Origin: Candidatus Schekmanbacteria bacterium
Lineage (GTDB): Bacteria > CSSED10-310 > JACPHN01
Assembly (NCBI GenBank): GCA_016188575.1
Contig: JACPHN010000124.1
Coordinates: 53,908 to 117,907 of the forward strand
Reading direction: 5' to 3'
DNA length: 64,000 nucleotides
Part shown: one piece after another, positions 1-64,000 of the stretch
Layout of the letters: each line of letters opens with the position of its first letter
Numbering within the stretch: the stretch's first letter is position 1
Notes under the pieces: model-generated
Told to the model about the DNA's origin: nothing
What the model saw: the letters and a program-made list of their open reading frames with translations, nothing else
Database searches by the model: none
Position numbers and translations under genes: made by a program

Positions 1-389
1 GCCGCGGCCACGCCGGGGAGGGGCCGCTTCTGGGCTGGTACGCCGTGCAAGTCATAGTACCATGCCGGCTTTTCCACAGGGCTGAATTCGTAGCACGTCT
101 TGAAGTCGTGCCCCCGACACAACCAGCTGACTGCCACCACAATCCGGTCGCCGGCGATGAACTGTCGGCAATCCTCGGGGTCGCGCTCCGGCAGGAACGT
201 TCCCAGGTGGCTGTCGGATTCGAGGGGGCCGTTGCGCCTGGGGTGCACGCATACATGCCATTCGTCGAGGCAATACGACGGCGACCCTACTATGAGGACC
301 AGCTCAGCCTGCTCCGCGCGGGCCATGCCAGCAGACATTGCAACCACGTGCGCTACAAGCGAACAGAGCACGAGAGATCTAATCGTCAT
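1..389 (-). CDS. Small secreted protein of unknown function (3' end outside window)
   Basis: An open frame runs on the minus strand from an ATG at 389-387 to the window edge without a stop. The N-terminus reads MTIRSLVLCSLVAHVVAMS followed by AGMARA, a normal Sec signal peptide. The mature part is rich in Cys, Trp and His (YCLDEWHVCVHP, SWLCRGHDFKTCYEF), as in disulfide-bonded exported proteins. The start codon overlaps the stop of the upstream Thr/Pro-linker protein by 11 bases, and a GGTGAGG ribosome site lies inside that gene, so the two are probably translationally coupled. I do not recognise the family. The call as a real gene rests on signal peptide, coupling and lack of stops. Confidence 0.6.
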   Translation of the reverse strand, partial: MTIRSLVLCSLVAHVVAMSAGMARAEQAELVLIVGSPSYCLDEWHVCVHPRRNGPLESDSHLGTFLPERDPEDCRQFIAGDRIVVAVSWLCRGHDFKTCYEFSPVEKPAWYYDLHGVPAQKRPLPGVAA

Positions 390-3300
390 AGTCGAACCTC
401 ACCTGTTCCTTGTCCTTCTGGTCGGGCAAGAGGGAGATCACGTTTCCCCAGGCCGGGTCGTAGGTGTTCTCGGTCCGGGAGAGGTAATTGCCGATCATCG
501 CCGTCAGCCGCGTGTCGCGGTACGCGCAGGCGCGGTCCTCTGGGTCCGGTGTGCCCGGCAGGCAATAGTGGTCGACGCTGACCGCGTGCCCGACCTCGTG
601 AGCGGTGACGTAGCGGAGAGTGACGAAATCCAGATCGTCTTCGAGGACGCCCTCACGGTTGCGAGGCGGCGAAGCACAGGAAATCGCCATGGGGAAGACG
701 TGAATGCGCTCGACACGGTCGGGCGTGGCCTCCTCTCCCGGGATGCGGGTTGCTCCCAGAACGCTCGCCGTGTCACAGTCCTGATCCCGGAAGTAATCCC
801 ATCGGTACTCGATGCGGACGCCGCTCTGAAGATGCGTTCCGGGAATCGCCCCGCTGTTCTTGTTCACGACGGTGTAGCGTTTCGCTTCTTCCTTGGCATA
901 CTCGAGCGGCGAATACTCGACTGGGCGCTCCGTCTTACCGTCGTGGTCGAAACGCAGGACGTGGACGCTCAGACCCCACATCGGACTCAGGAGCTCGGCG
1001 AGCAATGTCCTTGTGGGAAGATCCAGCACAGGCAGGTCAGGCGTCTCGACAGCGGGTACCACGAAGAGGTCTTTTGTGCTCGGGTCCGTGCGGTGAGGCA
1101 TGCGATCGACGACGAACCCGCGAAATTCCTCGTACGCCGTAAAACCATCGCCGACTAACCCTGCGGCGGGGGAGCCGGAGACAGGCGGCGCCGCGTCCGT
1201 GTCCTCGAGCGTCGTCCACGTGTCCCTGATCGTCTCATTCACGCCGTGAGCCTTCCAGCCGTCGTCCGGAAGGCCCGTCTTGTCGTTGTCAAGCGGGAGC
1301 TGTAAGAGCTCTTTCGCCGGTGCGCCCCCGCCCGCGGGGAGCCCGACGTAGGTCTTCTCGCCCTCGACATCCACCTGCACCGCGAAGTGCCCGTGCGCGC
1401 CGAAGTCGGTGGTGCCCGCGTCGATGCGCACGGTTTCGAGTGTCTCGCGGCGCTCTTCCAGCGGACCGCCGAGCTGGTAGCGCATCGGCACCGCGACGCT
1501 CGGATCCCAGAAGAGCTTGGCGACGTGGTTTTCGAGAAGCTCCGCGTACGCGAATCCACCAGTCGAGCCGAGCGCGACCTCCGCGGGCGCTCCACCTCGC
1601 TGGTATGTCACCCGATACTGGACGTCGTCCTCGGAGCCCGGATTGTCCGCCGGGTAATTGTTCGCGATGCCCGGGAAGGCCGTGCTCGCCGTGGCGAAGG
1701 TGAGCTTGGCGCGGTCGGCGGCGAATTTCGGGACCGACTCGAGGCGGTAGGTCACCGTGGCGGCGGGCTTGCCGGGGTCGGCGACGTCCCCGAGTGGCAC
1801 GAAGCTCCGCGGCGTGTCGTTGCGATACCGGAATTTCCAGCGCGTCTCCCCTTCGGTGGCGTCCTGGGCCGTCTCGCCATCGTCGTTGGTCGCAGTGCCG
1901 TCGCCCTCCCAGTCCACGCTTCCCGGTCCGCCGCGCCGCGCGCCGCCGGACGGCGTCACCGGAATCTCGAAGAAGGCGCCGTTACCCGCCAGCCAATCAG
2001 GAATACGCAAGCCTCCCAGGTATTCCTCCTCTCCTTCCTCACACCCGTACAAGTCGCCGTGGTTGCCGCAGGCGAAGGTGCGCGCCACCGTGGCACCGCT
2101 CGCAAAACCACCCTCGTAGCTGCCATTGACCCAGATGTACTCCACGTCGATCGCCTCCGACCGTGACCGGTGCAGGCCCACCCGCGCCTCGCGATTGTCC
2201 ACGGGCCGATCGAGCACCTTGTAGGTGTCCGTCACGTGGCTCCAGCCGTCTCCCTGCTCCTCGACCAGGCACTGTCCGCGGGTGCTCGCCAGCGACACCG
2301 ACACCGGCAGCGGGTCCTTTTCGTACCACACCCACTCTTCGGGTTCCGTGCCGTGCCGGCAGTAAGACAGCGCCGAATTGAGGCAGTCGTAGAGCACCCA
2401 GCTCAGTTTCACCGTCGCCGTGAGCTGCGCCGTCATCGGCACCGCCGTGGCCGCGCCGGCCGGGCAACGCAGGTCGTCCCGAATTTCGTCGCGCCATTCG
2501 AAGGTGAGATCCCAACGTTCCAGGAGCTCCTCGGCGCGCGCGGGCACGACATTGCTCGAACGCTCGACCTGGATGCTACCGCGCCCCTCGCGAACCTCCC
2601 ATTCCCGGGTGATCACCTTGAGCACGTATTCGTAGTGCGACCCGGGAACCACCTGGTTGTCGGTGTGCTCGGTCGTGCCGACATCGTCGATGTAGGCGAT
2701 GACGGCGTTATCGAGCGACGTGGCCGGAGCGTTGATGGCCGTGGCGACCAGCGCGAGAACGACCGCGGCGCTGCCGCCGGCGGCGAGGGCGAGGGCCCGG
2801 CGGCGGCGGCGCGCTGACCGCCGCCCCACGAAGAGCAGCGGGAACGCGGCCAGGGGCAGGAGCAGGCTTACATCGGAGCTCGGCACGATACGCGCGATCC
2901 GGTACATCAGGACGTAAGCGACAAACTCCTGGTTACTGCGGTCGGGCGTCCACTGGTTCCATCCGAGGCCGATGGCGCGCAGCGAGCTGTCGATGAGATG
3001 CAGGAAGGGAGCGCCCGCGGTCGCGTTGGTGTTGCCGAACGGCGGCGTGATCACGGGGAACGGCGTGTGGGTCGGGGTCGGAGTGGGGCTCGGGCCGAGC
3101 GCCGGCGTGGAGGTGACGGTGGCCGTGGAGGATGGAGTCGCTGTCGGCGTGCGGGTGGGCGTCGGGGTGCGGTTCGGACTGGCGGTGCGCGTCGGGGTCG
3201 GGGTGCGCGTGGAGCTCGGCGTCCGGGTTGCGGTGCGCGTCGGAGTCGGCGTACGCGTCGAGGTCGCTGTCCCGCTCGCCGTCGGCGTTGCGGGCAGCGC

Positions 3301-3426
3301 GTACGCCGGCAGGTCGATCTCGTCGATCCAGACGGCGTCGCTGCCGGCCGCGCCCGCGATCTTGTTCTCGAGGCCCAGCGGAACGTCCAGGTGCCGGCCG
3401 CCACCCACACGGAGACCTCGGTCCAT
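379..3426 (-). CDS. Exported Thr/Pro-linker protein with HEVGH zinc-protease motif, C-terminal part of a frameshifted gene
   Basis: This frame carries most of a large exported protein. In order it has a short beta-sandwich end (SDAVWIDEIDLPAYALP), a Thr-Pro-Arg linker of about 90 residues built from TPTPTRT-like units, two hydrophobic segments near residues 180-235 separated by an Arg-rich stretch, and a long extracytoplasmic domain. HEVGHAVSVDH lies about 70 residues from the C-terminus, an HExxH zinc-site pattern with nearby Asp and His as possible further ligands. The annotated start at 3426 is an artefact: the true N-terminus is in another frame (3373-3817). Inferred role: surface or secreted metallopeptidase-like protein; substrate unknown. 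Its stop overlaps the start of the small secreted gene. Confidence 0.6.
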   Translation of the reverse strand: MDRGLRVGGGRHLDVPLGLENKIAGAAGSDAVWIDEIDLPAYALPATPTASGTATSTRTPTPTRTATRTPSSTRTPTPTRTASPNRTPTPTRTPTATPSSTATVTSTPALGPSPTPTPTHTPFPVITPPFGNTNATAGAPFLHLIDSSLRAIGLGWNQWTPDRSNQEFVAYVLMYRIARIVPSSDVSLLLPLAAFPLLFVGRRSARRRRRALALAAGGSAAVVLALVATAINAPATSLDNAVIAYIDDVGTTEHTDNQVVPGSHYEYVLKVITREWEVREGRGSIQVERSSNVVPARAEELLERWDLTFEWRDEIRDDLRCPAGAATAVPMTAQLTATVKLSWVLYDCLNSALSYCRHGTEPEEWVWYEKDPLPVSVSLASTRGQCLVEEQGDGWSHVTDTYKVLDRPVDNREARVGLHRSRSEAIDVEYIWVNGSYEGGFASGATVARTFACGNHGDLYGCEEGEEEYLGGLRIPDWLAGNGAFFEIPVTPSGGARRGGPGSVDWEGDGTATNDDGETAQDATEGETRWKFRYRNDTPRSFVPLGDVADPGKPAATVTYRLESVPKFAADRAKLTFATASTAFPGIANNYPADNPGSEDDVQYRVTYQRGGAPAEVALGSTGGFAYAELLENHVAKLFWDPSVAVPMRYQLGGPLEERRETLETVRIDAGTTDFGAHGHFAVQVDVEGEKTYVGLPAGGGAPAKELLQLPLDNDKTGLPDDGWKAHGVNETIRDTWTTLEDTDAAPPVSGSPAAGLVGDGFTAYEEFRGFVVDRMPHRTDPSTKDLFVVPAVETPDLPVLDLPTRTLLAELLSPMWGLSVHVLRFDHDGKTERPVEYSPLEYAKEEAKRYTVVNKNSGAIPGTHLQSGVRIEYRWDYFRDQDCDTASVLGATRIPGEEATPDRVERIHVFPMAISCASPPRNREGVLEDDLDFVTLRYVTAHEVGHAVSVDHYCLPGTPDPEDRACAYRDTRLTAMIGNYLSRTENTYDPAWGNVISLLPDQKDKEQVRFDYDD

Positions 3427-3817
3427 GGCGTGTCCCCGCTCCAGGTTCCCTTGGTGGCGGCGGCTCCGGAGCTGCCGACCTGATACAGCACCAGATTATC
3501 GCCGGCTTGCGTCGAGGTCCTGGCAAAGAACCGCAGCGTTCCGCCGGGGGCAAGGACGGTTACCGTCAGCTCGAGCCGCGCCTCGTTCCCGTCTGCAACG
3601 CCGGACGCCGAGCACGACATGCTGCCGCCGGCCGCTTCGCCGTTGACGACCGCCCAGCTCCCCGCCGGCTCGGTCACCCAGGGATTATGGGTCAGGCCGC
3701 CGGTTTCGAAGTCCTCATCCACCTGGCACGCCGCGCCCGACGCCGCCAGCACGAGCCATGCCCCGAACCCGAACGCCGCCAAGGCTGCGACGCTCCCCCC
3801 CTGGGCCTAGGGCTCAT
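3373..3817 (-). CDS. N-terminal part (signal peptide and beta-sandwich domain) of the frameshifted Thr/Pro-linker protein
   Basis: An ATG at 3817-3815 follows GAGGAGGG at ideal spacing. Its frame gives MSPRPRG and then breaks in a run of seven C (3795-3801 on the plus strand). One extra base there would join it to the frame that continues from TTG 3782 as AAFGFGAWLVLAASGAACQ, a good signal peptide. The domain after it (DEDFETGGLTHNPWV ... VSVWVAAGTWTFRW) looks like a lectin/MAM-type jelly roll. The frame breaks again near 3370-3380, where the sense continues as LENKIAGAAGSDAVW in the frame of the C-terminal part. Two single-base shifts in one gene suggest assembly indels or a decayed gene; a G-tract phase switch is possible for the first. 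Confidence 0.5.
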
Positions 3818-3927
3818 CAAACCCTCCTCGTTGCTGGACCGAGTCGATGAGCCCAGTCTACGCGCGCCAGGCAGCGGCCGTCAATGGCACCGCGAGAACC
3901 CAGATCGCCCGCCTACGGACCGGGATC

Positions 3928-3998
3928 GGCCGGAGCGTTGATGGCCGCGGCGACCAGCGCGAGTACGACCGCGGCGCTGTCGCCCGTGCCCGCGAGGG
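3928..3998. repeat. Partial duplicate of a segment of the Thr/Pro-linker gene
   Basis: Positions 3928 to about 3980 match 2722 to about 2774 with three mismatches, then diverge. The source segment encodes the hydrophobic helix VVLALVATAINAPA of the Thr/Pro-linker protein. Read on the minus strand the copy gives VVLALVAAAINAPADPGP and a stop, so it is probably the last remnant of a paralogous gene that once lay upstream. The rest of 3818-4112 shows no convincing gene. Confidence 0.6.
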
Positions 3999-4112
3999 TG
4001 GCGGTCGGCAACCCGCCGTGCGCCGGAATCACGATGACTTGGGCCTCGACCTATCGAGAGGTGCAATCAGGGAGATTCCGCCGCGGCTGGCCGGCTTCCG
4101 CAGGGCGGAAAG

Positions 4113-4142
4113 TTGACAGAGCGGATCCGATGTAACTACGAT
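4113..4142 (+). promoter_or_regulatory. Candidate sigma-70 promoter for comFB
   Basis: TTGACA at 4113-4118 is a perfect -35 box. TACGAT at 4137-4142 is a four-of-six -10 box at 18-base spacing. It lies about 28 bases before the GTG of the comFB gene. Only the sequence pattern supports it. Confidence 0.4.
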
Positions 4143-4170
4143 GCTGGATCGTGGGACGGAGGAGGCGACG

Positions 4171-4449
4171 GTGAACTTCTTTGACGAAAACGACCTGGAG
4201 ATCTTGCGCAACGCTAACGAAGAGCGCGTGCTCGATGACGTCGAGCTGGTGCTCCGCGAGCGCACGGACCTGTGCCCGTGCCGGGATTGTCGGCTGGACA
4301 TGGTGGCGCTGGCGCTCAACAATCTCCCTGCGCGCTACCGGATCTCCGCCGGTCACGGCATCCACCGAACCGACATCAGCTTCTCCCAGGTGCGGGCGGC
4401 CGTGATCAAGGCCTGTGCGATCGTCAAGCGATATCCGCACCATCGCTGA
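4171..4449 (+). CDS. comFB: ComFB family protein
   Basis: A 92-residue protein with the ComFB pattern: an N-terminal helix (NFFDENDLEILRNANEERV), then LCPCRDCRLDMVALALNNL with a CxCxxC motif that probably binds zinc, and a C-terminal helix ending KRYPHH. The GTG at 4171 is preferred over the ATG at 4141 because GGAGGAGGCGAC sits just before it. ComFB proteins are known from late competence operons, and recent work, as I recall it, describes them as cyclic dinucleotide receptors. The neighbouring EAL protein fits a cyclic-di-GMP role. A second ComFB gene lies in the chemosensory operon at 43652. The stop overlaps the start of the next gene (TGATG). Confidence 0.85.
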   Translation: MNFFDENDLEILRNANEERVLDDVELVLRERTDLCPCRDCRLDMVALALNNLPARYRISAGHGIHRTDISFSQVRAAVIKACAIVKRYPHHR

Positions 4450-5051
4450 TGCGCGGCGCTGTGGGCGAGCGGCTTTGGACCCTGTTTACCGGCCGGTGCC
4501 GCGCGGCCATAGGCGCGTCTCTACGCCAGGCGGATTCGGCGGACCGAGTAGCAGGGGGCCTGGCGATCGGCGTGTTTTTCGCCGCAAGCCCGTTCGTCGG
4601 CTTGCAGGCGCTTCTTGCTATTGGCGTTGCGACACTGGTCGGTGCCAACCGGTTGGCGGCGGTAGCCGGAACGCTGGCAAGCACGCCTGTGACAGCGCCC
4701 CTTATCTACCTGGCGGCTTTTGCCATCGGCACCTTCGCCGCAGGCCCCGCGGCTCCTCTTCCGGCTGAAGCTCTGCCGGCGCTGCTGCTCGAGATGGAGC
4801 GGTTCGCGGCGTCCTTGTGGCATCTCGACCTTGCGGGCGCGCACCACCACTTGGTTTCTGTCGTCTCCATGCCGGTTCTCTACGTGCCGTTGATGCGCCT
4901 GATGCTCGGAGCCGCGATTCTGGGGGCACTGGCAGCCCTCGTTACGTATCCCGTAGCCCGGCGCGTGCTGGCGATTCACCAAGAAGCCGCGAGCTCAAAC
5001 CCGAATCCCGCGTCCGCCGCTGGCCCGAGCTCCGCAGTCAAACGCGCCTGA
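4449..5051 (+). CDS. DUF2062 membrane protein
   Basis: A 200-residue integral membrane protein of the DUF2062 family. The typical segment VAGGLAIGVFFAASPFVGLQ is near residues 30-50, followed by LLAIGVATLVGANRLAAVAG and the small-residue turn STPVTAPLIYLAAFAIG; two more hydrophobic segments lie near residues 125-175. Start ATG overlaps the comFB stop, so the two are co-translated. The longer upstream extension in the same frame is a shadow of comFB and is rejected. The biochemical function of the family is not established; it is often found near cell-envelope genes. The 3' end overlaps the convergent EAL gene by 14 bases. Confidence 0.8.
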   Translation: MRGAVGERLWTLFTGRCRAAIGASLRQADSADRVAGGLAIGVFFAASPFVGLQALLAIGVATLVGANRLAAVAGTLASTPVTAPLIYLAAFAIGTFAAGPAAPLPAEALPALLLEMERFAASLWHLDLAGAHHHLVSVVSMPVLYVPLMRLMLGAAILGALAALVTYPVARRVLAIHQEAASSNPNPASAAGPSSAVKRA

Positions 5052-6825
5052 ACGTCAGCGCCGCCGGGTCGACGCGGAGCTTGGCAATCGAGAGTGGGAT
5101 CTGCTCGGACGGAATCGCGAAGAGATAGCCCTGCCCATAGTGCGCTCCGGTCGCCTGTACAATGTCGAGTTGCTCGGGCGTTTCGATGCCTTCCGCGACG
5201 ATTGCGATGCCCACGCTCTTGGCGAAAGAGACGAGTGAGGTCACCAGATTCAGCTTGATCGTGTTTTCGCCAATGCCGCGAATGAGCGACTTGTCGATCT
5301 TCAGGAAGTCGGGCTCCAGCTCCGCAATCGTTTCGAATGAGGCGTAGCCTGCGCCTACATCGTCCAAGGCGATGCGAATGCCGAGCTCGCGCAGGAACAC
5401 GCGGAGCTCTCGGAGCAAGGCCAGGTCATTGATCGCGGCCCGCTCGGTGATCTCAATGACCAGCTTCGATGCCATGTGTCGATGTTCGCCGAGGAAGCTC
5501 AGAGAGCGAAACTCAGGGTCTGACAGCGAATCCGGATCGATGTTGAGAAACAGCGCTCCCTGGAAGGCTTGCGATTCGAACTGCAGAAGCGACCGCCGCA
5601 CGCAGATCCGATCGAGCGTCCACACCTTGTTCGCGCTCGCGGCGAGCTCGAAGAGTACCTGGGGGTTTTCAAAAAGGCTTCCTTTGGGGCCTCGGCTGAG
5701 CGCCTCGACGGCGGCGATTTCAAACGTGTCCAGGTTGACGATCGGGTGCAGGACCGTGCGTATGCGATCTTCCCTGATGATCTGCTCGAGCTCCGTGATC
5801 TTCGCCTGCACGTCGCGCTCGCTATGCCGTAGCGCGCCTTGTGTCGCCCGCGCGATCGCGTCGTAGATGGTCCGCTCGAGCCGCACCTGGGGTAGGTGCT
5901 CGATTGAGGTCCAGCCGAAGTGAAAGGTGATATACCGGCCAAATTCGTCACCGAACTCCGACATGAGCGATTGCTCGAGGAGCTCGCCAAGCTCGGAGAC
6001 AATCTGATCGATGCGCTCTCGCCGGCTTCCGGGATGCCTGATTAGGGCGGCCTTCTGGTCATCGCTGCTCTGGCAGATAAACAGGAGGAAGTCGCCGCCG
6101 CCAGGTGTGCTGACAACCGGGATCACCTCTTCGGGGATGGACGTCTGGCAGTAATCGCTCATGCGCACCGCGAGGAAATTCATGACGCGATCAATGAACT
6201 GCCAGCCGTGAATTTCCTCCATGCGGTAGTATCGGCCGACATCGATGACGAGCAGGTCGACGCGGTCGCCTTGCGTGAGGTGCTCGGTCAAAGGTTCAAT
6301 ACAGAGCGGCAGGGTGGGGAAGAGCGTGACCTTATCGTAAAGCGGATGCGTGCTCAGCGTCTTTTCTCCATCGAGACGACGCCGTTCGAGCTCGGCGCGG
6401 AGTCGTTGCGCTTCCTGCTCGGCCACGCCGAGGCGGGTTTCGAGCTCGTCAAGAGCCTCGTGATGTCGCACGCGGTCCTTGACCACGGCAACCAGATTGC
6501 GCGGGTCGCAGGGAGCGTACAGCACCGTGTCCGCATCTGGCACCGGTGCCACTTTTCCGGAGCCATTCTCCGGCAGGGTCAGCAGAATGCGAACGCAGCT
6601 CCTTCCGAGCTCCGCTACTCGAAGCTTCGCCAGGAGCTCGTAGGCATCCATGCCGGCGAGGCCATCCTCGACCAGTACGGCCTGCGGCCGTTCCTTTTCG
6701 GCGACGTACATTGCGCCCACGCCGTCGGTGGCATGCAGCACTCGCAGGTCGTACTCCGGGCCGAGCCGCCGCACTTTGCGGACGAGCGCGGGATCATCGG
6801 ACACCACGAGAAATGTGCTCGCCAC
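5038..6825 (-). CDS. Receiver-GGDEF(degenerate)-EAL cyclic-di-GMP phosphodiesterase
   Basis: A 595-residue cytoplasmic signalling protein starting at GTG. Residues 1-120 form a receiver domain in which the phosphoacceptor position appears to be Glu53 (LVEDGLAGMD) rather than Asp. A coiled coil (125-150) follows, then a degenerate GGDEF-like domain (about 165-335, with PGGGDFLLF in place of GGDEF). The C-terminal EAL domain (345-590) keeps every catalytic residue: E374 in EAL, N428, E458, D488-D489, K509, E545 and Q565. It should therefore hydrolyse cyclic-di-GMP, with the N-terminal domains acting as regulatory sensors. It is convergent with the comFB-DUF2062 pair. The Asp-to-Glu change could mimic phosphorylation. 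Confidence 0.88.
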   Translation of the reverse strand: MASTFLVVSDDPALVRKVRRLGPEYDLRVLHATDGVGAMYVAEKERPQAVLVEDGLAGMDAYELLAKLRVAELGRSCVRILLTLPENGSGKVAPVPDADTVLYAPCDPRNLVAVVKDRVRHHEALDELETRLGVAEQEAQRLRAELERRRLDGEKTLSTHPLYDKVTLFPTLPLCIEPLTEHLTQGDRVDLLVIDVGRYYRMEEIHGWQFIDRVMNFLAVRMSDYCQTSIPEEVIPVVSTPGGGDFLLFICQSSDDQKAALIRHPGSRRERIDQIVSELGELLEQSLMSEFGDEFGRYITFHFGWTSIEHLPQVRLERTIYDAIARATQGALRHSERDVQAKITELEQIIREDRIRTVLHPIVNLDTFEIAAVEALSRGPKGSLFENPQVLFELAASANKVWTLDRICVRRSLLQFESQAFQGALFLNIDPDSLSDPEFRSLSFLGEHRHMASKLVIEITERAAINDLALLRELRVFLRELGIRIALDDVGAGYASFETIAELEPDFLKIDKSLIRGIGENTIKLNLVTSLVSFAKSVGIAIVAEGIETPEQLDIVQATGAHYGQGYLFAIPSEQIPLSIAKLRVDPAALTFRRV

Positions 6826-6990
6826 GGTTGCCTACTCTCAGGCGTTCATCACCGCATTCACATTGCCGGCGGCCCGATCGCGATTCGAGGAGACGTCGCC
6901 AGGGCCGCCAGCGCTTTACCCGCGTCTCGGCGTGGCGCGCCGCGCGCCCCACCTGGCGGGTGATTCTTACCAGGCGCGACTGCCGTTTTC

Positions 6991-7482
6991 CTAATGGTGG
7001 GCAGCGCTGGTTTCCGTAGCTTCGGCGGCCTCGGCGCCTCCGGCCGCGGGGGCGGCGGCGGGTTCTTCAGTCGCCTGCGGCGCCTGTGCCGCCTCGCTCT
7101 TCGCGGGGCCGGCGGCTGCGTTATTTAGCGCGGCTGCCAATCCTGTCAGGCTCAGGCGGGCCGTGCTCAGACTCGACAGTGCGCTTTCCGGGAGACTCTT
7201 CTGATCCAGGGAGTTGAGCGAGGCCAGCGACTGTTCGATCGCGGCGATCTCCCTACCGTAATCGACGCGGTTGAGCTGCGTGTTCAGCTTTGCAAGGTCG
7301 GCCTCATTCTGGGCCAGCCGGTTTTCCATCTCGGTCAGTTGCGTAAACAGCTCGTCGTTGAGTTGCTGTTGAGGCAGAAATACCTTGTACGCCAAGACGA
7401 CGAAGCACAGAATTGACAGAATGAGCGCCACGCCAGCGATGGTCGGGACTTTGGATTGGGAAGCGGTTGCTTCGGCAGCCAC
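6991..7482 (-). CDS. Single-pass membrane coiled-coil protein
   Basis: A 163-residue protein starting at GTG behind a strong AGGAGGT site. Residues 14-34 (VPTIAGVALILSILCFVVLAYK) form one membrane helix. Residues 37-90 form an amphipathic coiled coil (LNDELFTQLTEMENRLAQNE). The C-terminus is an Ala/Glu/Pro-rich tail ending in HH. It is transcribed away from the sigma-54 activator at 7839. I do not recognise a family; the layout resembles small envelope-anchored scaffold proteins. The 6826-6990 gap upstream of the EAL gene contains nothing else. Confidence 0.65.
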   Translation of the reverse strand: MAAEATASQSKVPTIAGVALILSILCFVVLAYKVFLPQQQLNDELFTQLTEMENRLAQNEADLAKLNTQLNRVDYGREIAAIEQSLASLNSLDQKSLPESALSSLSTARLSLTGLAAALNNAAAGPAKSEAAQAPQATEEPAAAPAAGGAEAAEATETSAAHH

Positions 7483-7592
7483 GTTTACCTCCTGGGACCA
7501 TGGTCCTCCGGTCGAGGGGACCGTTGACGAGAGAAAAAACTTGCCCGTATCTTACGCGCGCCCCTGGTGCGTGTCAAGTCGATATTGCCTCC

Positions 7593-7725
7593 TGAATCCA
7601 CCACCTCTTTGACGTCGGCGTGACTATGCCCCCCTCCGTCCCTTTCCCCGTTGGCAGGAGGAGGCGAGGTGGCAGCCTTCGTGATGCGCTTTCCGCGCAG
7701 CTTGCAGGCGAAGGGGCGGTGATTA
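7593..7725 (+). repeat. MITE-like dispersed repeat, copy A
   Basis: About 133 bp in the 7483-7838 gap. The ends are inverted: TGAATCCACCACC on the left and GGGGCGGTGATTA on the right. The centre holds CCCCCCTCCGTCCC and GAGGTGGC, followed by the signature GTGATGCGCTTTCCGC and GCAGCTTGCAGGCG. The same signature occurs in copy B (22620) and, reversed, in copy C (61789). The element is non-coding. The rest of this gap holds no gene I can see. Confidence 0.7.
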
Positions 7726-7838
7726 CACTACCTCCGCGACCTCCGTAACTGGCGCGCAAGGCCGGGCAGCAACGGTTGCCCCTGGGCGGCGGCGACAAGC
7801 TCTTGTCGCACGGTTTGCGCGGCCATAAAATCCCACTC

Positions 7839-9221
7839 ATGTCTGACCAACCTGCGATTCTCGTCGTCGACGACGAGAAAAACATTCTCACCGCCTTGGC
7901 GCGAGCCTTGTCTTTGGACGGCTACGCCGTAGTTACCGCCGCCAGCGGGGAAGAGGCCCTAAGAGTCGTCGAAGAGCGGTCCGTGGACCTCGTGATGCTC
8001 GACGTCAAGCTCCCCGGGATGGACGGCCTGGAGGTCCTCGGCCTGCTGCGCTCGCGCAGCCCCGACACTCCGGTAGTGATGATGAGCGGCCATGGCACCA
8101 TTGAAACAGCCGTCCGCGCTACGAGACTGGGGGCGTTTGACTTCATCGAGAAGCCGATCAATGTCGAACGCATATTGGTGGCGGTCAGTAACGCCCTGCA
8201 GCTCGGCCGTCTGAGACGGGAAAACGTCGATCTGCGAAGACAAATCGAGGCGCGCTATCACCTCGTGGGCGACTCCCGCCCGATGCGCGAGCTGCGGGAC
8301 CGCATCGCCACCACGGCCCAAACCAATGGGCGCGTCCTCATCCGGGGCGAGAACGGCACCGGCAAAGAGCTCGTCGCGCGGCAGATTCATCAGCTCAGCA
8401 AGCGTCGCACTGGGCCATTCGTCCGCATGAACTGCGCCGCGGTTCCAAACGAGCTCATCGAGAGTGTCCTCTTCGGGCACGAGAAAGGGTCCTTTACGGG
8501 AGCCACGGAAACCCGTCGCGGAAAGTTCGAGCAGGCTAATAAGGGAACGCTGTTTCTCGACGAAATTGGCGATATGGGCGTGCAGATGCAGTCCAAACTG
8601 CTGCGCGTGCTCCAGGAAGGCGAGCTCGAGCGGGTTGGGGGGAGCGAGATGATATCGGTGGACGTCCGCGTGATCTCCGCTACCAACAAGAACCTGGAAG
8701 ACGAGATTCGCCACGGCCGCTTCCGCGAGGACCTCTACTATCGGATCAACGTGATTCCGCTTACGGTCCCGCCGCTGCGCGACCGGCGCGATGACATTTC
8801 ACTGCTTTGCGACCACTTTCTCCGTAGCGCCTCCGACGAGCACGGGCGAAAGATGCCGCGCCTCGCCGTCGATGGCGCACAGGCATTGTGCGCGTACTCC
8901 TGGCCGGGAAACGTGCGCGAGCTGGCCAACATCATCGATCGCCTGGTCATTCTGGGCCCATCGGACGTGATCGATGCGGCCGCGGTTGCGCAAGTTCTGC
9001 CGCTGCAGGCTCTCGAGCCCGCATGCGCGGAAATGCCGGACACTGCCGGCGGCGATGAGCTGCCGCTACGCGAGCGAGTCCGGATGCTCGAGCGCGAGCT
9101 CATCGAGCGCGAGCTGGGGCGCCATAGCTGGAATATCAGCAGCGCCGCGCGGTCGCTCGGACTGGAGCGGAGCCATCTGTACAAGAAAATGGCGAACCTC
9201 GGCATAGGCAGAAACGACTGA
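7839..9221 (+). CDS. Sigma-54-dependent response regulator, NtrC/AtoC type
   Basis: A 460-residue transcription activator. Residues 1-120 are a receiver with VVDDEKN and phosphoacceptor D55 (LVMLDVKLPGMDG). Residues about 145-375 are the AAA+ domain with Walker A GENGTGKE, the sigma-54 contact loop as GSFTGA (the usual motif is GAFTGA), Walker B TLFLDEIGDM and the arginine region. The C-terminus (about 415-460) is a Fis-type helix-turn-helix (WNISSAARSLGLERSHLYKK). The ATG at 7839 is used because the receiver begins directly after it. No histidine kinase is adjacent, so the partner and target promoters are unknown. Confidence 0.92.
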   Translation: MSDQPAILVVDDEKNILTALARALSLDGYAVVTAASGEEALRVVEERSVDLVMLDVKLPGMDGLEVLGLLRSRSPDTPVVMMSGHGTIETAVRATRLGAFDFIEKPINVERILVAVSNALQLGRLRRENVDLRRQIEARYHLVGDSRPMRELRDRIATTAQTNGRVLIRGENGTGKELVARQIHQLSKRRTGPFVRMNCAAVPNELIESVLFGHEKGSFTGATETRRGKFEQANKGTLFLDEIGDMGVQMQSKLLRVLQEGELERVGGSEMISVDVRVISATNKNLEDEIRHGRFREDLYYRINVIPLTVPPLRDRRDDISLLCDHFLRSASDEHGRKMPRLAVDGAQALCAYSWPGNVRELANIIDRLVILGPSDVIDAAAVAQVLPLQALEPACAEMPDTAGGDELPLRERVRMLERELIERELGRHSWNISSAARSLGLERSHLYKKMANLGIGRND

Positions 9222-9263
9222 TCCTGCGGCGCCGAGCTCCAGAGGTGACGCCGAGCCCTGGCG

Positions 9264-10061
9264 TCAATCGGCGAGATCCACCGATACCACGGTGATGAGG
9301 GCGTCGGAATCTTCCGCCGGCCGGGATTTCCCAAGGATGGCGGTCTTCCCGAGTCCAACCGTAACGCTCGTCTTCAGCAAGCGCTCTCCGCTGCTGGTCT
9401 CGACGACGAATCCCTGCAAGGCCACCCCGGTCTCCTCCCCGCCACCGTTGCTGAACCGCGACGTGAAGCGGACGACGTAGTCGCCATCCGCCATGCGCAT
9501 CTCGACCTCCTCCCCTTCGGTGGCCCGCACCGTCGCCTCGTCAAGCACCTTGTATCCTGCGAACTTGAAGACCTTGGAGAGCTTGCCGTGCAGCCCCATG
9601 AGGGCGTCGTGCGCCTCTCTCAGTCCGGGCAGCGCCGGAGGCTCCGGCGGCTGCGGCAGCCGAGAATACGCGAGCAAAAACTTCACGTGGAATTCGAGCA
9701 CGTGAAAAGGAACGTCAACGGTGCGCAGCAACTCCTCCACGTCGTCAATTACGGAACGATAATCGCGAATCGTGATGCTGCCGCTGCGGCCGAGCGAGAG
9801 CTCGCCCTCCTCGCTCAGGACGCCTCGAACCTGGGAGAGAACCTGTTCTGGATCACGGTGACGCAGGCGGAAAGTGCGCGATTCGAGACCGGGGTGTGCC
9901 TCGGGAATCGCCTCGCCGCGCACCAGTCCTTCTCGGACGTCCGCACTGTTTTCCCCATCCTCTCGGTCCGCCGGGTCCGCAAACGCGATTTCGAGCGCGA
10001 CCAACAGCGTCGCCGTCGAAAGCACCGCAACCAGAGCGGCTAGCCGAAGTCCTCGCTTCAT
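9264..10061 (-). CDS. Exported protein with secretin N-domain (NolW-like) repeat
   Basis: A 265-residue exported protein. A signal peptide (LRLAALVAVLSTATLLVALEIAFA) is followed near residues 60-120 by a short secretin/TonB-type domain: FRLRHRDPEQVLSQVRGVL and later RDYRSVIDDVEELLRTVDVP. This is the pattern of the N-domains of type II/III secretins and pilus secretins, but no beta-barrel secretin domain follows. The C-terminal half (about 155-265) is beta-rich and unassigned. It is the third gene of an operon with an ECF sigma factor and its anti-sigma factor (6-base gap), so it may be the periplasmic input or an output of that module. Confidence 0.65.
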   Translation of the reverse strand: MKRGLRLAALVAVLSTATLLVALEIAFADPADREDGENSADVREGLVRGEAIPEAHPGLESRTFRLRHRDPEQVLSQVRGVLSEEGELSLGRSGSITIRDYRSVIDDVEELLRTVDVPFHVLEFHVKFLLAYSRLPQPPEPPALPGLREAHDALMGLHGKLSKVFKFAGYKVLDEATVRATEGEEVEMRMADGDYVVRFTSRFSNGGGEETGVALQGFVVETSSGERLLKTSVTVGLGKTAILGKSRPAEDSDALITVVSVDLAD

Positions 10062-10067
10062 CTCCCC

Positions 10068-10628
10068 TCATCTCCCGCGGAAAACATCATCTGCACCTGG
10101 CTTGCCTTCGAAAACCCACACAATGATCGTCCCCTCGTCGTCCGGGCGGTAGACCACGACGGCGTCCTCCGGCGTCTCCTCCGCTGTGCCGACGGCGGCG
10201 CGCGTGGCCAAATCGGGCTGCCTCGTGCGCGGGGCGGAAGTCGGTGAGTAGGTGCCGAGGCGCACGGCAGCGGCGACTGACAGCAGCAGCGCGACCGCGG
10301 CAGGCCGCCAGTAATACCGGCCGGGGCGCAGCACCATACGCACAGCGCGGAAAACGCGCATGCCCGATCCGGGGACTGGGGCAGCCAGGCGCTGGGCTTC
10401 GCTTGCCAGGGCCGCGCTCAGCCTGACCGAGAAGGACGCCATCACGGATTCCGGGACGGCGCGCGCCAGCGCCGCCGGCGCCAGGTCGCGGAGGAACGTG
10501 AGCTCATGCTGCTCGTTTCGACAGGTCGCACACGCACGCAAGTGGTCCGCCACTCGGCTGTTGCTTTGGGGGTCAAGATCTCCTCCCGCGAACAGCGGCA
10601 AGCAGTCACGCACTTCGGAGCATCTCAT
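10068..10628 (-). CDS. Anti-sigma factor with zf-HC2 domain
   Basis: A 186-residue protein. The N-terminus has the zinc-binding anti-sigma motif (MRCSEVRDCLPLFAGGDLD ... HLRACATCRNE, an HxxxCxxC signature). A membrane helix (WRPAAVALLLSVAAAVRLG) lies at about residues 105-125 and a short extracytoplasmic tail follows. The start overlaps the sigma gene stop by four bases, the usual arrangement for a cognate sigma/anti-sigma pair. Inferred role: it holds the ECF sigma factor inactive until an envelope signal releases it. Confidence 0.85.
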   Translation of the reverse strand: MRCSEVRDCLPLFAGGDLDPQSNSRVADHLRACATCRNEQHELTFLRDLAPAALARAVPESVMASFSVRLSAALASEAQRLAAPVPGSGMRVFRAVRMVLRPGRYYWRPAAVALLLSVAAAVRLGTYSPTSAPRTRQPDLATRAAVGTAEETPEDAVVVYRPDDEGTIIVWVFEGKPGADDVFRGR

Positions 10629-11266
10629 GATCCACCTCCTGTCACGAGCTCTGGGTGGCGAGCCTTGAGCTCGTCGCGCAGCTTCTTGCGCGCGAAATGC
10701 AAGTGGGTTCGGACCGTGCCCATTCCGCAGCCCATGATCGTCGCCACTTCGGCTCCCTCCAAGCCCTCCACGTCGCGCAGGATGAAGGCAGCTTTCTGCT
10801 GCGGCGTGAGCAGTTCCATGACCTCGGCGAGGTGGGCGCGGATCTGTGTCTGCTGGACGACGTCGAGGGGATCTGGAGAGGGATCACGGTCCGCTCCGGA
10901 GGAGATTTCGGCCAGCTCATCCAGGGATCGTTCGGCGGACCGCCGCCGCTTCTTCCCGATATGGTCGAGCGAGGCGTTGACGACGAGGCGATATAACCAC
11001 GTGAAGAACCGGTAGTTTGGGTCGTACTTGTCGAGAAATCGATACAGGCGGATACATACCTCCTGGCAAACATCTTGCGCGTCGTCGTAGTTACCGACGA
11101 GCTGGAAGGACAGCCAGAGGATACGGCGCTGGTATGCGGCAATGAGGCTCTCAAAGGCCGTGACATCTCCTTGCTGCGCGCGGAGGATGAGTGCGGTGTC
11201 CTGTGCGCCGCGGTGGTCGTGCTCTTGGTGGCCATCGGGAGAGAGCTCGCTTGCGGACTCGGTCAT
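10625..11266 (-). CDS. ECF-type RNA polymerase sigma factor
   Basis: A 213-residue sigma-70 family factor of the extracytoplasmic-function group. Region 2 (about residues 25-95) contains FESLIAAYQRRILWLSFQL and DDAQDVCQEVCIRLYRFLD with FFTWLYRLVVNASLDH. Region 4 (about 140-195) contains LTPQQKAAFILRDVEGLEG and ATIMGCGMGTVRTHLHFARK. Regions 1 and 3 are absent. It starts the operon sigma, anti-sigma, secretin-domain protein. Its promoter is probably in the 93-base gap below bactofilin, where I see no clear autoregulated ECF box. Confidence 0.92.
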   Translation of the reverse strand: MTESASELSPDGHQEHDHRGAQDTALILRAQQGDVTAFESLIAAYQRRILWLSFQLVGNYDDAQDVCQEVCIRLYRFLDKYDPNYRFFTWLYRLVVNASLDHIGKKRRRSAERSLDELAEISSGADRDPSPDPLDVVQQTQIRAHLAEVMELLTPQQKAAFILRDVEGLEGAEVATIMGCGMGTVRTHLHFARKKLRDELKARHPELVTGGGS

Positions 11267-11359
11267 TGTCGGGCTGCCGAAAAGGATATACCAGGGCTGG
11301 CGCCCATGCGTTTAGGCGAACGGTCGAACGGCAGCGGTGTTACGCCGGTCGGCTGGGAG

Positions 11360-12319
11360 CTATCGCTTGGGCGCGGCGACTGCCGGCGATTGACCTTCTT
11401 CGGTCGCGACGGAAAAAGGCCGCTCGGGCGTGGCCTCCTGGCCCCCAGGGCGATCCTCGGGGGGGACGGGCCGGGGCGGCTTTTTCGGGGCGATATCGCG
11501 GAGCTCGTCCGCGGCGCGGCGGAGCTTCTGTTCTCCGGTGGCGCGGGGGGCGCTGCTCGGCGCGGGCGTTGGCGCGGGTGAGGTCTTGGGGCTTTTCCGC
11601 TCCTCGGTGCCGCTCCCCTCTCCGCCGGCAGGACGGGTGCGTCGCGTGCGGATCCACCCTTGATATGCCGCGCCATGGGCAATAACGATCCGCGGCGTGT
11701 CGACATCGCCGCTGAGCTCGCCTTGCGGAGCTATTTCCAGTCGTTCCCGAGCGATGACCGACCCCCGCACGGAACCTGCGATCGCGATGCGATCGGCGAC
11801 GATATCCGCTTCCAGTCGACCGCTCCGCTCAACCTCGACGTTGCTCTGCACGTCGATGTTGCCCCGTACCTCGCCGGCGACCAGAATATCCTCGGCACCG
11901 CTGATGGTTCCAGTGACGGTAATTTCACGACCGATCCGCGTGACAAACTTGTTCGCCTGGAGTGCGGCTGCCGCGGGTGCGCTCGGCGCGGCCGCGGCGC
12001 GGGCGACTTCAGGTGGCGGGGATGCGATCGGCGGCGCCTGCGGTGGGCTGACTTGTTGCGGTGCGGCGGCTGCAGTCACGGGTGCGGCGATGTGGGCTGG
12101 CGACGCCGGTGCGGGTTTTCCTCCGGCTGGTGTTTGCGCTGGTCCCGCGGGTGCCGCCTCAGCCACTGGTAGTGCCCGCCGACGCTCGGCCTCTGCCATC
12201 TTGGCGGACACTTCCGCCAGGAGCTGCTCATCCTTGGTCGGGAGCGCTTCTGGTTTTGGGGACTCCGAGCTCGTCTCTCGGTCCCCCGTTCGCGATCGGC
12301 CCCATAAAGCCACGCCCAC
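11360..12319 (-). CDS. Bactofilin (polymer-forming cytoskeletal protein)
   Basis: A 319-residue protein. Residues about 130-235 form the bactofilin beta-helix (FVTRIGREITVTGTISGAED, GEVRGNIDVQSNVEVERSG, GSVRGSVIARERLEI), which polymerises without nucleotide at the membrane and scaffolds morphology or polar proteins. It is unusually long at both ends: an Ala/Pro-rich low-complexity N-terminal region of about 125 residues and a charged Pro-rich tail. The GTG start follows GAGGAGGG. The gene lies just downstream of tRNA-Gly on the same strand. Confidence 0.85.
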   Translation of the reverse strand: MGVALWGRSRTGDRETSSESPKPEALPTKDEQLLAEVSAKMAEAERRRALPVAEAAPAGPAQTPAGGKPAPASPAHIAAPVTAAAAPQQVSPPQAPPIASPPPEVARAAAAPSAPAAAALQANKFVTRIGREITVTGTISGAEDILVAGEVRGNIDVQSNVEVERSGRLEADIVADRIAIAGSVRGSVIARERLEIAPQGELSGDVDTPRIVIAHGAAYQGWIRTRRTRPAGGEGSGTEERKSPKTSPAPTPAPSSAPRATGEQKLRRAADELRDIAPKKPPRPVPPEDRPGGQEATPERPFSVATEEGQSPAVAAPKR

Positions 12320-12357
12320 CCCTCCTCAGACTCATCTACCGCCGCGGCTCGCTCGAG

Positions 12358-12430
12358 AGCGGGCGACGGGACTCGAACCCGCGACAGCCAGCTTGGGAAG
12401 CTGGAACTCTACCAACTGAGCTACGCCCGC
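12358..12430 (-). tRNA. tRNA-Gly (anticodon CCC)
   Basis: The minus strand folds into a standard cloverleaf of 73 bases: acceptor GCGGGCG/CGCCCGC, D stem GCTC/GAGT, anticodon stem CCAGC/GCTGG with loop TTCCCAA (anticodon CCC), and T arm GCGGG-TTCGAGT-CCCGT. The discriminator base is T. The 3' CCA is not encoded. It reads GGG codons. Confidence 0.93.
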
Positions 12431-12508
12431 CTTATGATCAGTCACTCTGAACACCCTAACCCGCCAGATGAACAAAAGTCAACCCCTTCGCCTGAAAGGC
12501 CGCACCGC

Positions 12509-13372
12509 ATGTTTCGACGCCACCGCCCCGACGGAGCACTGGTCACCGATCTGTCGCCCATTCGCCGCATGATCCCGTTCATCATGCCGACGCGCACCGA
12601 ATCGGTCGTCTACTACGAGCAACTGCTCGATCTCACCAACACGCTGGCGTTTCTCGAGGGTTGGAACCGGGCACATCCGCACGCGCCCGCGACCGTCTTT
12701 CATCTCATACTCGCCGCCCTGGGACGAGTCCTGGAGCACCGCTCGGGTCTCAACCGCTTCGTCTCCGGCGGCCGCATCTACCAGCGACATCTCACCGAGG
12801 CCTCGTTCGCAGTAAAGATGGCGTTTGCGGATCGCGCGCCGCTGAAGACGGTGAAAATCGCCTTGCGTGCAGACGAACCACTCGACCAGCTCGTGGAGCG
12901 GCTGCGGGACGCGGTCGGAGAATCGCGGTCGGGGCGGGACAGCCGCACCGACCAGGAGACCAAGCTTCTGCTACGCGCCCCGGCGCCACTGCTGCGGGGG
13001 CTGATCCGCGTCGCACGCTGGCTCGACGCGCACAACCTGCTGCCCGCCGCGCTCATCAGGGACGATCCGATGTTCGCAAGCATCTTTGTCGCCAACCTCG
13101 GCAGCGTCGGGATCGATCGCGCCTGGCACCATCTCTACGAGTACGGGACCATCAGCTTGTTCTGCGTCATCGGCGCGATCGGCCCACAGCTCTTTCCGCA
13201 GGCGGATGGACAAGTCCAGGTCAGGACCGGCGTGCGCCTGCGCTTTTCCTTCGACGAGCGCATCAATGACGGCTTCTATTGCGCTTCTTCTCTGGAGCTG
13301 CTCCGGCGCGACGTTGAGGATCCGGCGCTTTGGGCTCCAGCCCAGCTTCGCCCAGAGCCTCCGGCAGAGTAG
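12509..13372 (+). CDS. Stand-alone 2-oxoacid dehydrogenase E2-like acyltransferase
   Basis: A 287-residue protein with only the catalytic acyltransferase (CAT-like) fold of E2 enzymes; the lipoyl and peripheral-binding domains are absent. Recognisable segments are LSPIRRMIPFIMPTRTES, FHLILAALGRVLEHRSGLNR and FVANLGSVGIDRAWHHLYEYG. The end has FSFDERINDGFYCA in place of the E2 active-site DHRxxDG, so the catalytic His appears to be Glu. It may therefore be an altered or inactive acyltransferase. The ATG at 12509 is chosen because similarity starts there; an ATG at 12434 is also in frame. No E1 or E3 genes are nearby. Confidence 0.7.
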   Translation: MFRRHRPDGALVTDLSPIRRMIPFIMPTRTESVVYYEQLLDLTNTLAFLEGWNRAHPHAPATVFHLILAALGRVLEHRSGLNRFVSGGRIYQRHLTEASFAVKMAFADRAPLKTVKIALRADEPLDQLVERLRDAVGESRSGRDSRTDQETKLLLRAPAPLLRGLIRVARWLDAHNLLPAALIRDDPMFASIFVANLGSVGIDRAWHHLYEYGTISLFCVIGAIGPQLFPQADGQVQVRTGVRLRFSFDERINDGFYCASSLELLRRDVEDPALWAPAQLRPEPPAE

Positions 13373-13430
13373 CCGCAAGAATCGGCGGTCCGTAAATCCA
13401 CCGGCGGCTCGGCGCGAACCCGCCAGCATC

Positions 13431-13503
13431 ATTGTGCCGGCGAAAGCCGGCATCAAGCATGGGTGCAGGTGGGTCTGGACCCCGGCTTTCGCCGGGGTGA
13501 CGA
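13431..13503. repeat. REP-type palindromic pair
   Basis: Two GC-rich hairpins face each other: GCCGGC-GAAA-GCCGGC at 13436-13451 and CCCCGGC-TTTC-GCCGGGG at 13480-13497, the second followed by TGACG. Together they form a larger inverted structure, typical of repetitive extragenic palindromes between convergent genes. It may also terminate transcription. Confidence 0.6.
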
Positions 13504-13583
13504 AGCAACGCGCATCGCGCGCCGGTGGGCAGTCGGCCATCACCGACCATCCGGGCGCCAGAGATCGCGAAGCATCCTCTGCG

Positions 13584-14108
13584 TCACTCGCCACCCGCCG
13601 CGGCCGGCGGTGCCACACCGCCGTCCGGCGCGGCCGTTCCGGCCTCGCCGCCGAGGGCTTTCAGGCCCTGCGCCATGCCCTTGGTGATCTCGACCATCAT
13701 CGCCATGGCCATCTCAAGATCGCTCTCGGCGCCCCCCTGGACGACGCCATAGACGACCCAGTGCCCCTCTTCCTTCTTTAGCAGCAGCGATTCTCCCACC
13801 TCGGCGCCCTCCATGGCGACTACCGCCTTGTCGCCTTCGATTTTTTCCGCCGTGGGCTTGCAGTTGAACTTTTCGTACTCGATCGCGGTCGTCCCCGCCT
13901 TGCCGGTCCGGTCCAGCTTTTCGATTTCCGCCATGCTATCGCGGATGACCTTTGAAAACCGCCGCCAGAACTCCGCTTCGTTCTTGTCGCGCGCGGCGGC
14001 ACACACCGCCGTCGCCACCGCGGACGGGCTCTCTTTACCGCCGAGGTTGCAGCCCGCTGCCAGCAGCAGCGCCGCGACCAAACCGGAAATCAGTACCAGT
14101 GTGCGCAC
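13584..14108 (-). CDS. Lipoprotein with NTF2/DUF4878-like domain
   Basis: A 174-residue lipoprotein. The GTG at 14108 follows AGGAGA and opens a signal peptide, VRTLVLISGLVAALLLAAGC, with lipobox LAAG-C. The mature part (AVATAVCAAARDKNEAEFWR ... VGESLLLKKEEGHWVVYGV) resembles small NTF2-like or DUF4878-type periplasmic lipoproteins that pair a helical start with a curved sheet. The C-terminus is Ala/Gly/Pro-rich. Function unknown. It is transcribed away from the VWFA gene. Confidence 0.7.
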   Translation of the reverse strand: MRTLVLISGLVAALLLAAGCNLGGKESPSAVATAVCAAARDKNEAEFWRRFSKVIRDSMAEIEKLDRTGKAGTTAIEYEKFNCKPTAEKIEGDKAVVAMEGAEVGESLLLKKEEGHWVVYGVVQGGAESDLEMAMAMMVEITKGMAQGLKALGGEAGTAAPDGGVAPPAAAGGE

Positions 14109-14300
14109 GTTCGTTCTCCTTCGGTTACGCGGTTGCGCTACGCCGTCTAGCAGTCCTCGGGCGCCGATGGCCCGAGTTGTTCTTATGGCCAGTGGGCGGT
14201 GCGGCGCAACGCCGGCCGCGCGTCTGGCAAGCGACCGGGCGGCCCGCATATACTAGCCATGCTGGCCCCGATGCGGGGCAACCCGCGGAGGAAATGCGAG

Positions 14301-16529
14301 ATGACATCTGCCTGTTCTGCCCCGAGGATCGAAATCCTGCTCGTCGTCGTCATGCTTCTGGTGCACGGCGGCACCGCTGCCCGGGCGCGCGCGCAAACCC
14401 CTGAGCAGCAGGCGGCGGAGTCTCCTCCCGAAGCCATATCCGTGGTTGTCAACACGACGTTTGTGGAAGTCCCGGTAAGCGTCTTCGACCGTGGCGGTGA
14501 ACCTGTGCCAGGGCTCGGCGCCGCGGACTTCATCATCACCGACGATGGGGTCGAGCAGCGCATTGTCGCTGCCGAAGCGGTCGACCTCGCCGCGCCGGAG
14601 ACCAGGGAAGTCTTGCGGCGGGTGCCCGCCGCCCGCAGGAATGTGCTCTTCCTGTTCGACTTCGCCTTCACGACGTTGCAAGGGGTCGAAAAGGCCCGCG
14701 AAGCCGCGCTCAGCGCGCTCGACCAGCTCGCGGATACCGATCACGCCGGTGTGGCGACGTACGCGAGCACGACCGGGCTGCGCATCGTCCTGTCTTTCAC
14801 GCGCGACCGCGTGCAGCTCCGGCGCGCCCTGGTATCGCTCGGCACCACCATCGAGCAGCGGCGAAGCGACAACCTGGGCCTGTTCAGCGACCTGATTTTC
14901 GGCAGTGGGCAGGATTTCCAGAGATCCAGTCTGTCGGCGCAAAATCCCGAGATATCCGATGAAGTGTCCGCGCATCTCGCGGATGTCGTCAACGAGGGGC
15001 AGAAGGCGCTTCGCGACGGGTACTATTCGGAAGTCAGCAGCATGCTTCGGGCCATGGACAACCTCGGCGAGCTCCTCGATACGCTCAAAGGCAGAAAGCA
15101 CGTGCTGCTGTTTTCCAAGGGGTTCGACGACACGATCTTGGTCGGAACCGAGTCGACGCGCGAAATGCATGAGCTGACAGAAAACCAGATTCGACCCGGG
15201 TCGTGGACGCGTTGGGGGGATGCGGATCGGATGTTTGGCTCGAGCAGCATCAAGACCAATCTCAAGGAAGCATTGTCGCGGCTGCGGCGCGCCGACGTGG
15301 TTGTGCATACGGTGGATACGAGCCGCCTCGTTGCCGGCAGGGAGTTGCAGGATCGCGATGCGGCAAGCAGCCAGGCGGTGCTGTTCATGATGGCCGAGAA
15401 TACCGGCGGCACGTTCAGCCGCAACTCCAACGATCTGGCACACTCCCTGGATCGCGTCATGAGTCGCTCGCGGCGTTTCTACGTGCTCGGCTACAACGCC
15501 AGCGAGAGCCGGGGCGCCGGAGCCTACCACCGGCTGGAGGTGCGGCTGGCGGCGAGCCGGCGAGGCGCCAAGCTCCTCTTTCGGCCGGGGTATACGGAGG
15601 CCAGGCCCTTTTCGGAGCTCAGCGGGGCCCAGCGCCAGCTCGACACGGCTGCCGAGATCGTCGGCGGCGTGGCACGGCAGAGCTTCGAGCTGAACATCCT
15701 CACCACGCTCTTGCCAGGCAGCGAGGAGCGCGCGCTGTGCGCCGTCGTCCTGGAGCTCCCGACCATCTTTGCTGGCCGAGCGGCGGATGCATCGGTACGC
15801 CTTGAAGTGTACGGCTACGCGATGACTGAGGCCGGTCAGGTGTTGGATTTTTTCAGCGAGAACGTCGGCATGTCGATGCGCGACATCCCGGCCGAGCTCA
15901 CTCCCGGCGGCTTGCGGTATTATGCGGCGCTGCAACTGCCGCCCGGACCCGCCACCGTGATCGCCATGGTGCGGGACTTCAGGACGGGGGCGTCCACGCT
16001 GCAGACAGTAGCGCTCGAGGTGCCGCGCATCGCCGCGAAAGGTGGCTACGCGGCCGCCGTTGTCGCGGCAGACAACTTGCGCTTTGTGGTCAAGAGCAAC
16101 CAGGAGGCCGTAGGTCCGCGGCGGTTTCCGTTCATTGTTTTGGGAGCGCCATTCGTCCCGGTGGCGAACGCTCGCATCGGGGAGACGCCGCTACGCGTGT
16201 GCATTCTGACGTACGGAATGGCGGAGGCGGCGGCGAACGGGAGTCTGTCCGTGCGCGCGTCCGTCACCCCGGCGGCCACCACCAGCGCAACCGCCGAGCT
16301 GCCCACGGTCGAGATCCGCGGCCGGACGGCGGACCCCGCGGATGCACGGCGGATGAACTTGCTACTCGCGGTCAACCGCGGCAAGGCGCCGCCGGGCGAC
16401 TACGAGCTGCACGTCGAGCTCAAGGCTGCTGACCAACCGGCGCAGACGACCGGGACACGCTTTTCCGTCGCCGCGCTCGACGCGACAGCGCCCCCCTCCG
16501 TCCCTCCTCTCGCTGGCGGCGGGAGTTGA
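14301..16529 (+). CDS. VWFA-related exported protein (Acidobacteria-type family)
   Basis: A 742-residue exported protein. The ATG at 14301 follows GGAGGAAATGCGAG and a signal peptide covers residues 1-33. Then comes the conserved segment VVVNTTFVEVPVSVFDRGG and PVPGLGAADFIITDDGVEQ, followed by a von Willebrand A domain (about residues 110-400; RRNVLFLFDFAFTT ... KHVLLFSKGFDDT). The metal site DxSxS is degenerate (DFAFT). The family was defined in Acidobacteria; members are presumed surface adhesion or sensing proteins. The last residues (PPSVPPLAGGGS) are encoded by a copy of the dispersed repeat core. Confidence 0.8.
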   Translation: MTSACSAPRIEILLVVVMLLVHGGTAARARAQTPEQQAAESPPEAISVVVNTTFVEVPVSVFDRGGEPVPGLGAADFIITDDGVEQRIVAAEAVDLAAPETREVLRRVPAARRNVLFLFDFAFTTLQGVEKAREAALSALDQLADTDHAGVATYASTTGLRIVLSFTRDRVQLRRALVSLGTTIEQRRSDNLGLFSDLIFGSGQDFQRSSLSAQNPEISDEVSAHLADVVNEGQKALRDGYYSEVSSMLRAMDNLGELLDTLKGRKHVLLFSKGFDDTILVGTESTREMHELTENQIRPGSWTRWGDADRMFGSSSIKTNLKEALSRLRRADVVVHTVDTSRLVAGRELQDRDAASSQAVLFMMAENTGGTFSRNSNDLAHSLDRVMSRSRRFYVLGYNASESRGAGAYHRLEVRLAASRRGAKLLFRPGYTEARPFSELSGAQRQLDTAAEIVGGVARQSFELNILTTLLPGSEERALCAVVLELPTIFAGRAADASVRLEVYGYAMTEAGQVLDFFSENVGMSMRDIPAELTPGGLRYYAALQLPPGPATVIAMVRDFRTGASTLQTVALEVPRIAAKGGYAAAVVAADNLRFVVKSNQEAVGPRRFPFIVLGAPFVPVANARIGETPLRVCILTYGMAEAAANGSLSVRASVTPAATTSATAELPTVEIRGRTADPADARRMNLLLAVNRGKAPPGDYELHVELKAADQPAQTTGTRFSVAALDATAPPSVPPLAGGGS

Positions 16530-16540
16530 GGTGGGGGGCC
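16490..16540 (+). repeat. Core of the dispersed repeat at the VWFA gene end
   Basis: CCCCCCTCCGTCCCTC pairs with GGGAGTTGAGGTGGGGGG as an imperfect hairpin. It matches the central hairpin of repeats A and B but lacks their outer ends. It supplies the final codons of the VWFA gene and may act as its terminator. Confidence 0.5.
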
Positions 16541-16577
16541 TTGACACCCTAAGGGCGAGAGCCTATTATTCCGATAA
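16541..16577 (+). promoter_or_regulatory. Overlapping sigma-70 and sigma-28 promoter boxes before flagellin
   Basis: TTGACA (16541-16546) and TATTAT (16564-16569) are spaced by 17 bases, a near-consensus sigma-70 promoter. Overlapping it, TAAG (16550-16553) and TCCGATAA (16570-16577) with 16 bases between them match the flagellar sigma-28 pattern TAAA-N15-GCCGATAA. The start codon is 43 bases downstream. Confidence 0.6.
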
Positions 16578-16619
16578 GGGATTAGTGCTCTTAGGATGTC
16601 CGACGACAAGGAGGTCGTC

Positions 16620-17459
16620 ATGCCTCTTCGCATCAACAACACCAATTTCGGCCCCCTCAACAACCTCAACCGGACAGACGCGCGCCTCAAGGAAGTCACG
16701 GAGCGCCTCTCAACCGGCCAGCGGGTCAACAAGGCAAAGGATGATGCCGCGGCGCTTGCCATCAGTGAAGCGTTGCGCGCCGACATCCGCCTCATGGACC
16801 AGGGCGTGCGCAATGCCAGCGACGCCGTAAGCCTGCTGCAAACCGCCGAGGGCGGTCTCGGCCAATCCACCGATATTCTGGCGCGCATGGATGAGCTGGC
16901 CATGGCGTCGGGTGGAGTGGCGCTTTCTGACGACGAGCGGCAGGCATTGGACGAGGAATATCAGCAGCTTCAATCCGAGCTGGACCGCCTGGCTGAAGGT
17001 ACGACGTTCAATGGCCAGAAGTTGCTCGATGGCTCCTTCGCCGGCAAGGAGACGGTCATTGGCATCCAGGGAACGGATGCCGACAAGGTCACCATCAGCA
17101 TTCAGAGCAACCCGGGACCTGGTGATCAGAGCTTCTCCTCCACGGGGCTGGGGGTCGCCGGAACCTCGATCGCCACGGCGAGTGGCGCGGAGAGCGCCCG
17201 CTCCTCGCTCGAAAGCGCTCGCAGTACCGTCCTGACGGCGGTGGGTGGCCTAGGGGCGCTGCAAAACCGCTTCGAAACCGCGGTTAACGGCCTCGAGACG
17301 GCCCGGGAGAATATCATGGCGTCCGAATCCCAGATTCGCGATGCGGACGTGGCTCTGGAAGTCACCAACCTCGTCCGTGAGCGACTGCTCAGCGAGTCGG
17401 GACGCGCTTCCCTGATTCACTCCAATCTTTCCAACGAGCGCGTACTGGATCTGCTGTGA
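16620..17459 (+). CDS. Flagellin
   Basis: A 279-residue flagellin with only the conserved D0/D1 helices. The N-terminus MPLRINNTNFGPLNNLNRTD and RLSTGQRVNKAKDDAAALAI are typical. The C-terminus SQIRDADVALEVTNLVRERL and ending LSNERVLDLL is also typical, although LxQAN/LLG-type ends are more usual. The centre is short, so the filament would lack outer domains. The ATG at 16620 follows AAGGAGGT; the upstream ATG at 16596 is rejected. No other flagellar gene is in the window. Confidence 0.92.
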   Translation: MPLRINNTNFGPLNNLNRTDARLKEVTERLSTGQRVNKAKDDAAALAISEALRADIRLMDQGVRNASDAVSLLQTAEGGLGQSTDILARMDELAMASGGVALSDDERQALDEEYQQLQSELDRLAEGTTFNGQKLLDGSFAGKETVIGIQGTDADKVTISIQSNPGPGDQSFSSTGLGVAGTSIATASGAESARSSLESARSTVLTAVGGLGALQNRFETAVNGLETARENIMASESQIRDADVALEVTNLVRERLLSESGRASLIHSNLSNERVLDLL

Positions 17460-17480
17460 TACCCCCCGCCATTTTCGGAC

Positions 17481-18890
17481 GTGCAGAGCGATCTCGAAGT
17501 CGTCATCGATAACGCTCTGCGCGTCGAGTTTTCGCGGCTTCCCGAACCCCTGCGCAGGAAGCTGCTGGCGGCGCTTACCATCGACAACCCCGCCTTCCTT
17601 CGCGCGCGCAAGTTCGGGCGCTACTGGCAGCACGTTCCGCAGGTGCTGCGCTACTACCGCCGCGAGGGTGATTCTCTCGTTCTTCCCCGAGGCTTCTACC
17701 GGGAGCTCCGCATTGCGGCCCATCGCGATGGCTTGCGGCTGAAACCGCGCGACCTGCGCACGACGTTCCCACCGCTAGAGTTCCCCGAGCTGAGCGGCGC
17801 GGTGACGCTTCGCCCCTACCAGGAGAGCGTCGTCAGCCTGGCATTGCTGCGCGAGCAAGGGATGATCGTCGCGCCGACGGGTAGCGGCAAAACGGTGATG
17901 GGCCTGGAAATCGTCCGGCGTGCCCGGCAGCCGGCACTCTGGATCACGCACACGGTGGAGCTGGCCAAACAAGCGTTACAAAAGGCGGCCACCCTGCTGT
18001 CGCTCGCCGCGCCGGATACCGGGCTGATCGGCGATGGAGCGTGCGCGCTCGGCGACAAGCTCACGGTCGCGCTCGTCCAGTCCCTGCGGCGGCGCGACCT
18101 GGACGCACTGGTGCACCGCTTTGGGGTGGTCGTGTGCGACGAAGCACACCATGCGCCGGCATACACATTCAGCGACGTCATCTCCCGCTTTCCGGCCCGC
18201 TACCGCTACGGGCTCACGGCGACACCCCAGAGGTCTGATGGGCTGGGACCGGTGATGTTCTGGATCGTCGGCCCCCCTCCGGGTGACGAGAAAATCGCTC
18301 CCGAACGCCTCTATCGCCAAAAGGACCTGATTCGGCCCCGCGTCATCCCCCTGCTGTCCGCATTCACGCCACCTCCGCAGGACGACTTTCACACGATTCT
18401 GTCGGCCCTGGTGGCGGACTGCGCGCGCAACGACCTGCTCGTCGAGCGCATCACCTCCGAGGCGGCACAAGGGCGAAAGGTGCTGGTGCTATCCGAGCGC
18501 ATCAGCCACTGCGAGTCGCTGGCCAGGAGCCTCGTGGAGCGCGGCGTGCCCGCGGGACTGCTCCTCGGCCGGTGCACGGCGCGCGAACGCGCGGCGACGC
18601 TGGCCGCCTTTGAGCGCGCCGAGCTCAGCATTCTCGTCGCGACCAGCCGCCTCGTCGGCGAAGGGTGGGATCAGCCGCTGCTCGACTGCCTCGTGCTGAC
18701 CTGTCCAATGCGTTCACCCGTGAAGGTCAAACAGGCCGTCGGGCGCGTCATGCGACCGCACCCGCAGAAGAAGGATGCGCTGGTAATCGACATCGTCGAC
18801 GGCCGCGCTCCCCTCCTGTCTCATCAGTTCTCCGCGCGCTGCCGCGAGGTCTACTTGCCCATGGGGCTGGCGATCGACCGCCTACCGTAG
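17481..18890 (+). CDS. Superfamily II DEAD/DEAH-type helicase
   Basis: A 469-residue SF2 helicase with GTG start, 21 bases after flagellin. An N-terminal region (1-105) precedes a Q-like motif (LRPYQESVVSLAL), Walker A APTGSGKTVM, motif II VVCDEAHH, motif III GLTATPQRSDG, and the second RecA domain with LVATSRLVGEGWDQP and motif VI QAVGRVMRPH. The layout is that of the XPB/RecG-like (ResIII plus helicase C) enzymes acting on DNA. The substrate is unknown. It ends eight bases from the convergent M20 peptidase gene. Confidence 0.88.
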   Translation: MQSDLEVVIDNALRVEFSRLPEPLRRKLLAALTIDNPAFLRARKFGRYWQHVPQVLRYYRREGDSLVLPRGFYRELRIAAHRDGLRLKPRDLRTTFPPLEFPELSGAVTLRPYQESVVSLALLREQGMIVAPTGSGKTVMGLEIVRRARQPALWITHTVELAKQALQKAATLLSLAAPDTGLIGDGACALGDKLTVALVQSLRRRDLDALVHRFGVVVCDEAHHAPAYTFSDVISRFPARYRYGLTATPQRSDGLGPVMFWIVGPPPGDEKIAPERLYRQKDLIRPRVIPLLSAFTPPPQDDFHTILSALVADCARNDLLVERITSEAAQGRKVLVLSERISHCESLARSLVERGVPAGLLLGRCTARERAATLAAFERAELSILVATSRLVGEGWDQPLLDCLVLTCPMRSPVKVKQAVGRVMRPHPQKKDALVIDIVDGRAPLLSHQFSARCREVYLPMGLAIDRLP

Positions 18891-18898
18891 CCGCCGCA

Positions 18899-20287
18899 TC
18901 ACTCGCCGAGCGCCCGTTGCACGAGCCGCAGGAGCGCGCGAATACCGAACATCAGCGACGACACCGGCAAGCGCTCGTCGTGGCCGTGAAACATGCGGGC
19001 GAAGTTGAGGTCGTCCGGGAGTTTCATCGGCGCGAATCCGTAGCAGTCGACACCGAGCTGCGCAATATGTTTGGCATCGGTGAAGCCGACGACCAGGTTG
19101 GGAAGCGGTACGGCCGCTTCGTCCTCCGCTTGCAGCGTCGCTACCATGAGATCATACAGTCGCGTCGTCGTCGGGGCGCTCGTCGGCTGAGCCGAGTGAA
19201 TCACCTCGTATTCGGCGTCGTCCCCGAATACGCGCCGCAGTTGGCGGAGAAAGGAGTCCGTCGTCGTGCCCGGTAGCGTGCGGCCGTCAAGAACGACGCT
19301 GGCGGTCGAGGGAATGAGATTCGGCTTGCCGCGCCCAGTTTCGGGATTGCCCCCGACGCCGGCGTTCAGAACCGTCGGGGTAGCCGTATCGTGCAGGGCG
19401 GCGTGAAGGGCGCGCGCGCGTCCCGGGTCGGGAATCACGTGGCGCAACACCGCCCGCGCCAGTCGGCGATGCTTCAGCAGGCCAAGCACCCAGCCGCTCG
19501 GCCGCGGCTGGACCGCCGCCATCTCGTCCAGAAACTGCCGCACCACGGGCGTCAGCCGGTATTCGAGGCCGCGCCTTTGCAAGCGGTCAACGCCGGCTGC
19601 CAACCGCGCCACCGCGTTTTGGCGCGCGTGCAACTGCGGCATGGACCCGTGGCCAGGCTCGCCCGATACGGTGACCTTTACCCATGCGAGTCCCTTTTCG
19701 GCTACTCCGATCGGATACGCCCGGCGCCCGCCCGGTAGCGCCATGCTGAAGCCCCCCACCTCGCCGATAGCGTACCGCGCATGCAAGACGTCTGGCCGGT
19801 TCGCCGCGATCCACGCCATGCCGCAACCCCCGCCCTCCTCTTCATCGGCGGTCCAGGCGAGCTTGAGAGGCCGCTTCAGCGTGATCGCGCCGCGATGCAC
19901 GAGCAAGGCCACCATGAGCTGCATGGCGACGATCCCCTTCATGTCGACCGCGCCGCGGCCCCAGACACATCCGTCTGCAAGCTCGCCCGAAAACGGTGGA
20001 AACCTCCATTGCTTGGGCTCGGCGGGCACCACGTCGAGGTGGCCGTGCATCAGCAGCGCCTCCTCGAGGTCATTGCCACCGCCTGGCCCGACTCGGGTCA
20101 CGAGGGAGCCTCGCCCGGGAAACGGTTCGAATACCTCGCAGGCAATGCCCGCGCGTGCCAGCACCCCGGCAACATGCCGAACGGCCTTGATCTCATCGCC
20201 GGGTGGATTCGTCGTGTCGATTCGCAGGAGGTCCTGCAGGAGTGCTACGGCCTCTTCCTCTACGCTCTTCCAATCAATATCGCTCAC
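18899..20287 (-). CDS. M20 family metallopeptidase
   Basis: A 462-residue zinc peptidase of the M20/ArgE/DapE family. The metal ligands are visible: MHGHLDVVP, GRGAVDMKG, the catalytic Glu region WTADEEEGGG, and a late His (FHGHDERLP). The dimerisation domain follows (GHGSMPQLHARQNAVARLA). GTG at 20287 after GGGGAGAGGCC is the likely start; it lies ten bases from the stop of the rhodanese gene, so the long upstream extension in frame is rejected. Likely hydrolyses small peptides or N-acyl amino acids; substrate unknown. Confidence 0.88.
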   Translation of the reverse strand: MSDIDWKSVEEEAVALLQDLLRIDTTNPPGDEIKAVRHVAGVLARAGIACEVFEPFPGRGSLVTRVGPGGGNDLEEALLMHGHLDVVPAEPKQWRFPPFSGELADGCVWGRGAVDMKGIVAMQLMVALLVHRGAITLKRPLKLAWTADEEEGGGCGMAWIAANRPDVLHARYAIGEVGGFSMALPGGRRAYPIGVAEKGLAWVKVTVSGEPGHGSMPQLHARQNAVARLAAGVDRLQRRGLEYRLTPVVRQFLDEMAAVQPRPSGWVLGLLKHRRLARAVLRHVIPDPGRARALHAALHDTATPTVLNAGVGGNPETGRGKPNLIPSTASVVLDGRTLPGTTTDSFLRQLRRVFGDDAEYEVIHSAQPTSAPTTTRLYDLMVATLQAEDEAAVPLPNLVVGFTDAKHIAQLGVDCYGFAPMKLPDDLNFARMFHGHDERLPVSSLMFGIRALLRLVQRALGE

Positions 20288-20297
20288 GGCCTCTCCC

Positions 20298-21248
20298 CTA
20301 CTTGCTCTTGGCTTCAGTTCGCTGTCCCGTTTCCGTGGGCAGGCCAGCGGCCATCCAGGCATCCATGCCGCCGCGCAGGACGTAAATTCGCGTGAGTCCT
20401 TGCTCCAGCAAGACCGTTGCGGCTTTTTTCGCCGTCGCTTCGCCGGAGCCATAGATGGCCGCGCTCGCGCCGCCGGCCTCGCGCCACCGGAGTCTGCTCA
20501 GGCTTCCGAGCGTCACGCTACGGGCTCCCGGGATGTGTCCCGCGCGGTACTCCGCTGCCGGCCGCACGTCCGCCAGCAAGGACGGTGGCCGGTTCTTGAG
20601 AGCTTGGTCCAGCTCCTGGGCCGTCACCACGGCGGGCACGGAGGCCTTGCCGACGAGCAGCTCCGCGCTGCCAGATGCCTCACTGCTAGCGGCAACCTCT
20701 TCAAGATGCGCGAGCCGGAAGCGTTGCCTCAGCGCGTCCAGCGTCGCATCCCCCGCTGACGCCGCCGCGCGCCACAGGATCAGACGGCCGCCGGGCCGGA
20801 GCCGGTTCGCGGCGGCTTGCAAGAAGCTGACCGCGGACTCCGCCCGCTCAGGTGGCACGGCGACGATGAGGTCCATTCCCATGGCTGGCAAGCCGAGTGC
20901 CGCGAAGTCGAGCTTGCGGTAGAAATAGCCGAGCTTCTCTGCGCCAGGCAGCGGCACGCGTAATCCCTCCTCAGGCCCGGCCGCCGACAAGAAGTAGGCC
21001 ATTCCCGGCTCGACACCTTCCGCCGTTTGCCGCAGACAGGTTTCGATGATCCCCTCGGCCGTGTCGCGCGCAAGCTCCCCGACCACGGCTACCCAATCGC
21101 CCGCTGCTCCCCGCCGGAGCTCTTCGAGCAGCGCTACGGGAAGCTGCGCAGGTGGGTCGGCGGCCGGCTCGAGCGCCGCAGCAGGGGGCCGCGGCTCCAA
21201 GAACAGCAACGTAAGGAAGAGCACCAAAGCAAATCGACGGTCGCTCAT
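20298..21248 (-). CDS. Exported methyltransferase-like/rhodanese-like fusion lacking the catalytic Cys
   Basis: A 316-residue protein with a signal peptide (RFALVLFLTLLFLEP ... AAALEP). Residues about 40-185 resemble a class I methyltransferase end (AANRLRPGGRLILWRAA). Residues 205-305 are a rhodanese domain (LLADVRPAAEYRAGHIPGA, VLLEQGLTRIYVLRGGMDAW). The active-site loop reads AAIYGSGEATAKKA, with Gly where the sulfur-carrying Cys belongs, so it cannot be a normal sulfurtransferase. It is the middle gene of an operon with the AI-2E family transporter and the M20 peptidase (gaps of about ten bases). Confidence 0.7.
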   Translation of the reverse strand: MSDRRFALVLFLTLLFLEPRPPAAALEPAADPPAQLPVALLEELRRGAAGDWVAVVGELARDTAEGIIETCLRQTAEGVEPGMAYFLSAAGPEEGLRVPLPGAEKLGYFYRKLDFAALGLPAMGMDLIVAVPPERAESAVSFLQAAANRLRPGGRLILWRAAASAGDATLDALRQRFRLAHLEEVAASSEASGSAELLVGKASVPAVVTAQELDQALKNRPPSLLADVRPAAEYRAGHIPGARSVTLGSLSRLRWREAGGASAAIYGSGEATAKKAATVLLEQGLTRIYVLRGGMDAWMAAGLPTETGQRTEAKSK

Positions 21249-21258
21249 CAGGATTGCC

Positions 21259-22506
21259 TCAGAGAATTACGCCTTCCGTGGCAGCGTTGCTTTCCGGGGT
21301 CTTCGCTCCCACCGAGCTCATCGCCTTACCGGCGGCCGCCGCCGGGGTCGACCCGGCGTGCTGCTCGCTGACCCAGCGCGCAAGCTCGTCGAGAAAACCG
21401 CGGATGACGATGGCGCCGGGGACCGCGAGAATGACGCCCCACATCCCCCACACCGAGCCAAAAACGAGGATGGAGATGACCACGGCGGCGGGATGGATAC
21501 GACTGTAGTGGCCGACGACCCATGGCGAAACCACGTAGCCCTCGATTGTCTGCAGAATCAGATACGTGACGCCTACCTGGATCATCGCGGTAGTGCTCCC
21601 GTGCGAGTAGTACGCCACCAGCAGAACGGGGAAGAAAACGACGACCGCCCCAAAGTAGGGGACCACGGTCGCCAGCCCGGTCAAGACTCCCAGAAACAGA
21701 GACGATTCCAGCCCGAGAATACTGTAGGCCACGCTCGCTGCCGACGTAAGCAGGACAATCACGATGAGCTTGCCGCGCAGAAAATGCCCCATTTCGCGGT
21801 CCACCTCGCGCATTACCGCGGAGAAGCGGCTATCCGGGCGAGGCAGAAAGCGGGACAGCCAGCCGAGGATGAGCTTCTTGTCCCGCAGGAATTCGAACAC
21901 GAGAAAGAGGACCACGACGCCGTTGAAGAGGTTTGCGAGAGTGCCCGTGATGCCGACCAACATGGTATTGACAAGCGAAGAACCAAGCCGCTCCACTTCG
22001 GATGCGATGCGCGTCACAAGCTGCTCGCCGTAGGTCGTCGAGATGAGCTGCGCGTACTGCTGTTGCAGGTGCTGAATGCGCGCGGTCACCAGGCCGGCGA
22101 TAGCGGGCACGTCGGCGACAATGTTGCTCAGTTGAGAGACGAGGCGGGGAAGAAGCCACACCAGCGTCAGGAGGGCAACGCCGAGGCCAAGAATCAGGAC
22201 GAGCAAGACGCCGACGACGCGCGGAACGCGGTGTCGTTCGAGCCTGGTGATCAGGTCGTCGAGAATGTAGGCGATGACGGCTGAACCGAACACCGTCTTG
22301 AGGGCGTCCAGGGTCAAGGAGACGAGATAGAGACCCAGGCCTGTTGCCATCAGGATCACCCAGAATCGGGGCTGAGACACCAGAGCCGTCAGGCGATTGA
22401 TGGCGGCCGTTCCCAGGTGCGCGGCAGTGGGGTCCGGGTCGACTACCGGGAAAGGCTCATCCTGGGTGTCGATCTCCCGGGAGGACCTCGCGTCACGACT
22501 TCTCAC
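21259..22506 (-). CDS. AI-2E family (PerM-like) transporter
   Basis: A 415-residue inner-membrane protein with seven to eight predicted helices: FWVILMATGLGLYLVSLTL, VVGVLLVLILGLGVALLTL, LIVIVLLTSAASVAYSILGL and the C-terminal GVILAVPGAIVIRGFLDELA. The pattern with a central amphipathic, soluble section (QLSNIVADVPAIAGLVTARI) is that of the AI-2E exporter/PerM family. Substrate unknown. GTG start at 22506. First gene of the operon with the rhodanese-like and M20 genes. Confidence 0.88.
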   Translation of the reverse strand: MRSRDARSSREIDTQDEPFPVVDPDPTAAHLGTAAINRLTALVSQPRFWVILMATGLGLYLVSLTLDALKTVFGSAVIAYILDDLITRLERHRVPRVVGVLLVLILGLGVALLTLVWLLPRLVSQLSNIVADVPAIAGLVTARIQHLQQQYAQLISTTYGEQLVTRIASEVERLGSSLVNTMLVGITGTLANLFNGVVVLFLVFEFLRDKKLILGWLSRFLPRPDSRFSAVMREVDREMGHFLRGKLIVIVLLTSAASVAYSILGLESSLFLGVLTGLATVVPYFGAVVVFFPVLLVAYYSHGSTTAMIQVGVTYLILQTIEGYVVSPWVVGHYSRIHPAAVVISILVFGSVWGMWGVILAVPGAIVIRGFLDELARWVSEQHAGSTPAAAAGKAMSSVGAKTPESNAATEGVIL

Positions 22507-22619
22507 GATCCCAGTTCCATCCGCCGCTTGTTCCGCGCCACGGTGCCGCCGGTGGCCGCGCTCGCGATGGCCGCCGCCACGATGGCAACGCCTTGTCCGT
22601 CAGTGTATAAAGGCCCACC

Positions 22620-22753
22620 TGGATCCACCGCCTGCACGACGCCGGTGCGACAGCGCCCTCCTCCGTCCCTCCCCCGCTTGCGGGAGGCGGTGAGGTGGGG
22701 GTTTTCGTGATGCGCTTTCCGCACAGCTTGCAGTCGAGCTGGCGGTGGACTCA
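22620..22753 (+). repeat. MITE-like dispersed repeat, copy B
   Basis: A 134-bp element in the 22507-22826 gap. The ends are inverted repeats: TGGATCCACCGCCTG on the left and CTGGCGGTGGACTCA on the right. The middle has a GC-rich hairpin (CCCTCCTCCGTCCCTCCCCC ... GGGAGGCGGTGAGGTGGGGG) and the signature GTGATGCGCTTTCCGCACAG. The flanks GGCCCACC and GGCCGACC may be an imperfect target duplication. No coding capacity. Confidence 0.75.
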
Positions 22754-22826
22754 GGCCGACCCCGCCCCTTGACGGGGCTCACGTAGCATAGCACACGCGC
22801 TTGGTCGATTCGAGAGGGAAACTGCG

Positions 22827-24005
22827 ATGTCTGCATCTGAGCTTGCTCCGGGACCGCTAACCAGCCTTTCAGAAGAGGAGGAGCTTCTCCGCAACACGGT
22901 CCGGGAGTTTGCCCAGACGGTGATTGCGCCGCGGGCTGCCGACATGGACCGGGTCGCCAAGATGGATCCGGAGATCATCGAACAGTGTTTTGAGCTTGGG
23001 TTGATGGGCATCGAGGTTCCCGAAGAGCTCGGTGGCGCCGGCTCTTCCTTCTTCATGGCGATTCTCGTCATCGAGGAGCTTGCGGCCGTCGACCCCTCGG
23101 TGGCCGTTCTCGTCGATGTCCAGAATACCCTGGTCAACAACGCTCTTTTGAGGTGGGGAACGGCGAGCCAGCAGGCGGCGTATCTCCGGAAACTGACTGC
23201 AGATACTGTCGGCGCCTACTGCCTGAGCGAGGCCGCGAGTGGTTCGGACGCTTTCGCGCTGCAAACGCGCGCCCTCGAAGATGGCGCTGGGTACCGCCTC
23301 AACGGCCGAAAGCTGTGGATCACCAACGGCAATGAGGCCGGCGTCTATCTCATCTTCGCAACCGTCGACCCGGCGCTCGGCTACAGAGGGATCACGGGTT
23401 TCATTGTCGAGCGGGGGTTTTCTGGATTCTCGGTGGGAAAGAAAGAGGACAAGCTGGGCATTCGGGCGTCGTCGACAGTGGAGCTTGTCCTGGACGATTG
23501 CTGGGTGCCGCGGGAGAACGTGCTCGGTGAAGTCGGCAAGGGGTACAAGATCGCGATCGAGACCCTCAACGAAGGGCGCATCGGCATCGGAGCGCAGATG
23601 ATCGGTTTGGCCCGCGGCGCGCTCAATCACGCCAAGGGTCACGTCCTGGAGCGGAAGCAGTTCGGGAAGGCGCTCAGCGAGTTCCAGGGGGTGCAGTTCC
23701 AGCTTGCTCAGTGCGCGACCGAGGTCGAGGCGGCGCGGCTCCTCGTGTACAACGCCTCACGCTTGAAGGACGCTGGCCTGCCGTTTCTGACACAGGCGGC
23801 GATGGCCAAGCTGTTCGCGTCGCAGACCGCTGAACGATGCGCTTCACAAGCGGTAGAGTTTCTCGGCGGCACCGGATTCACCAAGGATTTTCCCGTGGAG
23901 AAGCTGTACCGCGACGCCAAGATCGGGGCGATTTACGAAGGGACTTCGAACATGCAGCTCGTAACGATTGCCAAGCAGCTTCTCGCGCGCGACGTCGTGA
24001 TCTAG
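22827..24005 (+). CDS. Acyl-CoA dehydrogenase (short/branched-chain type)
   Basis: A 392-residue FAD-dependent acyl-CoA dehydrogenase of normal length. Family segments include YCLSEAASGSDAFALQT, LNGRKLWITNGNEAGVYLIF, LGIRASSTVELVLDDCWVPR, and the C-terminal EFLGGTGFTKDFPVEKLYRDAK with IYEGTSNMQL, whose Glu is the catalytic base. It most resembles enzymes for short or branched acyl-CoA (valine/isoleucine breakdown). The 3' end overlaps the convergent YkgJ gene by four bases. A ferredoxin gene is close by, but no ETF genes are seen. Confidence 0.9.
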   Translation: MSASELAPGPLTSLSEEEELLRNTVREFAQTVIAPRAADMDRVAKMDPEIIEQCFELGLMGIEVPEELGGAGSSFFMAILVIEELAAVDPSVAVLVDVQNTLVNNALLRWGTASQQAAYLRKLTADTVGAYCLSEAASGSDAFALQTRALEDGAGYRLNGRKLWITNGNEAGVYLIFATVDPALGYRGITGFIVERGFSGFSVGKKEDKLGIRASSTVELVLDDCWVPRENVLGEVGKGYKIAIETLNEGRIGIGAQMIGLARGALNHAKGHVLERKQFGKALSEFQGVQFQLAQCATEVEAARLLVYNASRLKDAGLPFLTQAAMAKLFASQTAERCASQAVEFLGGTGFTKDFPVEKLYRDAKIGAIYEGTSNMQLVTIAKQLLARDVVI

Positions 24006-24523
24006 TCGGGGTGGCGCGGTGGCGCGGCGGCGGTCGCTGCCCCGTCAAGCTGGCGCCGCAGCGCCTCTTCAAAGCTCGCAGCCCGGCCGCGCAAGGCAGG
24101 AAAATACGAGCACTCCGGCAGCACCTCGGGCTTGTCGAAATAGCTTACGCGAGGATAGCGGCGGCAGATCCATGGCCGCAGACGATAGTCCCCGCAGCTA
24201 CCATCCGGCAGGAAGAGGTCGCAGGTAAAGAGAAAATACCCGCTGTGCGTGACTTCATGCTTGAAACGCAGATCGGTGAGCAGGTGGGTAAAGGACACGA
24301 TCAGTCCGAGCAGCGGGCGGTAGCGCACGGCCCAGTCCGGCATCTTGAGCAGCACGGTGTGGCAGCACACGCCACACCGGCTGCATGAACCGCGGATTTC
24401 CCAGCGCGGCGGTCTGATGCGGGAAGCGGCGAGCTCTCCAGCGTTGGCAAACGTCGAAACCACGAGCACGGCCAGACGCCGCGCGCGCTGCAGCGGATGC
24501 CACGGGTCGAAAAGCGACCGCAA
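24002..24523 (-). CDS. YkgJ-family cysteine cluster protein
   Basis: A 173-residue protein with the zinc/iron-chelating cysteine cluster of the YkgJ family: GSCSRCGVCCHTV, then FTCDLFLPDGSCGDY and RPWICRRYPRVSYFD. The start is a TTG at 24523 that follows GAGG at short spacing and lies 20 bases after the ferredoxin gene, with which it forms an operon. The family has no firm function; it probably binds a metal or Fe-S cluster and works with the ferredoxin. Confidence 0.8.
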   Translation of the reverse strand: MRSLFDPWHPLQRARRLAVLVVSTFANAGELAASRIRPPRWEIRGSCSRCGVCCHTVLLKMPDWAVRYRPLLGLIVSFTHLLTDLRFKHEVTHSGYFLFTCDLFLPDGSCGDYRLRPWICRRYPRVSYFDKPEVLPECSYFPALRGRAASFEEALRRQLDGAATAAAPPRHPD

Positions 24524-24543
24524 TAACGCCTCGGTGATCTACG

Positions 24544-24777
24544 TCACTTGATGTTGTCGCGGTTTTTTGCCGCGAACGAACGCCATTCCGTGGGCAGCTC
24601 ATCTTCCGGAAAGATGGCGTCGACCGGACATTCCGGCTCACACGCGCCGCAATCGATGCACTCTTCGGGATCGATGAAATACTGATCGGCACCGTCGTGA
24701 ATGCAGTCGACCGGACATACCTCGACGCAGGCTGCGTCCTTGACGTTGATGCACGGTTCAGCGATGACGAAGGCCAC
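24544..24777 (-). CDS. Ferredoxin with two Fe-S clusters (7Fe/8Fe type)
   Basis: A 77-residue ferredoxin. GTG at 24777 after GAGGAG gives VAFVIAEPCINVKDAACVEV, the standard start; the longer reading upstream is rejected. Cluster ligands are C8...C16...VCPVDC and ECIDCGACEPECPVDAIF. The DAACVEV spacing of the first motif fits the seven-iron (3Fe-4S plus 4Fe-4S) FdxA group. It carries single electrons in the cytosol and is co-transcribed with the YkgJ protein. Confidence 0.9.
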   Translation of the reverse strand: MAFVIAEPCINVKDAACVEVCPVDCIHDGADQYFIDPEECIDCGACEPECPVDAIFPEDELPTEWRSFAAKNRDNIK

Positions 24778-24942
24778 GGCAGGACTCCTCGGAGAATGGC
24801 GGGGCAGAATGGAACTGAGCGCGCACAATAGTGGCGACAAAGTACTACAGGGCCTAGACTATTGCCGTACGGCGGGCGAGACAAGACGGTGTCGCGGGAA
24901 CGTGCCGCGACCTGTCACGGGCGCCGAGGAAGGCGGCTACAG

Positions 24943-27786
24943 GTGCGGAACGGTTCATGCAAGGTGGAAAAGCGAGGCTGCGCGCGGTTGGTGCTCCTGG
25001 CATGCGTGGGGGTGGTCTGCTGTTGGTGGGCCCCGCGAGCGGGCGCGGCGCCCGCTGACTGGTGGCACGACGGCTGGCCGTACCGCATCCGCGTTGAAGG
25101 TGCCGCGAGCGCGGTCATGTCGGCCAGCATCGACTTCGGCGCGGCGCTCGAGCGGGTCGGACGCGCCCAGTCCCTGCTCGATCTGCGCTCGCTGCGCGTC
25201 GTTCCGTATCGCGGCGAGGCGGTGTTGTCGGGACCGTTGGCGTTTGCAGAGACCTACTCAACCGTGCTGGAGGACGGTGAGCTCCCGCGCATCGGCGACG
25301 CTGGTGGGCCGATCAACTGGACGGTCAACGACGGTGAGGCGGCAGCCGACGCGACCCGCGCTGCGGCCGGGAACAGCTCGTTGCGCGTCTTCATCGAAAA
25401 CGTGGCGGGCGGATACGGCTATCCCGGAGTCGAGCTTCACATCGATGAGGCGGACTCCCGAGCGGACTGGAGTCGGTACGAGTCGCTCATCTATGACGTG
25501 TGGCCCGAAGTCAATGAGTCGGCGCGGGACCAGGCGCCCGACCTGTACTGGCTGAAGGTTTATGGCGCATGCGCCGGCAGCTCCGTGACTCAGGGCGGGC
25601 CGCCGCTGGCGCTGGACCAGTGGAATCCGGCGAGCGTTTCACTGCGACCGCTGGACCGGTGTTGGCCGGATGACGGCCTCGACCTGTCCTCCGTTACCCG
25701 CGTCGAGCTGCATACCCGTGACAACGATACCGTCGACGGCAATGGCGGCCTGTGGGACGACGGCGACACCCTGACGCTGTGGCTCGATGAGGTCCGCCTC
25801 GTCGATCAGAATGAAGGTACCATGCGCTGGAAATCGCTGGCGGGGGCAGATTGTTACTACGTGTATTTCGACGTCCTGGAGCACGAAGGACACGCGGCGC
25901 CCGAGCTCGATCGCGGTCTCCAGGCGGCCGACGGCTTCGCCGCGGCCGCGGAGCCCGAGGTCGGGGGCTACTTCCACGTGATCTCAAATGCCACCGCAGA
26001 TGCCGGCCTGGCGATCTGGACCGCTCCCTCAACCGAGAAGATCTTGCCCGCCATGGCGGCACCGGTCGCGTCCGCACCCTTGCGCATCGCCGCCGCGCGC
26101 GGCGAGTTCGAACCATTCCAACTGGTGCTTCGCTCCGCGCTGGGCGGAGATGTGATCGTCTCGGCGAGCGCTTTTGCCGGAGCCTCCGGCACCATCCCGG
26201 CGCCGCGAATCGCCCGCGTCGACTACGTCCCGATCAGCTCCGTGGGCGATCAATACGATCGCCTCGGCCTCTGGCCCGATCCCTTGTGGCCGCTCGACGA
26301 CAACGCCGTGGTCACGCTGCCTGCCGGAAGCAACCAGCCGTTGTGGTTTACCTTGCGCGTTCCCTGGGACGCGCCGGCGGGCGAATACGCGGCGACAGTC
26401 ACCATCGGGGCGGCCGTCGTTCCCGTCACTTTGGAAGTATGGGACTTTGCCCTACCGCGTCAAATCCACCTCGCCTCCGAGTGGGGGTTCGATTGGAGCC
26501 AGGTAGTCGAGCTCTATCGCGGCACCATCTCGGACTCCGTGGAGCCGTGTTACTGGGACGTCGTCGACGCGCTCAAGCAGCAGCTCATCGACCATCGCCT
26601 CATTCCGAAAGGAGTGGCCTGGCCTGCCGGCTTGAACTATCCCGGAGGCGTCGAGTACGACTGCGCGGGTCACCTCGAGCCAGACGCCTGGGGTGCATGG
26701 GACTTCGCGACCCTGGCCGGTCGCTACGTCAACGGCCTGGACAACTTCAACGGCGGCGTGGGCTTTCCTACTTTTCTCGCCCTCGGCCCGACGTCCAACT
26801 GGCCACCCGACAGCCTGCCCTACGCCTTCTGCGGAGAGGCTCGCGGCGGCGTCCTCGGTTCCGACTCGTACCAGGCGGCGCTCGCCTCGTACCTGGTGGC
26901 GCTCAACGCCTACCTGGAGCAGAGCGGATATGCGGCCGGAGCGTACTACCACATTGTGAACGAGCCGCAGACCGACGATGACTACGCCACCACCGGCATG
27001 ATCTCGGCATTTGTGCGCGCGCGGGCGCCCCAGCTTCGGCAGATGGTGAGCGAGCAAGTCGAAGCGTCGATCTACCAATACCCCGGAGCGAAGATCGACA
27101 TCTGGATGCCGACCATTTCGAGCTACGAGGTCACAAAAAGCCAGGACCGGCAACGCGATTACAACGAACAAGTTTGGTGGTATTATTTGTATGGCGATGA
27201 CCCGCCATTGCCGAATCCGATTCTCATGGGCCATCCGGGCATGGAGGCGCGGATTACGCCCTGGCTCGCCTGGCGTGAACGGGTCGATGGCTTGCTCCAC
27301 TACAGCACCACGGATTGGAGCAAGAATCCGTGGGTGACGCCAAACGTCACGGGGCAAGACAACGGAGATGGATTCTTGTTCTATCCGCCGCGCAAGGATG
27401 GCGGTGGCGTCGAGGCGTGTGGAGAGAATGGCAACAGACTGGTTCCTTCGCTCCGCTGGGAACAGCTCCGAGACGGGATGGAGGACTACGAGTACTTGTG
27501 GCTGCTGGCAGGAGGCAAGCCTCAGGTGGGTGTGGTGAACGACGCGGACAGCTTCGTCTCGCGCCTGGTCGGCTCGCGAACCCGGTTCAGTCATGTGCCG
27601 ACAGACCTCGCCGAGACGAGGTCGGCGCTGGCAGCAGCGCTCGCCTCGCCCAGCCCGGCGGTTCCGGCAGCCCCATGGCCGCTCGTCGCAGTCGCCGCCG
27701 CCATTGCCCTCGCGCTGGCACCGGCGCGCTTGCATCCGGGACCGGCATCGCGCATAATGCGGATTTTCCGCAAGGATGACCAATAG
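24943..27786 (+). CDS. Exported DUF4091 (glycoside-hydrolase-like) protein
   Basis: A 947-residue exported protein. GTG 24943 follows AGGAAGG; the signal region is ARLVLLACVGVVCCWWAPRA. The first half holds beta-sandwich modules (about 30-350), with GIRVE-type carbohydrate-binding character. The DUF4091 domain occupies about 400-880 (AARGEFEPFQLVLRSA, HLASEWGFDWSQ, YYHIVNEPQTDDDY, RDGMEDYEYLWLLAGG). DUF4091 proteins resemble TIM-barrel glycosidases; NEPQ looks like a catalytic Glu region. A C-terminal hydrophobic segment (PWPLVAVAAAIALALAPARL) suggests membrane anchoring. An ATG at 24862 is also in frame. Confidence 0.8.
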   Translation: MRNGSCKVEKRGCARLVLLACVGVVCCWWAPRAGAAPADWWHDGWPYRIRVEGAASAVMSASIDFGAALERVGRAQSLLDLRSLRVVPYRGEAVLSGPLAFAETYSTVLEDGELPRIGDAGGPINWTVNDGEAAADATRAAAGNSSLRVFIENVAGGYGYPGVELHIDEADSRADWSRYESLIYDVWPEVNESARDQAPDLYWLKVYGACAGSSVTQGGPPLALDQWNPASVSLRPLDRCWPDDGLDLSSVTRVELHTRDNDTVDGNGGLWDDGDTLTLWLDEVRLVDQNEGTMRWKSLAGADCYYVYFDVLEHEGHAAPELDRGLQAADGFAAAAEPEVGGYFHVISNATADAGLAIWTAPSTEKILPAMAAPVASAPLRIAAARGEFEPFQLVLRSALGGDVIVSASAFAGASGTIPAPRIARVDYVPISSVGDQYDRLGLWPDPLWPLDDNAVVTLPAGSNQPLWFTLRVPWDAPAGEYAATVTIGAAVVPVTLEVWDFALPRQIHLASEWGFDWSQVVELYRGTISDSVEPCYWDVVDALKQQLIDHRLIPKGVAWPAGLNYPGGVEYDCAGHLEPDAWGAWDFATLAGRYVNGLDNFNGGVGFPTFLALGPTSNWPPDSLPYAFCGEARGGVLGSDSYQAALASYLVALNAYLEQSGYAAGAYYHIVNEPQTDDDYATTGMISAFVRARAPQLRQMVSEQVEASIYQYPGAKIDIWMPTISSYEVTKSQDRQRDYNEQVWWYYLYGDDPPLPNPILMGHPGMEARITPWLAWRERVDGLLHYSTTDWSKNPWVTPNVTGQDNGDGFLFYPPRKDGGGVEACGENGNRLVPSLRWEQLRDGMEDYEYLWLLAGGKPQVGVVNDADSFVSRLVGSRTRFSHVPTDLAETRSALAAALASPSPAVPAAPWPLVAVAAAIALALAPARLHPGPASRIMRIFRKDDQ

Positions 27787-27787
27787 G

Positions 27788-27927
27788 GATGCCGGCCTTC
27801 AGGCCGGCGACATGTTTGGGCGGGGTTTGGACCCCGCCCAAACCACCGCTGAGACCCCGGCCTTCAGGCCGGGGTTCCGCGGCGATTCCGCCCTGAAGGG
27901 CGGGGTTTCGGACCGGCTGACGAATGG
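27788..27927. repeat. Cluster of four REP-type hairpins
   Basis: The gap after DUF4091 is a row of palindromes: GCCGGCCTTCAGGCCGGC, GGGCGGGGTTTGGACCCCGCCC, CCCCGGCCTTCAGGCCGGGG and CCGCCCTGAAGGGCGG. Its right end, 27894-27927, occurs as a perfect inverted copy at 60076-60109. It probably ends transcription of DUF4091. Confidence 0.75.
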
Positions 27928-27960
27928 ACGACATAGATTGATTGGAGGAAGGGCTACAGG

Positions 27961-28467
27961 ATGGCGACGTTCATGACGAGGAAAGCCTATCAGCACCTGA
28001 AAAAACGCATGGACGAGATTGCCCGGCTCACGGGCAAAGGCGGCGAGCTGACCAAGGAGATCGGCAAGGCGGCCTCCTTCGGCGATCTGTCAGAAAACGC
28101 GGAGTGGGTCATGGCTCGCGAGCACCGCGACCGGCTGCTGACCGAGGCGGAGAGCATCCGCGGGCGATTGTCGGCCGTCGAATTCATCGATGATTGGAAA
28201 GTCGATACCGACAAGGTACGTGTCGGGACGCGAGTGACCTTGCTCGATCTCAACACCAGCGAGGAGCGCGTCTTCCAGATCCTGGGCAGCGACGATACGC
28301 CGTTCTATGACGGGGCGATCTCGGCGAGCTCGCCAATAGCCCGCGGGCTTCTTGGCAAGGCCGAAGGCGACGAGGTAGAAGTGGAAGTTCCAGCAGGGAC
28401 ACGAAACTTCGAGATTCTGTCGATCGAGTGGTTCAGCGAGTCCCCGGCCGGCTCCAAACAGCGCTGA
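27961..28467 (+). CDS. greA: Transcription elongation factor GreA
   Basis: A 168-residue GreA-family factor. The N-terminal coiled coil (AYQHLKKRMDEIARLTGK) carries the acidic tip region FGDLSENAEWVMAREH that enters the RNA polymerase channel and stimulates cleavage of backtracked RNA. The C-terminal FKBP-like domain has VRVGTRVTLLDL and SSPIARGLLGKAEGDEVEVE. A weak GGAGGAAGG site precedes the ATG. The 3' end overlaps the convergent deacetylase-like gene by 35 bases. Confidence 0.92.
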   Translation: MATFMTRKAYQHLKKRMDEIARLTGKGGELTKEIGKAASFGDLSENAEWVMAREHRDRLLTEAESIRGRLSAVEFIDDWKVDTDKVRVGTRVTLLDLNTSEERVFQILGSDDTPFYDGAISASSPIARGLLGKAEGDEVEVEVPAGTRNFEILSIEWFSESPAGSKQR

Positions 28468-30469
28468 CGATTCGACCACCAGGATCGGTGATCCGGGTCA
28501 CGCGGCACGGCGCGGCGGCGGCGTCGCTCAGGGCGCCGAGAACCCAGAGGCCGAGGCCGGCCGCGCGAGCGGCGTCGTCGAAGTCGCACCCGGTGATCGT
28601 GCCCCTCGCGTCCCGGAGCAGGCGTGCTCGCGACGTGCGGCCCGCACGAGCGAGCGCCGCGACCTCGGCGCCGCTGAGAAAGAGCGCACCCGGTAGCTTG
28701 GCGAGCGCGGCGAGGGCGGCCTGAGCGTCGGTCCAGGCGCGCCTGCCGGCCAGCGTACCCGGGTGCCAGAGCCACACGGCAAGTTGCCCGCCATGAGCAC
28801 CCAGATCCGCGAATTGCGCGGACCGCTCGACCACATAGCGGAAATAGTCGACGTTCGAAATGTCGGCGGCGTCGCCCGGATCGGCGGCGGGTGCCGGGAT
28901 GAACGCCAGGGCTTGGGCCGTAACGCCGGTGAGCCTCAGGTCGTCCCGCCGGGTCCGCGCCGCGACCTCCAGCCGGGTCCACTGCACGCGGGTGCGCAAC
29001 CCTGATTGCTGCGTTTGCATGGCTTCGGCCGGGGACTCCAGCGGTGCATCCAGCACCACCTCGAAGCCCGCGCTCGCCAGGCTGCTCACGGCGCCGCACC
29101 GGGTCTCGTCGGCTCCCCAACTCTCGGTGCGCAATGATCGACTCCCCACTTCGGAAGGCGGCTCGGCGATGCCGAGAAGCTGATCCGCCAGGGCGAGGTC
29201 AGCGCGGACGAGCCCGGCGCCGCAGATCATGTCGGCGGCGTAGAGCTGCCCTTTTGCGGAATGCGGTGACACTTCGTGACCGGCGGCGCGCAAGCGCGCC
29301 ACGAGCTCGGGATTTGCCGCGGCCACCAAGCCGACAAAATAGAAGGAACCCCGTGCCGTGAGCGCCTGCAGCAGCGCCGCGAGGTCTGCGGCCGCCAGTG
29401 CCTGAAAGTTGCGGTCCTCATCGTGCACGTCGCCACTCACCATCACGGCGAGACGCCCGGGCGCGCCGTCGCGGACGGGCACCGACCAGCGGCTCGCCAC
29501 TTGCAATCCGCGAACCTCATAGAGTGCCCCGCGTACCAGCGCCGCCATGAGCTGCCTCGCGGCCGCTGCCGCGCGCCCATCGGTGATCGGCGCCGCCGCG
29601 GATTCGCGAGACACGGGCCGAGACGCAACTCCGTACGCGCACGCGTTTCCCAGGCTCCACGGCAAGCCGACCACCAACCCCCGTCCGACCCGGTGCTCGT
29701 AGATCGTCGGCAGCGGCACCGCTCGGGGCGGCGACCCGGCCGCATCTGGCTGGTACGCTTCCGCGACAATCCGCGCACCGCGCCGCGCCAGGGGCCGCGT
29801 CAGCGTTGAGGTCCCGATCCCCGCGGGCAGCCAAAGCCCGTCATTTCGCATCAGGGGACCGAGCAGCGTGCCGGGGGCGGTAACCCGCGGGTATGCTTGC
29901 GCGAACCGGCGCGAGCGCACCGCACCGCCGGCGGTGCGGCGCACCAACGCATACCCGGTCAGCTCGGCGGGCAAACCGCAGCCGTCGAAACAGCTCAAGA
30001 TGAGGATGCCGCCGCCGCGGACATAGCGCCCCAGCAGCGCGTGGCTGACTGTCGGCGGGACCACGGAGTCGATAATCACCAGATCAGGAGCGCCGCGGCC
30101 GATCTCGCCCATACGATCGACCGCGAGCGCCGTCACCTCGGCATCGGTCGCAGAGAAGGCCGCTGACCAGTCCCAATAGACGGGGTCGCGGGCGTAGGCT
30201 TCCGGCGTCGCGGGGATTGCTCCCGCGGCGGAGACGGCTCCCGATGTGACAATGGCGATCCGTGCCGAGCTGCCTTCCACACTCGCAGCAGGCTGTGCTG
30301 CCGCTGCCGGCATAGCGGTGACGCCCGCCCCGAGCACAAGCGCTGCCAGCAGCGTCCGCGCCCGCAGGAAGACGCATGCTCCACTTCCCGCCGCCCGCCG
30401 CCGCAACCGGCCACGGGCACCTCCGCACCATTCGCTTGACATCGCTCTCCGCCTCGCTGTACACGGCAT
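28433..30469 (-). CDS. Exported protein with polysaccharide-deacetylase-like domain
   Basis: A 678-residue exported protein (signal segment TLLAALVLGAGVTAMPAAAA near residues 38-57). The first half resembles a glutamine-amidotransferase-like fold (GGGILILSCFDGCGLPAEL). The second half (about 335-610) resembles NodB-type deacetylases: RLAVMVSGDVHDED at the catalytic-base position and GSFYFVGLVAAANPELVARL followed by AGHEVSPHSAKG. The usual TFDDG and HxxxH ligands are only partly kept, so activity is doubtful. It could act on, or bind, a polysaccharide. Convergent with greA. Confidence 0.55.
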   Translation of the reverse strand: MPCTARRRAMSSEWCGGARGRLRRRAAGSGACVFLRARTLLAALVLGAGVTAMPAAAAQPAASVEGSSARIAIVTSGAVSAAGAIPATPEAYARDPVYWDWSAAFSATDAEVTALAVDRMGEIGRGAPDLVIIDSVVPPTVSHALLGRYVRGGGILILSCFDGCGLPAELTGYALVRRTAGGAVRSRRFAQAYPRVTAPGTLLGPLMRNDGLWLPAGIGTSTLTRPLARRGARIVAEAYQPDAAGSPPRAVPLPTIYEHRVGRGLVVGLPWSLGNACAYGVASRPVSRESAAAPITDGRAAAAARQLMAALVRGALYEVRGLQVASRWSVPVRDGAPGRLAVMVSGDVHDEDRNFQALAAADLAALLQALTARGSFYFVGLVAAANPELVARLRAAGHEVSPHSAKGQLYAADMICGAGLVRADLALADQLLGIAEPPSEVGSRSLRTESWGADETRCGAVSSLASAGFEVVLDAPLESPAEAMQTQQSGLRTRVQWTRLEVAARTRRDDLRLTGVTAQALAFIPAPAADPGDAADISNVDYFRYVVERSAQFADLGAHGGQLAVWLWHPGTLAGRRAWTDAQAALAALAKLPGALFLSGAEVAALARAGRTSRARLLRDARGTITGCDFDDAARAAGLGLWVLGALSDAAAAPCRVTRITDPGGRIVSAVWSRPGTR

Positions 30470-30502
30470 ATTCTACGGAATCTGGAGGGCGAGCTCAACA
30501 GG

Positions 30503-30808
30503 ATGTCTGACAGCAATATCGTCGCATCGTGTCCCGAGGGGGCAACGGTCTTGATCCGGCTGCGCCCCAAGGCAGGGCGTTTTGCGGTGTGCGGGATCCT
30601 GGACGGCGCGCTGGAGATCGCCGTGCCGGCGCCGCCCGTCGACGGCCAAGCCAACGCGGCCTGCCGGCGTTACCTGTCAAAGCTGCTAGGGGTGCCCCAG
30701 TCCCGCGTCCTGCTCAGGACCGGAGAGCGCTCCCGCCACAAGTTATTTCTAATTCAGGGCGTTCGTGCCGACGAAGCACAGAAGAGACTCGAGGAGAATA
30801 TGGAATGA
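30503..30808 (+). CDS. DUF167 (YggU) family protein
   Basis: A 101-residue protein of the DUF167/YggU family: IRLRPKAGRF, LEIAVPAPPVDGQANAACRR, LSKLLGVPQSRVLLRTGERS and RHKLFLI match the family closely. The role is unknown; members are small conserved cytosolic proteins. The TGA overlaps the ATG of the next gene, and the set DUF167, phospholipase-like, lon, thiL continues with overlapping ends as one likely operon. Confidence 0.88.
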   Translation: MSDSNIVASCPEGATVLIRLRPKAGRFAVCGILDGALEIAVPAPPVDGQANAACRRYLSKLLGVPQSRVLLRTGERSRHKLFLIQGVRADEAQKRLEENME

Positions 30809-31596
30809 GACTGCCCGCGGCAATCGCCGGCTCCGTTTTCGCTGCATTCGCCACCGCCTTTGTCCTGACGACGAGCGCCGACGCGTGGCCGGAGGCGATC
30901 CATCTGCAGATCGTTGTGGACGCCTCACTGCTTACGCCGCCCGCGCTCAAGGGGATTCTTCAGGACCACTTCGACAAGCTCCGCGAGGGATCCATCGACC
31001 CCGACCGGAAGCTGAAGGATTTCAAGAATCACTACTTCTATCCGGGGGGCGAAAAAGGCGAGGGACCTCGCGAGATCGGAAAACTCGCTCAGGAAGCGAA
31101 GACGGCGCTGGACAAGCACCAGCCTATGGCGGACGTCGTGTATCGGCTCGGCCTGCTCGGCCACTACATCGCGGACCTGTACAATCCGCTCGCAACGGGC
31201 GAAGCCGACCCGAACGAGGCCAAGTATTACGGCGAGTTTCTTAAATTCACGGCCGCCAACCTGCGTAACTTCCGCATCCGCTTTCAGGGCTACGAACGCG
31301 ACACCGACCTGCAGCCTGCGGTGACCGCCCGAGCAGTAGCCAGTGCGCAGTTCTCGAACCGCTTCTACGGCAACGTCAAGGAGTCGTTCACCAGGCGCGA
31401 AGGCGGTTTCTATACCGCGGACTACTTCGGACCCCAATCCGTGCCCTTCGGGGTGGCCTCGATCTGCTACTCGCGCGCCGTGAGCGACGTCGCCAAGGCG
31501 TGGTACAGCATCTGGTCGCACGCCGGAGGAGACATGACGGGTGCGCCGCTCGCCGCGGCGCCGCTGACGACCAAGACCGTGAGCAATACGCGATGA
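30805..31596 (+). CDS. Exported zinc-dependent phospholipase C/nuclease-like protein
   Basis: A 263-residue exported protein. The ATG at 30805 gives the signal peptide LPAAIAGSVFAAFATAFVL ... ADA directly before WPEAIHLQIVVDA. The all-helical body with LGLLGHYIADLYNPLATGEA and DPNEAKYYGEFLKF recalls the zinc-dependent phospholipase C/P1 nuclease fold, in which GHxxxD and His/Asp/Trp residues bind three zincs. The N-terminal Trp of the mature protein also fits that fold. Substrate unknown. It overlaps both its neighbours (DUF167, lon) by a few bases. Confidence 0.6.
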   Translation: MRLPAAIAGSVFAAFATAFVLTTSADAWPEAIHLQIVVDASLLTPPALKGILQDHFDKLREGSIDPDRKLKDFKNHYFYPGGEKGEGPREIGKLAQEAKTALDKHQPMADVVYRLGLLGHYIADLYNPLATGEADPNEAKYYGEFLKFTAANLRNFRIRFQGYERDTDLQPAVTARAVASAQFSNRFYGNVKESFTRREGGFYTADYFGPQSVPFGVASICYSRAVSDVAKAWYSIWSHAGGDMTGAPLAAAPLTTKTVSNTR

Positions 31597-34058
31597 TCGA
31601 AGCGAACGACACGGACGAAGAGGACGACGAGGAAGAAGGCGTAGAAGAAATCGAGGTCGCCCGCGACATCGACATTCCGGAAGTCTTGCCGGTATTGCCG
31701 GTGCGCGACGTGGTGATCTTCCCGGTGATGATCTTCCCGCTTTACGTTGGCCGGCCCATGAGCATTGCGGCGGTCCACGGCGCCGTCGATTCAAACCGGA
31801 TGCTGGTTCTGGTCACCCAGAAGTCGCCCGACGTCGACGTGCCCGAGGAAAAGGACCTCTACACGACGGGATGCGTGGCGCTGATCATGCGCCTGCTGCA
31901 GCAGTCTGATGGGCGGCTCAAGCTCCTCGTGCACGGTCTGAGACGTGCCCAGATCCTCCATTACCTGGGCAAGGAGCCCATGCTCAGCGCCCGCGTCCGT
32001 CCGATCGACGACCAGGAGGACGAAAACGAGCCGCTGGCGCCGGAGACGGAGGCGCTTGTCCGCGCCGTGAAGGACTCGCTCCTCAAGGCCGTCGCGCTCG
32101 GCAAGCTCATTCACCCCGATATCGTCAAGATCGCCGCGAACATCAACACACCGGGGAGCCTGGCCGACCTGGTAGCGGCGAACCTGCAGCTCGAGGTTGC
32201 GGAAGCTCAGGCGATCCTGGAATCCGTGGACGGTGTCGGCCGCCTGCAAAAGGTCAATGCGTACCTGATGAAGGAGCTCGAGGTCCTCACCGTTCAGCAC
32301 GAGATCCAGTCCAAGACGCAAGAGGGTATCGAGCGAACCCAACGGGAGTATTTCCTGCGGCAACAGCTCAAGGCGATCCAGGAGCAGCTCGGAGAAGGCG
32401 ACGATCGCCGTGAGGAGATCGGCGAGTATCGGACAAAGATCAACGCGGCGCCGCTGACCGAGGAGGCCAAGGATGTAGCGGACAAACAGCTCGGGCGTTT
32501 GGAGCGAATGCACCCGGATTCGGCGGAGGCCGGCATCGTCCGAACGTATCTCGACTGGATCATCGAGCTTCCGTGGACGCGATTTTCTGAGGACCAGCTC
32601 GACCTCGACGCCGTGCTGAAGGTGCTCAACGAGGATCACTACGATCTCACCGAAGTCAAGGAACGAATCATGGAGCAGCTTGCCGTGCGCAAGCTCAATC
32701 CCACGGGCAAGGCGCCCATCCTGTGCTTCGTCGGGCCTCCCGGCGTGGGCAAGACCAGCCTCGGGCGATCGATCGCGCGCGCCATGAACCGGAAGTTCGT
32801 GCGCATGAGCCTCGGTGGTATCCGCGACGAAGCGGAGATCCGCGGACATCGGCGCACCTACGTGGGCGCACTGCCGGGCCGAATTATCCAGGGAATTCGC
32901 CAGTCCGGCACGGGCAATCCCGTGTTCATGCTCGACGAGGTGGACAAGATCGGCGCGGATTTCCGCGGTGATCCGAGCAGCGCGCTGCTCGAGGCTCTCG
33001 ATCCCGAGCAAAACAGCGAATTTCGCGATCACTACCTCGAGGTCCCGTTCGATCTCTCCAAGGTCATGTTCATCACCACCGCGAACCTGCTCGACCCCAT
33101 TCAGCCGGCGTTTCGCGATCGCATGGAGACCATTCGCCTGAGTGGTTACACGGAAGAGGAGAAGCTACACATCGCGCGGCGTCACCTCCTGCCCAAGCAA
33201 CTGGGTGAAAAGGGGCTTTCAGAGAAGCTGCTGTCCATCAGCGACGCGGCAATCGAGAAGATCACGCGGGAATACACGCGCGAAGCAGGCTTACGCAATC
33301 TCGAGCGGCAACTGGCGACCGTGTGCCGGCGCGTCGCCATGCGCGTGGCCAAGGGCTACCAGCGGCGCACGAACGTGACGGCGTCGGCGGTGAGCACGTA
33401 TCTCAAGGCGCCGCCGTACGTCGAGCCGGAGGTGGATGAGGTCGACGAGGTGGGAGTGGCGACGGGGCTCGCCTACACCGAGGCCGGCGGGACTTCGATG
33501 ACCATCGAAGCGACCGCCATGAAGGGAACCGGGAAACTGACGTTGACGGGGCAGCTCGGCGACGTCATGAAGGAATCGGCGCAAGCAGCACTGAGCTGGG
33601 TGCGTTCGCGGGCCGAGGTGCTCGGCATCGACGCGAACTTTGACGGGATGGATATCCACGTTCACGTGCCCGAGGGGGCGGTGCCCAAGGACGGCCCCAG
33701 CGCGGGTGTCACGCTTTGCACGGCGCTGGTGAGCTTGTTGACCGGGGTGCCGGTCAAGAAGAAAGTGGCGATGACGGGCGAGGTTACGCTGCGCGGCAGG
33801 GTACTGCGAATCGGCGGCGTAAAAGAAAAGGTGCTCGCGGCACGGCGCGCGGACTGCCGAACCGTGCTGTTGCCGCTGTCGAACAAGACGGACGTGGAGG
33901 ATTTGCCCCAGTTCGTCACCAAGCAGATGACCTTTCAGTATGTGAATCGCGTCGACGAGGTGCTGGCGGCAGCGCTCGCGGCGCCGCTCGCGGATCGGAA
34001 GAAGCGCGGTGAAACCCCACCCGCCCGCCGGACCTCACGGCGAGCAGGCGTTTCTTGA
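31593..34058 (+). CDS. lon: ATP-dependent protease Lon
   Basis: An 821-residue Lon protease. An acidic leader (ANDTDEEDDEEEGVEE) precedes the LON substrate-binding domain (about 25-220). The AAA+ domain has GPPGVGKTSLG (about residue 380) and FMLDEVDKIG. The proteolytic domain has the Ser-Lys dyad Ser703 (PKDGPSAGVT) and Lys744 (IGGVKEKVLAARRA). The start ATG overlaps the preceding stop. It degrades misfolded and regulatory proteins in the cytosol. The C-terminal tail is longer and more basic than usual because the thiL start is nested in it. Confidence 0.95.
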   Translation: MIEANDTDEEDDEEEGVEEIEVARDIDIPEVLPVLPVRDVVIFPVMIFPLYVGRPMSIAAVHGAVDSNRMLVLVTQKSPDVDVPEEKDLYTTGCVALIMRLLQQSDGRLKLLVHGLRRAQILHYLGKEPMLSARVRPIDDQEDENEPLAPETEALVRAVKDSLLKAVALGKLIHPDIVKIAANINTPGSLADLVAANLQLEVAEAQAILESVDGVGRLQKVNAYLMKELEVLTVQHEIQSKTQEGIERTQREYFLRQQLKAIQEQLGEGDDRREEIGEYRTKINAAPLTEEAKDVADKQLGRLERMHPDSAEAGIVRTYLDWIIELPWTRFSEDQLDLDAVLKVLNEDHYDLTEVKERIMEQLAVRKLNPTGKAPILCFVGPPGVGKTSLGRSIARAMNRKFVRMSLGGIRDEAEIRGHRRTYVGALPGRIIQGIRQSGTGNPVFMLDEVDKIGADFRGDPSSALLEALDPEQNSEFRDHYLEVPFDLSKVMFITTANLLDPIQPAFRDRMETIRLSGYTEEEKLHIARRHLLPKQLGEKGLSEKLLSISDAAIEKITREYTREAGLRNLERQLATVCRRVAMRVAKGYQRRTNVTASAVSTYLKAPPYVEPEVDEVDEVGVATGLAYTEAGGTSMTIEATAMKGTGKLTLTGQLGDVMKESAQAALSWVRSRAEVLGIDANFDGMDIHVHVPEGAVPKDGPSAGVTLCTALVSLLTGVPVKKKVAMTGEVTLRGRVLRIGGVKEKVLAARRADCRTVLLPLSNKTDVEDLPQFVTKQMTFQYVNRVDEVLAAALAAPLADRKKRGETPPARRTSRRAGVS

Positions 34059-35103
34059 AAGCCTCTATGTAGCACTCGGCACCGCGACCGGGGGTGCAGC
34101 GGCGCCGGGCGCCGGGGAGCTGCTCCGCCGTGGCGTGGGCGACGATGCCGCTGTGTTCGCCGGGCCGCGTGCGGATGAAGCATACGTGGTCTCGACGGAT
34201 TCCATGAATGAGGGCGTGCACTTTCGCCTGGCGTGGGCGCCGCCCCGCCAAGTTGGCGCGAAACTCATCGCCGTAAGCGTGAGCGACGTGATCGCGATGG
34301 GTGCCGTGCCGCGCTTCGGCCTGCTGAACCTGGCGGCACCGCGCGTGAGCGGCGCGGACGGTGGGCGTGGCCCGACTGATCTGCTCTGGGAGATCTTCCT
34401 CGGGGCGTCGGCCGCCGCGGCGCGCTACGGCGTGACGCTCATCGGTGGGGATACGACGGCGACCGCCGCGGGCCTCGCGCTCGCCAGCACAGTCATCGGC
34501 GTTGGACCGTCCGACCGGCTACTCTTTCGATCAGGTGCCCGCCCCGGCGACGCGCTCTTCGTGTCGGGCGAGCTGGGAGCGGCGGCGACCGGATTGTGGC
34601 TGCTGGAGATGGACCTGGATCGGCGGATGCGGCTCCTCGACCGGGCGCCAGAGCTCAAGGACGCGATCGATAGACAGCTCTGCCCGGACCTCAGCGATGA
34701 GCTCGAGCTCGGGCCGGCGCTCGCCCGCGACCGCCTCGCCACCGCCATGATGGACATTTCCGACGGCCTGGCGACGGATCTTCGGAGCCTCTGCGCCGCC
34801 TCCCGGGTGGGGGCGCTGGTTGACGTTGGCGCTCTGCCCCGGTCGCCGGCCGCGGTCAGCGCGGGGCGGTTGGGCTGCCCAATCGAAGCGTCGGCTCTCT
34901 GTGGCGGCGAAGACTATCGGCTCCTTTTTAGTGCGCGCCCGGCCGCGACGGCGGCGCTCGCCCTACTACCCCGGCCGCCGGTGCGAATCGGCGTCATGAC
35001 CAGCCCGGAGGACGGCATCGTGTTCGCACGCGAGGGCAAGCCGCTGAACGGCGATCTCTTCGGCTACGACGCGTTTCCGTGCGCCGTGCACCCGGAGAGC
35101 TGA
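34009..35103 (+). CDS. thiL: Thiamine-monophosphate kinase
   Basis: A 364-residue ThiL of the AIR-synthase/PurM fold, making thiamine diphosphate from the monophosphate. Key segments are GVGDDAAVF, STDSMNEGVHF, KLIAVSVSDVIAMGA, IGGDTT and MMDISDGLATDLRSLC, with ALCGGEDYRLLF near the end; the Asp residues bind Mg2+ and phosphates. It starts at GTG 34009 inside the last 50 bases of lon, so the two are translationally linked. No other thiamine gene is nearby. Confidence 0.93.
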   Translation: MKPHPPAGPHGEQAFLESLYVALGTATGGAAAPGAGELLRRGVGDDAAVFAGPRADEAYVVSTDSMNEGVHFRLAWAPPRQVGAKLIAVSVSDVIAMGAVPRFGLLNLAAPRVSGADGGRGPTDLLWEIFLGASAAAARYGVTLIGGDTTATAAGLALASTVIGVGPSDRLLFRSGARPGDALFVSGELGAAATGLWLLEMDLDRRMRLLDRAPELKDAIDRQLCPDLSDELELGPALARDRLATAMMDISDGLATDLRSLCAASRVGALVDVGALPRSPAAVSAGRLGCPIEASALCGGEDYRLLFSARPAATAALALLPRPPVRIGVMTSPEDGIVFAREGKPLNGDLFGYDAFPCAVHPES

Positions 35104-35128
35104 CCGCGCCGCCGCACGGAGATCGGGC

Positions 35129-35172
35129 CAGGCTCCCTCCCATCGATTGAAGGGGAGGTGAGGTGGAGGGCG
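35129..35172. repeat. Repeat-core-like hairpin after thiL
   Basis: GGCTCCCTCCCATCGATTG and AAGGGGAGGTGAGGTGGAG form an imperfect stem-loop that matches the central core of the MITE-like repeat. It may act as terminator between thiL and the convergent Rpn-like gene. The rest of 35104-35299 holds nothing clear. Confidence 0.4.
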
Positions 35173-35299
35173 CCGTCGCGTCGACGTAAAACCGGCGCTG
35201 GATTTGGGAAGATGCCCGCAGTGACGGGACGACACGCGGAGCACCGCCGGCTGGCCGGAGGGGACGGACGCGAGGTCCCCTCGCCCGAAACCGATGGGC

Positions 35300-36217
35300 T
35301 CAGCTTTCCGGGCCATCCAGGGCCTCCTCCACCGAGCCCGCGGAGATCGCCCGTCGATGCCAGCAATCGAGCCTCTCGGGATCGCGGCACGAGCGGATCC
35401 GCTCGCGCTGCTCGTCGCTGACGGGCAGGCCGCGGACCTCGAACACGGCAAGCACATCCTCGGCCATGCCTTTGGCCATGCCTTTGGCCATGCCTTTGGC
35501 CATGCCCTCCGCCTCTCCCTCTTCGAGCCAGCGGCGGATGTACTTGTGGTAGAGCTCACTCTGGGGTTGGTATTCCTTCAGGTCGAGCATGTTTTCGAGC
35601 ACCTTCCTCGCGGCTTCTCCCAAGTGCTGCCAGATGAGATCAGTATAAGGCAGGGCGCGCTCGGGCTCAAGCTCGGCGGCGGCCTGAAGCGCCGGCACTG
35701 CCACAGCCAGGCCGTTGTCCTCGCCGCCATGGGCAATTGCCGAGATCAGGGCAAGCTCGGGGTTGCGGCGGGCCTGCTCGGAGTCGATGAGCCGCGGGAT
35801 TGCTGCGCGGGAGAGCACCGTGGGGAGGAGGTCGAAGCCGGGGTGGCCGGTGCGGATCGGCCGGGCCGCCCAGCGGGCGACCGCGTCGTCGGGTGCGAGC
35901 ACCATGAGCCAGACGTCGCAATCGTAACGCGCCGCCGCCGCGGTCACATAGTTGGGCCAGGAGCGGCGCTTGGCGTCGTCTCTTGCGAGCTGGACCTCGA
36001 GGATCACGGCGAGCGTCGCCGCGCCTGCCTGCTCGAAAACGACGAGGAGGTCGGCGCGCCAGGGAACGGGGAGGATCGCGACGGCATCGGGGTCGTCGGT
36101 GCGGGCGCGGTTGTGGGCCGGAACCGGTGCATGGCGCACGCCGGGCAACAGCTCGAGCAGCAGCTCGGGGCGGCGGCGAAACGCATCGACGAGGACTTCG
36201 TGGAGCTCTGACAGCAT
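35300..36217 (-). CDS. Rpn/PD-(D/E)XK-nuclease-like protein with GMAK repeats
   Basis: A 305-residue protein of the large group of Rpn/transposase-like nuclease-fold proteins found in multiple copies in deltaproteobacterial genomes. The central VILEVQLARDDAKRRSWPNY is the PD-(D/E)XK-like core (E-x-Q after a beta strand). Then come VWLMVLAPDDAVARWA, a helical region with EYQPQSELYHKYIRRWLEEG, and four GMAK/GMAE repeats (35462-35509). The ATG at 36217 (LSELHEVLVDAFRRR) is the usual start. Function unverified; related proteins may act as recombination-promoting nucleases. Confidence 0.65.
   Translation of the reverse strand: MLSELHEVLVDAFRRRPELLLELLPGVRHAPVPAHNRARTDDPDAVAILPVPWRADLLVVFEQAGAATLAVILEVQLARDDAKRRSWPNYVTAAAARYDCDVWLMVLAPDDAVARWAARPIRTGHPGFDLLPTVLSRAAIPRLIDSEQARRNPELALISAIAHGGEDNGLAVAVPALQAAAELEPERALPYTDLIWQHLGEAARKVLENMLDLKEYQPQSELYHKYIRRWLEEGEAEGMAKGMAKGMAKGMAEDVLAVFEVRGLPVSDEQRERIRSCRDPERLDCWHRRAISAGSVEEALDGPES
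35462..35509. repeat. 12-bp tandem repeat inside the Rpn-like gene
   Basis: Four units of GGCCATGCCTTT, the last altered to GGCCATGCCCTC, encode the peptide GMAK-GMAK-GMAK-GMAE. The number of units could vary between strains without shifting the frame. Confidence 0.8.
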
Positions 36218-36284
36218 GGCGGGACAACCTACCATCCGGGACCGTGACGTGCAATCGCCGCACGTCGCTACGACCGGTTTCCTC

Positions 36285-36341
36285 GCCCTGCAACTGCCGC
36301 CGTCGCAATCTCGTCCAGAAGAGTCGTTCAGCGTCGGTCAT
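36285..36341 (-). pseudogene. DUF559 endonuclease remnant (N-terminal 19 residues)
   Basis: The minus strand encodes MTDAERLFWTRLRRRQLQG, the recognisable start of DUF559 (Vsr-like) proteins, preceded by LREPR as in the family. The next residues no longer match and the Rpn-like gene begins 68 bases further on. It is a truncated remnant. Confidence 0.5.
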
Positions 36342-36777
36342 CTCGGTTCTCGGAGAGCGGGCGCGAGCGCGTTGTTGCGCCATTCCTGATCTCCCGTCTG
36401 TCCCCCAGCAAGCGGGGGGGGGAGGCGAACAGTTACGACCCAACGGATTGGTTGCCCCGGTGAGTCTTCTATTTCAGAGACTAATATCCATAATATCCGG
36501 ATAACATCCTGCACCTGATGACGCGCTGCGCCTTGACACGCTCGTCGTAATCCGGTAACCAGATGTTCGCAGGAAAATCGGCGAAAGGTGACATGCATGC
36601 TTTGTGAGTCAATGCGACTATTTACAGACCGTCAAAGCGTTGACTTGTCGAGTGCGCCTCACCTGGAGACGATCCTTCGCCTCGCGAATGCTCGCACCAG
36701 CTCTCCCCTTTCTTCCGCCGATCCCCGTCTTTCTCCAGCCCAGACTGCCCCCCCCCCGTCCACTGAAGGAGTCGCAC
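36342..36777. other. Intergenic region before the chemosensory operon
   Basis: No gene is convincing here. The part 36395-36425 is a G-run hairpin relic (CTGTCCCCCAGCAAGCGGGG) and 36478-36510 is locally AT-rich (AATATCCATAATATCCGGAT). The promoter of the chemosensory operon must lie in this region or close to it; TTGACT at 36643-36648 is a possible -35 box without a good -10. Confidence 0.4.
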
Positions 36778-37569
36778 ATGGTAGCTCTCCCGTATGGTCT
36801 CCGCCTCCGCGCGCCGCTGTTTCTCGCGCTCGCCGTATTCCTGCTCGGATCGACCCCTGCCCTGTCACCTGCCCAGGCGCTGCGCCTGAATGGCGCGACC
36901 ACGGTGCAAAAGCGTATCGTGGAACCGAACCAGGCCGCGCTCCAAACCGCGCTGGGCGTATCTCTGAGCGTCGCCGGCAATGGTACGGGCCCGGGCCTCA
37001 TCGATCTCCTCGAGGGGCGGGCGGATGTCGCCATGGCCTCGGAGTCGCTGGAGATGGCCGTGGAGTCCGCCAAAGCCGTGGCCGCGAAGAAGGGGACCAC
37101 GCTCCCCGATACCTCGGACCTCCGAGCTCACCCGCTGGTGGAAGACGTCATCGTTCCGATCGTCCACAAGGCAAACCCGGTGGCCGCGCTGAGCTTCGAG
37201 CAGCTCGCGGGTCTGTGCACAGGGAAGATTACCGACTGGAAGGAAGTCGGAGGCGAGGCGTTGCCGGTGGCGGTGGTCACGGCGCAGGTCGGCGAGGCGA
37301 CCAGGCACGCCTTTCAGGTCTTGGTGATGGCGGGTGCCGACTACGCCGCCGGCGCCCGCGCGGTGAGCACCGTCCGCGAGGAGGTTGACCTGATAGCGAA
37401 GCTCAAGGGCGCGATCGGCGCGGTCAGTGAGAGCTTCGTCGATGCCAGCCGTGTCAAGGCCGTGCGCACCGACAAGATCAGCCGCCCGCTGATCCTGGTG
37501 ACGCGCGGGGAGCCGACGGAGAAGATCAAGGAGCTCGTGGACTTTCTCATTTCGAAGGCAGGCAAGTAG
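36778..37569 (+). CDS. Periplasmic phosphate-binding-protein-like (PstS-type) protein
   Basis: A 263-residue exported protein. ATG 36778 follows AAGGAG. A signal peptide ([20 protein letters not shown]) precedes [17 protein letters not shown], the typical beginning of PstS-like substrate-binding proteins, then [20 protein letters not shown] and [20 protein letters not shown] with [11 protein letters not shown]. No transport permease or ATPase genes are near. It is the first gene of the chemosensory operon, 13 bases before the MCP, so it probably binds a ligand in the periplasm and presents it to that receptor. Confidence 0.8.
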
Positions 37570-37582
37570 GAGGACAGGGCAG

Positions 37583-40081
37583 ATGGCAAAGGGGATCGGC
37601 GGGGCGCTGGGTCGGCGTCTGTTTGGGAGCATCCGGGCCAGGCTGGTGGTGGTTCCGGGCGCTGTCGTCCTGCTCGTCTTCGCAGCGCTCTTCGCCACGT
37701 TGGGTGGGATGATGAGGGCGACACTGGATTCGGCGGAGCGGGAAGAACGCGAAGACCACCTCGACATGGCGAGGCGCACGGTCGACAACCGGCTCGCGCA
37801 GCTACGGACCACGATGATGCTCGTCGCCGGCCAGCGCGGCCTGGCGGATGGCTACTTCGGGGCCGGAGCGGGCGACAGGAGCCTGCTCGAGACCTTTGTC
37901 GGAGAGCTCCTGCGGGTCGGCGAATACTCGCGAGTGGCGGCGCTCGACGCCAAGGGGGCCGTGCTCGCTTCGGCCGCCACCGCAGGGACCGAGTCGGTGC
38001 CGGAGAGCGTCGCGCGGGCGCCGAGGGTGGCCGCCGTGTTGACCGCGAAGACTGTGGGATCGGGCGGCACGGCGCTCAGCGAGCTGGTCTCGGCCGAGGT
38101 GGCGGCGGCAGGTGACGCATTGGTGATCCGCGCCGTCGCGCCCGCCCTCGATGTGGAGACCGTGGTGGGCACCGTCGTCGGAGAGGTGATGCTGGACGAC
38201 TCGTTTCTTGCCAGCGTCAAGGCGCTGCTCGGCAGCGGCACCGAGTTTGCTTTGTTGGTGCGCGGCCGCCTGCAGGCATCCACGCTGCAAGCGGCCGAGG
38301 TCCAACGCTACCTGGAGGTCGCTGCCGCACAGAGCGCAGAGGGGTTCGTGGGCACAGACGACACCGCACTCGGCTATCTGGCGAAGCCCCTGGGTGGCAA
38401 GGACCTGGAGGCGTTTCTCATCGTCGGTCACTGGCGGACATTTACCGAGGGCATGTTGAGCCGCCTGAGCTGGGGTCTCTTGCTCGGTGCCGGTGTGGCG
38501 TCCCTGCTCCTGATCGTGACCAACACCGTGATGGGAGCCCGGATCGGCAAGGCGCTGGGGGGGATTACGAGGGTCGCGGAACGGCTGGCCGCAGGGCAGA
38601 TCAAGAGCACGGTTGTCGAGCAGGATCGGCAGGACGAGCTCGGGTCGTTGCAGGCCAGCTTCGCGCGCATGGTCGCCCATCTTGCCGCGCTCGTGGAGCG
38701 AGCGAAGCGAATCGCCGCGGGGGAGCTGGGCTCGGAGGCGGTGGAGAAGCGCCTGCGCGAGGGAGCGACGGCGTCCGAGGTGGCGCGAGCAGCAGAGTCC
38801 GAGGGAGATCTCGCCTCCGCGTTTGCCGCCATGGAGGTTCAGCTACGGATCCTGACGGTTCAGGCGCGCCTCATCGCGCGCGAGGAGCTCAGTCATCCGC
38901 TGCTGGCCGAATGCCAGGGTGGCGAGCTCGGCGAAGCTTTCTCGGCGATGGTGCGCAACCTGCGGCACGCGGCCGAACAGGCTGCGGCCATTGCCGAGGG
39001 CGACCTCGTCTCCGCCACCGTCGACCAGGCAACGAAGGGCGAGCTCAGCGAAGCCTTCACCCACATGGTCCTCAGCCTACGGGCGCTGGTTGCCGAAATC
39101 ACCGAGGTGTCAGGGTCCTTCCTCGTGGCGGCAGAGGAGCTCGTGGCGACCAACCAACAAGTGGCGCAGGGGGCAAAGGATCAGGCCGACCAGGTGGGAA
39201 GCGCCTCGACGGCGATGAACGAGCTCGCTACTTCCATCCAGCAGGTCGCCACGTCGACGCGCGACAGCGTGGCGCTTGCGGAAAAGAGCAACGAGACCGT
39301 CAGCCGGGGCCGTGAAGCCGTGGCGCGGACGGTAAGCTCCATGGGGCAGATCCACGAGACCGTGTCGGTCGCGGCGCAGGACGTCCGGCGCCTGGGCGAG
39401 CGCAGCCGGGAAATCGGCAAGATCGTGGACGTCATCAGCGACATCGCCCGGCAGACCAACCTGCTGGCGCTCAATGCCGCGATCGAGGCGGCGCGTGCGG
39501 GCGAGCAGGGGAAGGGGTTCGCCGTAGTGGCCGATCAGGTAGCCAAGCTGGCGGAACGTTCGGGCCGCTCCGCCAAGGAGATCGCGGAGCTGATCGAGGA
39601 GATTCAGCGCAGCACGCAGGAAGTCGTGCAGGCCATGATCGCCGGGACGACGAGCGTCGAGGCAGGGGTACGCCTGGCCGACGGGGCCGGGGCCGCGCTC
39701 GCGGACATCGAGCAGGTGATGCATCGCATGATCGCGGCCGTGACCGAGATCGGCGGGGTAACCCGACAGCAGGCCTCGACGGGGGATCACGTCTCCAGCT
39801 CGCTCGACCAGATCGTCGCCGTCTCTCGCGAATCGGCGGCGGCGACCAGCCAGACGCTCCAGCGCGTCGAAAGCCTGCGGGAAATGGCCGAGAACCTCAG
39901 GGAGGCGGTGTCCAGGTTTCGCGTGGAGGAAGGCCAGGGAGCCGGCGGCCACGGTCGAGCCGGCCGGAGTGACGGCGCTCAGGCACGGCGAGGAGCTGGC
40001 GGCGACGGTACCAGGGTCACGCTGTCCAACGTCGCGGCGGGCAGCCGGGGGAGCGTTCGCGTGAGACTGCGCGATGCCTGA
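37583..40081 (+). CDS. Methyl-accepting chemotaxis protein with several HAMP units
   Basis: An 832-residue receptor. Membrane helix 1 is at residues 21-41, a periplasmic Cache-like sensor at about 45-290, helix 2 at 296-318. Four HAMP-like units follow (about 320-370, 371-425, 426-465, 466-508) with repeated patterns such as [18 protein letters not shown] and AAAIAEGDL, each followed by a second helix. The signalling domain (510-780) has the CheA/CheW contact tip [20 protein letters not shown] and [18 protein letters not shown]. The last 50 residues are Gly/Arg-rich. It overlaps cheW by eight bases. Confidence 0.93.
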
Positions 40082-40547
40082 CCCCCGGGCAACTGCGGTG
40101 GGCTCACTTCGCCAGCTCGTGACCTTCCACCTCGCCGGTGAGCGCTACGCGCTCGACATCGCCGGCGTCCGCGAGATCCTGGATCTGCCCACGATCACCC
40201 CCATTCCGCTGACGCCGCCCTTCGTCCAGGGCGTCGTCAACGTCAGGGGTGAGATCATTGCGTGCATCGACCCTGCCGGCATCCTGGGACTCCAGCGAAC
40301 CGCGTCCACCGAGTCGCCGGCGCTGCTCGTGGCCATGTGCGGCAAGCGCTGCCTGGCACTGGTGGTCGATGCGGTGACCGGTGTTCGCCACGTCCCGGAA
40401 TGCGACCTCGAAGCGCCCTCGCCGACTCTGTCGAGCGCGGCGACGGACTTTCTGCAGGCGATCGCCCAGCGAGGCGAGGAGCCCCTGATGATCCTCGACC
40501 TGGACAAGTTCCTGGCGGCGGATGCGCTGCGGGCGCTCTACGGGTGA
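40074..40547 (+). CDS. cheW: Chemotaxis adaptor CheW
   Basis: A 157-residue Che[41 protein letters not shown] and [12 protein letters not shown] are family hallmarks. It links the receptor to CheA in the signalling array. It starts inside the MCP gene and ends six bases before cheR. A second, longer CheW-like gene closes the operon. Confidence 0.93.
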
Positions 40548-40552
40548 CGCCG

Positions 40553-41386
40553 ATGGACGTGGAGATCAGTCGCGGCGAGTATGAGGCAGTCGTGGAGGTC
40601 GTCCGGCGCGCGAGCGGTATGGACTGTGGCGCACGCCGCCCGGACTTTCTGCTGCGGCGCCTGAGCGAGCGCATGACGAGCTTGGGCGTCGACTCGCTCG
40701 CCGGCTACCTTCCCATGCTCGCGGCCGCCGATGCCGCGCGCGGGGAGCTCGGCGAGCTCATTAACCTGCTGTGCATCCCCGAGACCTTCTTCTTCCGGGA
40801 TGAGGAGCTGTTCGAAGCGCTACGACTCCGCGTCGTGCCCGAGCTGGTGCGCCGGGCCGCCGCCCGCGGCGGTGCGCGACGACTGCTCGTCTGGAGCGCC
40901 GCGTGCGCCACTGGTGAGGAGGCCTATTCCCTGGCGATGGTCCTCGAGGAGGCGCTTTCCGCCGTGCTCGGCTGGTCCGGCAGCGTGCTCGCCACGGACA
41001 TCTCGGCGCAGTCGCTGGCGGTTGCGCGCACCGCCGCCTACCGCGGCGGCAGTTTTCGCCAAGTCCTCCCGAGCTGGGCGGCCCGCTGGTTCACCACTGC
41101 TCCCGGCGGCCAGCGAAAGGTAGTCGACTCGATCCGCAACCTCGTCGAGCTGCGCCGTCACAACCTGGTTTCGGACCTCTACCCGGTGGGCGTCGATCTG
41201 GTCCTGTGCCGCAACGTGTTGATGTACTTCCGAAATGCGACCGCACTGGGGGTGCTGGAACGTCTCCGGGACGCGCTGGTCCCCGGCGGCTGCCTGGTGA
41301 TTGGCGAGGCCGAGCAGATGCGGGGGGAAGTCGTGGGCATGGAGCGGTGGCACATCGCCGGCCGAACCATTTGGAGGAAGGCGTAG
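40553..41386 (+). CDS. cheR: Chemotaxis receptor methyltransferase CheR
   Basis: A 277-residue S-adenosylmethionine-dependent methyltransferase that methylates receptor glutamates. The N-terminal helical domain (YEAVVEVVRRASGMDCGARR, RRLSERMTSLGVDSLAGYL) is followed by ETFFFRDEELFEAL, the AdoMet site WSAACATGEEAYSLAM and DLVLCRNVLMYF. The usual first glycine-rich Cys motif GCSTGEE is ACATGEE here. ATG 40553 is chosen; GTG 40544 overlapping cheW is in frame too. Confidence 0.93.
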   Translation: MDVEISRGEYEAVVEVVRRASGMDCGARRPDFLLRRLSERMTSLGVDSLAGYLPMLAAADAARGELGELINLLCIPETFFFRDEELFEALRLRVVPELVRRAAARGGARRLLVWSAACATGEEAYSLAMVLEEALSAVLGWSGSVLATDISAQSLAVARTAAYRGGSFRQVLPSWAARWFTTAPGGQRKVVDSIRNLVELRRHNLVSDLYPVGVDLVLCRNVLMYFRNATALGVLERLRDALVPGGCLVIGEAEQMRGEVVGMERWHIAGRTIWRKA

Positions 41387-41390
41387 CAGC

Positions 41391-43649
41391 ATGGCGAACG
41401 CGGGAGTATCCGGTGCCGGCGAGCCGGCGGGCGAGCTCAGGCAGCTCTTGCTTGCGGCCGAGGCCTCGCCGGGGCAGGGCAGCGCCTTCAGCCGCGGTCA
41501 GCGTCTGGCCAGTGAGGTGGGCCGGGTATTTGCCCAAGCCGGTGCCCGCGATCTCGCCGACCTCGCCGAACAGGTCGCCGCCGTCCTCGGAATGGTCACA
41601 ATGGAGCTTCTGGCCCCGCGCAAGGAAGTGTTCCATCTGCTCTTCGATGCGGTCGCCTGTTTTGTCGGAGAGAGCGACGGACCGGCGCGGGCGCAGGCGC
41701 TCGCGAGCCGTCTCCGGGGGCTCATCGAGGCGGACATCACGGGCGGCGTCCTGCCCCGGGACGAGCAGGCGGCTCCCAATCCCGGGGACCCGCCTCCCGC
41801 CGTCGACGCTCGCGACGAGACGCTCGCCCCTGAGCTCCTTGCCGAGCTCATGACCGAAGCGGACGAGATCCTCGTTCAGCTCGATCGCGACCTGATGCTG
41901 CTCGAAGAGGACCCGGAAAACGGCGATCTCGTCAACCGTATCTTTCGTGGGGTGCACACGATCAAGGGTGCGAGCGGCTTCGTGGGGCAGCGGGCAATCT
42001 ACGAAGTCTCCAATGTCATTGAGGAGATCCTGGATGGCCTGCGCAAAAAACGCATAGCCCCCAGCCCCGAGCTGATAGATGCGATCCTGGAAGGCACCCG
42101 GGTTCTCGCCGGCGTGGTGCGAGCCACACCGACTGGTGCCGGCGAGCCGGCGTCCGTGGACGAGACGATGCGGATGCTGCGCGGTCAGCTCGAACGAGCT
42201 GTCGGGGGCACAGCGGCCCAGGCGGGGCCAACCCAGCCGGCGGCCGGTGGCGCGGCCGACGTGACCAAGACCGCCGCTGTGTCGGTCGGGATCGAGCTGG
42301 AGCGGACGGTGCGCGTGGACGTGACCAAGCTCGACTTGCTGATGAACCGCGTGGGCGAGCTGCTGGTGCAGCGGATTCGCCTGGATCAGCTCGCCCGTCG
42401 GTTTGAAACGCTCACCGAGGAGGCCGAGACCCGCGCTCGCCGCTCGGCCGCGAATGGCCGCGGTGGGAGGGCGGATACCGAGTTTGAGCGCCACGCTGCA
42501 CTGCTGCGCTCCGCGTGCGACGAGCTACTGGCGGCGGGCGAGCACCTCGGCCGCCTCACGGCCGGGCTGCAGGACTCGGCCATCTCCACTCGCATGGTTC
42601 CGGTGTCGTTCGTGCTCGACCGCTTTCCCCGTCTCGTCCGCAGCATCGCCCACGGACTGGGACGCGAGGTGCGGCTGGTGGTGGTGGGCGGCGCGACGGA
42701 GTGCGATCGGACCGTGATCGAGCACCTGGCGGATCCTCTGCTGCACCTGGTGCGCAACGCGATCGACCACGGCATCGAGCCGCCGGAGCGCCGCGCCGAG
42801 CGAGGCAAGCCGCGACAGGGTCTCATTCGCCTCGCGGCCTACCATCGCGGCAGCGATCTCGTCCTCGAGGTCGAAGACGACGGCGCCGGAATCGATACCG
42901 CGGCGCTGATCCGGCAGGCGCTCGCGCGTGGCATCCTGTCGGCCGCCGAGGCAGCGACGATGCCGGCTGACGAAGCTTTGCGGCTGATCTTCGCACCCGG
43001 TCTGTCCACGGCGACGCAGATAAGCGACATCTCCGGTCGAGGCGTGGGCATGGACGTCGTGGCGGCCAATATCGCCAAGCTCAAGGGGCGCGTGGTCGTG
43101 GAGAGCGAGCTGGGTGTAGGCACGCTGCTCACCATCCGCCTGCCCATCACCCTGGCCATCCTGGAGGCGCTGCTGGTGACGAGCGGCGGGCAGACGTTCG
43201 CGCTCCCGCTGGCGGCGGTGGAGCAGGCGCTGGAGGTGGCCGAGGCGGCCATCCGGCGCGTGGGGGGCCGCGAGGTCGTGCAGGTTCACGATCGCACGAT
43301 TACCCTGCTTCGCCTGCGCGAGCTGCTCCGCCTCACGGGCCAGGCCGCCGCCAGCGCCGACGGGCTTCCCGTCGTCCTGCTGGGCGCCGCCGAACGCCGG
43401 ATCGCAGTCGCGGTAGATACTCTCGCCGGCAAGCAGGAAGTCGTCGTCCGCACTCTGGGCACCGTGCTCGAACACGTGCCTTTCCTCGCCGGCGGCACCA
43501 TCATGGGCGACGGCGGCGTGGTTCCCATCCTCGACGTGGCGCAGATGGTGGAAGCGGCGTCCTCGGTCGACGGCGCCCCCGCGCAACCCAGCCGGGGCGC
43601 GCCCGCCCCGGCCCGCGTCAGCGGCTCGGGGCAGCCAGCCAAGGCCTGA
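41391..43649 (+). CDS. cheA: Chemotaxis histidine kinase CheA
   Basis: A 752-residue CheA. After an unassigned helical region (1-140) comes the Hpt domain with phosphorylated His189 (RGVHTIKGASGFVG). The dimerisation domain follows (VDVTKLDLLMNRVGELLVQR), then the ATPase domain with HLVRNAIDHGIE, VEDDGAGID and DISGRGVGMDVV. The C-terminal CheW-like domain ends with VVPILDVAQMV. No P2 CheY-binding domain or fused receiver is obvious. It autophosphorylates under receptor control; the operon encodes CheB as the only receiver-bearing partner. Confidence 0.94.
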   Translation: MANAGVSGAGEPAGELRQLLLAAEASPGQGSAFSRGQRLASEVGRVFAQAGARDLADLAEQVAAVLGMVTMELLAPRKEVFHLLFDAVACFVGESDGPARAQALASRLRGLIEADITGGVLPRDEQAAPNPGDPPPAVDARDETLAPELLAELMTEADEILVQLDRDLMLLEEDPENGDLVNRIFRGVHTIKGASGFVGQRAIYEVSNVIEEILDGLRKKRIAPSPELIDAILEGTRVLAGVVRATPTGAGEPASVDETMRMLRGQLERAVGGTAAQAGPTQPAAGGAADVTKTAAVSVGIELERTVRVDVTKLDLLMNRVGELLVQRIRLDQLARRFETLTEEAETRARRSAANGRGGRADTEFERHAALLRSACDELLAAGEHLGRLTAGLQDSAISTRMVPVSFVLDRFPRLVRSIAHGLGREVRLVVVGGATECDRTVIEHLADPLLHLVRNAIDHGIEPPERRAERGKPRQGLIRLAAYHRGSDLVLEVEDDGAGIDTAALIRQALARGILSAAEAATMPADEALRLIFAPGLSTATQISDISGRGVGMDVVAANIAKLKGRVVVESELGVGTLLTIRLPITLAILEALLVTSGGQTFALPLAAVEQALEVAEAAIRRVGGREVVQVHDRTITLLRLRELLRLTGQAAASADGLPVVLLGAAERRIAVAVDTLAGKQEVVVRTLGTVLEHVPFLAGGTIMGDGGVVPILDVAQMVEAASSVDGAPAQPSRGAPAPARVSGSGQPAKA

Positions 43650-43651
43650 TC

Positions 43652-43942
43652 ATGCTGTTTTTCACCCCGGACGATCTGGCCATCCTCACCAACCACAACA
43701 AGGCGGCGGTGCTCGATGCCGTGGAGCGCTTCCTGGCCGGCGACGAGGCCACCTGTACGTGCCGCGAATGCCGCCTGGACATCGCCGCCATCACCCTCAA
43801 CCGCGTGCCCCCGCGCTACCTGGCGAGCGAGGAACACGCGCGCAGCCACGGAAGGACGGTGGCCGACGCCGATCCGGACCTGGTGCGCCGCGTGGTGGGC
43901 GAGGCGGCGGCGATCGTCGCCCGGCGACCCCACCATGACTGA
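43652..43942 (+). CDS. comFB: ComFB family protein in the chemosensory operon
   Basis: A 96-residue ComFB paralogue of the gene at 4171. It keeps FTPDDLAILTNHNKAAVLDA, the zinc motif TCTCRECRLDIAAITLNRVP (CxCxxC) and the ending VARRPHH. It sits two bases after cheA and 35 bases before cheB, so it is co-expressed with the kinase. If ComFB binds cyclic dinucleotides, as reported for some homologues, it could couple second-messenger level to this array. That link is inference. Confidence 0.85.
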   Translation: MLFFTPDDLAILTNHNKAAVLDAVERFLAGDEATCTCRECRLDIAAITLNRVPPRYLASEEHARSHGRTVADADPDLVRRVVGEAAAIVARRPHHD

Positions 43943-43977
43943 AACCCGAGGGCGGCGCTGAGGAGTGCCCAACGTCA

Positions 43978-45048
43978 ATGATCCGCGTGTTGATCACTGA
44001 GGACTCGAGCTTCATGCGAAACAGCCTGCGGCGCATGCTCGAGACCGGCACGGCGTGTACAGTGTGCGGAATGGCCCGCACCGGAGCCGAGGCCGTCGCG
44101 CTGGTCGCGTCCCTCGCGCCCGACGTGGTTACCCTCGACGTGGAAATGCCGGGCATGGACGGCGTCGAGGCGCTTCGCCGGATCATGGCAGCCCGCCCGA
44201 CGCCGGTGGTCATGGTGTCCGCCTTCACCGCGGCGGGAGCCGAGCTGACCCTGCGATGCCTCGAGCTCGGGGCGGTGGACTTCGTGCAGAAGCCTTCGGG
44301 CGCGGTGTCGCTGGATATGGCGCGGGTGCAGGAGGAGCTCGTGCGTAAGGTCGTCGCCGCCGCGCGCGCCCGCCCACGCGTGCTTCGAGACGGTCCTGCC
44401 CAGCGGGCCGGCGACCGGGTTCGCCTGCCTGATGGTTTACGCCCGGACGCGGGCGGCCTCGCGGCTTTCCCGGTGGTGGGCATCGGTGCTTCGACCGGCG
44501 GGCCGGGGACGTTGCAACGGCTCCTCCCCTGCCTGCCGTCCGAGCTGCCAGCGGCCGTTCTCGTCGTCCAGCACATGCCGGCGGCCTTCGTGCCCGCCTT
44601 CGTTCGACGGCTGAGCGAGTGCTGCGCCTTACCGGTGAGGTTGGCGGAGGACCGGACGCCGCTCGCCCCGGGCTGCATCCTGGTCGCCCCCGGAGACGCG
44701 CACCTGCTGGTCTCCTCCACCAGGCGGCTGCTGCTCGACGACGGGCCGCCGGTGAACGGCTTCCGGCCATCGATCGACGTGACCTTCAAATCGCTGGCAC
44801 AGCACGTCCGGGAGCGTGCCGTCGGGACCGTGCTCACGGGCATGGCAGGGGATGGCGCCGACGGAGTCCGCGCCATCAAGGCCGCCGGCGGGGCGACCCT
44901 TGCCCAGGACGAGGACTCGTGCGTGGTGTTCGGGATGCCGGGCGCCGCGATCGCGACGGGGTGCGTCGAGCGGGTAGCGGCGGCGGGAGCGATTCCGACC
45001 GAAATCGTGCGCATGGTGCTGGCGGCGGCCCGTCGCGTGGAATGCTAG
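43978..45048 (+). CDS. cheB: Chemotaxis methylesterase CheB
   Basis: A 356-residue CheB. The receiver domain (1-125) has phosphoacceptor D54 (VTLDVEMPGMDG). After a linker, the methylesterase domain (165-350) has the catalytic triad Ser172 (GIGASTGGPGTL), His199 (VVQHMPAAF) and Asp292 (GMAGDGADG). It removes methyl groups from receptors when phosphorylated by CheA, opposing CheR. No deamidase CheD is present. Confidence 0.94.
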   Translation: MIRVLITEDSSFMRNSLRRMLETGTACTVCGMARTGAEAVALVASLAPDVVTLDVEMPGMDGVEALRRIMAARPTPVVMVSAFTAAGAELTLRCLELGAVDFVQKPSGAVSLDMARVQEELVRKVVAAARARPRVLRDGPAQRAGDRVRLPDGLRPDAGGLAAFPVVGIGASTGGPGTLQRLLPCLPSELPAAVLVVQHMPAAFVPAFVRRLSECCALPVRLAEDRTPLAPGCILVAPGDAHLLVSSTRRLLLDDGPPVNGFRPSIDVTFKSLAQHVRERAVGTVLTGMAGDGADGVRAIKAAGGATLAQDEDSCVVFGMPGAAIATGCVERVAAAGAIPTEIVRMVLAAARRVEC

Positions 45049-45103
45049 CGATGCAAACGGCTTCTTGCCCCACTCCCGGCGCCAAAGCGAGGAAGGAGTT
45101 ACG

Positions 45104-45883
45104 ATGAGCCAGACCAGGCAGCAGGACAGACCGGAGTCACGCCGGGCAGAGCTGCTCTCCGAGCGGCGTCGTGGCCACTTCAGGGCCGAGGGTGGAGACG
45201 TGCGGGCACCAGACAGCGGCGCCGACCGCAAGTTTGTGACCTTTGCGGTCGGACGCCACACGATGGCTGCCGATGTGGCCTTCGTCCGCGAGATCTCCGA
45301 GCTGCTGCCGGTGGCGCACGTGCCATCGGCGCCGAGCTTCGTCGAGGGCGTGGTGGACCTGCGAGGCACCGTCGTTCCTGTGCTCGACCTGGCGTCTCGG
45401 CTCGGTCTGCCGCGCAACGAGGTCGACGAAGACACGTGCATCCTTTTCGTGGAGCTTGGCGCGCGATTGCTCGGCCTGGTGGTCGACCGCGTCCATCACG
45501 TGGTGTCCCTGCCCGCGGTGGAGGTCACGCCGCCGCCGCCCGAGGCGGTGGGCGAGGGGGTGGGCTGGCTCACCGGCGTCGCTCGTATCGGCGGCGGTCT
45601 GGTGCTATTGCTCGACCTCCCGCGCGTGCTGTCGGCGCGGGAAAGCGCGGCGGCTCTGGGCTGTGCGGCCGCCGGGGCCGATTTGGATCGGGGTGCGGGC
45701 GCGCCGGCGGGAATCCGGCCGGCACCACATTTCCTGGGGGCGGACGGAAGCGAGGCCTACCTCGCCCCGGAAGCCAACACGAGCTCCGCCCAGCGGTCTC
45801 GTCGGCCCGCCGCCGCTCAGAGCGTCAGCCCTGACCAGGCGCTCGGCGCTTCGGACGAAATGGTGATCCCGGAGCGCGCGTAG
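45104..45883 (+). CDS. cheW: Second CheW-like adaptor
   Basis: A 259-residue CheW-domain protein. ATG 45104 follows GAAGGAG. A charged leader (1-45) precedes the CheW fold (FVTFAVGRHTMAADVAFVRE, APSFVEGVVDLRGTVVPVLD, LGLVVDRVHHVVSLPAVEV). About 80 residues of low-complexity tail follow. The extra ends distinguish it from the first CheW; it may bind another receptor type or tune array structure. It ends the operon. Confidence 0.88.
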   Translation: MSQTRQQDRPESRRAELLSERRRGHFRAEGGDVRAPDSGADRKFVTFAVGRHTMAADVAFVREISELLPVAHVPSAPSFVEGVVDLRGTVVPVLDLASRLGLPRNEVDEDTCILFVELGARLLGLVVDRVHHVVSLPAVEVTPPPPEAVGEGVGWLTGVARIGGGLVLLLDLPRVLSARESAAALGCAAAGADLDRGAGAPAGIRPAPHFLGADGSEAYLAPEANTSSAQRSRRPAAAQSVSPDQALGASDEMVIPERA

Positions 45884-46282
45884 GCGACCACGAAAGCGGC
45901 GAGCCGGCCGAGGGCACGCGGCGACGTGAAGCGACCCGCTGCCGGCGGATCTTCCCGCGGTGCCGCCAGCAACCCCGTGACGTGCTGCGTAGCACGAAAA
46001 CGGGCGTCGGAAGATGCTGGATTACACGTGCCGAAACTTGAAAGCGGTGCGACGCCTGGGACCGCGGGCCGCCGGCCCGCATCTTTGGGCCGGATGGCGA
46101 TGCGGGCCAGGGGTCCGCGCACCGAGGCAGAGCAGTTCCCGCCGTCCAGCTTGTGAAGGAGGACCTTCCGACTTTCTGCCGACGCTGAAATGAGGCTGAA
46201 GCTGTTAAGCCCAGTCTACGGCGGGCAACGCACAGAGCCGGCCGGTCGGGTTGGGAATCTCGCTTTGGGCGACGAATCACTA
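45884..46282. other. Intergenic region after the chemosensory operon
   Basis: About 400 bases with no convincing gene. A perfect hairpin GCGGGCC-GCC-GGCCCGC at 46064-46080 may end the operon transcript. The last 60 bases turn AT-rich toward the next gene. Confidence 0.45.
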
Positions 46283-46310
46283 TTGAAAATCAAACGGCAT
46301 AGTTTATAAT
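46283..46310 (+). promoter_or_regulatory. Sigma-70-like promoter of the DUF4143 ATPase gene
   Basis: TTGAAA (46283-46288) and a perfect TATAAT (46305-46310) are 16 bases apart. The start ATG lies only seven bases after the -10 box, so transcription would begin at or within a base or two of the ATG. The mRNA would be leaderless; no ribosome site is seen. Confidence 0.6.
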
Positions 46311-46317
46311 TTCAACT

Positions 46318-47475
46318 ATGTTGCCTCGATCTGCTCACATTGCTCGCATTGCCGACCTGCTGCAAATGTTCCCCGTTGTGGGCATTATCGGCCCACGACA
46401 GGTCGGCAAGACCACACTCGCCCGCCAGGTTGCGGCGACGCACGCACAGGTGAGCTGGTATGACCTCGAGCATCCCCGCGACCTCGCGCGCCTGAGCGAG
46501 CCAGGACTCGCGCTCGAGCCCCTGCGTGGACTTGTTGTCATCGATGAGGTGCAGCGCCGACCGGATCTGTTTCCGCTGCTGCGATCACTCGCCGACCGGC
46601 CGGAGCAACCAGCCCGCTTCTTGGTGCTCGGCTCGGCATCGCCCAACCTTCTACGACAGGGCTCCGAGTCGCTCGCGGGCCGCGTCGTGTTTCACCGCCT
46701 TGATGGCCTGTCGCTCCACGAAGTGGGTAACGCCCGACTCGACGACCTTTGGGTGCGAGGAGGCTTCCCGCGTTCCTTTCTCGCCGCGTCCGCGGCAGCA
46801 TCGGCTGAGTGGCGGGAGGCGTTTGTTGCCAGCTTCTTGGAGCGCGACCTCCCTCAGCTCGGCATCGGTGTGCCCGCCCCGGCCATGCGGCGGTTCTGGA
46901 CCATGCTCGCGCACTACCACGGGCAGATCTGGAATGGCGCCGAGTTGGCGCGCGCCTTCGCGGTTTCCGCCCCCACCGTGAAACGCTACCTCGAGACGCT
47001 GGAGGCAACGTTCGTCGTGCGTACGCTTCGGCCGTGGCACGTGAACATCGCCAAACGTCAGGTGCGAGCACCAAAGGTATATCTCGCGGACACCGGCATT
47101 CTACACACGCTTCTGGGTCTCGCCGACCATGACGACCTTCTTGGCCATCCGAAGGTAGGTGCTTCTTGGGAAGGCTTTGCGCTTCATGAGGTTCTCATGC
47201 GACTGGGTGCCCGGTCGCATGAAGCATACTTCTGGGCTACCCACGCGGGAGCGGAGCTCGATCTTCTCGTGGTTCGTGGCACTCGCCGTCTGGGCTTCGA
47301 AGTCAAGCGGACCGACGCTCCCCGAGCCAGCCGTTCGATCCGGAACGCGATTGCGGACCTCCATCTCCAGCGCGTCGATATCATCCACGCGGGGCCCCAG
47401 ACGTTTCCACTCGCGACAGACGTGCGTGCGGTAGCCCTTTCGTCCCTCGAGCAGGACCTCGAGCCGCTCACCTGA
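46318..47475 (+). CDS. AAA ATPase with DUF4143 domain
   Basis: A 385-residue ATPase of the common AAA_14/DUF4143 family. Walker A is GIIGPRQVGKTTLARQV (residues about 22-38), Walker B VVIDEVQRRPDL. The C-terminal DUF4143 part has a winged helix (ELARAFAVSAPTVKRYLETL), VYLADTGILHTLLG and the nuclease-like end HAGAELDLLVVRGTRRLGFEVK. Function is unknown; such genes spread horizontally and vary in number per genome. The AT-rich promoter unlike its surroundings fits recent arrival. Confidence 0.85.
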   Translation: MLPRSAHIARIADLLQMFPVVGIIGPRQVGKTTLARQVAATHAQVSWYDLEHPRDLARLSEPGLALEPLRGLVVIDEVQRRPDLFPLLRSLADRPEQPARFLVLGSASPNLLRQGSESLAGRVVFHRLDGLSLHEVGNARLDDLWVRGGFPRSFLAASAAASAEWREAFVASFLERDLPQLGIGVPAPAMRRFWTMLAHYHGQIWNGAELARAFAVSAPTVKRYLETLEATFVVRTLRPWHVNIAKRQVRAPKVYLADTGILHTLLGLADHDDLLGHPKVGASWEGFALHEVLMRLGARSHEAYFWATHAGAELDLLVVRGTRRLGFEVKRTDAPRASRSIRNAIADLHLQRVDIIHAGPQTFPLATDVRAVALSSLEQDLEPLT

Positions 47476-47506
47476 GACCGACCGCAGCCTCTGGAGCGCC
47501 TCCAGG

Positions 47507-48412
47507 CTAGCGTCGCAGCTCCTTGAGCGCCTCCAGCTCCGCGAACGTCCGCGGCCAGTCCTGCCGCAGCAGTTGCGACAGCGCCCGGTCGGCGAGCAAC
47601 CGCCCCTCGGTCTGGCACCCTGGGCAGTAGTTTGCCTCGTTTTCTGCGTACACGATGCGCTGAATCGCGCCGCCACAGCGCGGGCACGCCGCCCCGTACC
47701 GCCCATGGACCGCCATCTCCGGCCGGAACGCCGTGACGTGCTCGGGAAAGCCGTCGCCGGCCTGCTCGCGCAAACGGGCGACCCATGTCTGGAGGATCTC
47801 GACCGCGGCGGCGTGCAGGCGGTCGATCTCATCCGGAGCGAGCTGACCCGTGCGGCGAAACGGTGACAGGCGCGCGGCGTGCAAGATCTCGTCGGAGTAG
47901 GCGTTGCCAATCCCGCTGAACAGCCGCGGATCCGTGAGGACGCGCTTGAGCGTCCGGTTTTCCCGTGCCACGGCGGCAGCAAACTCGGCTCGCGAAGCGC
48001 CGAGCACCTCGAGCCCGCCGCGCTCAAAAGCCCCGAGCGCATCGCGGCCCTCCACGATGTGCAGCGCCGCTCGCCGCTTGCTTCCAGCCTCCGTCAGCAG
48101 CAGCGTCCCCGCGGCGAAATCGAACGCCGCGAGCCCGACTTTTCGCGGCAGCGCCGCCCCCGGTTTGCGCCACGCCAGGCGTCCGGCGATCATCAGGTGC
48201 ATGACGACAAACCGCTCTCCGTCGCAGCCAAACACGATGCGCTTGCCCATCCGGCGCACCTCGTGCACCGTCGCTCCCGCCAGCGATGCCACCGGTGGTG
48301 ACACCGTGCGCAGCACAAACGGGCTGCCGATGCGGATGCCGGCGAGCTCGGCGCCGATGACGCGCCGGCCGATCGCCCCTACGTACGCTTCGATGTCGGG
48401 CAGCTCAGGCAC
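47507..48412 (-). CDS. mutM: Formamidopyrimidine-DNA glycosylase family (Fpg/Nei)
   Basis: A 301-residue DNA repair glycosylase. The N-terminus after GTG is PELPDIEAYVG, giving the catalytic Pro and Glu; Lys in RRMGKRIVF stabilises the lesion strand. The helix-two-turn-helix is LFSGIGNAYSDEILHAARLS. The zinc finger is CPRCGGAIQRIVYAENEANY followed by CPGC. About 30 residues follow the finger, longer than the E. coli form. It removes oxidised purines or pyrimidines. The start overlaps the stop of the MBL gene. Confidence 0.88.
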   Translation of the reverse strand: MPELPDIEAYVGAIGRRVIGAELAGIRIGSPFVLRTVSPPVASLAGATVHEVRRMGKRIVFGCDGERFVVMHLMIAGRLAWRKPGAALPRKVGLAAFDFAAGTLLLTEAGSKRRAALHIVEGRDALGAFERGGLEVLGASRAEFAAAVARENRTLKRVLTDPRLFSGIGNAYSDEILHAARLSPFRRTGQLAPDEIDRLHAAAVEILQTWVARLREQAGDGFPEHVTAFRPEMAVHGRYGAACPRCGGAIQRIVYAENEANYCPGCQTEGRLLADRALSQLLRQDWPRTFAELEALKELRR

Positions 48413-49520
48413 GCACGCCCGGCGGTGTCGGCGCGCCGCCGCTCAGAAAGCCTACGAGCAGCGGTTTCGCGAGCTTTTCCGGACGGGCCGCATACCGCGG
48501 GGCCGCACGCAGGTCGTCGACGACCTCGTCGAGGTTGTCGACCCGCAAATACCCGAGCTCGTGCAAATACTCGACGTGTGCCGCGGTCTCGAACAGGGCG
48601 AGCAGCACGCCATATCCCTGCTGCGAGCCGAACAGCGCCCGCGAGATCTGGTCGATCGTGCTTGGGGTTTCATGGCACAGGCCGAGCACCCGGGCCAGCC
48701 GGTCGCGGTGATGCGTGATGGTCTCGTCGATGCGCCGGGCCACGTTCGGCATCGGCGCCTCGTGCGCTCCCAGCGCCAGCGCAAATGGGCCGCGGTCCCG
48801 CAGCTTGACCAGCGAATCGAGATAGTGGCTCAGCCCCATGAACGGCGTGATCGAATGGGGGCTTTGCAGCGGCGTGGTGCGCGCGAGCAGGTGGTCCCCC
48901 GTCAACACGACGTCATCCACGATAATGCAGATCAGGCCCGGGCAGTGTCCGGGCACGTGCACGACCGGCCACTTTCCCGCGATGAGGTCGCCCTCGCGCA
49001 GGTAGCGGTCGGGCTGAATCGGCGCGAAGGCATCCTTGGCGCCGAGGTGGATCGCCTTGAAGTGAGCGACGCGCTCGGCGCGCAGGCCCGCGCGGGACAG
49101 GAAGATCTCGATGTCCCGGGATACCAGCAGGAGCCGTTCGCGAAACGTCTCCAGCACGCGGCTGTCGAGCTCGTGGATGGCGATCGGCACGCCCAGCTCG
49201 CGGAGCGCATGTGCGTTGCTGAAATGGTCGAAATGAGCATGCGTGATGACCGCCTCGGTGAGCCCGCGGAGCGTCCGCTCGACGCCGAAGCGCTCCCCGA
49301 CTTCTACAAGTCGTCCTTCTATGGCGCCCTGGCTCATGATCGTGCCGACATCGACGAGCACGCTCGCGGCGCCATCGTCGATGAGGTACACGTTATTGAC
49401 GTGGTTTGGAAAGGTCTCCACGGGGAGCAAGAAGATGCGCGTGCCCGCGGACGTGGTGACCTCGGCGACCGACCGGGGGCTTCCCTTGGCGTCCGTCGCG
49501 AATTCGCTGATCTTGACCAT
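48405..49520 (-). CDS. MBL-fold metallohydrolase
   Basis: A 371-residue metallo-beta-lactamase-fold hydrolase. Metal ligands are THAHFDH, a later His in VVHVPGHCPGLICI and Asp in VLTGDHLL. A C-terminal helical extension of about 120 residues (RVLGLCHETPSTIDQISRAL) is like that of LACTB2-type enzymes. Substrate unknown; could be a thioesterase or lactonase. Its last bases overlap mutM, so the two form an operon. It is divergent from the amidohydrolase. Confidence 0.85.
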   Translation of the reverse strand: MVKISEFATDAKGSPRSVAEVTTSAGTRIFLLPVETFPNHVNNVYLIDDGAASVLVDVGTIMSQGAIEGRLVEVGERFGVERTLRGLTEAVITHAHFDHFSNAHALRELGVPIAIHELDSRVLETFRERLLLVSRDIEIFLSRAGLRAERVAHFKAIHLGAKDAFAPIQPDRYLREGDLIAGKWPVVHVPGHCPGLICIIVDDVVLTGDHLLARTTPLQSPHSITPFMGLSHYLDSLVKLRDRGPFALALGAHEAPMPNVARRIDETITHHRDRLARVLGLCHETPSTIDQISRALFGSQQGYGVLLALFETAAHVEYLHELGYLRVDNLDEVVDDLRAAPRYAARPEKLAKPLLVGFLSGGAPTPPGVRA

Positions 49521-49701
49521 GTTTTTCTACGAGCCTCCGCCGTGGGCGGCCGAAAGGGTGCGGATGCTGGCGGCGCGGTGTGCCGCGCGTTACGATTGTG
49601 AGCATTGCCGCGCACGCGACCAATTGTAAACCCCTTGCGTCAATCGTGGCAGCGATGGCCACGCCTTGGTGTGGCGCGCAACGTTCGACGGCGAGCTCGT
49701 G

Positions 49702-51312
49702 ATGAACGAATCCGAACCCGAATCAGACCTGGTCATTACCGGTGGAACGATCGTGACGAACGCACCGGCACTGCCGCGGGCGGAAGCGCTGGCGGTCAGT
49801 GCGGGCAAAATTGCCGCCGTGGGGAAATGGCGTGAGGTCAGGCGAGTCGCCGCCGCGGGCTGTCGCGTTCTGGATCTCGCCGGCGGCATTGCGGTGCCGG
49901 GCCTGGTCGATGCACACGGGCATATCCTCGGCCTGGGCATGGCGCTGAGCGTGCTTGACGTCGGCTCGTGCCGCAGCGCGGCGGCGGTCGCCGGCGCGGT
50001 TGCCGGTGCGGCGGCGGAACGGAGCGACGGTTGGATTCTCGGCCGCGGATGGAACCACAACGCGTGGGATCCGCCTGTCTTTCCCGACGGTCGCGGCCTC
50101 GACGCGGCGGCCTCCGGCCGCGCCGTGTGGCTGCGCCGCGCCGATGGCCATGCGGGGCTCGCGAGCCCCGCGGCGCTGGCTCTGGCCGGGGTGTCGCGCG
50201 ATACTCCGGACCCGCCGGCCGGCCGCATTGTTCGCGACGCCGCCGGTGCGCCGACCGGCGTGCTGATCGACAGCGCCATGAATCTGGTCGAACGCGTCAT
50301 TCCCGCGGCTCCCGCGGCCGTGGAACGTCGTTGGCTCGAGGCAGCGCTGGCGTGTCTGGCCGATGCCGGCCTGACCGCCGTGCACGACATGGGGTCGCGC
50401 GCGGGCATCATCGCGCACCTGGCGGAGCTATCGCGAGAGGGCAACCTACCCGTGCGGGTGCGCCTCGCGATCGACGCCGGAGACGACCATCTCGACGAGC
50501 AGCTCGCGCGGGGACCGTGGTCGGAAGGCCACCTCGCCGTTGCCGCCGTCAAGCTCTTCGCCGACGGCGCGCTAGGTAGCCGGGGGGCGGCGCTGCTCGC
50601 GGGCTACGCCGACGAGCCGGGCAACCGGGGGCTGCTGCTCGCCACCTCCGCCGAGCTCGCCGGGATCCTCCGCCGCGCGACCGCCGGCGGGTTCCAGACC
50701 TGCATCCACGCGATCGGAGATGGCGCAAACCGCGCGGCCCTCGACGCGATCGCAGCCGCCATGACCCCACCCGAGCGCCACCGCCTGCGCCCGCGCATCG
50801 AGCACGCCCAGGTCGTCCACGATGCCGACTTCGCGCGCTTTCGCCTTATGGCCGTCGTTGCCTCCATGCAGCCCCAGCACGCCGCGAGCGATTTCCCCTG
50901 GGCGCCCAGAGTGCTCGGACCGGACCGATTCCGCGGTGCCTACGCGTGGCGGCGCATGCTGGACGAGGGCGTCGTCGTCGCCTTCGGCAGCGATTTCCCC
51001 GTCGAGCCTCCGGCGCCGCTGGAGGGCCTTCGCGCGGCGGTCACCTGCGCCGAGGACGACGGCGCCAGGCGCCTGACCCTCGGCGAGGCCCTGGCGGCCT
51101 ACACGTCCGGGGCGGCGTTCGCTTCGCACTGCGAGGATCGCCGCGGCCGGCTCGCTCCCGGATTCGATGCGGACATTTCCCTCTTCACCGTCGATCCGGC
51201 GCCGCCGGAAAGCGGAGCCGGCGCGGCGGCGGAGCTGCTTGCGCCCCTCGTGCGCGCGGCCAGACCGCGCGCGACGGTGGTGGCAGGCCGGCTCCGCGAA
51301 GGGCGCGGCTGA
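49702..51312 (+). CDS. Amidohydrolase (YtcJ-like)
   Basis: A 536-residue amidohydrolase of the amidohydro_3/YtcJ group. Metal motif VDAHGHILGLGM, then ILGRGWNHNAW, KLFADGALGSRGAALLAGY, CIHAIGDGANRAALDA and the final FGSDFPVEPPAPLEGL, whose Asp is the catalytic base. Such enzymes hydrolyse C-N bonds of small amides or cyclic compounds; the substrate is unknown. An adjacent GTG at 49699 is also in frame. Confidence 0.88.
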   Translation: MNESEPESDLVITGGTIVTNAPALPRAEALAVSAGKIAAVGKWREVRRVAAAGCRVLDLAGGIAVPGLVDAHGHILGLGMALSVLDVGSCRSAAAVAGAVAGAAAERSDGWILGRGWNHNAWDPPVFPDGRGLDAAASGRAVWLRRADGHAGLASPAALALAGVSRDTPDPPAGRIVRDAAGAPTGVLIDSAMNLVERVIPAAPAAVERRWLEAALACLADAGLTAVHDMGSRAGIIAHLAELSREGNLPVRVRLAIDAGDDHLDEQLARGPWSEGHLAVAAVKLFADGALGSRGAALLAGYADEPGNRGLLLATSAELAGILRRATAGGFQTCIHAIGDGANRAALDAIAAAMTPPERHRLRPRIEHAQVVHDADFARFRLMAVVASMQPQHAASDFPWAPRVLGPDRFRGAYAWRRMLDEGVVVAFGSDFPVEPPAPLEGLRAAVTCAEDDGARRLTLGEALAAYTSGAAFASHCEDRRGRLAPGFDADISLFTVDPAPPESGAGAAAELLAPLVRAARPRATVVAGRLREGRG

Positions 51313-51774
51313 TGAACGGCGCGGCCGGGGCATTCCCTTCCCGGCCCCACCGGCCCTCCTGTGCTGCCGGGATCCCGCCGCTTTCGCCAGTGCCACGGTG
51401 GCAAATCGCTTGCTGAGGCGAGATGCTCGGAAAAGTCTGGACACCGGCGAGACACCTCGCGGCGCGGCACCTCGACCACGATCCGGCCGACCTCGTGCGC
51501 TTTTACCACGACGTCCCAAAGGTAGCAGCCTTCGATCTCATGTTTCAATGGTCGAATGGACGATTGCAAGAACGAAGGTCACCAACAGCCATCTGCATCC
51601 AGGCGATGTCCCTGTCTGCGCTCAGCGAGCATCGCGAACAGCCCTCGCGTCAGGCTAACGCGGCGCCTTCCTGGGGCATGCCGGCAACGACAGATGGGTC
51701 GGATGCCGCGCCACCCCCTACACGCTCCCTCGGCCGCCGACGACGGTCGGCGGCCGTCGCTTCGGAAGACGGGG
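51313..51774. other. Non-coding stretch after the amidohydrolase
   Basis: About 460 bases without a convincing gene. A perfect stem-loop CGGCCGCCGAC-GACG-GTCGGCGGCCG at 51731-51756 lies just downstream of the stop of the split Asp-box gene (minus strand) and is probably its terminator, although no T-run follows. Confidence 0.5.
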
Positions 51775-52211
51775 CTATTGGCCCAGGCCATCCGCCGAGC
51801 CAAACCACGTCTGTCCTCGGTCAGTGCTCTTGAGGATACCGTCGTGGCTCACCGCTGCGTAGATGACATCGGCGTCGGTCGCGTCTTGCATGACCTCGTG
51901 GACGGCCCTGTTCGTCGCCGTCAGTTTCTCGAACGTCACGCCATTATTGTCGCTGCGAAGGAGCGCGCCCGTTTGCTGATCGATGTCTTGGTGCCATTCA
52001 CCGTTGGCGACGAGGAGCTCGCTGCTATCCGATGTGAGCACTTCGAGGTCCCTCAGCCAAAGCCCGTCTCCGATGGGCGAGGAGTCGCTCCAGGTAGCGC
52101 CGGCATCTCGGGTCCGAAGGATCTGGGGGTCATCATGCGTGACGAAGAGCTCCGCGTTATCAGCGGGATTGACAGTAAGCGACGAGGCGTACCAGGTATC
52201 TCGGATCCTGC
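51775..52211 (-). pseudogene. Asp-box protein, C-terminal half (separated by a transposon)
   Basis: Codons from 52206 down to the stop at 51775 encode 143 residues beginning IRDTWYASSLTVNPADNAEL. Asp-box repeats are clear: ILRTRDAGATW, LLRSDNNGVTF and ILKSTDRGQTWF. The half has no start of its own. Joined to the N-terminal half (57836-58498), with the transposon and one CCTGC removed, it forms an intact 364-residue reading frame. The protein was a secreted beta-propeller of the sialidase/sortilin-like type. Confidence 0.8.
52207..52211. repeat. Target site duplication, left copy
   Basis: CCTGC directly precedes the TGT end of the transposon and is identical to the five bases after its right end. 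Confidence 0.85.
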
Positions 52212-52430
52212 TGTTACGACCCGCGTAGTCTCCGGTCTTTTAGTCGCATTCGTCCTGGCTTTTTCCCGTGAATTCAGGCGAGAGTCCCCGGCGTGAATTC
52301 GGGACGGGGGCGGTTGCTCGGAGCAAGCACAGGCTCGGGTTGCGCCGGCGGGGTCCACGTTGTTGAAAGAGCGGGGTGGAAGCGTCATCCTATATCGATT
52401 TCAAACTCAGAGTCGATGGAGGAAGACGCA

Positions 52431-53063
52431 ATGTCCGCACCCGCAGTGCCAGAGTATCTCAACGCCTCGTACAGCGGCAAGCCTTGCCAGCGAGGCGGCA
52501 CCCTGATCGCCGAGGACGTCTGGGACGTCGAGGAGCACGACCGGCGGCTGGCCACGTGCGATGACTACCGCCCCGAGCAATGCAGCCATGCCGGCGGTCG
52601 TCTGCACGGCCTCGGCTGTCGTTGGCGCGTCGCGCGGGACGAGGTCGGTTCCCCTGGCTTTTGGATTCGCCGCTACTTGTGCTCCGTCTGCGGTGCCGTA
52701 TGGCAGGTGCTTCCCGCTTTCCTCGCCCGGCATCTCCATCGACCCTGGAAGGCGATTCAGTCGCGACTGGAACAGGCCGGAGCGCTCTCTGCGGCCGCAG
52801 GGGCGGCGCCTCGACTGCGCCCCAAACCAAGCACGACCCGGCGGTGGCTCGCCCGCCTGTTGGCGACGGCGATCGTGCTTACCCAAGCGCTGTCCACAGG
52901 CGGAGCCGAGGTGGGCGCAGTCATCGCTCGCGCCGGCGCGGGGTGTTGCCGTGGGGACCTCGTCGAGGCGCTGGCCGCCGGCGGCCTGCTCGATTCCCAG
53001 CGCAAGCTGGCGCAGCTCGCCGCGTGGATCCACCGCCTCGTGCCGGGTGTTCGTCTCATGTAG
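52431..53063 (+). CDS. Zinc-ribbon protein (DUF6431-like) of the transposon
   Basis: A 210-residue protein starting at an ATG that follows GGAGGAAGACGCA. It resembles the DUF6431-type zinc-ribbon proteins found beside rve transposases and ExeA-like ATPases: EQCSHAGGRLHGLG at the first knuckle, RYLCSVCGAVWQVLPAFLARH at the second. Cysteines are C43, C51, C84 and C87; the first knuckle appears incomplete (Ala in place of a Cys). The C-terminal half has a helical region (TTRRWLARLLATAIVLTQAL). Likely binds the transposon ends or regulates the transposase. Confidence 0.6.
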   Translation: MSAPAVPEYLNASYSGKPCQRGGTLIAEDVWDVEEHDRRLATCDDYRPEQCSHAGGRLHGLGCRWRVARDEVGSPGFWIRRYLCSVCGAVWQVLPAFLARHLHRPWKAIQSRLEQAGALSAAAGAAPRLRPKPSTTRRWLARLLATAIVLTQALSTGGAEVGAVIARAGAGCCRGDLVEALAAGGLLDSQRKLAQLAAWIHRLVPGVRLM

Positions 53064-53218
53064 AGCCCGCGTGTCCGACCGCCCCGCCCGCCATCTTCTG
53101 CGCGGTCGCGCGCCCTACCACTTATGGCTTTGCCGCCGGCGTAGCTTGTCTCCTGCGGGGTCGGTCAGCGGCCCCACGGGACGGCAGGACCGATCCTGCC
53201 TGGTCGAAGGAGACGGTT

Positions 53219-54574
53219 ATGGACGAAGAGCATCGCGAAAAAGTTGCGCTCATTCGGGTGAGCGTGTTGGGGCCCTTGATCAGTGCTCGGCTGGAGCACG
53301 GAGACCGCGCGCGTTGGTTCCAGCAGGCCGCCGAAAAGACCTACGAGGGTCCGGACGGGCGTCCGCTGCGGGTTAGCCCGCGCACCATCGAGGATTGGTA
53401 CGGTGCGTGGCGGCGCGGCGGCCTGCAGGCGCTGAAGCCAAAAAAACGCGCCGACGCCGGCAACAGTCGGGTAATCGCGCCCGAGATCGGCGAGCTCATC
53501 CTACAGATGAAGCGGGAACGACCGCGGCGCTCGATCCGCCGCATTATCCGCATGCTGGAACGGGCGGACAAGGTCGCCGCCGGGCGGTTGAAAAAAAGCA
53601 GCGTTCACCGCTTCTTGCAGAGTCGCGGGCAGTCGGCTCGACCCCGGCGGGGCGACGACGAGCGGCGCGCCTATCGCCATCCTTTTGCGGGCGATCTGTG
53701 GTTCGGCGACGTCATGCACGGCCCCGTGGTCATTTCGCCCGCGGGGACGCGGCGCAAGAGCTATCTGCACCTGTTCATCGACTCCGCGACTCGCTTCGTC
53801 GTGGGGTGTGCCTTCCGCCTGGGCGAGACCGCAACGGATCTCGAGGCGGTGCTCAGGGAGGCCATCGCCAAGCATGGCCTGCCGCGCAGTCTGTACCAGG
53901 ACCGCGGCGCGGCCCAACAAGCGGATTCGTTGCGGGTGATCTGTGCCGAGCTCTCCATCCATTTTCTTCACTGTCGGGCCCGGGATCCGGCGGCAAAGGG
54001 GGGTGTGGAAAGAATTTTCCGCACCATCGATGACGAGGTGATCAATGAGCTCCCCGCCGAGCCCCTTCCCCTTGCCGAGCTCAATGGCCTGCTCTGGTCA
54101 TGGCTGTCGGTGGAGTATCACCGCCGAGTGCACAGCGGCACCGGGCAGATGCCTCTGGAGCACTGGCTCGGTCAGACCGCACAACTGCGCCCGGCGCCGC
54201 GGGGCGAGCGCCTGGACGAGGTATTCCTGCACCGCGAGCGGCGCCACGTGCGCAAGGACTCGACGATTCACTTCCAGGGCTCCGTGCTCGAGGTCCGCCC
54301 CGAGCTTTGCGGCCAGACGGTGGATCTGCGTTTCGACCCTCATCACCCCGAGCGCCTACCACGAGTATTCGTCGAGGGCCGCTTCTACTGCGACACTATC
54401 CCACTGGATGTGGTCCGCAATGCGAGCCGGCCGCAACGCCGGATCGAGATCGCTGTCGATGACGACCACGAGCGTATGCCGACCGGCATCGATCCGCTGC
54501 GACAAATCCAGGCGGAACACGATCGCCGCACCCGCTCGCCGCAACCGCAACGACCCATCGCAGAGGAGGAATAG
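53219..54574 (+). CDS. rve/DDE transposase of the transposon (TniA/IS481-like)
   Basis: A 451-residue transposase. An N-terminal helix-turn-helix (PRTIEDWYGAWRRGGLQALK) precedes the retroviral-integrase-fold core with Asp164 (WFGDVMHGP), Asp228 (LYQDRGAAQQAD) and Glu264 (AKGGVERIFRT), a DD35E triad. A C-terminal Mu-type barrel (FQGSVLEVRPELCGQTVDLR) follows. It cuts and joins the transposon ends. ATG 53219 follows GAAGGAGACGG; the longer upstream frame overlaps the zinc-ribbon gene and is rejected. It ends three bases before the ATPase gene. Confidence 0.9.
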   Translation: MDEEHREKVALIRVSVLGPLISARLEHGDRARWFQQAAEKTYEGPDGRPLRVSPRTIEDWYGAWRRGGLQALKPKKRADAGNSRVIAPEIGELILQMKRERPRRSIRRIIRMLERADKVAAGRLKKSSVHRFLQSRGQSARPRRGDDERRAYRHPFAGDLWFGDVMHGPVVISPAGTRRKSYLHLFIDSATRFVVGCAFRLGETATDLEAVLREAIAKHGLPRSLYQDRGAAQQADSLRVICAELSIHFLHCRARDPAAKGGVERIFRTIDDEVINELPAEPLPLAELNGLLWSWLSVEYHRRVHSGTGQMPLEHWLGQTAQLRPAPRGERLDEVFLHRERRHVRKDSTIHFQGSVLEVRPELCGQTVDLRFDPHHPERLPRVFVEGRFYCDTIPLDVVRNASRPQRRIEIAVDDDHERMPTGIDPLRQIQAEHDRRTRSPQPQRPIAEEE

Positions 54575-54577
54575 GCC

Positions 54578-55384
54578 ATGGAATATCTACAGCGTTTCGG
54601 TCTTGCCCACGACGTGTTTCCCCGCCACGCCCAGGGGCGCACCTTCTTTGTGACCCCGAGCTATGAAAGGCTCGAGCGGCGCTTCGCAATGCTGGCTCGA
54701 CAGCCAGGGATCGGGGTGCTGACCGGCGAGGTGGGGGTCGGCAAGACCGCGGCCATGCGCAATCTCGCGGCGGGACTTCCCCGTCCGGACTACCGCGTCA
54801 TCTACTTGTGCGACGCCCCCGCAGAAGCTGCGGACCTTCACCGCGAGCTCGCCGCCGAGCTCGGGCTACGCCCCGCCCACCGCAAGGTGCAACTCGGGCG
54901 CGACCTCAAAAACGCTCTCATCCAGATGGTGGACGAACAAGGGGTGCAGCCGGTGTTGATCCTGGACGACGCAGAACAGTTGCCGGACGCCGTCTTGACC
55001 GAGCTGTGCCGGCTGGCCAACGTCGCCATGGACAGCCGGACCGTCCTGGTATTGTGGCTCGTGGGACAGCCACGGCTGCTCAGAACGCTGCGGATGAAGC
55101 ACCATGCGGCGTTGGCGTCGCGGCTCGCCGCCCGCGTCGAGCTCGCGCCGATATCCGGACGCGGCGACTTCGAGGGCTTTGTGACCCATGGTCTCAAAGC
55201 CGCGGGCGCCACCACCAAGATCATCTCCGATCCGGCCGCGGAGCTGCTCTTCCGAGTCAGCCACGGGCTGCCTCGGGAGGCGGCGCGCCTGCTTCGGGAA
55301 GGGCTCATCCACGCCCATGAGCGGCAGTCCAGCATGCTCGACGAGATCATCCTGGAAGCGGTGCTCACCGCGGAGAAGCTCTGA
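54578..55384 (+). CDS. TniB/ExeA-like AAA ATPase of the transposon
   Basis: A 268-residue ATPase. Typical opening YLQRFGLAHDVFPRHAQG and FFVTPSYERLERRFAMLA, Walker A TGEVGVGKTAAM (residues 49-60), Walker B PVLILDDAEQL with Asp130-Asp131, sensor RTVLVLWLVGQPRL and the arginine region ALASRLAARVEL. Family members (TnsC, TniB, MuB, ExeA) load on DNA and activate the transposase and choose the target. Its stop overlaps the start of the primase-polymerase gene. Confidence 0.9.
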   Translation: MEYLQRFGLAHDVFPRHAQGRTFFVTPSYERLERRFAMLARQPGIGVLTGEVGVGKTAAMRNLAAGLPRPDYRVIYLCDAPAEAADLHRELAAELGLRPAHRKVQLGRDLKNALIQMVDEQGVQPVLILDDAEQLPDAVLTELCRLANVAMDSRTVLVLWLVGQPRLLRTLRMKHHAALASRLAARVELAPISGRGDFEGFVTHGLKAAGATTKIISDPAAELLFRVSHGLPREAARLLREGLIHAHERQSSMLDEIILEAVLTAEKL

Positions 55385-57609
55385 TGGAGGCGGTGCGCCC
55401 ACGGAGCATCGGCGCCGCGGCAGCCGCCAAGTCGTCTGCGCCGGTGCAGGCGGCGCTACAGGACTATGCCCATGGGGTCTACTCGATCCCCATCCCCGCT
55501 GGGCGCAAAGGTCCGCGACAAAAGCAGTGGCAGCACCTGCGACACCCACCCGACGAGCTTGCTCATGCCTTTTCGCCCCGTGCCAACCGCGGTCGACTGC
55601 TCGGCATTGCACCACCGGAAGGCATGGTGGGAGGCTTCGTGGTCTGCGTGGATCTCGACACGCCACTGGCGTTGGCGTTGGCCGCCCGCTGGTTGCCCGA
55701 AACCGGCGAGATCGGAGGTCGGGCGGCGGCACCCACGAGCCACTGGTTCTACGAGTCGTGTCCGCCACCCGATACCACGCGCTACACGGATCCGGACGGC
55801 ACGCGCCTGCTGGAAGCACTGAGCACCGGCACTCAGGTATTGGTGCCGCCAAGCATCCATCCTTCGGGGGAGTCCTACACCTGGGCGAGCTATGGTCATC
55901 GGCACCGCGTCGACGCCGGGGCCTTGCTGTCGTGCTGTAGCCGGCTGGCGGCGGCAACGCTGTTGGCGCGCCGGTGGCCGGAAAAAGGCTGCCGCCAGCA
56001 AGCGGCCCTGGCGGTGGCCGGGGCACTGCTCGAAAGTCAGTGGAGCCCACCGCAGGTCGAGCACCTGCTTCTCGGCGTGACCACCGCTGCCGGCGACGAG
56101 GAAACGAGCAAGCGAGTCCAAACCGTGGCCGCAACCCAGAAGCGTCGTCGCGCCGGTGGCACCGTCTGCGCCTGGCCCACCCTGGTGCGGATCTTCGGTG
56201 AGGCGGCAGTCGACCGCCTGCGGGCGTGGCTACATCTGCAGCCGGCACCACGGCGCGCGCCGACGCCTACCCCGGATCGCAATAAAGGCACGCCGGCGCT
56301 CTCCCGACACCATCCGCCCGCGCTCGGAGCGGCGGCGTATCACGGCCTGGCCGGCGACATCGTTGGCACCCTGGCGCCTCACACCGAAGCCGACCCCGCG
56401 GCCTTGCTCTTTCAATTCTTGACCGCCTTCGGCAATGCGGTCGGGCCTTTCCCCCACGTTGCCGTGGAGGCGACGCGTCACGGCACGACCTTGTTCTGTG
56501 TTCTGGTGGGAGCCTCCAGCAAGGCGCGGAAGGGCACGTCGTGGCAGCACATCCTGCGCCTGCTTCGCCTCGCCGGCACCGCTGCGGGTGGTGCCGATCA
56601 CCCTGCCAGTCTGGCGCGGTGGCTCGACGAGAACATCAAGGACGGTCTCAGCTCGGGAGAAGGTCTGATCTGGCATGTCCGCGATCCCCAGCGGCAGTGG
56701 CAGGCCGATCGCAAAGGCGGCGGCCGAGAGATCATCGTCGATCGCGGTATTGACGACAAGCGTCTTCTCATCCAGGCCAGCGAGCTGATCGCCGCGATCC
56801 GCTGCATGGCTCGCACTGGAAATACCCTGTCAGCGGTATTGCGTTGCGCCTGGGACTCGGGCGATCTGCGCATTCTCACCCGCAACCAACCGGTGACGGC
56901 CTCTGGAGCTCATATCAGTATCGTCGGGCACATCACCACCGAGGAGCTGCGCCGGGGCCTGGGAGACATCGAAGTGGCCAATGGCTTTGCCAACCGCTTC
57001 CTCTGGGTCTTCGTCCGCCGCTCCAAGCTTCTTCCGGACGGCGGCGCACTCGGGGACGAAGCGCTCATGCCGTTGGCCGAAGCGCTCCGTCAGGCGCTCG
57101 GGCAAGCCGCCATCCGCGGTCTCGTGCCGCGGGACGAGGCCGCCGCCGAGCTCTGGCGAACGGTCTATGGGGAGCTCTCCGCCGCCTGGCCGGGCATCGC
57201 GGGCAGCATCACCGGGCGTGCCGAAGCGCAGGTGGTGCGGCTCTCGCTGATCTACGCCTTGCTCGACGGCAGCGCGACCATTGGCCAGTGTCACCTCGAA
57301 GCCGCTCTGGAATGCTGGCGCTACGCGTCCGACTCGGTAGCGTTCATCTTCGGGGACGCCACCGGAGACCCCATCGCCGACACCATCCTCCAGGCGTTGA
57401 AGGCGGCACCAGACGGGCTCACCCGCACCCAGATGCACGACTTGTTCGGGCGACACCGCGACAGGGAGGCGATCGACAGGGCGCTCGCGGCGTTGCATGA
57501 GACCGGGTCGGTGAACGTTCAGCAACTGCCTACGGAGGGCCGGCCGCGGCAGGTGTGGTCGGCAACCCACACGGCCGCAGCGGCGCAGGACCTTTCTTCG
57601 CCGACCTGA
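55384..57609 (+). CDS. Primase-polymerase with DUF3987 domain, carried by the transposon
   Basis: A 741-residue protein. Residues 20-175 are an archaeo-eukaryotic primase-polymerase domain: YAHGVYSIPIPAGRKGP, VVCVDLDTP with D90 and D92, and TQVLVPPSIHPSGESYTW with His159, the residues that bind metal and nucleotide. Residues about 315-640 match DUF3987 (helicase-like fold): LFCVLVGASSKARKGTSWQH is a degenerate Walker A, followed by HISIVGHITTEELRRGL. A C-terminal winged helix ends it (DGLTRTQMHDLFGRHRDREA). In plasmids and phages such proteins prime replication. Here it is fused by ATGA overlap to the transposition ATPase, so it should act with transposition. Role is inferred. Confidence 0.85.
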   Translation: MEAVRPRSIGAAAAAKSSAPVQAALQDYAHGVYSIPIPAGRKGPRQKQWQHLRHPPDELAHAFSPRANRGRLLGIAPPEGMVGGFVVCVDLDTPLALALAARWLPETGEIGGRAAAPTSHWFYESCPPPDTTRYTDPDGTRLLEALSTGTQVLVPPSIHPSGESYTWASYGHRHRVDAGALLSCCSRLAAATLLARRWPEKGCRQQAALAVAGALLESQWSPPQVEHLLLGVTTAAGDEETSKRVQTVAATQKRRRAGGTVCAWPTLVRIFGEAAVDRLRAWLHLQPAPRRAPTPTPDRNKGTPALSRHHPPALGAAAYHGLAGDIVGTLAPHTEADPAALLFQFLTAFGNAVGPFPHVAVEATRHGTTLFCVLVGASSKARKGTSWQHILRLLRLAGTAAGGADHPASLARWLDENIKDGLSSGEGLIWHVRDPQRQWQADRKGGGREIIVDRGIDDKRLLIQASELIAAIRCMARTGNTLSAVLRCAWDSGDLRILTRNQPVTASGAHISIVGHITTEELRRGLGDIEVANGFANRFLWVFVRRSKLLPDGGALGDEALMPLAEALRQALGQAAIRGLVPRDEAAAELWRTVYGELSAAWPGIAGSITGRAEAQVVRLSLIYALLDGSATIGQCHLEAALECWRYASDSVAFIFGDATGDPIADTILQALKAAPDGLTRTQMHDLFGRHRDREAIDRALAALHETGSVNVQQLPTEGRPRQVWSATHTAAAAQDLSSPT

Positions 57610-57676
57610 GCACCGGCTGAGGCCCAGGTCGAGCTTTCTTCGCTTTATCCCCTTCTTTCTCGCCTATCCTCGCCGG

Positions 57677-57835
57677 TGTAACAGCTCCCACCCCGCACCC
57701 GACAGCGCCGGGTGCGGGCTCACCTCGGCCCAAAGCCATCCCCTCGCGAAGCAAACCCGACTCGGCACCATCGCGCCGGGCGAGCTACTCACCAAATTCC
57801 GGAACAACAACACGGGGTCAAAGCGGGCTGTTACA
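57677..57835. repeat. Inverted-repeat structure at the transposon right end
   Basis: TGTAACAGCTCCC at 57677-57689 is an inverted copy of the transposon terminus TGTAACAGCCCGC (read leftward from 57835). A perfect hairpin CCCGCACCC/GGGTGCGGG (57692-57718) lies just inside. The 159-bp segment looks like an independent MITE or an internal transposase-binding site. The 57610-57676 stretch before it is non-coding. Confidence 0.6.
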
Positions 57836-57840
57836 CCTGC
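57836..57840. repeat. Target site duplication, right copy
   Basis: CCTGC follows the ACA end of the transposon and matches 52207-52211. In the split gene it belongs to the codons AGC AGG (minus strand). Confidence 0.85.
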
Positions 57841-58498
57841 TCCACGTAAGGCCGCCGTCTGCAGACCTGTAGATGTCACTGTAAGGGTGCGACGAATTGT
57901 GCTCGCCGATGGCGTAGAGGAAGGCACCCGGTGCCGTGGAACCAGCAAAAGCGGCCACTTCCCGATTTACGATGGGAAACCCATCCGATTCGGAACCTTT
58001 TCCAGCCTTCCACGAGAAGCCGCCGTCGGTGCTGACGTAGACACCAAAGTCGGCACCGACGAGCAGGGTCCCTGTCGGGTCGACGTGAATGGCTGCCGCT
58101 GCACTTCCCGGAAAGCTCTGCATCACGGACCAGGTGCCGCCGCTGTCGGTGGTCCTGACCAAGACGTCGGCCGGCTCGTCGAAATAGGGATGGTAGAAGC
58201 TGACATAAGCAGTCGCGGCGTCGAGCGGATCGGCGGCGATAGCATACAGGCTTGCCACGTCGCCGTTCTTTACAGGCGCGGGTGGGCTGGTAACCGTTGA
58301 CCACGACCTGGCCTGATCCGTCGAGATGAAGACGGTGCCGGAGGCGCTTGCGGCATAGATCGCGTGGTGGCCGCCACTCGATTGGGTAAGGTGCACTATG
58401 GTTGTGGCCAGACTTTCTGCGCAACCCCTGGAGGTGATGGCGAAAGCGATGATGGCAACGACGGCGAGCATCGAGAGGCGTTTCTTGTGGCCAGACAT
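57836..58498 (-). pseudogene. Asp-box protein, N-terminal half (separated by a transposon)
   Basis: ATG at 58498 follows AGGAGATCCCAGCC. A signal peptide (RLSMLAVVAIIAFAITSRG, possibly with lipobox-like Cys) is followed by Asp-box repeats VFISTDQARSWS, LVRTTDSGGTWS, VYVSTDGGFSWK and IYRSADGGLTWS. After 221 codons the frame enters the transposon end and stops within it. The remainder of the gene is at 51775-52211. The full protein would be a 364-residue exported beta-propeller; ligand unknown. Confidence 0.8.
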
Positions 58499-58816
58499 GG
58501 CTGGGATCTCCTGTTGGTGATTGGATACGCTGGGCCGGTCCAATGCAGGAATCATGCCATGGAGCAACGCGCTCATGAAGGCACGGACGCGATTGGGCCA
58601 GGGAGCGCGCGTGAAATTACACACGTGCAAGGTGACCGCTGCGCCGGTAACGCCCACCCCGGACCCATCCGCTGCACGGCCGGTGCCGAGTCCCCTTGCG
58701 GCGCGGGGCCGCCGCTCCCCTCGCAACGCCGTAAGCGTACGATAGCGGTCTGAGCACGCCCTCGCCTCGCCCTCATGCAGAACAGTCCGGTCAGCGTGCG
58801 AGCAGCTTCGCGGTGA

Positions 58817-59735
58817 TCATGCGATGGCCGCCTCAGCGCGCAGCCTGAGAATGGCACGCTCGAAGAATAGGAGGACAAGCATAGTCGCTAGTAGGGGACG
58901 ACGATTGTCCGAAGAAGAAACCCACGTTGCGAGGTCGTCCGTTTCATCCGGCGCGGGTCGGCGGAGCCGGTGGAAAACTAATGAGAGCGCGTTGGCTGGA
59001 CCGCAGCTCCCTGGCGTACCGCTCCCCCCAATCCAGCTCGCGCCGCCATCGGTGTTCATGAAAATGGCACCTTACGGATAGCGCTGGCGCAGGCGCGATT
59101 GGGATCACCAGGCTCAACGGCCACTGCGGTAACGGTTAGTGGGTAGAGCAGCAGTGAGACACCTGTTGAGGTCGCGAGCCAATGCTCGCCACCATCCGTG
59201 CTCTTGAAGGTGCCTCGCTCGAAAGTTCCCGCTTAGGCAATCAACGGCTCACTGACGCTGGCTGTAAGGGAATGGATGCGGGAGCTCGTCATGCCAGCAG
59301 AGGCTTGCGCCCAGGAATGGGCGCCGCCACACCGACCGCAATCGACTTCACTTCGCGATCAGTGGGAACTGAGGTGTGGAGTCGGCTGGGGAGCTTGTCG
59401 CCGCCCAGGTACGCGCGAGCGGGCGGAGTAAGACCGGACGAGGACATGGATGTCGGCGAGTCGACTGCGGCGTGCCCCCAGTGCGAACCGCCGTCCGTGG
59501 TTGTGAAGATACCGGCAAAGCGGGTTCCCGCAACACGGTAGACGGAGAATTCGGCACGACGGCAATCGCCAAGACGTCTGGGGTAGTAGGTCCGAAGGTC
59601 TCCCACCGCCCGGTTGGCGCCGAGTTGCGTCCCTCGGGGCCAAGCGCCATGACCGTCGCATAGACACTGGCAACGATGAGCCCGCAAAGATCGCCCAAGC
59701 CGGCGCTGGGGCGAACACCCGCCGCGGTTCGTCAA
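58817..59735 (-). pseudogene. Degenerate second Asp-box protein gene
   Basis: Asp-box motifs occur in different frames with stops between: WETFGPTTPDVLAIAVVPNS (59698-59534), then AGIFTTTDGGSHWGHA, a TAA before AGTFERGTFKSTDGGEHW, and finally FMNTDGGASWIGG. The order and spacing match a family of secreted Asp-box propellers similar to the split gene next to it. At least two frameshifts and one nonsense codon show decay. The two genes were probably tandem paralogues. Confidence 0.65.
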
Positions 59736-60187
59736 GATTGGATCTCTGTCGGATGCCCTTGCCCATCAAGTTTCTAGTACGGGCGGACTGACCTGCGGAA
59801 ACGTCGCGCGCGACAAGGTCAGAAAAGTCCTGGCCATTGGCGCGTCGCGAGCGGTCGCACGTAGCCACCGCGTGCCACCGGCCGCGTCGTGTCGCTGACG
59901 CACCGCTTGAGTTCAAATCGAGATTCGCTTATTTTGGCAAGAACAGAAAGTGCTCGCTTTCCCTCTCCCCGAGGAACCATGATGAAACAGATGGTATTCG
60001 TGCGCGGGTTGCTCGGATCTCCGGCGAGGAATCAGAGATCCGGCTCGTCGCGGACGACACGGATCCGGGTGTCATCCATTCGTCAGCCGGTCCGAAACCC
60101 CGCCCTTCAACTCAACCATACGTTCCAATAGGACGATAATCTGTTGCGCACGGGTCGATGTGACAAGCGCAACCCGGGGAGGCATGA
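59736..60187. other. Intergenic region before the phosphate transporter, with REP copy
   Basis: No convincing gene. Bases 60076-60110 are the inverted copy of the REP end at 27894-27927 (34 of 34 bases identical). The Pit gene promoter should lie here; a weak candidate is TTGAGT at 59907-59912. Confidence 0.5.
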
Positions 60188-61234
60188 GTGGATAGCAGCG
60201 AGGTCGCCTTCTTGGCGATCGCCACGATCGGGTTTGTCCTGGTATTCAACTACACCAACGGGTTCCACGACGCCGCGAACATCATCGGCACGACGATCGC
60301 GTCACGGGCGATGACACCGATTCAGTCCATCATTATCGTCGGAATGTGCGAGCTCCTGGGCCCACTTCTGGGTGGCACGGCCGTCGCCAACACCATTGGC
60401 GGGGTTCTGACGATCGGTGATCTGCCGCCCTCCGTGTCGATTGGCGTCATTCTCTGCGGCATTGTTGGAGCCATTTCCTGGAACCTCTTGACCTGGTGGT
60501 TCGGGATCCCCTCCTCGTCCCTGCATGCGCTCGTCGGAGGTCTCTGCGGCGCAGTCATCGTCGCGGCGGGGTGGGATCACGTGGTTTGGGGTCTTCAGGA
60601 GTTGCGCGGCTACAAGCTTGTCGGCGTCATGAAGGTCCTTTTGGCATTGGTACTGTCGCCGCTTGTCGGGTTTTGGGTGGGATTCGCCATTCATCGCTTT
60701 CTGAGCTTCCTCCTCCGCGGCGCGCGGCCAAGCGTGAACAAGCCGCTGCGCGGCTTGCAGTTTATCACAGCAGCCGGTCTCGCCTTTTCCCATGGGGCAA
60801 ACGACGCCCAGAAAAGCATGGGAATCATAACGCTGGTACTGCTGCTTTCCGGGCGCCAGTCCCGGTTCGAGGTCCCCACGTGGGTAATGCTGGCGTGCGC
60901 GTCAGCAATTACGCTCGGCGTTCTCTCCGGCGGCTGGCGTATCGTGCGGACGGTGGGCTTCGGGATTTACAAGGTTCGCCCCATCCACGCCCTCGGCGCC
61001 CAGCTCACGTCGGCGGCGGTCATCCTGTCCGCATCGGCTCTGGGCGCCCCCGTGTCGACGACCCACGTCGTCAGCGCTTCGATCATGGGCATAGGCGCCT
61101 CGGAACGTCCCAAAGCGGTGCGTTGGGCCAGGGCGAAGGATATTGCCAGCACCTGGGTGATCACCATGCCGGCAGCGGCCATCGTCGCCATCGCTACCTA
61201 TTTTGCCGTGCTGCGCGCCGCGCTCGGCCTCTGA
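60188..61234 (+). CDS. pit: Inorganic phosphate transporter (Pit family)
   Basis: A 348-residue inner-membrane transporter of the Pit family with about ten helices. The duplicated signatures are both present: FNYTNGFHDAANIIGTTIAS and FSHGANDAQKSMGIITLVL, together with SASALGAPVSTTHVVSASI and GIPSSSLHALVGGLCGA. It imports phosphate with protons or cations. GTG start. The PstS-like protein at 36778 is unrelated in position. Confidence 0.92.
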   Translation: MDSSEVAFLAIATIGFVLVFNYTNGFHDAANIIGTTIASRAMTPIQSIIIVGMCELLGPLLGGTAVANTIGGVLTIGDLPPSVSIGVILCGIVGAISWNLLTWWFGIPSSSLHALVGGLCGAVIVAAGWDHVVWGLQELRGYKLVGVMKVLLALVLSPLVGFWVGFAIHRFLSFLLRGARPSVNKPLRGLQFITAAGLAFSHGANDAQKSMGIITLVLLLSGRQSRFEVPTWVMLACASAITLGVLSGGWRIVRTVGFGIYKVRPIHALGAQLTSAAVILSASALGAPVSTTHVVSASIMGIGASERPKAVRWARAKDIASTWVITMPAAAIVAIATYFAVLRAALGL

Positions 61235-61426
61235 TCCCAGGTGGGCGGCGCCCTGCACACATTCCTCAGCACTGGCGAAGCGCCTCCGCAGCGCGCACAC
61301 GGTTCGCCATCCTTCACTCACGATGGGCGGTCAGCAGGCTGCCCTTGGTCAGGGGGAGCGCCTGGAGCTGACTGCGACCATCGGCACGTCCACCGCCGCC
61401 CTGGACGCCGATGCGTCGGACGCCCC

Positions 61427-61975
61427 CGCGTGCGCCGCACCCCGGAGGACCTCGAGGCCCACGTCACCAACGCCGTGGCGCTCTTCGAGCAAAACCCGGT
61501 GGCGGGGGAAGACGCGCTGGAGACCCCGTTCGACAGCGCCCGAGTGGCCAGTGGCCTGCGCGAGTGGCTCACGGAGCTACGGGGCGGCCTGGGCGCGACG
61601 GCACGGGAACGCCGGGAGCTCGAGTCGGCCATGACCGAGCGCGACCGCTCGCTGGTGGCATGGAACGATGTCTACCAGGAGGTGGCGACGGCGTGGAGCG
61701 CGCTGTTTCGGCTGGCGGGGGAAGTTGAGCTCGCCGAGCGCATGCGGCCGACCGTTCGCCGGGCCGCCCCGTGCGACCAAGGGAACCTGGATCCACCGTC
61801 ACGGCGCCTGGAAGCTGTGCGGAAAGCGCATCACAAGGACCCCCCCCTCACCTCTGGGACGGAGGGGGGCACTGCCACGCTGACGGCGAACAGGCGGCGG
61901 ATCCAGGCGGCGCAAGTCACGGCAACGTTGCCGTTCAGCCGCCGACGTAGCCTGTCGGCAGCACCGGGTTGCTAG
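61427..61975 (+). pseudogene. Truncated protein of unknown function, ending in a repeat
   Basis: The frame encodes TPEDLEAHVTNAVALFEQNP and REWLTELRGGLGATARERRE, an all-helical, Arg/Glu-rich segment like the C-terminal part of a larger protein. The likely N-terminal continuation (LELTATIGTSTAALDADA) is in another frame upstream (about 61361-61420). From 61789 the reading passes into repeat C, so the original C-terminus is lost. No start codon with a ribosome site is seen. Confidence 0.4.
61789..61906 (-). repeat. MITE-like dispersed repeat, copy C (reverse orientation)
   Basis: About 118 bp with ends TGGATCCACCG and CGGCGGATCCAG. Read on the minus strand it shows CCCCCCTCCGTCCC, then GTGATGCGCTTTCCGCACAG, the signature of copies A and B. 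It interrupts the unknown gene at its 3' end, evidence that the element can move. Confidence 0.7.
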
Positions 61976-62395
61976 CTGCCAGCCGGAGCCGCAAGACTTC
62001 GAAGCCTGTCGGATTGTCGATTTTCTGGTGCATGAGCTCAAAACCGATCTTTGCGTACAACGCTCTGCCCAGCAGGTTTCTCTCGAAAACCTCGAGCTCT
62101 AGCTCTCCTCTCAAGGCTCGCGCTTTTTCCATGAGCGCCCGCCCGATCCCGGATCGACGAAACTCTGGATCGACGAATATGCCACCGACCTCGCTCCCGA
62201 GGAGCGATATGAATCCGACGACGTGGCCCAAGTTTCCCAGACCCACGTGTCTGCTTTCGCCAGACACGCGCTGGAAATGTTTTGGCGCTCCAGTTCCAGG
62301 AAGTCCTTACTGAGAAAAGGATGCGCCAGGGTCGAAGCTCGGGCCCAGACGTTCAGAACATCTTCACAGTCTGCTGGCTGGTGCTTCCGAATCAC
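61935..62395 (-). pseudogene. GNAT acetyltransferase (YjaB-like) with one frameshift
   Basis: GTG 62395 follows TTGGAGGCAATA and gives IRKHQPADCEDVLNVWARAS and THPFLSKD-like LAHPFLSKDFLELERQ. Near 62230-62250 the frame breaks and continues as HVVGFISLLGSEVGGIFVDP, the acetyl-CoA motif RRSGIGRALMEKAR and ERNLLGRALYAKIGFE. Together about 153 residues, the length of YjaB-type enzymes. One base must be added or removed, so it is either decayed or an assembly indel. Confidence 0.7.
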
Positions 62396-62471
62396 TATTG
62401 CCTCCAAGGTATTCTGTGCAGCTAGGGCTGGTATGCAAGATGACCCGGTCTCGCGCCGCGAGCTTCGGCCT

Positions 62472-62711
62472 TCAGACCGGAGTGGGTGGTCTTTCTTCTC
62501 TTGTCTTTTCTTGGCCCGGAGTTTGCTGCTGTTCGACGTATTGGCGGATGATCGCGATTGGGGCGCCACCACAAGAGGCCGCGAAGAAAATCGGCGACCA
62601 AAGTACACGGCGCCAGTACCGAGCGTGCAGATCCTCGAATTCCTTGCGCAGCAGCCGCGAGGAAACCCCTTTGAGACTATTCACTAGCGACGAGTGAACA
62701 AGATATCGCGA
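62472..62711 (-). pseudogene. IS200/IS605 TnpA transposase remnant
   Basis: The minus strand encodes SSLVNSLKGVSSRLLRKEF, YWRRVLWSPIFFAASCGGAP and IAIIRQYVEQQQTP, the well-conserved C-terminal part of the Y1 HUH transposase of IS200/IS605 elements. The N-terminal part with the HUH motif is missing. The upstream frame is unrelated. Confidence 0.75.
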
Positions 62712-62874
62712 TTCAACGCGCGCGGCGAGAAACGATTTTCGCCGGCGAGCCTGCCGGCCTCCACAGCATCGCACTCGTCGATCAGGTTCAGGGCGCCACT
62801 CCGGTGGACGCCAGGGCGGGGAGCGCCGGGAAGCGTGAGCCTGGGTCGCGGAGCAGAGCGCGCGCCATGGACAT

Positions 62875-63762
62875 GTGCAAGTGCACACGTGTCAGAGTCT
62901 TGCGGCGAGCGCCTGTTCCCCGGGACCGGGCACAAGGCCGCGGAGCCAGGCGCCCGTCCGCGCCGCGTCCGAGGCCACGGGAATTGAGCAGAGCCACGGC
63001 CCTTGCGCCGAAACAACCGAGTATCGACTCACTTCGAGCGGCGCCAACCACGTATTCCTGGCGAAGAGGGCATCTGTCCCCCCCGACTGCAGCAGGGAGC
63101 TCATTGCAGTCGCTGCGAGCAAGGACGGAGGTCGGACCTTTGGGGAGTTCATCGACACCGCCGCCTTGTTGCCCACTTCCGACTTCATCACCGATGTTGC
63201 CGTCGCCAGCGACGCGGACACGGGGGTGGTCATCGCCTGGCTCGACCACCAGTCTCGAAACGACCGCCGGGGGAATATCGGGCGCGTGTTCGTCACCCGC
63301 AGCACCGATACTGGCAAGACCTTCCAGGAGCCGATTCGCGTCGACGATCCCGGTAAAACGGCCGTGCATGACTCGTTTTCCGGGCTGACCATGGTGCGGC
63401 AAGGCTCTCGCGACCTGCTACTGAGCGGGACTGATAAGCGGCGCGGACCCGAGGAGGACATTCGGGACCTCTGGTGCGCCCGGTCGTCAGATGGCGGGGC
63501 GTCATTCTCCAGCGAGACACTCGTTGGCCCGCCTGCTGACGCGTCCACGCCCAAATATCTCCCCCTTGTCGCCGCGAATGCGCGAGGCGAAGTGCTCGCC
63601 GTTTGGAAGCAACCGAAGCAGCAGGACAGGACTGAGTGGTCATTTCATGGAGCCGTGTCGGTCGATGGCGGCAGGAGCTTCCGCTCGCTGGGGCCATTAC
63701 TGGCTGATTCTGAGGACGTCGCTACGCTGAAGTTGCGGCAACACCCGAGGGGTGGGCAATAG
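62875..63762 (+). CDS. Sialidase-like Asp-box protein, frameshifted and running off the window
   Basis: The frame encodes BNR/Asp-box repeats: AASKDGGRTFGEFIDTAAL, TRSTDTGKTFQEPIRVDD, ARSSDGGASFSSETLVG and SVDGGRSFRSLGPLLADS. This is the repeat of exo-sialidases and related beta-propellers. Near 63725 the frame breaks; the sense continues in another frame as EVAATPEGWAIAYERWPSCL and GYDNTDVVLSTASAALDFG toward the window end. No signal peptide precedes the repeats, so the N-terminus may be lost. Third Asp-box gene in this region. Confidence 0.6.
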   Translation: MQVHTCQSLAASACSPGPGTRPRSQAPVRAASEATGIEQSHGPCAETTEYRLTSSGANHVFLAKRASVPPDCSRELIAVAASKDGGRTFGEFIDTAALLPTSDFITDVAVASDADTGVVIAWLDHQSRNDRRGNIGRVFVTRSTDTGKTFQEPIRVDDPGKTAVHDSFSGLTMVRQGSRDLLLSGTDKRRGPEEDIRDLWCARSSDGGASFSSETLVGPPADASTPKYLPLVAANARGEVLAVWKQPKQQDRTEWSFHGAVSVDGGRSFRSLGPLLADSEDVATLKLRQHPRGGQ

Positions 63763-64000
63763 CCTACGAAAGGTGGCCATCGTGCTTGGAGAGAGGATAT
63801 GACAATACCGATGTCGTGCTGTCCACCGCCTCCGCCGCTCTCGATTTCGGCGCCGCCGTCGATGCTTCGCCGCTGGCGAAAATCAGGCCATCTGTGCCGG
63901 CCAGAAGTCGACCAGGGTGCGAATCCGAAATTTCAACTGGGTCGCGGTTTCACGGGAGCATCAGGCAATCAAGAGCGACGGGAAAGGGCCTTGGCAACGG

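Follow-up and report, generated by a model that had tools for sequence, protein, structure and literature searches.

At positions 52212-57835, the window analysed here (a stretch of 64,000 nucleotides from Candidatus Schekmanbacteria bacterium) contains a transposon of 5,624 bp with TGT...ACA ends. The tips form imperfect inverted repeats, with starts TGTTACG and TGTAACA; the left end reads TGTTACGACCCGCGTAGTCTCCGG from 52212 and the right end, read inward, TGTAACAGCCCGCTTTGACC, ending at 57835. The terminal inverted repeats are TGTTACGACCCGCGTAGTCTCCG (52212..52234, plus strand) and TGTAACAGCCCGCTTTGACCCCG, read inward (57813..57835, minus strand). Identical copies of CCTGC lie on either side, at 52207..52211 and 57836..57840, and no other of the 1,952 pairs of positions tried around the genes, all with identical 5-mers just outside, attained the inverted-repeat score of this CCTGC-flanked pair. 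Removal of the element together with one CCTGC copy gives a single continuous minus-strand ORF, encoding a secreted BNR/sialidase-like repeat protein, and therefore the insertion into this gene was a clean one. Moreover, three other places in this genome, with unrelated flanks, show the left boundary at precisely TGTTACGACCCGC, a reversed control pattern giving 0 matches, and the right end of a relic on another contig (C11) lies no more than 1 bp from the same place. An earlier note on this DNA had described TGT...ACA inverted ends with CCTGC on both sides, and the ends, the duplication and the restored host ORF all bear this out. The copy in the window is a recently inserted and apparently intact transposon.

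The element is filled by four genes, all on the plus strand. The first (52431..53063) encodes a zinc-ribbon/HTH protein of 210 aa with a DUF6431 domain (Pfam PF20020, E=4.9e-6) that scores 26.7 bits, just over the cut-off, and occupies the same position in relatives. The second (53219..54574) encodes a DDE transposase of 451 aa with HTH_32, rve and Mu-transpos_C domains. Its catalytic residues are D164, D228 and E264, and the spacing of 35 residues between the last two agrees with the DD35E assignment made previously. The best named model for this protein is IS481, at 161.6 bits against a curated cut-off of 224 bits (NCBIfam NF033577), far above TnsB with its 43 bits. The third gene (54578..55384) encodes an ExeA/MuB-like AAA+ ATPase of 268 aa with Walker A (GEVGVGKT) and Walker B (LILDD) motifs, which matches AAA_22 (E=5.8e-23), MuB in the PDB (E=1.2e-5) and phrog_296, a DNA transposition protein; it reaches only 14.8 bits with TnsC and has no TniB match in Pfam. 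GC3 is even over all four genes (0.78-0.82). The genes had been described as tightly packed in one direction, which holds for the common strand and for an overlap between the third and fourth genes but not for the zinc-ribbon and transposase genes, which are 155 nt apart.

The fourth gene (55384..57609) encodes a protein of 741 aa comprising a primase-polymerase (PrimPol) domain (Prim-Pol PF09250, E=3.3e-11), an MCM-like AAA+ helicase and a C-terminal winged helix. Its ATG shares its A with the stop codon TGA of the ATPase gene (TGATG), and this 1-nt overlap is the stop/start lock to the ATPase gene that the earlier note had reported. AEP motifs I-III are present (DLD90-92, SH and E) and align with those of plasmid pATHE01 and of Microbacterium phage Hendrix gp91, the PrimPol half being 31% identical to the main large protein of pATHE01, a plasmid of 8.3 kb. 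The gene had previously been labelled PrimPol-DUF3987. The Prim-Pol part of that label stands, whereas DUF3987 is called by Pfam only on relatives of the helicase half and not on the window protein. An AlphaFold model covering the protein without its N-terminal 182 residues has pLDDT >90 across most of residues 310-730 and matches MCM folds (E 3e-7, prob 1.00); judged by fold only, this half is predicted to be a hexameric-helicase-type domain of the MCM AAA+ fold. The PrimPol protein matched no defence system in PADLOC.

Both ends carry further repeats. On the left, two copies of a direct repeat, CGTGAATTC[A/G]GG, are found 25 bp apart (52267..52303, plus strand) and recur in the left-end copies on contigs C164 and C212; these are possible transposase sites. 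On the right, an internal inverted copy of the tip, TGTAACAGC (57677..57685, plus strand), pairs with 57827-57835 and is partly kept in C11. The 9-bp tip and this internal copy (TGTAACAGC...GCTGTTACA) bound 159 bp, with a perfect 10-bp hairpin, CCCGCACCCG-ACAGCGC-CGGGTGCGGG (57692..57718, plus strand), between them; most of the internal copy and of the hairpin survives in the C11 relic. Folded as single-strand DNA the right end is not unusual (z -1.3). A search of the element for a convincing replication origin in the form of an iteron array gave only two or three weak repeats and the one hairpin.

Sister copies of the element occur elsewhere in the same genome. A relic on C198, 96% identical, retains pieces of the zinc-ribbon, transposase and ATPase genes followed by 35 bp of the PrimPol start, and in the C11 relic (86%) the last PrimPol codons are joined to the right end. 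A PrimPol fragment on C69 is 95% identical, further PrimPol pieces are present on C56 and C29, and C212, C164 and C233 retain left ends only. Diverged PrimPol genes, 50-59% identical in parts, are found on C140 and C165. The C140 helicase half is 54% identical at the amino-acid level, is open over 225 codons and gives a dN/dS of about 0.36 against the window copy, a substitution pattern indicating purifying selection; neither an ATPase nor a transposase is left near it. The C165 copy is broken, its start (2-507 of the locus) being interrupted by an insertion of ~70 bp and by stop codons, and a repeat, GGGCGCGATTTATCGCGCCC, that adjoins this broken start also follows the left end on C164. An ATPase end was hoped for 5' of the C165 gene, and the trace found just upstream is short and weak (hmmsearch, 2.8 bits), a hint only of a former ATPase. 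Enclosed by the ends and overlapping the ATPase gene, the PrimPol gene moved with this insertion. It is not a one-off: at least two degraded sister copies in this genome had the gene as well. All PrimPol-bearing copies found come from this one genome, a fragmented assembly of 275 contigs. The view of the locus as an entire DDE/AAA+ transposon that makes 5-bp duplications and carries along a PrimPol-helicase in the same operon is supported.

Relatives of the transposase are widespread, with matches in 226 plasmid records (57 of them covering at least 80% of the query) and in 36 of 195 genomes of one phylum. In 17 annotated plasmid regions the order is DUF6431 (or an HTH or other small gene), transposase and ATPase, with a small ORF or nothing related after them. 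No PrimPol was found by local tblastn in ~40 loci with the transposase-ATPase pair, some of these contigs stopping soon after the ATPase and thus being weaker evidence; the pair in these relatives is 27-53% identical to that of the window. The zinc-ribbon, transposase and AAA genes follow each other on a single strand in the element as in this DUF6431/IS481-like/AAA family, of which Paraburkholderia (locus L013), Cupriavidus pBB2 (L116) and genome G435 (L140) provide examples with TGTTACG/TGTTGCG-type ends, and the nearest family transposases are 40-53% identical to that of the window. However, these transposons are only 3.2-3.6 kb long and lack a PrimPol, many having a small ORF of 65-86 aa, or nothing, past the ATPase. 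L013 is a complete element of 3,391 bp with TGTTACGTCGCG ends and the duplication ACAGG. The closest complete relative, L140, spans 3,622 bp with TGTTGCGTCCCG ends and the duplication GCTGG, its transposase and ATPase being 47% and 51% identical to those of the window. TGTTACGNCNCG-like ends with a 5-bp duplication are common to the window, L013 and L140, and similar ends occur in L014, L116 and L170. The PrimPol had been proposed as the fourth core gene of the transposon, with the occurrence of the same ends without it named in advance as evidence to the contrary. Such elements exist, and the ~40 relatives without PrimPol, complete ones with 5-bp duplications among them, rule out core status at the level of the family. 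Since complete relatives lack the gene, the family moves without it and transposition as such does not require it.

Several relatives have other extra genes. In proteobacterial relatives the ORF of a small protein of ~74-84 aa starts before the ATPase gene has ended (L013 7093-7329, L015 7100-7324, L129 4407-4661), and the protein carries the motif LSDEAAxxIQxLLxDxLLWF; it belongs to no Pfam family (L013 and L015 scanned) and by eye has no evident likeness to PrimPol. On a Streptomyces chartreusis plasmid (L016, 4276-9130) a transposon relative, whose ends were not found, adjoins an OrfB/TnpB-like gene with a Cas12f1-like TNB domain. In a close relative present in two species of one genus (L168 in G537 and L169 in G535), an IS21-like pair is inserted between the transposase and ATPase genes, the transposase being ~52% identical to that of the window.

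The helicase half of the fourth protein has a wider distribution of its own. More than 60 relatives, 27-53% identical, were recovered from bacterial genomes and viral contigs, and in the loci inspected they often adjoin excisionase-like HTH genes and tyrosine integrases; the elements that hold them are phage-like or integrase-borne, and fusions to TOPRIM or NrS-1-like primases also occur among them. Three such loci (L044, L057 and L112) combine the MCM-like DUF3987 helicase with a CHC2/TOPRIM, an NrS-1-like and a TOPRIM primase, and commonly have a tyrosine integrase and an excisionase-like HTH gene close by. The DUF3987 helicase with its varied primases near an integrase is a modular replication cassette. 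A match in Nonomuraea proved to be a stand-alone DUF3987-like gene beside phage-like genes. The consecutive order of transposase, ATPase and PrimPol, which the earlier note had suggested seeking in other genomes, was not recovered: no PrimPol relative stands beside a window-type transposase in 63 loci of the genome and viral collections, nor in the same-phylum genomes searched, in 386 sampled genomes, in plasmids or in phages. Therefore, the window gene is best seen as a replication protein of phage or integrative-element type that the transposon acquired in this host lineage.

The classification as TniA/Tn7-like holds in part. With Tn7 and Tn5053 (TnsABC-TniQ, TniABQ) the element shares a Mu/TnsB-type DD35E transposase with rve and Mu-transpos_C domains, an AAA+ partner, TGT...ACA ends and a 5-bp duplication. 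However, searches of its four genes gave no match to TniQ/TnsD, TnsA nuclease or a resolvase, IS481 scores far above TnsB (43 bits, with TnsC at 15 bits), and neither Tn7 nor Tn5053 has the PrimPol of the window. Plasmid and phage PrimPol-helicases (the pATHE01 protein, Hendrix gp91 and DUF3987 proteins) share the PrimPol motifs and the following helical region, and the DUF3987 relatives have an MCM-like AAA+ helicase as in the window protein, but in the loci seen they reside in plasmids, phages and tyrosine-integrase elements and never beside a window-type transposase. SCCmec is a cassette moved by serine recombinases and not a DDE transposon. Its CCPol-MP-Cch2 operon likewise equips a mobile element residing in the chromosome with a primase and a helicase, the primase being A-family polymerase-based (PMC7581432). 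Casposons and self-synthesising transposons are likewise transposon-like elements with replication enzymes (PMC6563490), but these are described as relying on a casposase of the Cas1 type or on a DNA polymerase of family B; the window element has neither, and no family-B DNA polymerase domain was detected in it. The earlier note knew of no described element of this composition, in agreement with the open-access literature, the extent of our search, in which we found no equivalent transposon and met DUF6431 in an unrelated context only. The best reading is that the element is a lineage-specific variant of a known, widespread transposon family, new in carrying a PrimPol-helicase.

How this composition arose and what the fourth gene does can be read in several ways. 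We give an even chance to the account in which a widespread DUF6431/IS481-Mu-type/ExeA-MuB transposon gained a phage- or plasmid-type PrimPol-helicase as the last gene of its operon, where it probably starts replication of the element. In its favour are the clean insertion, the domains and operon layout, the even GC3, the sister relics, the constrained C140 helicase half and the MCM-like fold with relatives in phage-like and integrase-borne elements; against it stand the ~40 relatives without the gene, the confinement of PrimPol-bearing copies to one fragmented assembly, the lack of a convincing origin and the near absence of transposon genes beside the C140 and C165 copies. Because the relatives manage without the gene, the main rival is that it is a passive passenger: a phage, satellite or plasmid would have supplied a replication gene that was caught in the interval from the ATPase gene to the right end and takes no part in transposing the element. 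We doubt this somewhat but take it seriously: the family mobilises without a PrimPol, the helicase half is common in integrase-borne elements, and one relative adjoins a different extra gene, the TnpB-like OrfB. Yet the overlap of the PrimPol and ATPase genes is scarless, the gene was kept by several copies, and the diverged helicase half looks constrained. A transposon-replicon hybrid, in which the PrimPol-helicase would be a plasmid-type initiator that replicates an excised circle before the transposase reinserts it, seems improbable to us. It draws on the likeness of the PrimPol half to the main large protein of pATHE01, on PrimPol-helicase fusions being known replication proteins of mobile elements (PMC6563490) and on the primase-helicase module carried by SCCmec (PMC7581432), but clear iterons are absent from the element. 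As for a misjoining of PrimPol and transposon genes during assembly, the 275 contigs might invite the suspicion; the exact restoration of the host gene around the whole element and the repetition of both junctions in independent relics rule it out, leaving it next to no credence.

On the account of a gained replication gene, the transposase would join the 3' ends of the element to a target chosen by the ATPase and so produce the 5-bp duplications, as is established in Mu/Tn7-type systems. In Mu-type transposition the forked intermediate requires replication, which in known cases is carried out by the host restart machinery. The element encodes neither a TnsA-like nuclease for the second strand nor a resolvase, and the product would therefore probably be either a circle or a forked strand-transfer intermediate (cointegrate); for Tn7-like elements without TnsA, cointegrates are predicted that are resolved in trans or by RecA (PMC8649781). 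The primase-helicase would most likely load on the element DNA of this intermediate and start its replication, thereby replacing or supplementing host PriA/DnaB loading, and relatives without PrimPol would depend on the host for replication. That PrimPol helps to copy the element is plausible, though as yet unproven. The stronger proposal, that an IS-like transposon supplies its own primase and replicative helicase to the strand-transfer intermediate and self-replicates without the host restart primosome, would amount to replication-autonomous DDE transposition; we put this forward tentatively and think it rather unlikely.

If the PrimPol does act in copying, the replication step of transposition could be tested within one small piece of DNA, and the line between insertion sequence and replicon would be blurred. 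Should the gene prove to be cargo and no more, the element would still illustrate the exchange of replication genes among phages, integrative elements and transposons.
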